A stretch of 33,904 bases of DNA from an uncultured Lachnospiraceae bacterium. Lineage in GTDB: Bacteria; Bacillota; Clostridia; Lachnospirales; Lachnospiraceae. Made by a program: the position numbers and the translations under genes. The stretch spans positions 1 to 33,904 of the forward strand of contig CADBIU010000017.1 in the NCBI GenBank assembly GCA_902794825.1, written 5' to 3'. The notes under the pieces were generated by a model. That model worked only from the letters and a program-made list of their open reading frames with translations. It had not been told where the DNA came from and did no database searches. Position 1 is the first letter of the stretch, and every line of letters starts with the position of its first letter. Below, in pieces: positions 1-33,904 of this stretch.

Positions 1-1391
1 TTCATAGACTGCATTGTGATATTTGCCAGCATTTGGAGGTCGTCAAGGGCTTCCTGGTGCATGGAAGCTTTGCCGGTGCGCATCTGCTCCTCATACTCGA
101 CGATATTCTCGGCGTGGTCGGATATACGCTCGAGGTCGTCTACGACCTGAATATATCTGTAGAGCTTGTTCAGGTGTTTGGGAGAAAGGTCGAGGGAGCG
201 GAGCTCCACGAGCTTTCCGAGGATAGCGCCGGTCAGATAGTCGACGGTCTCTTCGCCCTGAAGAGCCATCTGGCCCTTCCTGGCATCGTGTTCAAAGAAG
301 CAGTCGATGGAATACTGCAGGTTGTCGATGGCGAAGTGAGCCATTCTGCAGATCTCGCGGTGCGCCTGGTCCATGGCGATGACCGCAGGGATCTGTGAAG
401 TATTGTTGAGGTAAACGAGCCTCTGGTCCTCGCCTCTTCTGGTCTCTTCCTCGGAAGGGGGGATGAGCTTGCCGGCCAGTTTCACGATGAATTCCGACAC
501 GGGCGCAAGGACAAGAACCGCGATGATCGCGAAGCAAGTGTGCGTGTTCGCGATCTGTCTGGCGACATTGCCCGGCGACAGATTCTGTATGAAAGTCAGG
601 ATCTGCGGGAAGACTGTGATAAGGATCAGAATCAGTATAGCCCTGAAGGAGTTGAACAGAAGGTTCAGCACCGCGCAGCGCTTGCCGTTGCGGTTGGCTG
701 TTAGGCCTGCCAGAAGGTTGGGCATGACAGAACCGACAGCCGCGCCGATGACCAGGTATACCGCGGTCTGGTAGCTGATGATGTTCTGCACTGCAAAGGC
801 CTGGAAGATAACCGTTGCCGAAGACGAGCTCTGCAGCAGCGCCGTGAAGGCGATACCGAACAGAACAGTCAGGATCGGGTTCTCCAGCGATGTGAGAAGC
901 GCGCGGAACGCGGCGGTCTCTGCGAGAGGCGCGATCGCGGACTTCATGAGGGTGATGCCCTGGAAGAGCATACCGAATCCGAGGATAACGGATCCGACTT
1001 CCTTGAAAGTCCTGTTCTTGAGGAACAGGTTCATCACCGCGCCGAGGAAAAGGATCATGGGCGCATAAGCGCCGATGTTGAAGGCGGTGATCTGTGCTGT
1101 CACGGTCGTTCCGATGTTGGCGCCCATGATGACGCCGATCGCCTGGCTCAGGGTCATCAGGCCGGATGTGACGAAGCCGATGACCATAACATCCGTGGCA
1201 GAGGAACTCTGCACGAAGATCGTGACGGCAATACCTGCCAGAATAGAAGTGACCTTGTTCTTGGTCGCTTTTCCCAAAATGACCTTAAGATTGTCGCCGC
1301 AGGCGTTCTTGAGGCCGCTTGACATGATGGTCATACCGTAAAGGAACAGGCCGACGCCGCCCAACAGTATGAAAATATCGTAGATTGACAT
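1..1391 (-). CDS. Na/Pi cotransporter family protein with PhoU-like tail (partial)
   Basis: Sodium-dependent phosphate carrier of the NptA/YjbB (PF02690) type, acting in the cytoplasmic membrane. The translation from ATG at 1391 begins MSIYDIFILLGGVGLFLYG and shows the two inverted repeats of the family, each with a QSSS motif (VQSSSATD and LQSSSSSAT), plus the GANIGTT loop. After about eight hydrophobic segments there is a soluble helical tail (AHREICRMAHFAIDN, then YIQVVDDLERISDHAENI) that matches a PhoU-type domain. The C-terminus lies beyond the left edge of the window. An AAAGGAG ribosome binding site precedes the ATG. It lies downstream of, and on the same strand as, a PhoB/PhoR-like pair, and a tandem Pho-box-like repeat sits in its upstream gap, so phosphate-starvation control is likely. 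The family call is strong; the exact substrate is inferred. Confidence 0.93.
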   Translation of the reverse strand, partial: MSIYDIFILLGGVGLFLYGMTIMSSGLKNACGDNLKVILGKATKNKVTSILAGIAVTIFVQSSSATDVMVIGFVTSGLMTLSQAIGVIMGANIGTTVTAQITAFNIGAYAPMILFLGAVMNLFLKNRTFKEVGSVILGFGMLFQGITLMKSAIAPLAETAAFRALLTSLENPILTVLFGIAFTALLQSSSSATVIFQAFAVQNIISYQTAVYLVIGAAVGSVMPNLLAGLTANRNGKRCAVLNLLFNSFRAILILILITVFPQILTFIQNLSPGNVARQIANTHTCFAIIAVLVLAPVSEFIVKLAGKLIPPSEEETRRGEDQRLVYLNNTSQIPAVIAMDQAHREICRMAHFAIDNLQYSIDCFFEHDARKGQMALQGEETVDYLTGAILGKLVELRSLDLSPKHLNKLYRYIQVVDDLERISDHAENIVEYEEQMRTGKASMHQEALDDLQMLANITMQSM

Positions 1392-1463
1392 GGATTTTCT
1401 CCTTTCAAAGTGCGCGTTGCAATTCCATTTTAATGTATGTAAATCAAATTAGGGGGAATTGCT

Positions 1464-1482
1464 ATGTAAAATTTATGTAAAA
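1464..1482 (-). promoter_or_regulatory. Tandem Pho-box-like direct repeat
   Basis: On the minus strand the sequence reads TTTTACAT then TTTACAT with an 11-bp repeat period, the spacing used by PhoB/PhoP dimers at tandem half-sites. A third TTTACAT half-site lies at 1437-1443, closer to the cotransporter start. The position, between the PhoR-like kinase stop and the Na/Pi cotransporter start, supports direct control of the transporter by the adjacent response regulator. Binding itself is inferred. Confidence 0.55.
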
Positions 1483-1510
1483 CCGATATTTAGCGGAGTA
1501 TTGTATATAT

Positions 1511-2860
1511 TTACGCTTGCTTGGGAAAAGTAACCGTAAAAACAGAGCCTTTGCCGAGTTTGCTGCGGACCCCGACCTGCGCGCCGTGGACCATAGCGGC
1601 GTGCTTGACGATGGAGAGGCCCAGACCGGTGCCGCCCACTTCCTTGGAACGACTCTTGTCGACCCTGTAAAAACGCTCGAAGATCCGGTCCAGATCTTCA
1701 GCGGGAATCCCGATTCCGTTGTCCTCGACGGTGAGCTCTGTTTTGCCCGGGTAATCGCGGACGCGGACCAGGACGCGGCCTCCTCTGTTGCTATAGTGAA
1801 TAGCGTTGCTGCATAGGTTGTAGATGATGCTGTACAGAACCTGGGGCACGCCGTACAAGACAGAACTCTCTCCCTTGACCGTAAGGGTCACGCCCGCATC
1901 TGAGGCGGCGGTCGCAAGGCTTTCTGCCGCGTTGGCCGCGATCCGGTACAGATCCGTAAATTCCCTGGTCATGCCGGTGCCGCCGCCATCGAGATGCGAC
2001 AGATCTATGATGTCCTCCACGAGTTTGGACATACGCTGTGATTCGGCCCGGATCTTGCCTGCGAAGAGACGTCTGGATTCCTCGGAAGGGACCATGCCGC
2101 TCTCAAGCAGTTCCGCGTAACCGGAAATGACGTGCAGCGGGGTCTTGAGTTCGTGAGAGGCGTTGGCGGTGAATTCCTCGCGGATCAGAGAGGTCTTTTC
2201 AAGTTCTTCCCGGTCCCGGGCGAGCTGTTTGTGCTGGTCGTCCAGACGCCGCAGCAGCGGCAGGATCTCTTCATAAGCTTCCTGGTCGGCGTTTTCAAGA
2301 GGCGAGTCCAGGTTCAGTTCATTGATGGGCTGGACAATCCTCTCGGAAAGGCGGGAGGCCAGAAGAAGAGAGATCGTAAGGAGCACCGGGATACTCAGGG
2401 CAAGAGGTAGGATGAAATGAAGGAACAGAGTCCAGATCGTCGCCTGCGTGATGGAGAGACGAAGGACCGTTCCGTCCGGGAGTCTCTGGGCTGTGTACAG
2501 CTGCCGCTCAAACAGGGTAGAAGAATAGCGGCTGCTCTCTCCGTAACCGACCTCGAGCGCCTCGCGGATCTCCTCCCTCTCCAGATGGTTAGGCATGATA
2601 TGAGAATCCGCCTCGTTGTCGTACAGAATGGTCCCGTCGGAAGTGATCCATGTGATGCGGAAATCCGTGTTTCCCAACCTGTCAAAATAGTCCTGTCCGT
2701 TGAGGGTAACAGCCTGGGAGACAAGCTTGGTTTCACCCCGCAGCTGCTCGAGCTGTTCATCTGTGAAGTGATTGTACAGAAATACCGCAGTGAGACCGAA
2801 AGATACGGTCAGAGTGGCGAGAAGAACGAACCAGATGGAACGGAATATTTTGCCCCGCAT
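1511..2860 (-). CDS. PhoR-like sensor histidine kinase
   Basis: Membrane histidine kinase of 449 aa that probably phosphorylates the regulator encoded just upstream. Residues 9-30 and about 144-167 are membrane segments flanking an extracytoplasmic region of about 110 residues. HisKA follows with SHELKTPL (phosphoacceptor His236), then HATPase_c with NLCSNAIHYS (N box), DNGIGIP (G1) and GTGLGLSIVKH (G2). Architecture and length fit the PhoR/ResE class of Firmicutes. The start at 2860 lies 24 bp after the response regulator stop, with an AGCAGG-like ribosome binding site, so the two are one operon. The phosphate assignment comes from the following Na/Pi cotransporter and its Pho-box-like site rather than from the kinase alone. 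Another extracytoplasmic signal is possible. Confidence 0.9.
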   Translation of the reverse strand: MRGKIFRSIWFVLLATLTVSFGLTAVFLYNHFTDEQLEQLRGETKLVSQAVTLNGQDYFDRLGNTDFRITWITSDGTILYDNEADSHIMPNHLEREEIREALEVGYGESSRYSSTLFERQLYTAQRLPDGTVLRLSITQATIWTLFLHFILPLALSIPVLLTISLLLASRLSERIVQPINELNLDSPLENADQEAYEEILPLLRRLDDQHKQLARDREELEKTSLIREEFTANASHELKTPLHVISGYAELLESGMVPSEESRRLFAGKIRAESQRMSKLVEDIIDLSHLDGGGTGMTREFTDLYRIAANAAESLATAASDAGVTLTVKGESSVLYGVPQVLYSIIYNLCSNAIHYSNRGGRVLVRVRDYPGKTELTVEDNGIGIPAEDLDRIFERFYRVDKSRSKEVGGTGLGLSIVKHAAMVHGAQVGVRSKLGKGSVFTVTFPKQA

Positions 2861-2884
2861 GAGATGATACCTGCTCTTTCTATG

Positions 2885-3550
2885 CTATCCGAGCCGGTAG
2901 CCGACTCCGCGGACAGTGCGGATAGCCTCGCCGCTCTCGCCGAGCTTGGTGCGCAGAGTGCCGATGTGTACGTCCACAGTCCTTGTCTCGCCGGAATAAT
3001 CCTGGTCCCAGACAGAGGAGAGGAGTTGGTCGCGGGTAAATACAAGGCCGGTGTGTTCCAGTAAGAGTTTAAGAAGATCATATTCCTTGAGGGTGAGGGA
3101 GACTTCGCGCCCATCCACAAGGACTACATGCCTGGACTGGTCCATAGTGATCGCCCCGTAGGAGAGATAGTTCTTGTGCTCGCTCATCGATGTGCGGCGT
3201 AGAACGGCCCTGATCCGGGGGACCATCTCCATCATGCCGAAGGGCTTGCACAGATAATCGTCGGCGCCAAGATCGAGGCCGATGACCCTGTCATATTCGC
3301 TTCCTTTGGCGGTGGCCATGATGACCGGAAGGGCTGCTGTCGTAGGGGAGGACCGCAGTTTTTTGAGGATCGAGATCCCGTCTTCGCCGGGGAGCATGAT
3401 GTCCAAAAGGATCAGTTCGGGGCGTCCCGTCTGCATTTCTTTCCAGAAAGAGGCGCTGTCGGCAAAGCCTTTCGCCTCAAAGCCGGCGATGGTCAGTGTG
3501 TAGATCATCAGATCCCGGATGCTGTTGTCGTCTTCTACACAATAAATCAT
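2885..3550 (-). CDS. PhoB/PhoP-like OmpR-family response regulator
   Basis: A 221-aa two-component regulator. The receiver domain (residues 1-118) has acidic residues in YCVEDD, the phosphoacceptor Asp50 in LILLDIMLPGEDG, and the conserved Lys in CKPFG. The C-terminal winged helix (about 125-221) shows LTLKEYDLLKLLLEH and ends TVRGVGYRLG, typical of OmpR/PhoB. The frame is open to an ATG at 3610, but the chosen start at 3550 gives the canonical receiver N-terminus and has AGAGGAG seven bases upstream. The gene is first in the minus-strand operon with the PhoR-like kinase. A TGTTATAAT extended -10 element lies upstream at 3585-3593. The family is certain; the phosphate role is inferred from neighbours. 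Confidence 0.93.
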   Translation of the reverse strand: MIYCVEDDNSIRDLMIYTLTIAGFEAKGFADSASFWKEMQTGRPELILLDIMLPGEDGISILKKLRSSPTTAALPVIMATAKGSEYDRVIGLDLGADDYLCKPFGMMEMVPRIRAVLRRTSMSEHKNYLSYGAITMDQSRHVVLVDGREVSLTLKEYDLLKLLLEHTGLVFTRDQLLSSVWDQDYSGETRTVDVHIGTLRTKLGESGEAIRTVRGVGYRLG

Positions 3551-3584
3551 GATATTCTCCTCTGAAAAATATGCTCTGCCCTGT

Positions 3585-3593
3585 ATTATAACA
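3585..3593 (-). promoter_or_regulatory. Extended -10 promoter element for the phosphate two-component operon
   Basis: Read on the minus strand this is TGTTATAAT, a perfect -10 hexamer with the TG extension, about 35 bp upstream of the response regulator start. No convincing -35 hexamer was seen, which fits an extended -10 promoter. Confidence 0.5.
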
Positions 3594-3703
3594 TGCCGAA
3601 GCGGCGGCAAGGGAAGTGTAGTATATTTATGAAGAAAAAAGACAGTTTTCGTATTACAATGAGTACATATAAAGATAACAAAAAGGAGCGGACCGGATAC
3701 TCT

Positions 3704-6619
3704 ATGAAGAATAAAAGGATAGACAATTCAGGACCGAACAGGATAGACACAGAGCTGGAAACCGCGCCCGCGGCTTCCGCGAAGATGGAGCAGCGGCACC
3801 GCAGGATGCAGAGCAGGGTCGGACGCCTTCGCAGAAACAGCGTGACAGGCGCCCTTATGGCATTGCTGATACTCGCTGTTACCTTTGCCGGGTTCAAAGT
3901 CTCCTCAGACAATGAACAGGCGATCCGGCTCGCGCTGGGGCAGAGCAACTACGCGGTGACCGGAGAGGAAGGCCCGCAGTATTTTGCATCTGAGTATGAG
4001 GACGTCGCGGAACTGAGGACGGACAGCGCGGAGCTGGCTAAACGGATCCAGAGAGAAGGGATCGTTCTGCTGCGCAACGCCGATGAAGTGCTTCCTCTGC
4101 GCAAAGGGGCAATGGTCAGCGTCTTCGGGAAAGGCGCGGTGAATCCGGTTTACTGCGATGAGAAAACGGCGGCCTCTTCCGTATCTTTGAAGGACGCGCT
4201 GGAGGCGGAAAAGATCCGCGTCAATGAAAAACTGTGGAATTTCACGCAGAGAGGGGGACGGAACTCCTTTTCGGGGAGCGTGGAGAAGAGCATGGAAGAG
4301 TATTCCGAGGCGGCAGTAGTCGTGATCAGCCGCGGAGCAGGCCCTGCAGATCTGTTCGAACCCGCCTATGTGGAAGCGGAAGAGAGTGGAGAGCCGGTCG
4401 CTGCCGGAGCGAAAGCCCTGCAGCTGACGGAAGAAGAGAAGGAACTGCTCGCCTATGTCGGGGAGCGTTTTGAGCAGGTGATCGTGGTGCTCAATACCGA
4501 AAATCCAATGGAAATGGGATTTTTGGAGGAGTACGGGATCGACGGCTGCCTTTGGACCGGCGCGCTCGGCACAAACGGCATGACAGCTGTCGCGGAAGTG
4601 CTCAGCGGCAGCGTCAATCCCTCCGGCAGACTTGCGGATACGCTTGTATATAACAGCCTGAACGCCCCGGCAGCGGCAAATCTTGGGGATTACGAGATCA
4701 GGAACAGCAAGGTGAAGTACGGCGACAGGTATCTGGTATACGCCGAGGGGATCTATGCAGGGTACCGCTACTATGAGACCCGCTATGAGGACACCGTTCT
4801 GGGGACGTCCTCCCGGATCGCTTTCGACTACGACAAAGAAGTCGCCTTTCCTTTCGGATACGGCCTTTCCTACACCGACTTCGAGCTCAGGGATATGACG
4901 ATGGAGCTTGGCAAGAAGGGCTATGAGGTTTCGGTAAGTGTCCATAATACCGGAGACAGGGCAGGCAGGGAGATCGTACAGTTCTATATCCAGAAGCCGT
5001 ATTCCCAGTACGCGGAAAAGAATGGAATGGAAATCCCCTCCGTGGAGCTCGCTGCCTTTGTCAAGACGAAGGAGATCGAACCGGGCGAATCCGCAAGGGT
5101 CAAAATAGTGCTGGGCGAAGAGGCCTTCAAGTCCTTTGACGCGGCCGGCAGGGGGACATATATCATAGACGGCGGGACCTATCTGGTGACCGCGGCCCAG
5201 GACTCCCACAGAGCGGTCAACAATATACTCATGTTTAAGATGAAAGGCGGTTCCGAGGCTTTCAGCGGCAGTGGTGACGGAGGCCTTGTTGAGACGGCGG
5301 ATCTTGTCAGGGACACCGGCAGCTATGCTGTGTCGTCTCAGACCGGATATGAGATCAGCCGTGTGTTCAGAGAAGCGGATCCCGCGGCTTATGATACTGA
5401 TTACCGCCAGCTCACAAGGAGTCTGTGGGGAAGCACCTGGCCCGTAACCTGGAACGGCGGTTCCTATTCGGCGCCGGCTTCTTTCCAGGATCTGCTTAAG
5501 GTCAGCAGCAAGGAAGACACTAAGGCGGAGGCGCCTGTTTACAACAAAGCCCACGGGGAGAAAAACGCAGGTCTTGTTTCTTTGAGGGAGACAGCCTTCG
5601 ACGATTACCGATGGGGAAGCCTTTTGGACCAGCTGACCTGGAGGGAGACCTATTCTCTTGTCCGAAAGGGAGGCGGCGTTGTGAATGAGGTGATCTCCTG
5701 TATCTCTCCTCAGGCCATGATCTCCGCGGACAAATTCGGATATCCGTCAGCCGCGGTCCTTGCGTCGACCTGGAATACGGAGCTGATCCTGCAGATGGGA
5801 CAGATGATCGGAGAGGAGGCTCTCCACGCAGGCGTCACTTTCTGGCAGATGCCTTTCCTCAATCTCCACCGGACGGCCATGGGAGGAAGTAACGGCGACA
5901 GTTTCTCGGAGGACAGCTTCCTGACAGGCAGCATGGCGGCGGCGTTATGCCGGGGCCTGGGCGGAAAGGGCGTCATACCTGTGCTCGGAAGGATGGTCCT
6001 GGCGGATCAGGAGACCAATTATACCGGCGTGGCAGTAATGGCAGGGGAGCAGGCGCTGAGAGAACTGTATCTGCGCCCCTTTGAGATCGCGCTGAGGGAC
6101 GGAGGATCCGGAATGAAGGCCGTCATGGCCGGCATGAACCGCGTGGGACCCAGGTGGTGCGGCGGACACAGCGGACTTTTGACCAAAGTCCTGCGGGACG
6201 AGTGGGGCTTTTCAGGGATCGTAATGACAGACCGGATCATCGGCGGAGCGGACGAATACGCGGATATTCTGGAGGGTCTGGAAGCGGGAACGGATCTGTG
6301 GCAGAACACTTCCAACAATAACTATAAGCTGCGGGGAGGACAGCTGACCTATGGCGTCCGGGCGCGCTTCCGCACAGCCGCGGGTAGAATCCTGCAGACA
6401 ATTTCCCGGAGCAATGCGATGAACGGGATCGGAACGAAAACGACGCTGGACTACAAGACTCCTAAGTGGAGAACTATTCGAGCGATCCTCGCGGGAGTTG
6501 TCGTTGTGATCAGCGCGGCGCTGCTTTGGTATGCTTTTGTCCAAAGGAGTAAAGCGGGACGGCTGAGAGCCAGGATCGCCCAGGAGAAGAGGGAGAGCAG
6601 CAGAAGCAGGAGAAGATAA
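3704..6619 (+). CDS. Membrane-anchored GH3 family protein, inverted domain order, degenerate active site
   Basis: A 971-aa protein in which the GH3 C-terminal alpha/beta domain comes first (from about residue 105, IVLLRNADEVLPL), then a fibronectin-III-like domain (about 410-510, IVQFYIQKPY), then the TIM-barrel domain (about 650-905). This inverted order is known from some Butyrivibrio and Ruminococcus beta-glucosidases. Hydrophobic segments at about 46-64 and 926-945 suggest anchoring at both ends with the enzyme portion outside. The nucleophile position is kept (Asp843 in VMTDR), and NRV and LRDEWGF are recognisable. However, the usual GRNFE is GSNGD (729-732) and the usual KHF is GRM (762-764). 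The frame opens upstream at 3593, with another ATG at 3659. ATG 3704 follows AAAAAGGAG, though the spacing is long (about 16 nt). A pseudo-enzyme or shifted specificity is possible. Confidence 0.85.
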   Translation: MKNKRIDNSGPNRIDTELETAPAASAKMEQRHRRMQSRVGRLRRNSVTGALMALLILAVTFAGFKVSSDNEQAIRLALGQSNYAVTGEEGPQYFASEYEDVAELRTDSAELAKRIQREGIVLLRNADEVLPLRKGAMVSVFGKGAVNPVYCDEKTAASSVSLKDALEAEKIRVNEKLWNFTQRGGRNSFSGSVEKSMEEYSEAAVVVISRGAGPADLFEPAYVEAEESGEPVAAGAKALQLTEEEKELLAYVGERFEQVIVVLNTENPMEMGFLEEYGIDGCLWTGALGTNGMTAVAEVLSGSVNPSGRLADTLVYNSLNAPAAANLGDYEIRNSKVKYGDRYLVYAEGIYAGYRYYETRYEDTVLGTSSRIAFDYDKEVAFPFGYGLSYTDFELRDMTMELGKKGYEVSVSVHNTGDRAGREIVQFYIQKPYSQYAEKNGMEIPSVELAAFVKTKEIEPGESARVKIVLGEEAFKSFDAAGRGTYIIDGGTYLVTAAQDSHRAVNNILMFKMKGGSEAFSGSGDGGLVETADLVRDTGSYAVSSQTGYEISRVFREADPAAYDTDYRQLTRSLWGSTWPVTWNGGSYSAPASFQDLLKVSSKEDTKAEAPVYNKAHGEKNAGLVSLRETAFDDYRWGSLLDQLTWRETYSLVRKGGGVVNEVISCISPQAMISADKFGYPSAAVLASTWNTELILQMGQMIGEEALHAGVTFWQMPFLNLHRTAMGGSNGDSFSEDSFLTGSMAAALCRGLGGKGVIPVLGRMVLADQETNYTGVAVMAGEQALRELYLRPFEIALRDGGSGMKAVMAGMNRVGPRWCGGHSGLLTKVLRDEWGFSGIVMTDRIIGGADEYADILEGLEAGTDLWQNTSNNNYKLRGGQLTYGVRARFRTAAGRILQTISRSNAMNGIGTKTTLDYKTPKWRTIRAILAGVVVVISAALLWYAFVQRSKAGRLRARIAQEKRESSRSRRR

Positions 6620-6628
6620 TAAAAAAGA

Positions 6629-6686
6629 GGTGCTGTGAAGATCAGCGGAAGCCAGCCGCATATCTATCTTCACAGCACCTTTTTTT
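6629..6686. terminator. Bidirectional intrinsic terminator between GH3 gene and queT
   Basis: A 14-bp perfect stem (GGTGCTGTGAAGAT at 6629-6642 with its complement at 6666-6679) is flanked by an A-run on the left and seven T on the right. It can therefore stop transcription of the GH3 gene on the plus strand and of the convergent queT-like gene on the minus strand. Confidence 0.9.
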
Positions 6687-6709
6687 GCGCGCGGAAAAGC
6701 CCGCGCGGA

Positions 6710-7216
6710 TCATGCGATATTATCGGGATTAAAGAGCCTTCCGCGGAAAGGCAGCAACACCTGAAGAAGGAGCTGCCCAAGGCCCATACAGGAGATCAGT
6801 TCGCCCAAACCGACAGTAAGCATAAAGAAAGGAATGCCGCCGGGGATGTGATAGGCGTAGGTCAGAACAAACGGGATGATCAGAGCGTTGGAGACAATGG
6901 GAGGGATCGCGCATAGGAAGCGGTTTTTACGAAGCGCGCAGGATCCCAAGGCCCCGAGCAGTGTCGCGAGGGTTCCGAAAATAACATCAGGAAGCACACA
7001 TCCGGTCAGGATATTGCTGAGAAGACAGCCGAGCGTCAGACCCGGGATCGCGGCGGGAGTGAAGAAAGGCATGATCGTAAGAGCCTCTGAAAAACGGACC
7101 TGTATGGCGCCGCTCGCCAGATCGAACCCGGCGGCGACCATGGTCAGGACTGTATAAAGCGCGGCAATGAGGGCCGCCTGAGTGATATAAGCGGTTTTCT
7201 TTGATATTTTGCTCAT
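6710..7216 (-). CDS. queT: QueT transporter family protein (queuosine precursor ECF S-component)
   Basis: A 168-aa, strongly hydrophobic protein with about five or six membrane helices. It matches the QueT/COG4708 family: the N-terminus AYITQAALIAALYTVLTM, then SGAIQVRFSEALTIMPFFTP, a GLTLGCLLSNI loop and a C-terminal GLGELISCMGLGQ stretch. QueT proteins are substrate-capture subunits of group II ECF transporters for queuosine precursors (preQ0/preQ1 or queuine) and use an ECF ATPase/T module encoded elsewhere. No such module lies in the window. The start MSKISKK at 7216 was chosen because the frame further upstream has no ribosome binding site and reads unlike the family; an AAGAAGG lies about 15 nt upstream. 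It stands alone and converges on the GH3 gene. The family call is confident; the ligand is by family. Confidence 0.88.
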   Translation of the reverse strand: MSKISKKTAYITQAALIAALYTVLTMVAAGFDLASGAIQVRFSEALTIMPFFTPAAIPGLTLGCLLSNILTGCVLPDVIFGTLATLLGALGSCALRKNRFLCAIPPIVSNALIIPFVLTYAYHIPGGIPFFMLTVGLGELISCMGLGQLLLQVLLPFRGRLFNPDNIA

Positions 7217-7330
7217 AATGTGTTGTGTTAACCTTCTTTCATCGTGATAAACATACCGATTTCTACGATACTGTAAAATAGCATAACCGTCGGAAAATAA
7301 CAAGAAAAAACGGATGGAACACCTTTTGTT

Positions 7331-7339
7331 TGTTATAAT
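7331..7339 (+). promoter_or_regulatory. Extended -10 promoter for the lacI-type regulator
   Basis: TGTTATAAT is a consensus -10 with TG extension, 42 bp before the regulator ATG. The -35 region is poor. A small hairpin (GGTGAG at 7346-7351 with CTCACC at 7361-7366) would lie at the very 5' end of the transcript, just ahead of the ribosome binding site. Confidence 0.6.
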
Positions 7340-7380
7340 GGTTACGGTGAGAAGGAGAAACTCACCCGGAGGGGTATGCA

Positions 7381-8406
7381 ATGATCACAATCAAAGAAAT
7401 CGCATCAAGACTTGGGCTGAGCACAACGACCGTGTCGAATGTCATCCACGGAAAGACAAAGGAAGTCTCCGCGGAGACGATCGCGCGCGTGCAGAAGTTT
7501 CTTGAGGAAGTTGAATATGTTCCCAACATCAACGCCCGCAACCTTGCGCAGGGACAGTCCAAGATCATCGGAGTAGTGCTCAAAACGCTCGACTTCCGGC
7601 TCTGGTACAGCGACAACATCCTGAGCGATCCGTTCGTGGCGGAGATGATCGGGGGAATTGAGAGGGCGGTGCGCGAAGCAGGCTATTATATGATGCTTTA
7701 CATCTCCGACGACATAGCGGAGATCATCCAGCACATCTCGATCTGGAACGTGGACGGCCTGATCCTGTTTTCCATGATGGACGACGACGGAAACCGTGTC
7801 GCGGCAAAATATCACAAGCCGATCGTCTGTATCGATACTTACAGCAGTGAAAAGAGCGACGACTTTATCAACGTGGGCCTGGATGATGAGAAGGGAACCT
7901 GCCGGGCAGTGAAGTATCTGATTGAAAACGGTCACCGGAAGATCGGATTCTTAACAGACAACAGGGTCGGCGTCGACAGGGCGAGGTTCTGGGGATACCG
8001 GCGGGCCCTTAAGGAAGCCGGTATCGAATACAGCGACAGAGATTTCTTTTTGTTTAAGCCTACCAAAGAGAGCGTTGATCGGAATATTGAGAAGTTGTGC
8101 CGGAAAGCACGCAATTATACGGCGCTGTTCTGTTGTTCGGATATTTACGCCGTGATCATAATGGCTGCGCTTAAGGACAGGGGGTTCCGGATCCCCGAAG
8201 ATATTTCCATCATCGGATTTGACGACAACCTCTATTCAAGAGTCTGCACGCCCAGACTCACTACGGTCCATCAGGACGCCACTCAGAAAGGAAAAGTCGC
8301 CGCGGAGATCCTGATCGGCCTGATCCGGGGCGTAAAGCCTGTCTCGAAGGATGTGCGGCTCGAGACGCGTCTGGAGATCCGGGATACTGTAAAAAAAATA
8401 AACTGA
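7381..8406 (+). CDS. LacI family transcriptional regulator
   Basis: A 341-aa regulator with the LacI helix-turn-helix at the N-terminus (ITIKEIASRLGLSTTTVSNV, residues 2-21), a hinge region NARNLAQGQ, and a periplasmic-binding-protein-like sensor domain (about 62-341) with GGIERAVREAGYY, NVDGLILFSM and IIGFDDNLYSRVCTPRLTT. GGAGGGG lies six bases before the ATG. It is separated from the following sugar ABC transporter operon by a terminator and about 310 bp. Two near-palindromic 16-bp sites with a central C|G step, the typical LacI-operator geometry, flank that operon's promoter. It is therefore the likely local repressor of alpha-glucan uptake, with a sugar as inducer (inferred). No copy of those sites was seen in its own promoter. 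Confidence 0.93.
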   Translation: MITIKEIASRLGLSTTTVSNVIHGKTKEVSAETIARVQKFLEEVEYVPNINARNLAQGQSKIIGVVLKTLDFRLWYSDNILSDPFVAEMIGGIERAVREAGYYMMLYISDDIAEIIQHISIWNVDGLILFSMMDDDGNRVAAKYHKPIVCIDTYSSEKSDDFINVGLDDEKGTCRAVKYLIENGHRKIGFLTDNRVGVDRARFWGYRRALKEAGIEYSDRDFFLFKPTKESVDRNIEKLCRKARNYTALFCCSDIYAVIIMAALKDRGFRIPEDISIIGFDDNLYSRVCTPRLTTVHQDATQKGKVAAEILIGLIRGVKPVSKDVRLETRLEIRDTVKKIN

Positions 8407-8437
8407 AGCTGCAGACCCCGGCGGAATAATGAACGGC

Positions 8438-8467
8438 ACAGCCCGGCTCCAAAAGGAGCCGGGCTGT
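8438..8467 (+). terminator. GC-rich hairpin terminator after the lacI-type gene
   Basis: A 13-bp perfect stem, ACAGCCCGGCTCC and its complement, closes an AAAA loop and is followed by TTATTGT. The U tract is weak, so termination may be partial. It separates the regulator from the transporter operon. Confidence 0.7.
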
Positions 8468-8488
8468 TATTGTGGGCCAGTTTATTGG

Positions 8489-8504
8489 ACTAAATCGATT
8501 AAGT
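8489..8504. promoter_or_regulatory. Upstream LacI-type operator candidate
   Basis: ACTAAATCGATTAAGT is a 16-bp near-palindrome with one mismatched pair, centred on C|G. It lies 161 bp (centre to centre) upstream of a related site at 8650-8665. The pair could allow DNA looping by a LacI-type tetramer, or the distal site could be auxiliary. Confidence 0.45.
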
Positions 8505-8611
8505 GAAAATGTGCGGGGGACCTCTTGCACGGAGATTACAAGAAAACTTGTGTATTTTGCTGAAAATTAGGAATAATGATGTAATTTATGGTCAACGGAC
8601 AAAAAAAGTAC

Positions 8612-8639
8612 TTGTTAAATTGGAGAGAAATGATACAAT
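8612..8639 (+). promoter_or_regulatory. Promoter of the sugar ABC transporter operon
   Basis: TTGTTA (-35, 8612-8617), a 16-bp spacer and TACAAT (-10, 8634-8639) preceded by TG as an extended -10. Transcription would start near 8646, leaving a leader of about 70 nt before the binding-protein ATG. Confidence 0.65.
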
Positions 8640-8649
8640 TCTAATGTAA

Positions 8650-8665
8650 ACTTATGCGCTAAAGT
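8650..8665. promoter_or_regulatory. Promoter-proximal LacI-type operator candidate
   Basis: ACTTATGCGCTAAAGT is a near-palindrome centred on C|G. It shares the outer ACT...AGT and the 16-bp length with the site at 8489-8504. It covers about +5 to +20 relative to the predicted start site, the classical position for repression. Confidence 0.5.
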
Positions 8666-8717
8666 ATTAAATAAGTACTGGCGCGGAGGTAAAAGTTATT
8701 TTTACAAGGAGGAAAAC

Positions 8718-10061
8718 ATGAAAAAGAAACTCTTAGCAGTGGCACTTGTTGCTGCAATGGCCATGGGCCTCATGGCATGCGGCGGCAGCAGCTCATCCGG
8801 CAGCAGCGACGCAGCAGCCGGTGATGCGGCGAAGACTGAGGAAGCAGCAGCTCCCGCAGCTTCCAGCGAAGGCGACATCCGTCTTGTCAACGGCAAGATC
8901 GAAGTTGATGCAGCTCTGAAGGCAGCAGCTGAGGCTTACAAGGCCGAGACCGGCGTTACCGTGGCGATCGAGTCCATGGGCGGCGGCGTTAACATCCAGG
9001 ATACCCTCAAGGGCTATTTCCAGGCTGACAACATGCCCGACATCTTTGTTTGCGGTTCCGACGCGGACTTCGGCAACTGGACCGGCAAGCTTGCTGACCT
9101 GAGTAATGAGCCCTGGGCAGCTGACACAGATGCAGGCTATAAGGATGCAGACGGCAAGATCATCGGCTTCCCTTACACAACAGAAGCCATCGGCCTTGCT
9201 TACAATGCTGATATCCTCGAGAAAGCCGGCATCGATCCCGCTTCCATCACAGGCCCCGAGAGCATGAAGGCAGCTTTCGAGACTCTTGATGCCAAGAAGG
9301 ATGAGCTCGGACTTACGGCAGTTATCGGCTGGTGCTGCGAGGCGAAGGATCTGTACTGGTCCACCGGCTCCCACAGCTTTGCAAACTACCTTGATGCAGG
9401 TCTCTCCAGAGACGACACCACATACAGCGACCTGCTCGCCGAAGGCAAGATCGATGAAGCACGTTTCCAGAAATATGCGGAGATGGTCGCACTGTTCAAC
9501 CAGTATTCCGATCCCGCTCTTCTTACTTCCGGAACTTATGATCAGCAGATCCTCGGCTTCGCATCCGGCAAGTATGCGTTCGTAACCCAGGGTTCCTGGA
9601 TCGGCGCTACAATGACCAGCGACGACAAAGAGCAGTATGAGGCAGCAGGCAGCTTCAAGGTTGGTATGATCCCTTACGCATTCGAGGAAGGCATCGACAC
9701 CATCCTGACCAACTCTCCTTCCTGGTGGGCAGTATTCGAGAACGACAACACACAGAAGGCTAAGGACTTCCTTACATGGCTCGCAGGCGACGAAGGCCAG
9801 AAGTTCCTTGTAGAAGATGCAGGCTTCATCAGCCCCTTCAAGAGCTGCAAGTATGTTGCTAATGATCCTTTCGCTCAGACCATCACAGACTTCACAGCGG
9901 CAGGCAAGACCTCTTCCTGGCACTGGCTCAAGAACAAGGCTTCCCTGGACCAGAACGTCCTCGGCCAGCTCTATCTTGACTACGCTCTGGGCAACATCCC
10001 GGATGCAGCTACCTTCACACAGGTTGTTTCCCAGCAGATTGCAGCTTACTACGCACAGTAA
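8718..10061 (+). CDS. Sugar ABC transporter substrate-binding lipoprotein
   Basis: A 447-aa extracellular solute-binding protein of family 1, probably for maltodextrin or isomalto-oligosaccharide. A lipoprotein signal (MKKKLLAVALVAAMAMG with lipobox LMAC, Cys21) is followed by a Ser/Ala/Glu-rich linker and the binding fold, with MPDIFVCGSDADFGNW, FPYTTEAIGLAYNADIL, GKYAFVTQGSWIG and TNSPSWWAVFEN. An AAGGAGG ribosome binding site precedes the ATG. Codon use is strongly biased toward C-ending codons, which fits a very highly expressed binding protein. It is first in an operon with two permeases. The substrate is inferred from the downstream 4-alpha-glucanotransferase and oligo-1,6-glucosidase. 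Confidence 0.92.
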   Translation: MKKKLLAVALVAAMAMGLMACGGSSSSGSSDAAAGDAAKTEEAAAPAASSEGDIRLVNGKIEVDAALKAAAEAYKAETGVTVAIESMGGGVNIQDTLKGYFQADNMPDIFVCGSDADFGNWTGKLADLSNEPWAADTDAGYKDADGKIIGFPYTTEAIGLAYNADILEKAGIDPASITGPESMKAAFETLDAKKDELGLTAVIGWCCEAKDLYWSTGSHSFANYLDAGLSRDDTTYSDLLAEGKIDEARFQKYAEMVALFNQYSDPALLTSGTYDQQILGFASGKYAFVTQGSWIGATMTSDDKEQYEAAGSFKVGMIPYAFEEGIDTILTNSPSWWAVFENDNTQKAKDFLTWLAGDEGQKFLVEDAGFISPFKSCKYVANDPFAQTITDFTAAGKTSSWHWLKNKASLDQNVLGQLYLDYALGNIPDAATFTQVVSQQIAAYYAQ

Positions 10062-10120
10062 TTGCATGATCTGACTCCGCAGACGGACAGTTCTGCATGG
10101 CAGGAAACTTTGAACAAGCA

Positions 10121-10143
10121 GGGGCGGCGCCTGTCGCCGCCCC
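10121..10143 (+). other. Intercistronic stem-loop after the binding-protein gene
   Basis: GGGGCGGCG and CGCCGCCCC form a perfect 9-bp GC stem around a CCTGT loop, in the 113-bp gap between binding protein and first permease. There is no U tract. Such hairpins usually protect the 3' end of the upstream message and give more binding protein than permease. Confidence 0.7.
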
Positions 10144-10174
10144 TATATTGCTATTTATAGGGGGGAATCACTAT

Positions 10175-11224
10175 ATGAAAACGAACACTGCGGGCTCCAA
10201 GGGTCTTTCGATGATCCTCATGGCGGCCGGCGCAATCATGACGATTGCCGCACTTGCACTCGATTTCATGGGAAACAAGGCATCCTTCAGAGGTCCGCTG
10301 CTGGTGATCGGCGTGCTGGCTTTTGTGCTCGGCGTATACCTGTTCCCGACGCTGAAGCACCACAGGAAGATCGTTTATGTAATCTTCCTGTTCCCGCTTC
10401 TCTTCACATTTGTTGTCACAGTCATCATCCCGCTGGTCCTCGGTATCTTCTACTCCATGACTGACTGGACTGGCATCCAGTTCACAAAGTTCGTGGGACT
10501 TGCGAACTACGCGGCCATGTTCAAGGATCCGGCTTTCATCTGGTCTGTACTGATGACCTTCGTATTCGTTGTCATCAACATGGTCCTTGTCAACCTCGTC
10601 GCTTTCCTTCTGGCGCTGCTGTGCACGTCGGGACTTAAGGGCGACGGCTTCTTCAGAGCGGCTTACTTCCTGCCCAACCTGATCGGCGGTATCGTCCTGG
10701 GTTATATCTGGCAGTTCGTATTCAATAACGTTCTGATAGGTATCACGAAAATATCCTGGCTTGTCCAGACCAAGACAGCGATGCTGGCCATCGTCATCGT
10801 CTATATCTGGCAGTACGCCGGTTATATCATGCTGATCTACATCACCGGCCTTACACAGGTCCCCAAGGATGTACTGGAAGCGGCTTCCATCGACGGCGCG
10901 GACGCCAAGCAGACGCTGTTCCAGATCAAGATCCCGATGATCGCTTCCACGATCACGATCTGCACATTCCTGACCCTGACAAGCGCGTTCAAGCAGTTCG
11001 ACGTCAACCTGGCATTGACCGGCGGTACCGGATCCGTCCCCAACTTCATGGGCGCATACCTGACCAACGGTACCCAGATGCTCGCCCTGAACATCTACAA
11101 CACTGCAGTGTCCAAGAACAACTACTCCCTCGGCCAGGCCAAGGCTGTGCTGTTCTTCATCATCCTGGCATGCGTATCCCTCGTCCAGGTCCGTATCTCT
11201 AACTCGAAGGAGGTGGAACTGTAA
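10175..11224 (+). CDS. Sugar ABC transporter permease, MalF-type
   Basis: A 349-aa integral membrane subunit with about eight predicted helices, including two N-terminal segments ahead of the core (MILMAAGAIMTIAALALDF, then a second around residues 37-52) as in MalF-like proteins. The ATPase-contacting EAA loop is seen as EAASIDGADAKQTLFQIKIP. The frame is open to 10097, but the start at 10175 is preceded by GGGGGAA and gives the normal N-terminus. The TAA stop overlaps the ATG of the next permease by one base. No ATPase gene is present in the locus, so a shared MsmX/UgpC-type ATPase encoded elsewhere is expected. Confidence 0.92.
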   Translation: MKTNTAGSKGLSMILMAAGAIMTIAALALDFMGNKASFRGPLLVIGVLAFVLGVYLFPTLKHHRKIVYVIFLFPLLFTFVVTVIIPLVLGIFYSMTDWTGIQFTKFVGLANYAAMFKDPAFIWSVLMTFVFVVINMVLVNLVAFLLALLCTSGLKGDGFFRAAYFLPNLIGGIVLGYIWQFVFNNVLIGITKISWLVQTKTAMLAIVIVYIWQYAGYIMLIYITGLTQVPKDVLEAASIDGADAKQTLFQIKIPMIASTITICTFLTLTSAFKQFDVNLALTGGTGSVPNFMGAYLTNGTQMLALNIYNTAVSKNNYSLGQAKAVLFFIILACVSLVQVRISNSKEVEL

Positions 11225-12096
11225 TGGTAGGAAAGGAAAAAAGAACAAAATCCTATATTCTGACAGGCGTCGGTGTCATCATCGCCCTGTACGTCCTGTT
11301 CCCGTTCTTCCTGGTAGTGCTCAACTCCTTCAAGGCGCAGGCCTCCATCGTCGAGAGCCCCGTAGCGTTTAAGGGAGCGTCCTTCGGACAGCTGATGAAG
11401 AACCTGAACGCAGTCATCAACAACTCGAACTTTCAGTTCTGGTACGCATTCGGGACCTCCGCAGTCATCACGATCGTCTCGCTGGTACTGCTGGCAGTCC
11501 TGGGCGCCATGGCCGCATGGGTCATCAGCCGCAACAACAAGACCACCTGGGCTACAGTGATCTACATGGTGTTCATCGCATCCATGATCATCCCCTTCCA
11601 GGTCGTCATGCTGCCCCTGATCTCCACATTCCGTGATGTCGGCAAGTTCATCGGCATCAGCATGCTGCAGTCGATCCCGGGCATCGTATTTGCTTACTGC
11701 GGATTCGGCGGAGCCATGACTGTATTCATCCTGACCGGCTTCATCAAGGGTGTGCCTTATGACCTTGAGGAGGCGGCTGCGATCGACGGCTGCTCACCGG
11801 AAGGCACTTTCTTCAAGATCATCCTTCCGCTGCTGACCCCCGTCATCACGACAGTCACGATCCTGAACGGCATGTGGATCTGGAACGACTACCTGCTTCC
11901 TTCCCTGATGCTGGGCCAGAACGGCAAGGTCAAGACCCTGCCCGTAGCAGTGCAGGCGTTCGTCGGCTCTTATGTCAAGCAGTGGGACCTGATCCTGACG
12001 GCAGCCCTGCTGGCGATCATCCCTATGGTCGTCATCTTCCTGATCGGCCAGAAGCAGATCATGAACGGCATGGTCGAAGGCGCGGTCAAGGGCTGA
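11224..12096 (+). CDS. Sugar ABC transporter permease, MalG-type
   Basis: A 290-aa carbohydrate ABC permease with six predicted helices and the EAA loop EEAAAIDGCSPEGTFFKIIL followed by PLLTPVITTV. The ATG overlaps the preceding stop (TAATG) and is preceded by the strong site AAGGAGGTG, so translation is coupled to the MalF-type partner. It pairs with that permease to form the membrane channel fed by the lipoprotein at 8718-10061. A terminator follows at 12143. Confidence 0.93.
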   Translation: MVGKEKRTKSYILTGVGVIIALYVLFPFFLVVLNSFKAQASIVESPVAFKGASFGQLMKNLNAVINNSNFQFWYAFGTSAVITIVSLVLLAVLGAMAAWVISRNNKTTWATVIYMVFIASMIIPFQVVMLPLISTFRDVGKFIGISMLQSIPGIVFAYCGFGGAMTVFILTGFIKGVPYDLEEAAAIDGCSPEGTFFKIILPLLTPVITTVTILNGMWIWNDYLLPSLMLGQNGKVKTLPVAVQAFVGSYVKQWDLILTAALLAIIPMVVIFLIGQKQIMNGMVEGAVKG

Positions 12097-12142
12097 TGCC
12101 TGTATCGCCTGTACCGTATATGCATATTTATTGAAATGGCTC

Positions 12143-12181
12143 AAAGAGGCTGTGCCGAAACCGGGTGCAGCCTCTTTTTTA
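12143..12181 (+). terminator. Intrinsic terminator after the transporter operon
   Basis: AAAGAGGCTG (12143-12152) pairs with CAGCCTCTTT (12168-12177), followed by a run of T. It probably limits read-through from the transporter genes into the DUF624/malQ/glucosidase genes. Confidence 0.85.
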
Positions 12182-12233
12182 AAAAAGCCCCGGTCGCAGG
12201 GGCAAAATATTGTGATAGTAAGGTTAAGGACAT

Positions 12234-12908
12234 ATGAGGAATCTGTTTGGACAGGAAGGACCGGTGATGCGCGCGATCAGCGACCTGAGCACGCTGGTGT
12301 TTCTCAATATTTTGACAGTGATCTTCTGTATTCCGATAGTGACGGCAGGCGCGTCCCTCGCGGCAATGCACTATGTGATCATGGAGATGATCGAGGATAG
12401 GGGCGGCGGGCTGCTGCAGGAATTTTGGAAGCGATTCAGGGAAAACCTGAGGAATGCCACGCCGGTATGGCTGATCCTGCTGGCGGCTGCGGCATTTCTG
12501 TACGCGGACCAGCGGATCATCGCAGGCGGGCAGCTCGGTCTTCCCCGTGCGATGCTGATCCCGATCTACGTGGGAGCTTTTGTGGTTGCGGCTGTCTATG
12601 TGTACGCGATTCCGCTGACAGCGAGGTTCGTGTATTCCACAGGCGCAGTGTTCAGGAACGCGGTGATCCTGGCTGCGGCATATCTGCCCCGGACGATCCT
12701 GATGGCTGCGATCACGGTGGCGATCCCTTACCTGTTCGCGAATGTCTCAAGGCTTATGCCGCTGTTCTTCCTGCTCGGACTTTCGCTCCCGGCTTACTTG
12801 TGTGCGCTGCTGTACAGGCCGGTGTTTGAAAAGATGATCGGGAAGAGGGAGGACGAGGACAGGCCATGGGTACTTCCGGAGGATGACACTGAGGGAAATG
12901 AGGAATAA
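12234..12908 (+). CDS. YesL family (DUF624) membrane protein
   Basis: A 224-aa membrane protein with five or six hydrophobic segments. The start MRNLFGQEGPVMRAISDLST and the following FLNILTVIFCIPIVTAGAS match the DUF624/YesL signature (NLF..DGP.MR, then PIVT.G). Members are commonly encoded beside carbohydrate ABC transporters of Firmicutes; their molecular function is not established. It lies 54 bp after the transporter terminator and 19 bp before malQ, with AAGGAC as ribosome binding site. The C-terminus is hydrophilic and acidic (GKREDEDRP). It is likely the first gene of a unit with malQ and the glucosidase. Confidence 0.88.
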   Translation: MRNLFGQEGPVMRAISDLSTLVFLNILTVIFCIPIVTAGASLAAMHYVIMEMIEDRGGGLLQEFWKRFRENLRNATPVWLILLAAAAFLYADQRIIAGGQLGLPRAMLIPIYVGAFVVAAVYVYAIPLTARFVYSTGAVFRNAVILAAAYLPRTILMAAITVAIPYLFANVSRLMPLFFLLGLSLPAYLCALLYRPVFEKMIGKREDEDRPWVLPEDDTEGNEE

Positions 12909-12927
12909 GTTTCAGCAAGGAGGAGTT

Positions 12928-14421
12928 ATGCGTACAAGCGGAATTTTATTTCCGATATTCAGTCTGCCCGGCAAATACGGGATCGGCTGCTTTTCGGAGG
13001 AAGCGTATAAGTTTGTGGATTTTCTTGGGGAAGCGAGACAGACCTACTGGCAGATCCTGCCGCTTGGTCCTACCGGCTATGGAGACTCGCCTTATCAGTC
13101 CTTCTCGACATTTGCGGGGAATCCGTATCTGATCAGCCTTGAGGACCTGATCGAACAGGGACTGCTCACAAAGAAGGAATGTGACGAGGTGGATTTCGGC
13201 GACGGACTGGAAGTGGACTACGGAAAGCTCTACAACGGCCGCCGGGATCTTCTCAGGAAGGCTTATCTCAGAAGCGGACATAAGGATACACAGGAATTTG
13301 CCGATTTCCAAAAGGACAACGAATTCTGGCTGCGCGACTACGCCCTCTTTATGGCGGTCAAAAAAGTGCACGAAGGAGCCGGACTGAGCGGCTGGGAGCC
13401 TGATATCCGCGACTATAAAGCCGAAGCAGTAAAAGAGTGGTCAGAAAAACTTCAGGACGAGATCGGGTTTTATGAGTATCTGCAGTTCGAGTTCGCAAGG
13501 CAGTGGAAGAAACTCAAGGACTACGCGTCAGAAAAAGGAATCTCTATTATCGGAGATATCCCGATCTATGTCTCTGCGGACAGTTCTGATTTCTGGGCTC
13601 ACAGGGAACTGTTCCAGCTCGATGAGAGGGGCCGCATCCGCATGATCGCGGGCGTGCCTCCGGACGGTTTCTCCGCCACGGGACAGGTGTGGGGGAATCC
13701 CCTGTATAACTGGGAGAAGCACAAGGAAACCGGCTATGACTGGTGGATCCGCCGTATTGCCAAGTGCAAGGAGCTGTACGATGTCATCAGGATCGACCAT
13801 TTCCGCGGGTTTGATGAATATTTTGCCATCCCTGCTGAGTCGGATACGGCGGCATCGGGCCACTGGGAAAAGGGACCGGGCACAGACCTCTTCGATGCGA
13901 TTAAGGCTGCTCTTGGAGAGACGCCGATCATCGCGGAGGATCTGGGGTACGTTACCGAGACAGTGCGCCAGCTTGTGCGCGACACAGGCTTCCCCAACAT
14001 GAAGGTGCTGGAGTTCGCGTTCGACTCAAGAGATTCCTCGGGAGCTATGGAGTATCTGCCCTATCGCTATAAGAACAACTGCGTGGTCTACACAGGCACA
14101 CACGACAATGAGACGCTGCGGGGCTGGATCGACAGCATCCTGCCGGTCGAGAGAAAGCAGGTCTGCGATTACCTTGATGTGCGCACCAAAGATCCGCAGG
14201 AGATCGTGGAGAAGATGATCATAGCAGCCTTCAGCAGTGTAGCGGACTACTGCATCATTCCGCTGCAGGACTATCTGGGGCTGGACAACAGGGCTCGGAT
14301 CAACCAGCCTTCCACAAACGGCAAGAACTGGAAGTGGAGAGTGAAGAAGGAAGCCCTGAACGGAAGACTGTCAGGAAGGATCGCGGAATTGACGGCCCTG
14401 TACGGAAGACTTCCGGAGTGA
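12928..14421 (+). CDS. malQ: 4-alpha-glucanotransferase (amylomaltase, GH77)
   Basis: A 497-aa enzyme that transfers alpha-1,4-glucan segments between maltodextrins in the cytoplasm. GH77 features are complete: RTSGILFPIFSLPGKYGIG at the N-terminus, the TGYGDSPYQSFSTFAGNPY loop, nucleophile Asp290 in IRIDHFRGF, acid/base Glu337 in IIAEDLG, and the third carboxylate Asp393 in GTHDNET. Length is normal. The frame opens at 12883, overlapping DUF624, but the start at 12928 has AAGGAGGAG six bases upstream. It follows DUF624 and precedes oligo-1,6-glucosidase, so imported dextrins can be disproportionated and then cleaved to glucose. Confidence 0.97.
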   Translation: MRTSGILFPIFSLPGKYGIGCFSEEAYKFVDFLGEARQTYWQILPLGPTGYGDSPYQSFSTFAGNPYLISLEDLIEQGLLTKKECDEVDFGDGLEVDYGKLYNGRRDLLRKAYLRSGHKDTQEFADFQKDNEFWLRDYALFMAVKKVHEGAGLSGWEPDIRDYKAEAVKEWSEKLQDEIGFYEYLQFEFARQWKKLKDYASEKGISIIGDIPIYVSADSSDFWAHRELFQLDERGRIRMIAGVPPDGFSATGQVWGNPLYNWEKHKETGYDWWIRRIAKCKELYDVIRIDHFRGFDEYFAIPAESDTAASGHWEKGPGTDLFDAIKAALGETPIIAEDLGYVTETVRQLVRDTGFPNMKVLEFAFDSRDSSGAMEYLPYRYKNNCVVYTGTHDNETLRGWIDSILPVERKQVCDYLDVRTKDPQEIVEKMIIAAFSSVADYCIIPLQDYLGLDNRARINQPSTNGKNWKWRVKKEALNGRLSGRIAELTALYGRLPE

Positions 14422-14467
14422 GTTTTACGGGAAACATGTTTTCTGGCATTTAAGCAAGGAGGCGCTT

Positions 14468-16132
14468 ATGAAGAAGACCTGGTGGAAAGAAAGTGTGATT
14501 TATCAGATTTATCCCCGCAGTTTCGCGGACAGCAACGGAGACGGGATCGGAGACCTGAACGGGATCACCTCCAAGCTGGATTACCTTAAGAACCTGGGGA
14601 TCGATGTCATTTGGCTTTCCCCCGTTTACAAATCGCCCAACGACGACAACGGTTACGACATAAGCGATTATGAGGCGATCATGGACGAGTTCGGAACCAT
14701 GGAGGATTTTGACAGGATGCTGGCCGAAGCCCATGCCCGCGGGATCAAAATCGTGATGGACCTCGTGGTCAACCACACCTCCGACGAACACAAATGGTTC
14801 CTTGAGAGCCGCTCCTCAAAGGACAATCCCAAGAGGGATTACTATTTCTGGAGGGAAGGGAAGGACGGCAGAGAGCCCAATAACTGGGGATCCTGGTTCT
14901 CCGGCTCTGCCTGGAAGTACGATGAGACGACGGACATGTACTACCTGCACCTGTTCTCCCCCAAGCAGCCCGACCTCAACTGGGACAATCCGGTGGTGAG
15001 AAAAGAGGTCTTCGACATGATGACCCGCTGGTGTGAAAAGGGCATCGACGGTTTCCGCATGGACGTGATCAGCCTGATCTCCAAGCCGGCAGGCCTGCCT
15101 GACGCGCCGCTCATGAATGAGCTCTACGGAGACTGCGGCTGCACGGCAAACGGCCCGCATGTCCACGAGTATCTGCAGGAGATGAACCGCGAAGTCCTCT
15201 CAAAGTATGACATCATGACTGTCGGCGAGACGGCCTGCGTCACTTTGGAGGAGGCCAAAAAATACGCGAACAGCGAGGGCACAGAGCTGAATATGGTGTT
15301 CCAGTTTGAACATGTCGGCCTCGACGGTGACGCGGAGTTCAAGTGGTCCACAAGGAAGATGCCGCTCGTCCCTCTCAAGGAGAACCTGACCAAATGGCAG
15401 AAAGGCCTCGACGGGGTTGCGTGGAACAGCCTGTACTTCTGCAATCACGACCAGCCGCGTGTCATCAACCGCCTCGGTGACCCTTCAGACGAACTGCGCG
15501 AGGTATCCGCCAAGTGCATCGCCACATGCCTCCATATGATGCAGGGAACACCCTATGTCTATCAGGGCGAAGAACTCGGAATGGTCAACTATCCTTTCCG
15601 CACGGTAAAGGATTTCAACGACCTGGAGTCTATCAATGCATACTATGAGCTCACAGAGAAGATGGGATGGGATCCCAAGGAGATCTTCCCTAAGATCGCG
15701 AACAAGAGCCGCGACAACGCCCGCACGCCCATGCAGTGGGATGACTCGGCGAACGCAGGTTTTACGACAGGAACCCCCTGGCTCGCTGTGAACCCGAACT
15801 ATGTTAAGATCAACGCGGCGGATCAGGTGATCCGCGAAGACTCTGTCTTTAACTACTATAAGAAACTGATCGAGCTGCGCCACACCTACGATATCATCGT
15901 TTATGGCCGCTACGAACTGCAGATGGCGGAGGATCCGGATCTCTACGTCTATACAAGGGAACTGGACGGTCACAAACTCCTTGTGGTCTGCAACTTCTCC
16001 GACCATGAGAGAGAGTTCATGCCTGACGAAGAATTCCGCGAGGGAAAGGTACTGATCCGGAACCTTGATAACAACAATATTCTGGACGGGATACTGGAGC
16101 CGTATGAGGCGTATGTCATCTATGCGGAGTAA
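14468..16132 (+). CDS. Oligo-1,6-glucosidase / alpha-glucosidase (GH13_31)
   Basis: A 554-aa cytoplasmic alpha-glucosidase. The GH13 conserved regions are all present: DLVVNHTSDEH (region I), GFRMDVIS with nucleophile Asp199 (II), TVGETA with acid/base Glu254 (III), and NHDQPR with Asp328 (IV), plus QPDLNWDNP (V). Valine follows the nucleophile (Val200), the residue associated in GH13_31 with alpha-1,6 preference (isomaltase, oligo-1,6-glucosidase) rather than the maltase Thr/Ala. AAGGAGG precedes the ATG. It lies 46 bp after malQ and before a strong terminator, so it closes the alpha-glucan locus. Trehalose-6-phosphate hydrolase is a relative, but no PTS or trehalose regulator is present. 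Confidence 0.93.
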   Translation: MKKTWWKESVIYQIYPRSFADSNGDGIGDLNGITSKLDYLKNLGIDVIWLSPVYKSPNDDNGYDISDYEAIMDEFGTMEDFDRMLAEAHARGIKIVMDLVVNHTSDEHKWFLESRSSKDNPKRDYYFWREGKDGREPNNWGSWFSGSAWKYDETTDMYYLHLFSPKQPDLNWDNPVVRKEVFDMMTRWCEKGIDGFRMDVISLISKPAGLPDAPLMNELYGDCGCTANGPHVHEYLQEMNREVLSKYDIMTVGETACVTLEEAKKYANSEGTELNMVFQFEHVGLDGDAEFKWSTRKMPLVPLKENLTKWQKGLDGVAWNSLYFCNHDQPRVINRLGDPSDELREVSAKCIATCLHMMQGTPYVYQGEELGMVNYPFRTVKDFNDLESINAYYELTEKMGWDPKEIFPKIANKSRDNARTPMQWDDSANAGFTTGTPWLAVNPNYVKINAADQVIREDSVFNYYKKLIELRHTYDIIVYGRYELQMAEDPDLYVYTRELDGHKLLVVCNFSDHEREFMPDEEFREGKVLIRNLDNNNILDGILEPYEAYVIYAE

Positions 16133-16160
16133 CTGATACGGAATAAAAAAGACAGGAAAA

Positions 16161-16189
16161 GCCCCCGGCGAAATGCCGGGGGCCTTTTT
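16161..16189 (+). terminator. Intrinsic terminator after the glucosidase gene
   Basis: GCCCCCGGC and GCCGGGGGC form a 9-bp GC stem around GAAAT, followed by CTTTTT. It ends the alpha-glucan utilisation locus. Confidence 0.93.
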
Positions 16190-16245
16190 GCGCAGTTATA
16201 AAGCATTTCCACCTGTTTCCATTTCACTAGATCCCGGCGTTTATG

Positions 16246-16254
16246 TGTTATAAT
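16246..16254 (+). promoter_or_regulatory. Extended -10 promoter for the ADA-fold fusion gene
   Basis: TGTTATAAT lies 46 bp before the GTG start, with no clear -35 element. With the terminator at 16161 just upstream, the gene probably forms its own transcription unit. Confidence 0.55.
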
Positions 16255-16299
16255 TAGACACTAAGCAATTATAACGACCGACAAGGAGACTTTTAAGCC

Positions 16300-18687
16300 G
16301 TGAAGTGGTTTCAGCGCTTTTACCTGGATAAAGAGAAAGATATGATCGTGGACCTGTACCGGGAGGAAGGCAGGGGCACCATGCACTTTGTGCTGTCTAC
16401 CCCCAACCACGGAACCGGAAATCTGATCCGGAACCTCGCGGAGCTCTGCGGGCTGCCGCTGTCGGAGGGAAAGAATGGGCTTTTGGTCATACGCGGGACA
16501 GTGCCCAGTTACATCGACGGCTATAACAGGCTGATCTATGTTTTCAGGCTGGGGGACACGAAGGTGGCCAATATCTACCCGGACGGGCGGGTGGAGACAA
16601 AGGCGCACATTCCGGCTATTTCCAAGACACTGATGAGCCAGACCAAGGACTATCGTCTTGATGAGAAGCGCACGATCGTGAAGACGTACATCCGCAGCGA
16701 GAACAAGTTCCGCACGGATCTGCACACGCACATGAACGCGAATCTTCACCCGGACATACTGATCGCGCTGGGGATCTGCCATCAGATCCGCTATCCCCTC
16801 TACTATATTAAGAAACTGGGACTGCGCTGCTCGAAGGAGCAGAAGGAGAAGCTCGCCGCGCGCCGGGCAGTGTCGGAGGAGAAATACAAGGACTGCGGCC
16901 TTATAGGCAAGTACCTTGACAGAAGAATCGATGACAATACGTTTTTGAACTTTGCGGACCTGATCCTGAACGATCCTGAGGACGCGGAGTACAACATTCC
17001 GAGAATAAGAAGCTCACTGTCGATCCTCAAGGACGGACAGGCTGTCTTTACGAATCTGGAGAAGGTCTATCTGTACCGCTATGTTTTCTGTAAAGGACAG
17101 GAGGCGGAGGACAGGATCGAACTTGAAATGGAGAAAATAACCGCGATCCCAGATTCGGATATCCGCTCCGCGGTGCAGCAGATCCTGAAGGACCGGGAGA
17201 ACCCGGCGTACAGAGAGAACACATTATTCCAGGACAAGCTCCTGTGGATCGCCCGCAGTTACGCGAAGCAGGGCGTCTGCTACGCTGAGATATCGGACAC
17301 GACTCTGGTCAAAAGAGAGGGAGCCCCCGCGATGCTGGCGCAGGTCCACGCCGTCATGCCGGCAGTCACCAAGGAGACGGGCGTGCTTCTGCGGTTTCTG
17401 GCTGCGATCCGGCGCATTCCGCTGACGATCGTGAAGGATCAGGTGGAGACGGGAGATTATTTCCGGGAGAATCTGCAGACGCTGCGGGAGATCATCGCGG
17501 ATCCCTATGTGGCGGGGAGCGATATCATCGGCGAGGAGCTCAACGATATAAGGGATATTGCGCCGGTGCTGCACGAACTGGTGAAGATCGCGCAGGCGGA
17601 TCCGGGATTTGTGATCAGGATCCACGCGGGCGAGAACGACGGACTGCAGGATAACATAGCGAACAGCCTGAAGTGCGTGAAGGAGGCGCTGGCTCCGGGG
17701 CAGAAGATGCCGCATGTGAGGATCGGCCACGGGCTCTACACGCCGGATCTTCGGAGAGCGAAGGGAAAGGCCCTGATCAGTGAGTTGAAAGAGAGCGGCG
17801 CTGTGCTGGAGTTTCAGATCACCTCAAATGTTCGTCTCAACAATCTCAGCAGTATGAAGAGACATCCTCTCAGGCAGTATCTTGCGCTTGGGATCGGGTG
17901 TGTGCAGGGAACGGACGGAGGCGCCCTGTATGGAAGCGATTCCATCGACGAGCAGCTCTCTCTGGAGAAGATGCTGGAACTGAGCGATGAAGAGATGCAT
18001 ATGATGAGAGCGTGCGAGGACAGGGTCCTGCACAGGAGCCTGAAAGCTTTCGAGGCCAAATGCGCGGCTTATAAACAAAGTGCCGGAACAAAGGCAGAGA
18101 GAAATACGGAAGAGACAGAGCTCTCCCTGATCGGAAAGCGCTCGCTCCGCGCTACGGAAGCGCTTGAGGACCAGATCAGAGAGATGCCTCCGGACAAGAT
18201 CCCGGTCGTGATCGTCGGCGGGAGTTTCAGCCATGACAGCCACAGAGTGAAGATGACTGCGGAGAATAAGAAGAGGATCGACGATATTTTGGCAAATGAA
18301 GATCCGGAGAAGACTTTCTTCGTGATCGGACATTCGCTGCGCGGCTACGAACAGTATCTGGTGAAAGAAAATCGCGGCAGGTTTGAGATCTTCGCCATGG
18401 TCCCGTCCATGATCACAGAGCCTGAGTACCGCAAACTCCGCGGCGCGAGAGTCGGGATCAGGGTCTCTATTGAACCTGTGCCGATGGGTACTTACAAAAG
18501 TTTCGCCTATGAGATCTTTAAGAGAAGGCCCTCAAGACTGATCGCTTTCGACGGCAACATCGCCGGGGCGAATATGATCCAGGAGGCCAAGAACAGCAAG
18601 TATCCCTGCGTGATCCATGTCAACAGCAGATGCAAGCCGCTGAAAGTTAAAGCGGATTCGCTGGAAGGATATGTTAAACTGTTCTGA
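16300..18687 (+). CDS. Adenosine-deaminase-fold protein with C-terminal Rossmann-like (SLOG-type?) domain
   Basis: A 795-aa protein, more than twice the length of ordinary adenosine deaminases (about 340). Residues 1-135 are an unrecognised N-terminal region. The ADA/AMP-deaminase barrel spans about 136-590 with metal ligands His142 and His144 (LHTHMNANL), His442 and Glu445 (IRIHAGEND), His477 (RIGHG) and Asp539 (GTDGG). The Asp normally following the last ligand is Gly540. Insertions after the first motif add more than 100 residues. Residues about 630-795 form a separate alternating beta/alpha unit (VVIVGGS, FFVIGH, IFAMVP, LIAFDG, CVIHV), resembling SLOG-type nucleotide-ligand sensors. The start is GTG at 16300 with AAGGAG 11 bases upstream. 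It is monocistronic. The barrel is certain; the substrate and tail function are unknown. Its size recalls RdrB of the RADAR defence system, but no RdrA-like ATPase is adjacent. Confidence 0.8.
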   Translation: MKWFQRFYLDKEKDMIVDLYREEGRGTMHFVLSTPNHGTGNLIRNLAELCGLPLSEGKNGLLVIRGTVPSYIDGYNRLIYVFRLGDTKVANIYPDGRVETKAHIPAISKTLMSQTKDYRLDEKRTIVKTYIRSENKFRTDLHTHMNANLHPDILIALGICHQIRYPLYYIKKLGLRCSKEQKEKLAARRAVSEEKYKDCGLIGKYLDRRIDDNTFLNFADLILNDPEDAEYNIPRIRSSLSILKDGQAVFTNLEKVYLYRYVFCKGQEAEDRIELEMEKITAIPDSDIRSAVQQILKDRENPAYRENTLFQDKLLWIARSYAKQGVCYAEISDTTLVKREGAPAMLAQVHAVMPAVTKETGVLLRFLAAIRRIPLTIVKDQVETGDYFRENLQTLREIIADPYVAGSDIIGEELNDIRDIAPVLHELVKIAQADPGFVIRIHAGENDGLQDNIANSLKCVKEALAPGQKMPHVRIGHGLYTPDLRRAKGKALISELKESGAVLEFQITSNVRLNNLSSMKRHPLRQYLALGIGCVQGTDGGALYGSDSIDEQLSLEKMLELSDEEMHMMRACEDRVLHRSLKAFEAKCAAYKQSAGTKAERNTEETELSLIGKRSLRATEALEDQIREMPPDKIPVVIVGGSFSHDSHRVKMTAENKKRIDDILANEDPEKTFFVIGHSLRGYEQYLVKENRGRFEIFAMVPSMITEPEYRKLRGARVGIRVSIEPVPMGTYKSFAYEIFKRRPSRLIAFDGNIAGANMIQEAKNSKYPCVIHVNSRCKPLKVKADSLEGYVKLF

Positions 18688-18736
18688 GGGGCGATAGGCC
18701 CGGCTCACACAAAACGTAATAAAATGTCAACCGATT

Positions 18737-18762
18737 TGTAAGACTTCACCTGCCTCAGCGTC
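18737..18762 (+). promoter_or_regulatory. ECF-type promoter candidate upstream of the sigma factor gene
   Basis: TGTAAG, 16 bp, then CGTC matches the spacing and the CGTC -10 core of ECF-sigma promoters. It lies about 50 bp before the sigma gene. A GC hairpin (CGGCGC and GCGCCG around GGGA, 18777-18792) follows in the leader. Autoregulation is inferred. Confidence 0.4.
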
Positions 18763-18810
18763 ATCTATAGTATAAGCGGCGCGGGAGCGCCGGCCTAAAA
18801 GGGAAAATCC

Positions 18811-19377
18811 ATGGAAGATACCGCAATTATCGATCTGTACTGGAAGAGGGACGAACAGGCCATCGTCGAGACGGATCAAAAATATGGGAAATATTGTCAC
18901 ACAGTGGCGTACAATGTCCTGAACGATGTCGAGGACTCAAGAGAGTGCGTCAATGATACCTGGCTGCGCGCCTGGAACTCAATGCCTCCGAAGAGGCCTT
19001 CCGTGCTGCGCGCGTTTCTTGCCAAAATAACGCGAAATCTGGCTTTTGACCGCTACAGGGCGCGCAGTGCGGCGAAAAGGGGCAGCGGCGCTATGGAAGC
19101 TGTGCTCGATGAGCTGGCGGAGTGCGCGGACATGTCGGGAAACTGGAACGCCGAGGAGGCCTATATGGCCGCTGAGCTGAAGGAAGCCATCAACCGGTTT
19201 GCAGAGCAGCTGCCCGCAAGGGAGTGCGATCTGTTTGTGAGAAGATACTTTTTTGCAGAGGAGATCCCTGCCATTGCCAGGCGGTATCAGATGACTGAGA
19301 ACAACGTCACAGTAAGCCTGAGCAGGATCAGGAAGAAACTTCGGAAGTATCTTAAAGAGGGGGAATTTATCGAATGA
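18811..19377 (+). CDS. ECF-type RNA polymerase sigma factor
   Basis: A 188-aa sigma-70 family factor with region 2 at about 20-90 (YCHTVAYNVLNDVEDSRECV, then DTWLRAWNSMP and ITRNLAFDRYRARSA) and region 4 at about 130-182 (LPARECDLFVRRYFF, then IARRYQMTENNVTVSLSRIR). It lacks regions 1 and 3, as expected for group IV. AAGGG lies upstream of the ATG. Its TGA overlaps the ATG of the next gene (ATGA), linking it to a membrane protein that is the probable anti-sigma factor. The operon ends in a DUF4349 lipoprotein, which points to an envelope-stress response; the actual signal is not visible. Confidence 0.92.
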   Translation: MEDTAIIDLYWKRDEQAIVETDQKYGKYCHTVAYNVLNDVEDSRECVNDTWLRAWNSMPPKRPSVLRAFLAKITRNLAFDRYRARSAAKRGSGAMEAVLDELAECADMSGNWNAEEAYMAAELKEAINRFAEQLPARECDLFVRRYFFAEEIPAIARRYQMTENNVTVSLSRIRKKLRKYLKEGEFIE

Positions 19378-20192
19378 GAGCGGAGGACTTATTTGAAGCG
19401 GTGGGCGGCATCGACGATAAACTGATCGCCCGAAGTGACCGGAGAGTGCGCAGTTCTCAGGAAAAGCCTTCCTCCGGAAAAGCCGCAAAAAGGACAAAAA
19501 AGAGAAAGAGCAGAAGAAGCGTGGGAGCGGAGATCTACCGCTTCACGGTGGTCGCGATGTCGACGGCAGTCGTTGTTTTCCTGTTTCTTATGGCCAGGGA
19601 CCTGTTGGGGATCCGTAACCTCTCCGACATCAGAAACCGTATAGCTTCGACACAGGAGAGCAGTATTGCCGAGCCGATGCAGGCGGAAGAAGCTGCGGCA
19701 GAGCAGGCGGAGGAATCCGCGGTGATGCGGGCGGAAGAAGCGTCAGAGAAGGCGGAAGCTTCCTCGGACCAGCGGGATTCGAATGAGGCGGAGGCTGAGG
19801 AATCCTCCGAGGTCGCGGAAAACAGAGCAGCCGGCAGCTTTTTCGGCAATAAGACGGCGGTGGACATGCTCGGAGATCTCAAAGGAGACTATGTAAGCCT
19901 TGAGATCATCTCGGTCGAGGACGAGGCAAACGGCGGCAGCCGCCTGGTGCCGGAGTATACCGAGGAAGGAGAGAAAGCTCTTTCGGAAGCTTTTTCAAAA
20001 GGAAAACCGACTCCGAAGGTATTTGCTGCCACCGGTGAGGCTACTTACTACGTATATCTCACGAAGAAGAACGGGGAAGTTCACAGAGCAGTCTTTTATG
20101 AAAACGCGTACGTCAGCATGGACAATATTCCCGGGGTTGTGATGAAGATTTCACAGGCGGATTACGAGGAGGTCAAAGCCCTATTCCGCTGA
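19374..20192 (+). CDS. Probable membrane anti-sigma factor / hypothetical protein
   Basis: A 272-aa single-pass membrane protein. The cytoplasmic N-terminus (1-56, MRAEDLFEAVGGIDDKLIAR) is short and becomes very basic before the membrane helix at about 57-75. The outer part has a low-complexity Ala/Glu/Ser stretch (about 95-155) and a folded C-terminal region (about 165-272). No HxxxCxxC zinc anti-sigma motif is present. The gene overlaps the sigma factor stop by four bases, so it is translationally coupled. Position and topology argue for a sigma-sequestering partner, but no named domain was recognised. The lipoprotein gene follows 13 bp later. Confidence 0.65.
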   Translation: MRAEDLFEAVGGIDDKLIARSDRRVRSSQEKPSSGKAAKRTKKRKSRRSVGAEIYRFTVVAMSTAVVVFLFLMARDLLGIRNLSDIRNRIASTQESSIAEPMQAEEAAAEQAEESAVMRAEEASEKAEASSDQRDSNEAEAEESSEVAENRAAGSFFGNKTAVDMLGDLKGDYVSLEIISVEDEANGGSRLVPEYTEEGEKALSEAFSKGKPTPKVFAATGEATYYVYLTKKNGEVHRAVFYENAYVSMDNIPGVVMKISQADYEEVKALFR

Positions 20193-20205
20193 AGGGAGGA
20201 TCATT

Positions 20206-21393
20206 ATGAAAAAGTTTAAACTGGCGGCAGCCGCTGTTTTGGCGGCGTCTCTGTGTCTGACCGCCTGCGGCGGTTCATCGGGCACGAACAGCGCCTCTTA
20301 TAAAGAGGAGGCCGGAGCGGCGGGCGATTATGCCTACGAATCTTATGCCGGAGACGCTTACGCCGCAGAGGAAGCCGCGCAGACGGCAGAGGGTGAGGAC
20401 TATAAGGCGGACAGCGGATCGGGCGGTTCAACGGAATCGGCGCTGCGCGCGCAGGACGGCCAGAAGATCGTCTACACAGGCAATCTGAGTATCCAGACAC
20501 TGGAATATGAAAAGTCCGCGGCCAGTATCCGCAAGAAGATCAAGGACGCCGGAGGATTCTCGGAAGCTGAGAGCGAGCGCGACAACGATTACTACTGGTA
20601 CAACCGCAGCGGCGGTTCGGGCAACACGCGCTATCTGAGTATCACTGCGAGGATTCCCTCCGAGAAGTTTGAGGACTTCATTAATTCTCTGAGCGGAGAC
20701 GGAAAAGTCATGAACCGCTCTGTCAACGCTGAAAATATCAGTCAGGTATACGCGAACAAAGAGACTTACAAGAAGTCGCTCGAGAAGGAGCAGGAAAGGC
20801 TTCTGGAGATGATGGACAAGGCGCAGACCATCGAGGAGATGATCACTGTAGAGTCCAGACTCTCGGAAGTGGAGCGCCAGCTGAATGTCTACAAGACAGA
20901 TCTGGCTCAGATGGACAAGGATGTGGAGTTCTCCACGGTTTACATTGAACTTACGGAAGTGAAGCGCTATACGGAGGAAGTGAGCAGCACAACCTTTGGC
21001 GAGGAACTCAAATATGCGTTTGAAGACGCGATCAGCAGTTTCAAAAACTTCTGCGAAGGGATTATACTGTTTGTTGTAAGGAACTTCCCTTATCTGATCA
21101 TTCTGGCAGTGATCATTGTTCTGATCGTCCGGGCTATTGGCAGGAGCAGAGCAAAGAGGATCGCGATGATGTCGGATCCGGAATATGCGAAGATCGTAAA
21201 CGCCAAGGCCAGGGCCAAGGCAGAGGCGGACGCCAGAAAGAGAGAAGAGAAGGAAGCGAAGCGTAAGGGGCGCAAGGGACTCTTCGGGAGGAAGGACCCG
21301 GCTGCGGCGGAGCCAAAGTCCGAAAAGGCGGGAACAGTCGCTGCCGATGTGACGGAAGCGGAACCGACGGAGACACCAAAAGACAGTGAGTGA
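20206..21393 (+). CDS. DUF4349 domain-containing lipoprotein
   Basis: A 395-aa envelope protein with a lipoprotein signal (MKKFKLAAAAVLAASLCLTAC, lipobox LTAC), an acidic Ala/Tyr-rich linker, and the DUF4349 region (about 85-260): KIVYTGNLSIQTLEYEKSA, ITARIPSEKFEDFI, then a long coiled coil (LEKEQERLLEMMDKAQTIEE) ending in VEFSTVYIELTEV. A membrane helix at about 287-308 and a highly charged Lys/Arg/Glu cytoplasmic tail follow. The protein is thus tethered at both ends. GGGAGGA lies before the ATG. It is third in the sigma/anti-sigma operon. The molecular role of DUF4349 proteins is not established; effector or sensor of envelope stress is a guess. Confidence 0.85.
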   Translation: MKKFKLAAAAVLAASLCLTACGGSSGTNSASYKEEAGAAGDYAYESYAGDAYAAEEAAQTAEGEDYKADSGSGGSTESALRAQDGQKIVYTGNLSIQTLEYEKSAASIRKKIKDAGGFSEAESERDNDYYWYNRSGGSGNTRYLSITARIPSEKFEDFINSLSGDGKVMNRSVNAENISQVYANKETYKKSLEKEQERLLEMMDKAQTIEEMITVESRLSEVERQLNVYKTDLAQMDKDVEFSTVYIELTEVKRYTEEVSSTTFGEELKYAFEDAISSFKNFCEGIILFVVRNFPYLIILAVIIVLIVRAIGRSRAKRIAMMSDPEYAKIVNAKARAKAEADARKREEKEAKRKGRKGLFGRKDPAAAEPKSEKAGTVAADVTEAEPTETPKDSE

Positions 21394-21443
21394 GATGGCT
21401 GCGGCGAGTACGCAGGCAGGAATAGTGGCGGAGACTTTTATAC

Positions 21444-22880
21444 ATGAATTATATTTGCACAGAGTACTATTTGCTGTTGTTTTTGACACTGATTCTGTAC
21501 TATATAATCCCCAAAGGAAAACAATGGATTGCACTGCTGATCGGCAGTGCAGTCTTTTATTGTCTTGTCTCAACCGATATCATGCAGTTATGCTTGTTTT
21601 TGGCCACGATTATTCTGAGTTTTCTGGGAGCGCTGCTGATTGAACGAAGCAAAGAGGGAAAACAGCGGCTCTTTATGCTGTGGGCGGTCATCATTCTGAC
21701 AGCCGCGCCGCTTCTGCTGTTTAAAGGAAGGGATTTTCTGCCTGCGCCGGATACCGGAAGGTTTTCTCTGATAGTACCTGTCGGACTGTCTTTTTATACT
21801 CTTCAGATCATCGCGTACCTGACAGATGTATACAGAAAAAAGATCGCGGCCCAGCGCAATCTGTTCAAATACGCGCTCTTTATTTCCTTTTTCCCACAGA
21901 TCATCCAGGGGCCTATTCCCCGCTATGAGCAGCTGGGAGATCAGCTGTTTGGCGGAACCCGCTTTCGTATGGAGAATATTGTCCGGGGAAGCCAGCGGAT
22001 CCTGTGGGGGCTCTTCCTGAAACTGATGATCGCGGATAAGGCGGCTGTCGCGGTTAACGAGATCTTTGACAATTACAGGATGTATGCGGGAGCATATATC
22101 TGGATTGCCGGAATTTTGTACAGCCTGCAGCTGTATACGGACTTTTTATCCTGCACGACGCTCGCGCAGGGAGCTTCGGAACTGTTTGGCATTGAGATCA
22201 TCGATAATTTTAATCATCCCTATTTTGCCGTATCTGTGCAGGATTTCTGGCGCAGATGGCACATCTCTCTGAGCACATGGCTGAAGGACTATGTCTATAT
22301 ACCGCTGGGAGGAAGCCGCGCCGGGAAACTGAGAAAGTATACTAATTTGTTTCTCACGTTTCTTATCAGCGGGTTCTGGCACGGGGAAGGCGTGAAATTT
22401 ATTTTCTGGGGTCTATTGCATGCTGTTTACCAGATAGTCGGATCGATCACCCGCGAAGGCAGAGACCGTCTGTATGAGATGTTGTTAATTCCGAAGGGAA
22501 CTTTTGCATGGAAATTGTATCGTACGATCGGCACCTTTTTCTGGGTAATGATCGCATGGATCATATTCAGGGCGGAGGGACTGCGCGCCGGACTTCATAT
22601 GATCCGGTCCATGTTCACAGTTTATAATCCATGGATCCTTCTAAACGGAGCGCTTACTTCCATAATGCCCTATCAGCAGTGGGAACTGCTCGGGGCAGCT
22701 CTTTTCGTACTGTTCACAGTCAGCAGAGCTCAGGAAAAGACAGAAGTGAGAAACTGGATCTCGCAGCAGCATATCACGATCCGATGGGGTCTTGCCCTGG
22801 TGTGTATAGCTGTCATTCTGGTGTTCGGTACGTACGGCTTCGGCTATGATGCACAGGCGTTTATATACGGAGGATTCTAA
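21444..22880 (+). CDS. MBOAT family O-acyltransferase
   Basis: A 478-aa polytopic membrane acyltransferase of the AlgI/DltB type. Signature stretches are PVGLSFYTLQIIAYLTDVYR, FFPQIIQGPI, FWRRWHISLSTWLKDYVYIP (His273) and FLISGFWHGEGVKFI with the catalytic His313. These enzymes move acyl groups, usually acetyl, across the membrane for addition to cell-surface polymers. It lies 50 bp after the DUF4349 gene; GGAG stands 12 bases before the ATG. The next gene encodes the matching SGNH-type protein, so the two probably work together on a polysaccharide or wall polymer. GC content appears lower here than in the flanking genes. Confidence 0.93.
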   Translation: MNYICTEYYLLLFLTLILYYIIPKGKQWIALLIGSAVFYCLVSTDIMQLCLFLATIILSFLGALLIERSKEGKQRLFMLWAVIILTAAPLLLFKGRDFLPAPDTGRFSLIVPVGLSFYTLQIIAYLTDVYRKKIAAQRNLFKYALFISFFPQIIQGPIPRYEQLGDQLFGGTRFRMENIVRGSQRILWGLFLKLMIADKAAVAVNEIFDNYRMYAGAYIWIAGILYSLQLYTDFLSCTTLAQGASELFGIEIIDNFNHPYFAVSVQDFWRRWHISLSTWLKDYVYIPLGGSRAGKLRKYTNLFLTFLISGFWHGEGVKFIFWGLLHAVYQIVGSITREGRDRLYEMLLIPKGTFAWKLYRTIGTFFWVMIAWIIFRAEGLRAGLHMIRSMFTVYNPWILLNGALTSIMPYQQWELLGAALFVLFTVSRAQEKTEVRNWISQQHITIRWGLALVCIAVILVFGTYGFGYDAQAFIYGGF

Positions 22881-22884
22881 AAAG

Positions 22885-24390
22885 ATGAGGGGGAAAACTA
22901 TCAGTGTATTGAAGACAGTGATATTCTGCTTTCTCGTCGCTGTGATCGTAGTAAGGACCGGCAATATCCTGACGCTCAAAGGAAAAGAGTATCTGGCGTA
23001 TTATTCCAGTGTGCAGCACAGTGAATTCTATGAGATGGAAAAAGATACTGTGGATGTATTGTTCTTGGGAACAAGTCATTCATATTGCGGATTCTCACCA
23101 CAGGAATTTTATGATCGCTGCGGGATCAGGAGCTATAACCTGGGAACCAGCCGGCAGAGCATTTGGCTCAGTTATTATTGGCTGAAAGAGGCACTTAAGA
23201 CACAGAAACCGAAGATAGTCGTCCAGGAACTGTATTATGCCGGCGGGTCTAATGAGAATGAGGCTTCCGTGCAGAAGGGCCTGTCTTTCATGAAATGGTC
23301 GCGGAATAAAGCGGAAGCAGTCAGCACAGCAGTGGAAGAATATCCCGAACTCAGTTTTAAGAGTTTCATTTTTCCGAATATGCGGTTTCACGGCAGATGG
23401 AATGAACTGACTGCAGAGGATTTCCCGCTTCCGGAGATCCGCGATACAGGAGCGCTTAAAGGATACGCGCCGACATTGGAACGCCTTGGAGAAACGGAGT
23501 ATAAACTGATTCGGGAAGCCGATGACGGAAAGAAAAATGATGAAGGATCAGGCTTCGAGTATTGGCCTGAGACTGCAGAGGAAGCACAGTGGCCGGATCT
23601 TTCAAAAGAATACATGGATAAGATAACAGCTCTGTGTAAGGAAAATGGGATCACGCTGGTTTTGGTAAAAACTCCGTCAGCCCGCGGGTGGTCGATGGAG
23701 GACCACAATGCTGCGAAGTCATATGCGCAGGAGAATGGACTGGCCTTTTATGACCTGAACACACTGAAATATTATAAAGCGATGAATTATGACATTTCCG
23801 TGGACAATAAAGATGAGGGACATGCCAACATATGGGGTGCTGCAAAAATCGCAGACCTTCTGGGGAATCTTTTGATCAGTGAGCAGAATGCACCCAGCAT
23901 AAAAGATAAGCAATGGGAGGAGACAGCGGCTTATTCGGAAAAGATTAAAAAAGAGATTGGCCTCATATACATCGACAACGCAGAGATGTACCTGAAGACG
24001 CTTTCAGAAGGCGATTACGATATCTTTGTATCCGTAAAAGGCAGCACTTCCGAAATGAAAGAAAACCTGAAGGAAGCGATGAGGGAGATTGGTTTCTCAA
24101 AGCCTATGGACGAGTACTATACTGCTGCCTGCGACATGAGAAACGCTGTGAAGCAGGAAGACGCCGGTGAGAAAGAGGCGCTTGTTGAAGGAACTGTTCA
24201 TAACGGGCTGATCGGATACAAAATTGCCAGCGGCTATGATCAGGAGGAGGCCGCAAGCATTCTGATCGACGGCGAGGAGTATTCGCTGAACAGAGAGGGC
24301 GTAAATATTGTCGTTTACAGCAAAACATTCCAAACAGTCCTCGATTCGGTCTGCCTTTCGTCAGATCACGATTATGAACTGCAAAGATGA
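22885..24390 (+). CDS. SGNH-like acyltransferase partner with C-terminal ILEI-like domain
   Basis: A 501-aa protein with an N-terminal membrane anchor (about 5-25) and an extracytoplasmic SGNH/DltD-AlgJ-like domain: FLGTSHS (Ser64), SYNLGTSRQS, and Asp310/His313 in DEGHANIW. It is expected to complete O-acylation using acyl groups delivered by the upstream MBOAT protein. Residues about 379-501 form a separate domain with DIFVSVKG, EAMREIGFS and GVNIVVYSKTFQTVLDSV, resembling ILEI-like carbohydrate-associated domains. The frame extends upstream to 22846 within the MBOAT gene; ATG 22885 was chosen because GGAGG lies upstream and the membrane anchor starts there. A perfect terminator follows. 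The ILEI assignment is from pattern memory and less certain. Confidence 0.82.
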   Translation: MRGKTISVLKTVIFCFLVAVIVVRTGNILTLKGKEYLAYYSSVQHSEFYEMEKDTVDVLFLGTSHSYCGFSPQEFYDRCGIRSYNLGTSRQSIWLSYYWLKEALKTQKPKIVVQELYYAGGSNENEASVQKGLSFMKWSRNKAEAVSTAVEEYPELSFKSFIFPNMRFHGRWNELTAEDFPLPEIRDTGALKGYAPTLERLGETEYKLIREADDGKKNDEGSGFEYWPETAEEAQWPDLSKEYMDKITALCKENGITLVLVKTPSARGWSMEDHNAAKSYAQENGLAFYDLNTLKYYKAMNYDISVDNKDEGHANIWGAAKIADLLGNLLISEQNAPSIKDKQWEETAAYSEKIKKEIGLIYIDNAEMYLKTLSEGDYDIFVSVKGSTSEMKENLKEAMREIGFSKPMDEYYTAACDMRNAVKQEDAGEKEALVEGTVHNGLIGYKIASGYDQEEAASILIDGEEYSLNREGVNIVVYSKTFQTVLDSVCLSSDHDYELQR

Positions 24391-24396
24391 TGAAAA

Positions 24397-24430
24397 AAAC
24401 AGCAGGCATCAATATTGATGCCTGCTGTTT
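24397..24430. terminator. Bidirectional intrinsic terminator
   Basis: A perfect 17-bp inverted repeat with essentially no extra loop bases (AAACAGCAGGCATCAAT and its complement) is flanked by A and T runs. It serves the SGNH gene on the plus strand and the histidine phosphatase gene on the minus strand. Confidence 0.92.
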
Positions 24431-24434
24431 TTCC

Positions 24435-25265
24435 TCAGTCATGCCGCTGGGTGAAGTCGCTGTAGACTTCGGTAAAGAGAGCGGAATGGGGCAGGCGCTC
24501 GGTCCGCAGGCCTGCCATAGTCAGGTGCGTTGTGTCGCCGATGCGGGTCGCCCGGAAATTCGCGATTCCCCTCTGCCGCTCTTCGGTGTAGACTTCCGTG
24601 ACGGAGGAGGTGGGCATGCAGAAGGACTGCAGGGGCACAAAGGGCGACAGGCTCCACAGGTGGGAGAGCAGCACACATGTGATGCCGAAGTGGCAGAAGA
24701 AGGTGAGTGTCTCGATGCTCTCCTGCTCCACGCGGTAGTGGCGGCCTTCGCGCACATAGCCGTGCTCGGCCAGCAGCTCGTCAAAGGAGGAGATGACGCT
24801 GTCGTAAATGGGCAGCAGGTCGGAATTGAGGGCGACCAGAGTGCCGCGCCACGCTTCGTAATCGGAATAGGCGGGATGCTCCGTGAAGTAGGAGGGGTAC
24901 ATATCCCACACAATTCTCTTCTTAAAGGATCCGTCTGACTCAGTCTTGATATAATAGGCGTCCTGCAGCAGTGTGGCGTCATTTACGTCCACCTGGGCGG
25001 GAAACTCCCGGAGCCAGTCCAAAGTGGTGAGAATATCTCTGCAGTTAACGGCGGCAGCGGCGCCGCGGGCACCGGGGATTGCGCGGCCGAGGGTGATCGC
25101 GGCAGTTTCCTGCGCCCGCCCCAGAGGGGAGGCGTAGCAGGTCCCCAAATGCATCTTTGTGCTCGACCTCAGAGCACAGAGGGCTTTGGCCTCATTGCGG
25201 CCGATCTCATTCAGACAGTCGCTCGCGTAATCCGGATCTCCGTGCCGGATGAACAATAATCTCAT
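24435..25265 (-). CDS. Histidine phosphatase family protein (phosphoglycerate mutase-like)
   Basis: A 276-aa member of the RHG superfamily. The N-terminal LLFIRHGDPDY holds the catalytic RHG, YASPLGRAQETA provides the second Arg, and FFCHFGITCVLL supplies the second catalytic His. The protein is longer than minimal phosphatases owing to an insertion between about 95 and 185 rich in aromatic and charged residues (KKRIVWDMYPSYFTEHPAY). GGAG stands before the ATG at 25265. It is a single gene, convergent with the SGNH gene. Family membership is firm; the substrate cannot be told from sequence. Confidence 0.87.
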   Translation of the reverse strand: MRLLFIRHGDPDYASDCLNEIGRNEAKALCALRSSTKMHLGTCYASPLGRAQETAAITLGRAIPGARGAAAAVNCRDILTTLDWLREFPAQVDVNDATLLQDAYYIKTESDGSFKKRIVWDMYPSYFTEHPAYSDYEAWRGTLVALNSDLLPIYDSVISSFDELLAEHGYVREGRHYRVEQESIETLTFFCHFGITCVLLSHLWSLSPFVPLQSFCMPTSSVTEVYTEERQRGIANFRATRIGDTTHLTMAGLRTERLPHSALFTEVYSDFTQRHD

Positions 25266-25417
25266 AATATCTCCATTCCGCCGCGCTGCCGCGCGGCTTT
25301 TAATTGCACTTTGTAGTAATGAAAGGTTTGTGCGATAATGATGTTGTTCATGTAATATATTTTACTTGAAATTTACCGGAAATTGTAAACAGATTGCGGA
25401 CAATAACGAGATATGAC

Positions 25418-26605
25418 ATGAAAAAGAACAGCAATGAGGCGTGGCCGGCAGTGCGGGCCAAAATATTCAGGATGGTTTCAGTCGGCGTGATCGACGAACC
25501 GGTCAATCAGGCATACGATACGATCAGTATCATCGCGCTTCTTGCAAACCTTCTGGTCAGCGTGATGGCTACCTTTGACAACCTTCAGGCGGCGTACGGG
25601 AATATCTTCCTTTTGGTGGAGCAGGTGACGGTGTTTATGTTTGGCATCGACTATGTTCTGCGCGTGATCACGGCGCCGGAACTGTACCCGGAGGAGACGC
25701 CCGCCGGAGCCAGGGCAAAATATTGCCTGTCCCTGTCCGGTATCATAGATCTGCTCTCTTTTCTGCCCTACTACCTGCCGGTATTCTTCCCGGCCGGAGT
25801 CGCGGCCTTCAGAATGTTCCGCGTGGTCAGGATCCTGAGGCTGTTCCGGATCAATGCGTATTATGATTCTCTCAATGTGATTACGGAAGTCCTAAAGAGC
25901 AAGAAGCAGCAGCTTCTCTCCTCGGTCTTCATCATCGCGACACTGATGCTCGGCTCGAGCCTGTGCATGTACAGCCTGGAGCACGAGGCGCAGCCGGAGG
26001 TGTTCTCCAACGCCTTTTCGGGAATCTGGTGGGCCGCCTCGACACTGCTGACCGTGGGCTACGGAGACATCTATCCGATCACGCCGCTGGGCAAACTCTT
26101 CGGCATCTGCATCACATTCCTCGGCGTAGGAATGGTGGCGATCCCTACCGGTATCATCAGCGCCGGATTTGTAGAACAATACACCCAGTTCGCGCTGCTG
26201 GGGGACAACAGAAGGGACGAGACTCTGAGATTTGTCAGCATTGAGCTGACTCCCGGGGACTCCTGGACCAATAAAGCCATCCGTGAATTGAAGCTCCCGG
26301 CAGGCCTCCTCATAGCGATCGTCAGAAGGGGAAAAGATTCCATCGTACCCAACGGAGATCTGGTGCTCGAAGCAGGCGACATAGTCGTTCTCGGCGCGGA
26401 ACCGCTTCCCGGCACGGATGACATGGAACTCAAGGAAATGGTTGTCTCTTCCAAACACAAGTGGAAAGACCAGGCTATTCGGGATCTCGATATCTCCCGG
26501 CAGACCTTTATCGTCATGGTAAAGCGGGGCGATAAGAAAATCGTTCCCCGCGGCTCGACGGTCCTGCAGGAGGGCGACTGCGTCTACATGTATAAAAAAG
26601 CGTGA
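25418..26605 (+). CDS. Voltage-gated-type potassium channel with two TrkA_C domains
   Basis: A 395-aa membrane channel. Six helices span residues about 33-255, with an S4-like voltage sensor having Arg at every third place (FRMFRVVRILRLFR, residues 131-144) and the K+ selectivity filter TVGYGD (212-217). The cytoplasmic part contains two tandem RCK-C/TrkA_C-like units, about 270-330 (ending LEAGDIVVLGA) and 335-395 (ending LQEGDCVYMYK), without an RCK_N Rossmann domain. The frame opens at a TTG at 25394; ATG 25418 is preferred, although its ribosome binding site (ACGAG) is weak. TrkA_C domains often bind c-di-AMP in Firmicutes, so ligand gating is a reasonable inference. It is a single gene, followed by a terminator. 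Confidence 0.9.
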   Translation: MKKNSNEAWPAVRAKIFRMVSVGVIDEPVNQAYDTISIIALLANLLVSVMATFDNLQAAYGNIFLLVEQVTVFMFGIDYVLRVITAPELYPEETPAGARAKYCLSLSGIIDLLSFLPYYLPVFFPAGVAAFRMFRVVRILRLFRINAYYDSLNVITEVLKSKKQQLLSSVFIIATLMLGSSLCMYSLEHEAQPEVFSNAFSGIWWAASTLLTVGYGDIYPITPLGKLFGICITFLGVGMVAIPTGIISAGFVEQYTQFALLGDNRRDETLRFVSIELTPGDSWTNKAIRELKLPAGLLIAIVRRGKDSIVPNGDLVLEAGDIVVLGAEPLPGTDDMELKEMVVSSKHKWKDQAIRDLDISRQTFIVMVKRGDKKIVPRGSTVLQEGDCVYMYKKA

Positions 26606-26638
26606 CGCGCAGGACTGCGTCAAAATCATTTCAGGCAC

Positions 26639-26670
26639 AAAAAATGCAGGCGGCAGACCGCCTGCATTTT
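26639..26670. terminator. Bidirectional intrinsic terminator
   Basis: AAAATGCAGGCGG and its perfect complement close a CAGA loop, with an A-run on the left and T-rich sequence on the right. It lies between the convergent channel and pepT genes. Confidence 0.92.
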
Positions 26671-26702
26671 CATTTTTCCGAAGAAGGACCGAGAGATCGG
26701 TC

Positions 26703-27938
26703 TCACACCGCCGCGATCAGGATCAGCAGTTCCGCGCTCTTTTCCATCTCCTGAACGGATGCGTATTCGAAGCGCCCGTGGAAGTTGTAGCCGCCGTTGC
26801 AGAGGTTGGGGCAGGGAACGCCCATGTAGGTGAGCCTTGCGCCGTCAGTGCCGCCGCGGATGGGGCGGGTGATGGGCTCGATGCCGAGCTTCCGCATGGC
26901 CTCCTCCGCGCGGGTGATCAGGTGCATGTGATCCCTGAGCGGAATAGCCATGTTGTAATACTGGTCGCGTATCGTGATCTTGAGGATATCTCTGCCGGCA
27001 AAGGATTTGTACTTGGCGTTGATGAACTTGGCCGCGTCGGTCATATACTCTTTCCTGGCCTGGAACTTGTCATAGTCGTGGTCGCGTATAATGTACTTGA
27101 GGACCGCGTGATCCACGCGTCCATCCATGCTGCCGAGATGATAGAAGCCCTCGTACCCTTCAGTGTGCTCCGGGCGTTCGGAAGCTGGGAGCATCGCGTT
27201 AAACTCCATGCCGATCAAAACAGCGCTGAGCATCGCGTTTTTGGCGTCTCCGGTGTGGATACTCCTGCCCGTGATCTCCACGCGCGCTGAGGCAGCGTTG
27301 AAACACTCGTATTCGATCTCGCCGAGTTTGCTGCCGTCGACGGTATATGCTTCCCGCGCGCCGAAGAGCTCCGTATTAAAGTGGTCGACGCCGGCGCCGA
27401 TCTCCTCGTCCGGCGTAAAGGCGACGCAGATTGTCCTGTGCGGGAGCTCCGGGTGCGAGGTGTAATAGGCGAGCAGGTTCATGATCTCCGCGATGCCTGC
27501 CTTATCATCGGCGCCGAGCAGGGTCTTGCCGTCAGTGACGATCAGGTCTTCACCGATGTGGTTCTGCAGTTCCGGAAAAGCTTCGTGGCGCATCACGATG
27601 GACTCGCTGCCCGCGTGGCCCTTGAAGAGCAGGATGCTGTGGCCCTGGTAATTCTCCTCGATCCTGGGATGGACATTCGCGCCGCTCGCTGCCGGCGAAG
27701 TGTCCATGTGCGCGATAAAGCCGATGGCGGGCTCTTCGCCGGGCAGTTTGGCGTAGACATAGCAGTTCTTGCGGTCATAGTGCGTCTCGACGCCCATCTC
27801 ATGCAGTTCTTTGTGAAGAAGTTTTGCCAGGTCATGCTGCTTGGCGGTGGAAGGCTGGGTGCCGGTGTCTTCGGCTGACTGCGTGTCTATTTTGACATAT
27901 CTGAAAAATCTGTCGATCAGATCATGATTTTTGATCAT
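26703..27938 (-). CDS. pepT: Peptidase T (tripeptide aminopeptidase)
   Basis: A 411-aa cytoplasmic di-zinc aminopeptidase of family M20B that removes the N-terminal residue from tripeptides. Metal and catalytic motifs are complete: IAHMDTSP (His77, Asp79), TLLGADDKAG, TPDEEIGAG, YTVDGSKLGEIEYE and GGTDGARL, with a final His in YNFHGRFEY. Length is normal. AGGAGG lies before the ATG at 27938. A TG-extended -10 (TGCTATCAT) reads on the minus strand at 27980-27988. The gene is divergent from the YfbR-type gene. Confidence 0.97.
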   Translation of the reverse strand: MIKNHDLIDRFFRYVKIDTQSAEDTGTQPSTAKQHDLAKLLHKELHEMGVETHYDRKNCYVYAKLPGEEPAIGFIAHMDTSPAASGANVHPRIEENYQGHSILLFKGHAGSESIVMRHEAFPELQNHIGEDLIVTDGKTLLGADDKAGIAEIMNLLAYYTSHPELPHRTICVAFTPDEEIGAGVDHFNTELFGAREAYTVDGSKLGEIEYECFNAASARVEITGRSIHTGDAKNAMLSAVLIGMEFNAMLPASERPEHTEGYEGFYHLGSMDGRVDHAVLKYIIRDHDYDKFQARKEYMTDAAKFINAKYKSFAGRDILKITIRDQYYNMAIPLRDHMHLITRAEEAMRKLGIEPITRPIRGGTDGARLTYMGVPCPNLCNGGYNFHGRFEYASVQEMEKSAELLILIAAV

Positions 27939-27979
27939 TTAGGTGCCTCCTGCTGATAATTGTATTTCTTTGTGTTTCT

Positions 27980-27988
27980 ATGATAGCA
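27980..27988 (-). promoter_or_regulatory. Extended -10 promoter element for pepT
   Basis: The minus strand reads TGCTATCAT about 42 bp ahead of the pepT ATG. The -35 region is not convincing. Confidence 0.4.
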
Positions 27989-28004
27989 CTCGGGCGCCGG
28001 TCAG

Positions 28005-28013
28005 TGTTATACT
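28005..28013 (+). promoter_or_regulatory. Extended -10 promoter element for the YfbR-type gene
   Basis: TGTTATACT lies 35 bp before the ATG at 28048, divergent from the pepT promoter element. The GC-rich -35 region shows no consensus. Confidence 0.45.
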
Positions 28014-28047
28014 AGATGTCACGATTGTAAAAGAAAGAGGAAATCCC

Positions 28048-28650
28048 ATGACATATAACTTTTTTGCCACGCTGTCGAGAATGAAATACATCGAGCGCTG
28101 GGCGCTGATGAGAAATGCGCGCGAGGAGACGCTGAGCGAGCACACGCTGGACGTCGCGATGATCGCGCATGCGCTGTGCGTGATCGGGAACAAGCGGTTC
28201 GGGAAATCGCTCAACGCGGATCGGGCGGCACTGATCGGGCTTTACCACGACGCGTCGGAGATCATCACCGGCGACATGCCTACGCCGGTCAAGTATTTCA
28301 ACGATGACCTGCGGGACGCCTACAAAGAAGTGGAGCGGGCGGCGGAGCAGAGGCTATTAAAGCAGCTGCCGGAAGACCTGCAGGATGTCTACGGCGAGAT
28401 CTTCAAGGGGGATTCTTCTGAAGAAGACAATTACATGCGCCGGCTCGTGAAAGCAGCGGACAAGCTCTCCGCGCTGATCAAGTGCATGGAGGAGACAGGC
28501 GCAGGAAACGGCGAGTTCCGGACGGCGCAGGCATCTACTCTCAGGGCTGTGGAGAAGCTGGCCTGGGAAATGCCGGAAGTGAAAGTTTTTCTGGAGGAGT
28601 TCCTTCCTCCCTATGGCAGCACATTGGATGAACTTCTCGGGAGAGGATAG
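28048..28650 (+). CDS. yfbR: 5'-deoxynucleotidase (YfbR family, HD domain)
   Basis: A 200-aa HD-domain phosphohydrolase that dephosphorylates deoxynucleoside 5'-monophosphates. Residues that define YfbR are present: Arg17-Trp18 (ERWALM), His32 (SEHTLDVA), His67-Asp68 (LYHDASE), Asp76 (GDMPTPVKY) and Asp138 (AADKLSALIKC). Length matches the family. The frame runs upstream to 27943; ATG 28048 follows AGAGGAAA and begins with the family-typical YNFFATLSRMKYIERW. A YfcE-type phosphoesterase follows 36 bp later on the same strand. Confidence 0.95.
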   Translation: MTYNFFATLSRMKYIERWALMRNAREETLSEHTLDVAMIAHALCVIGNKRFGKSLNADRAALIGLYHDASEIITGDMPTPVKYFNDDLRDAYKEVERAAEQRLLKQLPEDLQDVYGEIFKGDSSEEDNYMRRLVKAADKLSALIKCMEETGAGNGEFRTAQASTLRAVEKLAWEMPEVKVFLEEFLPPYGSTLDELLGRG

Positions 28651-28686
28651 TGCCCGCGCCGGGAAGCGGCGGAATGGAGAGTATTT

Positions 28687-29190
28687 ATGAAAGTATTGGT
28701 AGTCAGCGATTCCCACGGAAGACATGATCTTCTCCGCAAAGCCATCGGGCAGGAGGCCCCCATCGATATGCTGATCCATGCGGGCGACGTCGAGGGCGAC
28801 CTTGACAAAATATTGGGACCGGGGCGTGAATATGAAGTCCACGCAGTAGCCGGCAACATGGACTGGGGGACACCGGAAGACAGCAGTGTTGCATTTGACA
28901 TGGGAGGACACAAAGTATTCCTGACCCATGGGCATCATTATGGCGTTTCTTACACACTGGCCAATCTGCGGGAAGCCGCGGAGAACTGCGGGGCGGATGT
29001 GGCGATCTACGGCCACACCCACATGCCGGCGCTGGATGAGCAGAACGACATTCTGCTGCTCAATCCGGGCAGCGTGTCCAAGCCCAGGCAGTCGGGACTG
29101 AAGAAGACTTACGCGGTGATCACGATCAATGATAAGACCGGGAAGATGTCGGTGAAATTTAAGAGTCTGCCGAAAACAGGATGGATATGA
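28687..29190 (+). CDS. YfcE/MJ0936 family metallophosphoesterase
   Basis: A 167-aa phosphodiesterase with all five calcineurin-like metal motifs: VVSDSHG, HAGDVEGD, AVAGNMDW, LTHGHHYG and IYGHTHMPA. Length and motif order fit the YfcE family, which hydrolyses model phosphodiesters; the physiological substrate is not settled. A GGAGAG site precedes the ATG. It is probably co-transcribed with the YfbR-type nucleotidase; a terminator follows immediately. Confidence 0.94.
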   Translation: MKVLVVSDSHGRHDLLRKAIGQEAPIDMLIHAGDVEGDLDKILGPGREYEVHAVAGNMDWGTPEDSSVAFDMGGHKVFLTHGHHYGVSYTLANLREAAENCGADVAIYGHTHMPALDEQNDILLLNPGSVSKPRQSGLKKTYAVITINDKTGKMSVKFKSLPKTGWI

Positions 29191-29193
29191 TAT

Positions 29194-29228
29194 AAAGAGG
29201 AGCCGTTGTCAGACAGCTCCTCTTTTTT
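29194..29228. terminator. Terminator shared by the phosphoesterase and ygiQ-like genes
   Basis: AAAGAGGAGC (29194-29203) pairs with GCTCCTCTTT (29216-29225), followed by further T. The minus-strand stop codon of the YgiQ gene (29209-29211) lies inside the loop, so the hairpin may also end that transcript. Confidence 0.88.
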
Positions 29229-31167
29229 TGCGTTTCGGAATGCTCTTTCCGGTTCCTTTTTTACGATCCTTTTTATCATGCGGGCGGGGCTCCCTGGGCG
29301 GGATCAGGAACTTATCGCCGAAGCCGATGAGGTCGCCGCGGCCTTCGCGGAGGAGAGCTTCTTTGACGAGAGTGTAGTTTTTCGGGTCACGGTACTGGAT
29401 CAGTGCGCGCTGCATCGCCTTTTCATGCGGGTCGCGCGGCACATACACTTTCTGCATCGTGGAAGGATCGCCGCCGCGCATGGTTGTCGGGTCAAGACCG
29501 GTGTAGTACATGCAGGTGGAGATCTCGCCGCCGCGCATGGTTGTCGGGTCAAGACCGGTGTAGTACATGCAGGTGGAGATCGTGCCCGGCGTCGGGTAGA
29601 AGTCCTGCACCTGCTCCGGCATGTAGCCGAGGTCGCGGATATATTCCGCGAGGGCGATCGCGTCCTTCATGGTGCTGCCCGGGTGGGAACTCATCAGGTA
29701 GGGCACGATATACTGATCTTTGCCGAGTTTTTCGTTCATTTTCTCGAATTCCCGGCAGAAGGCGTTGTAGACGTTTACCGAGGGTTTGCCCATTTTGGAG
29801 AGCACATTGTCCGAGATATGTTCAGGTGCCACGCGCAGCTGTCCGCTGACATGATACTCGCAAAGTTCCCGCAGGAAGGTCCTGTCCTTGTCTGCCAAAA
29901 GATAGTCGAATCGGAAGCCTGACCTGACGAACACTTTTTTGACGCCGGGGAGGGCGCGGAGTTTTCTAAGGAGCGAGAGGTAGTCGCTGTGGTCGACTTT
30001 GAGGTTGGGGCAGGGCTGAGGATACAGGCAGCGCCGGTTTTTGCAGGCACCCCCCAAGAGCTGCTTGTCGCAGGCGGGGCGCCTGAATTCCGCAGTGGGA
30101 CCTCCGACATCGTGGATGTAGCCCTTGAAGTCGGGATCTTTCAGGCAGGTCTTAGCCTCCTCGAGGATGGATTTATGGCTGCGGGCCTGAACGATGCGGC
30201 CCTCGTGGAAGGTGAGAGCACAGAAATTGCAGTCGCCAAAACAGCCCCTGTTCGAAGTGAGGCTGAATTTGATCTCGCTGAGCGCAGGGATGCCTCCGTC
30301 CTTCTCGTAGGAGGGGTGATAGGCGCGCATGAAGGGCAGCGCGTAGATGTCGTCCATCTCCTGGGTGGTCAGGGGCTTTGCGGGCGGATTCTGCACGACG
30401 AAGAGCTTGCCGTCGTAAGCTTCGTACAGGCGCTTTGCCTGGAAAGGATCTGTGTTCTCGTGCTGGATTGCGAAACTGCAGGCGTACTGTCTCTTGTCGC
30501 TGCGGACCTGCTCGAAGTCAGGGAGCCTTATAGCGTCGTAAATGCTCTCCTCATCGCGGGTCTTGTAGACGGTCCCGTCGATGTATGTGATGTCGCGAAT
30601 ATCAAGGCCGGAGGCGAGGGCATCGGCGATCTCGGGGATGCTGTGCTCGCCCATGCCGTAGGAGATCAGGTCGGCACCGGAGTCCAGAAGGATCGAGCGG
30701 CGCACTTTATCGGACCAGTAGTCGTAGTGGCTGAGCCGGCGAAGGGAAGCTTCAATTCCGCCGATGATGATGGGCGTACGCTTGTAGGTCTGCCGGATCA
30801 GGTTGCAGTAGACAATGACTGCGTAATCGGGCCTTTTGCCGATAGCGCCGCCGGGGGAATAGGCGTCCTGGTGGCGCCTCTTTTTTGCCACTGTATAGTG
30901 ATTGACCATGGAGTCCATGTTGCCGGAGGAGACGAGAAAGCCAAGACGAGGCTCTCCATAAATCTGTACACTCTTCGGATCACGCCAGTCGGGCTGGCAG
31001 ATCAGGGCGACGCTGTAACCGCGCGACTGCAGCAGGCGGCAGATGATCGCGGTGCCGAAGCTCGAGTGGTCCACATAGGCGTCGCCGCTGACGTAGACGA
31101 AGTCGGGCTGTGAGATGCCGTCCTGTATGAGTTCTTGCTGGCTGATGGGTAGAAAGCCGTTGGGCAT
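29209..31167 (-). CDS. YgiQ family radical SAM protein with internal tandem duplication
   Basis: A 652-aa radical SAM protein of the UPF0313/YgiQ type. It has an N-terminal region with FVYVSGDAYVDHSSFG and IIIGGIEASLRRLSHYDYW, the [4Fe-4S] cluster motif CFGDCNFCAL (CxxxCxxC), and a C-terminal stretch VQDFYPTPGT with VPRDPHEKAMQRALIQY. A basic Lys/Arg tail follows. The biochemical role of the family is not established. AAGGAG lies six bases before ATG 31167. Residues about 530-567 contain a 19-residue unit (ISTCMYYTGLDPTTMRGGE) present twice in tandem, from a perfect in-frame 57-bp DNA repeat; the related DPSTM follows. Relatives I recall have a single copy, so this is either a recent expansion or an assembly artefact. 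Confidence 0.93.
   Translation of the reverse strand: MPNGFLPISQQELIQDGISQPDFVYVSGDAYVDHSSFGTAIICRLLQSRGYSVALICQPDWRDPKSVQIYGEPRLGFLVSSGNMDSMVNHYTVAKKRRHQDAYSPGGAIGKRPDYAVIVYCNLIRQTYKRTPIIIGGIEASLRRLSHYDYWSDKVRRSILLDSGADLISYGMGEHSIPEIADALASGLDIRDITYIDGTVYKTRDEESIYDAIRLPDFEQVRSDKRQYACSFAIQHENTDPFQAKRLYEAYDGKLFVVQNPPAKPLTTQEMDDIYALPFMRAYHPSYEKDGGIPALSEIKFSLTSNRGCFGDCNFCALTFHEGRIVQARSHKSILEEAKTCLKDPDFKGYIHDVGGPTAEFRRPACDKQLLGGACKNRRCLYPQPCPNLKVDHSDYLSLLRKLRALPGVKKVFVRSGFRFDYLLADKDRTFLRELCEYHVSGQLRVAPEHISDNVLSKMGKPSVNVYNAFCREFEKMNEKLGKDQYIVPYLMSSHPGSTMKDAIALAEYIRDLGYMPEQVQDFYPTPGTISTCMYYTGLDPTTMRGGEISTCMYYTGLDPTTMRGGDPSTMQKVYVPRDPHEKAMQRALIQYRDPKNYTLVKEALLREGRGDLIGFGDKFLIPPREPRPHDKKDRKKGTGKSIPKRKKRGAV
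29468..29581. repeat. Perfect 57-bp tandem duplication within the ygiQ-like gene
   Basis: Bases 29468-29524 and 29525-29581 are identical. The unit is a multiple of three, so the reading frame is preserved and 19 residues are added. The absence of any mismatch implies a recent event. Confidence 0.95.
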
Positions 31168-31211
31168 GGCGGGCTCCTTATAATGGTTTTGATCTGCATG
31201 CTGCTTTGGCT

Positions 31212-31220
31212 ATTATATCA
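31212..31220 (-). promoter_or_regulatory. Extended -10 promoter element for the ygiQ-like gene
   Basis: The minus strand reads TGATATAAT about 45 bp ahead of the YgiQ ATG. The -35 region is not clear. Confidence 0.5.
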
Positions 31221-31270
31221 TGATTTTGCATGCCGAATGGGACAGTATTTGGAGGGAGAGACGAGTAAAA

Positions 31271-31325
31271 ATCCGTAATTGACGATATGGCTCCTGAATG
31301 CTATAATATCCGTAATTCACGATAT
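31271..31325 (+). promoter_or_regulatory. Promoter with two repeated operator copies for the XRE gene
   Basis: TTGACG (31279-31284), a 17-bp spacer and TATAAT (31302-31307) form a near-consensus promoter. ATCCGTAATTGACGATAT (31271-31288) covers the -35, and the same 18-mer with one change (31308-31325) starts right after the -10. The core CGTAATTNACG is partly palindromic. This arrangement strongly suggests autorepression. Confidence 0.75.
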
Positions 31326-31345
31326 TGTAAAACGAGGTGAGTGTA

Positions 31346-31975
31346 ATGACAGTCGGACAACGGATTTTTTATCTTTTGGAAGAAAAGAAAATGACGCAAG
31401 TGGAGTTCTCCAAACGAACCGGGATTGCAACGACTACAATCAGCGATTGGAGAAAGAAGAACACGAATCCGGGATCAGAGAAGATCATGCAAATCTGTGC
31501 GGCACTCGAAGTGACTCCGGAGTATTTGCTTTCCGGTGTTTGTGAGGACAGCGACAGAGGTAAAGCTGTAGACTATATGGTAATTCCTCAGGGAACAGAG
31601 GAGAGGGAACTGTTGGAACTGTTTAACGAAATGCAGTGGCTGGAGCGAACCCGCTTGTTGGAATATGCGAAGAAACTTTCTGAAAAGAAGAACAGTCCTT
31701 ACGATAGCCAGGGAAAAAAGGCAATGAAAAAGATTGCGGAATTCTGTGACGTTGAGATCTATATGGATGAAGAATTCTCAGGCAGTCCTGCTGTTGATGT
31801 CAACTATCTGGACGACGATGTACAGGGCAGTATCGATCTGGAACAGGGAGTAATAAAAGGCGACTTCTCCAAATATGTGCTTCCCGTGATCGAAGCGTGG
31901 TTAATAGAACACAGGGAAATGCTTATGGAGATGTGGAAAGCGAAGAAGATTGGCCTTATTCCGGCATGGGAGTGA
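31346..31975 (+). CDS. XRE-family regulator with C-terminal DUF4160-like region
   Basis: A 209-aa protein with an N-terminal Cro/CI helix-turn-helix (about 1-62: MTQVEFSKRTGIATTTISDW, then ICAALEVTPEYLLSG), a linker with a short helix, and a C-terminal region (about 125-205) reading VEIYMDEE, GSIDLEQGVIKGDFS, then VLPVIEAWLIEHREMLMEMW. That last pattern resembles the end of DUF4160 proteins, although their usual HFHA motif is not evident. A GTG at 31337 is in frame, but the start at 31346 follows GAGGTG at proper spacing. The stop overlaps the start of the next small ORF (TGATG). Base composition is more AT-rich than neighbours. Probably a self-regulating repressor of a small acquired module. 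Confidence 0.8.
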   Translation: MTVGQRIFYLLEEKKMTQVEFSKRTGIATTTISDWRKKNTNPGSEKIMQICAALEVTPEYLLSGVCEDSDRGKAVDYMVIPQGTEERELLELFNEMQWLERTRLLEYAKKLSEKKNSPYDSQGKKAMKKIAEFCDVEIYMDEEFSGSPAVDVNYLDDDVQGSIDLEQGVIKGDFSKYVLPVIEAWLIEHREMLMEMWKAKKIGLIPAWE

Positions 31976-32214
31976 TGCTTATGGCTTGTAAGGCTGTAAA
32001 AAAGCTGCTTGGGTATGAACTCTGTCTGATGGAACCTGAGGGGACACTGTATTATTCGGATTCGATTGCCGTGATTAGGAAGACAGAGTATACAGAAATC
32101 TATAATCTCGAGACAATGCAGCACGAGATTGGAGATTTGATCAAGCGGGAAGTAACTCGAAGAACAATATATCAGTATATCAAAGACCACAGAAAGGATT
32201 TTGGTGTCTATTGA
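31975..32214 (+). CDS. Small hypothetical protein coupled to the XRE regulator
   Basis: A 79-aa ORF whose ATG shares bases with the regulator stop (TGATG). A second in-frame ATG at 31981 has GGGAG at good spacing and would give 77 aa. The sequence is charged with no signal or membrane segment; it contains LLGYELCLMEPEGTLYY and ends VTRRTIYQYIKDHRKDFGVY. I do not recognise a family. Overlap with an autoregulated XRE gene suggests a paired function such as toxin-antitoxin or immunity, but nothing in the residues proves it. Confidence 0.6.
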   Translation: MLMACKAVKKLLGYELCLMEPEGTLYYSDSIAVIRKTEYTEIYNLETMQHEIGDLIKREVTRRTIYQYIKDHRKDFGVY

Positions 32215-32250
32215 AGCAGACGGGGGCGTGTACTCTGCCTGCTTCATTAT
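32212..32250 (+). terminator. Weak terminator-like hairpin after the XRE module
   Basis: TGAAGCAG (32212-32219) pairs with CTGCTTCA (32239-32246), followed by TTAT. It begins at the stop codon of the small ORF. The U tract is poor, so this is tentative. Confidence 0.45.
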
Positions 32251-32252
32251 GA

Positions 32253-32280
32253 TTTACATTGTTCGGTCTCTTGTTATAAT
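32253..32280 (+). promoter_or_regulatory. Promoter for the right-end lipoprotein gene
   Basis: TTTACA (32253-32258), a 16-bp spacer and TATAAT (32275-32280) with a TG extension. The leader of about 80 nt holds a short perfect palindrome TGAACGTTCA at 32308-32317 of unknown meaning. Confidence 0.6.
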
Positions 32281-32363
32281 TGAAGTGTATCAGGGCTGGA
32301 AGGACCATGAACGTTCAGGTGGCCTGAGTTCACAAAGAGTAAGTGACAGGAGGCAGGAAATCT

Positions 32364-33904
32364 ATGAAAAGATTAATAGCGGCAGCAGTAATCACGGCGA
32401 TAATGGCAGGCAGTCTCTTGGGATGCGGGGCCGGTCAGGCTAAGGAGCCGGCATCGCAGGATATGGCACAGAGTGAAGCCGTGCAGGAGCAGGCAGAACC
32501 TTCGCAGGAGCAGACTGAAGCAGCTCCGGAAGAGACCGCGCAGGCACAGCCCGCAGCAGGTCAGGAGGAAACCGCGCAGGCTAAAGAGGCTGAGTCCGAC
32601 GTCGTGCGCCCCGTTTATAAACTGCAGAGCCACTCTCGTATGGAAGAGAAGGACCTCACACTGATCGCAAGCGGTTCCTACGACACAGTCAGGCTTACAG
32701 AAGAAGCGGCCATGAACAATGTATATCTGAATAAAGCCATTGAAATAGAGAATGACCTGATCGCGGAGAGGTATGAGAAATCATTCGCGGAAGTCAAGGA
32801 AGCTGCTGAGAACGCTATAGCTGAGCAGAGAGAGGATACAGAAGAATTTCCTGTCGGGAATATGGAAGGAAAGATCATTCCGGTCCGGTGTGACCAGACA
32901 GTTCTGAGTTTTTATGAAGTGTCCTCAGTGTATTATCCCGGCGCGGCACACGGATCCATAGGTTACAGCGGATACAATTATAATCCCGAGAACGGCGCAC
33001 AGATCACACTTGCGGAAGTCTTTACGGATCCGGCTGCGCTGAAGCCTGTTGTGGCAAAATATCTCCGCGCCCAGGCTGACGGATCACCGGTAGAGGATGC
33101 GGAGGATGCGCTGCAGTTCTATTTTGACGAGGGCAATATGGACGCCCTGACGTGGGTGATCGATCAGGACGGCGTCACATTCCTCTTCGCGCCTTCCGAT
33201 ATCGCGCCTTATGCGATGGGAACACTGGAAGCCAGGATATATTTTGACAGGGAGCCCTCTCTCTTCACCGGTAATTACGGATCTTCCAAGGAAGGTTATG
33301 TGAAACCTTTGAGCCCGTATACGGAGATGACAGTGGATCTGGACGGAGACGGCAGCGACGAGAAACTGTCGGTGACCGGCACATATGAAGAGGGAAACGA
33401 GATCTACGCGTATTCCGGCATTCAGGTTTGTGTGGGAGATCAGGTCTGCACGACGGAACTGTACTGTTTCAGCATGCAGCCGAGCTTTGTGCACACAGAA
33501 GACGGAAGAAATTATGTATATGTGGTGACCGGAACAGATAACGATTATCCGGAACTGAGTGTATTTGCGATCAAAGACAATGTTCCGTCGTTCGTTGGCA
33601 AAATGGATGGCACCGGCTTCGCGTCAGCTTTCTATCCGGCTTATGTGGACGGCGAGTACAGCCTGGAACAGAGCGTTAACGAGCGCTATCCGATGATCGA
33701 CCCTTCGAAGTTCGCGCTCGGCACAAGAATGCAGCTTATGAGCACATACAGCGGCCGCCGCTTCTACAAGGTGGGAGAGGACGGAATGCCCGCTCCTCTG
33801 ACAGATTTATACGAGATTGACGCGGATATCACGCTCACCACCCTTGTGCCTGTGAAGGCGGAAGTAGTGGACCTTTCGAAAGAAGAAGCGACAGGCGAGG
33901 AGAA
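32364..33904 (+). CDS. DUF3298/DUF4163-type lipoprotein (partial)
   Basis: The gene runs off the right edge after 513 codons. It has a lipoprotein signal (MKRLIAAAVITAIMAGSLLG with lipobox LLGC), a Gln/Glu/Ala-rich linker (residues about 25-75), then a region resembling the DUF4163-DUF3298 pair of RsiV/PdaC-like envelope proteins, with SVYYPGAAHGSIGYSGYNY, GAQITLAEVF and VTFLFAPSDIAPYAMG. A later segment MTVDLDGDGSDEKLSV looks like an Asp-rich calcium-binding or FG-GAP-like turn. AGGAGG lies upstream of the ATG. It follows the XRE islet with its own promoter. The N-terminal half is reasonably recognised; the C-terminal half (from about residue 310) is not assigned. Confidence 0.82.
   Translation, partial: MKRLIAAAVITAIMAGSLLGCGAGQAKEPASQDMAQSEAVQEQAEPSQEQTEAAPEETAQAQPAAGQEETAQAKEAESDVVRPVYKLQSHSRMEEKDLTLIASGSYDTVRLTEEAAMNNVYLNKAIEIENDLIAERYEKSFAEVKEAAENAIAEQREDTEEFPVGNMEGKIIPVRCDQTVLSFYEVSSVYYPGAAHGSIGYSGYNYNPENGAQITLAEVFTDPAALKPVVAKYLRAQADGSPVEDAEDALQFYFDEGNMDALTWVIDQDGVTFLFAPSDIAPYAMGTLEARIYFDREPSLFTGNYGSSKEGYVKPLSPYTEMTVDLDGDGSDEKLSVTGTYEEGNEIYAYSGIQVCVGDQVCTTELYCFSMQPSFVHTEDGRNYVYVVTGTDNDYPELSVFAIKDNVPSFVGKMDGTGFASAFYPAYVDGEYSLEQSVNERYPMIDPSKFALGTRMQLMSTYSGRRFYKVGEDGMPAPLTDLYEIDADITLTTLVPVKAEVVDLSKEEATGEE

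Follow-up and report, generated by a model that had tools for sequence, protein, structure and literature searches.

The closest described counterparts of the protein considered here are the canonical adenosine deaminases (ADAs; PF00962, TIGR01430) and two immune deaminases, RdrB of RADAR and Cad1, which are reported to convert ATP or dATP to inosine nucleotides. In mouse ADA, Asp19 bonds the 5′- and 3′-hydroxyls of the ribose (PMC12669630). Cad1 is a CARF-fused ADA and an ancillary effector of type III CRISPR. TaqCad1, a CRISPR deaminase specific for ATP, has neither of the canonical aspartates (mouse Asp19 and Asp296), with Gly264 and Asn549 in their stead, and restoring both aspartates raised activity and did not rescue adenosine deamination (PMC12669630). 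The metal-site histidines of Cad1 are spaced by 205 residues (H243 to H448) and 24 residues (H448 to H472; PMC11645235). Escherichia coli RdrB harbors H152, H154, H498, E501, and H530, together with three insertions: insertion 1 is N-terminal, insertion 2 divides the core, and insertion 3 follows H530 and holds interface residues 595 to 597 (PMC9994260). Finally, in the Thoeris protein ThsA (SIR2-SLOG), the C-terminal SLOG domain functions as a nucleotide sensor (PMC7272460, PMC12948488).

Here, we analyze a stretch of 33,904 nucleotides from an uncultured Lachnospiraceae bacterium (contig CADBIU010000017.1 of assembly GCA_902794825.1), hereafter the window, which encodes a large, apparently undescribed ADA relative. 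Searches of titles and the opening parts of abstracts for ADA with SLOG, rumen ADA or antiphage ADA, and stand-alone ADA defense, with subscription papers outside their scope, returned no description of this family.

Architecture and genetic setting of the 795-residue protein

The open reading frame call gives a 795-codon frame with a GTG start on the forward strand, and the family alignment begins at this same GTG. A ribosome-binding site, AAGGAG, can be read by eye at 16283-16288. The features of the locus are as follows.

16161..16183, + strand: terminator-like hairpin 3′ of the upstream alpha-amylase gene, parting the amylase from the deaminase gene (scan)
16246..16254, + strand: candidate extended -10 promoter element, TGTTATAAT (by eye; absent from the consensus-scan list)
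16300..18687, + strand: gene for the 795-residue multidomain adenosine-deaminase-like protein (frame, Pfam match, family alignment)
16300..16704, + strand: N-terminal domain, residues 1-135, no fold assigned (alignment, Pfam, PDB, dN)
16717..16743, + strand: HxH metal-ligand segment, residues 140-148 (DLHTHMNAN), in which N146 occupies the canonical ADA D/E site (mouse Asp19) (alignment)
16780..17028, + strand: insert that interrupts the catalytic core at residues 161-243 and makes up some of the roughly 110 additional residues separating HxH from HAGE (spacing, conservation)
17029..17091, + strand: most conserved stretch, residues 244-264 (KDGQAVFTNLEKVYLYRYVFC), in which 16 of 21 columns do not vary (alignment)
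17236..18054, + strand: remaining ADA barrel, residues 313-585, with HAGE (H442, E445), H477, and D539-G540 (Pfam, alignment)
18055..18174, + strand: variable linker, residues 586-625, none of its 40 columns being invariant (alignment)
18175..18684, + strand: C-terminal Rossmann-like unit, residues 626-795 (VVIVGGS, FFVIGHSLRGYE, IFAMVPS, AFDGN) (conservation, reading by eye)

The fusion of a deaminase to a C-terminal unit in this protein is real, and the family is coherent. The deaminase core with its insert spans residues 136-585. Pfam A_deaminase (PF00962) matches residues 318-567 with an E value of 3.4e-15 and is found in all 35 aligned family members, and the HxH, HAGE, GHG, and Asp metal-binding and catalytic residues of this superfamily are all present. 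The metal ligands H142, H144, H442, H477, and D539, along with the catalytic E445, show no variation across the 35-row alignment. In a larger 77-row alignment that includes fragments, where 72 to 75 rows cover each active-site position, the same holds for HxH (72/72), H442 and E445 (74/74), H477 (73/73), and D539 (75/75). An earlier sequence-only reading had described an ADA barrel with intact metal ligands preceded by 135 residues of no known family, and both parts of that description are borne out. Residues 1 to about 149 of 10 members gave nothing usable against Pfam at E ≤ 10 (best E, 0.12), and the single PDB match of the N terminus, to RPB11 (E, 0.92), was taken as chance. Whole-gene dN/dS against four relatives of 93 to 94% identity is 0.06 to 0.07, indicative of purifying selection (a further sequence, L005, was left out since its indels shift the frame); over these four relatives, residues 1-140 have the lowest dN (0.003-0.012) of the three regions measured.

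The composition of the deaminase gene (GC 0.55, third-position GC 0.73) is close to that of the amylase gene (0.54 and 0.75) and therefore does not point to a recent foreign origin. Upstream lies a maltodextrin-type cluster (12234-16132) encoding a DUF624 protein, a 4-alpha-glucanotransferase (GH77), and the alpha-amylase. An ECF sigma-factor gene starts 123 bases downstream of the deaminase gene and opens a cassette (18811-21393) that also encodes a 272-residue protein and a DUF4349 protein. The 272-residue protein, without a Pfam match above the cut-off, is fast-diverging (30-47% identity in relatives, their sigma factor being at 52-83%) and is a possible anti-sigma factor. Further downstream (21444-24390), overlapping genes encode an MBOAT acyltransferase and a 514-residue protein without a Pfam match above the cut-off; the two perhaps form a pair for surface-polymer O-acetylation.

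Active site and spacing compared with canonical ADA, Cad1, and RdrB

The window protein shares the catalytic core and zinc site of canonical ADA and differs from it in being more than twice as long, in having three added regions, and in its substrate-contact residues. At position 146, the equivalent of mouse Asp19, 71 of 72 family rows have Asn and one has Ser; at position 540, the equivalent of Asp296, all 75 have Gly. In contrast, an alignment of 36 HAGE-bearing control frames shorter than 400 residues, taken from match loci of the family and phylum genomes, has Asp or Glu at the Asp19 site in 36/36 and Asp or Asn at the Asp296 site in 36/36 (Asn in 18). This family thus departs from the canonical residue pattern at both sites, in common with TaqCad1, with the replacements being Asn and Gly here versus Gly and Asn there. 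Since both adenosine-holding aspartates are replaced family-wide, free adenosine is an unlikely substrate, which is in accord with the earlier view that plain adenosine salvage was improbable, and a phosphorylated or otherwise modified nucleotide appears most likely. The Asp-site changes, as read from the alignments, argue against free adenosine and do not name the actual substrate; indeed, because restoration in TaqCad1 left adenosine unrescued, the residues at these two sites do not by themselves fix the substrate. The family probably acts on an adenine nucleotide other than free adenosine.

An ordinary salvage ADA with decorative extensions would account for the PF00962 match, the intact zinc site, and the PDB matches, which are to structures of plain ADAs or of ADA-like proteins. 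Both aspartate replacements speak against this explanation, as does an ordinary-ADA-sized frame that coexists with a family member in at least one genome (G341), and we consider it highly improbable. In the window's own genome (85% complete), there is no match to the PADLOC CARF-ADA model, which finds ordinary ADAs elsewhere, and the window protein may therefore be its only ADA-fold deaminase, with the caveat that this model misses the window protein as well.

Cad1 resembles this family in placing an ADA barrel within a larger multidomain protein, and the CARF-ADA model (PDLC01908) detects 24 of the 35 members searched. These matches cover only model positions 328-572 of 605, the ADA half, in the 6 members (of 10) for which positions are available; as ordinary ADAs match the same model far better (to 2.3e-62), a Cad1-specific match was dropped. 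Pfam matches of 10 N termini at E ≤ 10 include no CARF family. The two layouts also differ: the CARF domain of Cad1 is N-terminal, whereas the extra Rossmann-like unit of this family is C-terminal, and the 205- and 24-residue spacings of Cad1 correspond to 300 and 35 in the window protein.

The spacing resembles that of RdrB, a protein that the sequence-only reading had brought up on account of size. The two proteins are of similar size, and both have an N-terminal extension of about 140 to 150 residues before HxH and a large insert between HxH and HAGE, with ligands at 142/144/442/477 in the window protein versus 152/154/498/530 in E. coli RdrB. The HxH-to-HAGE distance is 300 residues here and 346 in E. 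coli RdrB, relative to 174 to 195 in 36 of 38 control frames (HxH was not found in L138, and L144 was a wrong pick at 257). From HAGE to the next His, the distance is 35 residues here, 32 in RdrB, and 24 in Cad1; it is 23 to 24 in the controls where this His was found (L091 and L154 being the exceptions). In spacing, the N-terminal extension and core insert agree with RdrB insertions 1 and 2. Insertion 3 is absent from the window protein, with 62 residues separating H477 from D539 (61 in Cad1, H472 to D533), and the window protein has a C-terminal domain as a further difference from RdrB. The NCBIfam RdrB model (NF041744) does not match the window protein at E ≤ 1 or its genome; this model matched 0 of 398 phylum genomes and no control genome. 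PADLOC searches of 35 members at E ≤ 10 include no RdrB among the matched families, a result that presumes an RdrB model in PADLOC. A long-frame match in genome G143, considered as an RdrB bridge, proved spurious, as the frame has no ADA motif.

The C-terminal unit as a candidate SLOG domain

The C-terminal unit reads as alternating β/α, with 24 of 170 columns invariant. By eye, it can be overlaid on a YpsA-type SLOG domain, a superfamily that Burroughs et al. are said to have studied in 2015: VVIVGGS corresponds to the GHR strand, FFVIGHSLRGYE to the GGAxGVD strand, IFAMVPS to the one that follows, and the YKSFAYEIF-to-AFDGNIAGAN stretch to the RNRxM-to-GGT region. A low-scoring hhalign alignment to YpsA has the same register. 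Profile comparison of the unit with the YpsA and DprA SLOG domains nonetheless gives a probability below 1%, with 15 or more of the 42 decoy clusters scoring above both, versus 95% for the YpsA-DprA positive control. The SLOG profiles were built from 9 YpsA homologs and from the DprA sequences of 10 loci, the other 20 of the 30 fetched having failed the motif filter, and the family alignment is shallow (Neff 2.6). The unit has no PDB match at E ≤ 10 and no Pfam match above the cut-off. The earlier proposal of a SLOG-like nucleotide sensor is thus unsupported by these sequence comparisons, although the unit is conserved, reads as β/α, and can be overlaid by eye; we regard SLOG identity as plausible and unproved.

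A Toprim fold was considered and rejected. Toprim_2 matches 6 of 35 members (best E, 0.024) and 3 of 10 isolated C termini (best E, 0.0066), the latter only around the AFDGN strand, and the spacing to the upstream Glu looks too short for what we take to be the Toprim motifs. Separately, the window's genome encodes a frame (L119; G000:C42:1381-1545) with a DprA-like SLOG half as its second part and an N terminus that is presumably Y1-transposase-like.

In ThsA, too, a Rossmann-like unit stands C-terminal to the effector enzyme. This family differs from ThsA in the enzyme and in that SLOG identity is proven for the ThsA unit and putative here.

Distribution, neighborhood, and possible function

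One scan of named genomes identified 79 distinct loci, the majority at full length. Across bacterial orders, family members have 47 to 94% identity to the window protein, the low end being defined by two copies from other genomes than these. The carriers comprise Lachnospiraceae, Erysipelotrichaceae, Eubacterium, Oscillospiraceae genera, and unplaced Clostridia, mostly as rumen or gut metagenome bins; at least two (Butyrivibrio sp. NC3005 and Lachnospiraceae bacterium FE2018) look like isolates. A quick tree of 70 rows intermixes bacterial orders, in which bin labels may be wrong. The gene is patchily present, an accessory pattern. In the bacterial family, 26 of 200 genomes match and 8 carry this protein family, the other 18 being weak matches, of which one is a spurious frame and the rest, as far as checked, are ordinary ADAs; in the phylum, 2 of 398 genomes carry it, and a third match is an ordinary ADA. 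Within the window's genus, 31 of 62 genomes match, of which 3 are weak and ordinary-ADA-like; the remaining 28 include some contig-cut pieces and one relic. This relic (L204 in G634:C57, about 7100-7360) is situated within a contig of 11.8 kb between the amylase (90%) and sigma-factor (81%) genes, and what survives of the gene is about 24 codons of the N terminus and two short internal stretches. Unless it is an assembly error, a genus relative can therefore do without the gene. No copies were found in phages or plasmids (tblastn, E ≤ 1e-5) or in viral contigs (pattern-seeded scans). A tblastn search of plasmids with one member (L085) at E ≤ 10 returned 42 records, whose named features are adenosine deaminases except for one ATP-binding protein; many have no listed feature, and the one opened is of ordinary size.

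For the gene neighborhood, 75 loci were reduced to 50 representatives below 80% identity, yielding 93 first neighbors of at least 110 residues, 92 of which were scanned (one above 1200 residues was dropped). Upstream, 28 of 46 first neighbors lie on the strand of the deaminase gene, and downstream, 32 of 47. Same-strand overlaps of 4 bases occur with different partners (downstream in L072, L040, L031, L026, and L020; upstream in L056 and L049), so in some lineages the deaminase gene is not its own transcription unit. Among the 25 commonest of 112 Pfam families, none occurs in more than 3 of the 92 neighbors and none is a purine-salvage family, a further point against an ordinary salvage enzyme; many belong to general metabolism. 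No first neighbor recurs beyond close kin. Among the families listed, the homologs are thus not consistently found in purine-salvage operons, in line with the role other than salvage that the sequence-only reading had suggested. PADLOC counts are of model families rather than proteins, with many generic models, and stand at 68 for the 92 first neighbors versus 79 for 92 distal genes of the same loci. Among the matches listed, the Pfam and PADLOC results reveal neither a recurrent purine operon nor a defense island. RdrA is absent from the 25 commonest Pfam and PADLOC families listed for the 92 first neighbors and from the PADLOC matches of nine other window proteins scanned.

These data bear on a one-gene immune effector, in which the C-terminal domain would sense infection and the deaminase would turn ATP or dATP to ITP or dITP so that growth halts, as a partnerless analog of RdrB or Cad1. 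The Cad1-like loss of both adenosine contacts, the RdrB-like spacing, the taxonomically mixed tree, the relic in a genus relative, and the lack of a recurrent partner gene speak for such an effector. On the other hand, defense models are not in excess nearby, phages, plasmids, and viral contigs yielded no copies, and the high conservation is not that of arms-race divergence; we regard this explanation as unlikely. The sequence-only reading had suggested a nucleotide-signaling or antiphage role; the antiphage role is possible and gained no positive evidence, with no RdrB among the PADLOC matches. The more specific proposal of a single-gene immune ATP/dATP deaminase of gut Bacillota, forming an RdrB-like oligomer with its own C-terminal SLOG-like sensor and dispensing with RdrA or a CRISPR partner, is quite doubtful.

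Conservation across orders, the many neighbor families of general metabolism, and the lack of a defense context would instead fit a nonimmune enzyme of metabolism or regulation whose substrate is another purine, be it a modified base, a dinucleotide, or a nucleotide-linked cofactor; the extra domains would then provide allostery or oligomerization. Patchy presence with loss and the lack of a recurrent metabolic neighbor among the families listed weigh against this, and we view it as somewhat unlikely.

We tentatively favor a stand-alone, three-part deaminase, possibly gated by a sensor, that acts on an adenine nucleotide bearing phosphate or some other modification. Architecture, conservation, substitutions, the lack of a recurrent partner gene, and patchy presence are observed, and from these we infer the substrate, gating, oligomer, and any protective role. 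In such a deaminase, the ADA-type zinc barrel with intact catalytic residues would be the enzymatic part, the N-terminal domain and core insert probably form either the interface of a homo-oligomer or a pocket for a ligand, and the C-terminal Rossmann-like domain would bind a nucleotide-like ligand and thereby switch the deaminase. The substrate would most likely be of the ATP/dATP type, as for Cad1 and RdrB, rather than adenosine.

The family joins, in one rumen and gut gene, the double adenosine-contact loss of TaqCad1, a layout like that of RdrB, and a C-terminal domain of another kind. If these proteins act on nucleotides, regulation by ATP deamination would reach beyond CRISPR and RADAR; if they act on something else, they point to new purine chemistry.
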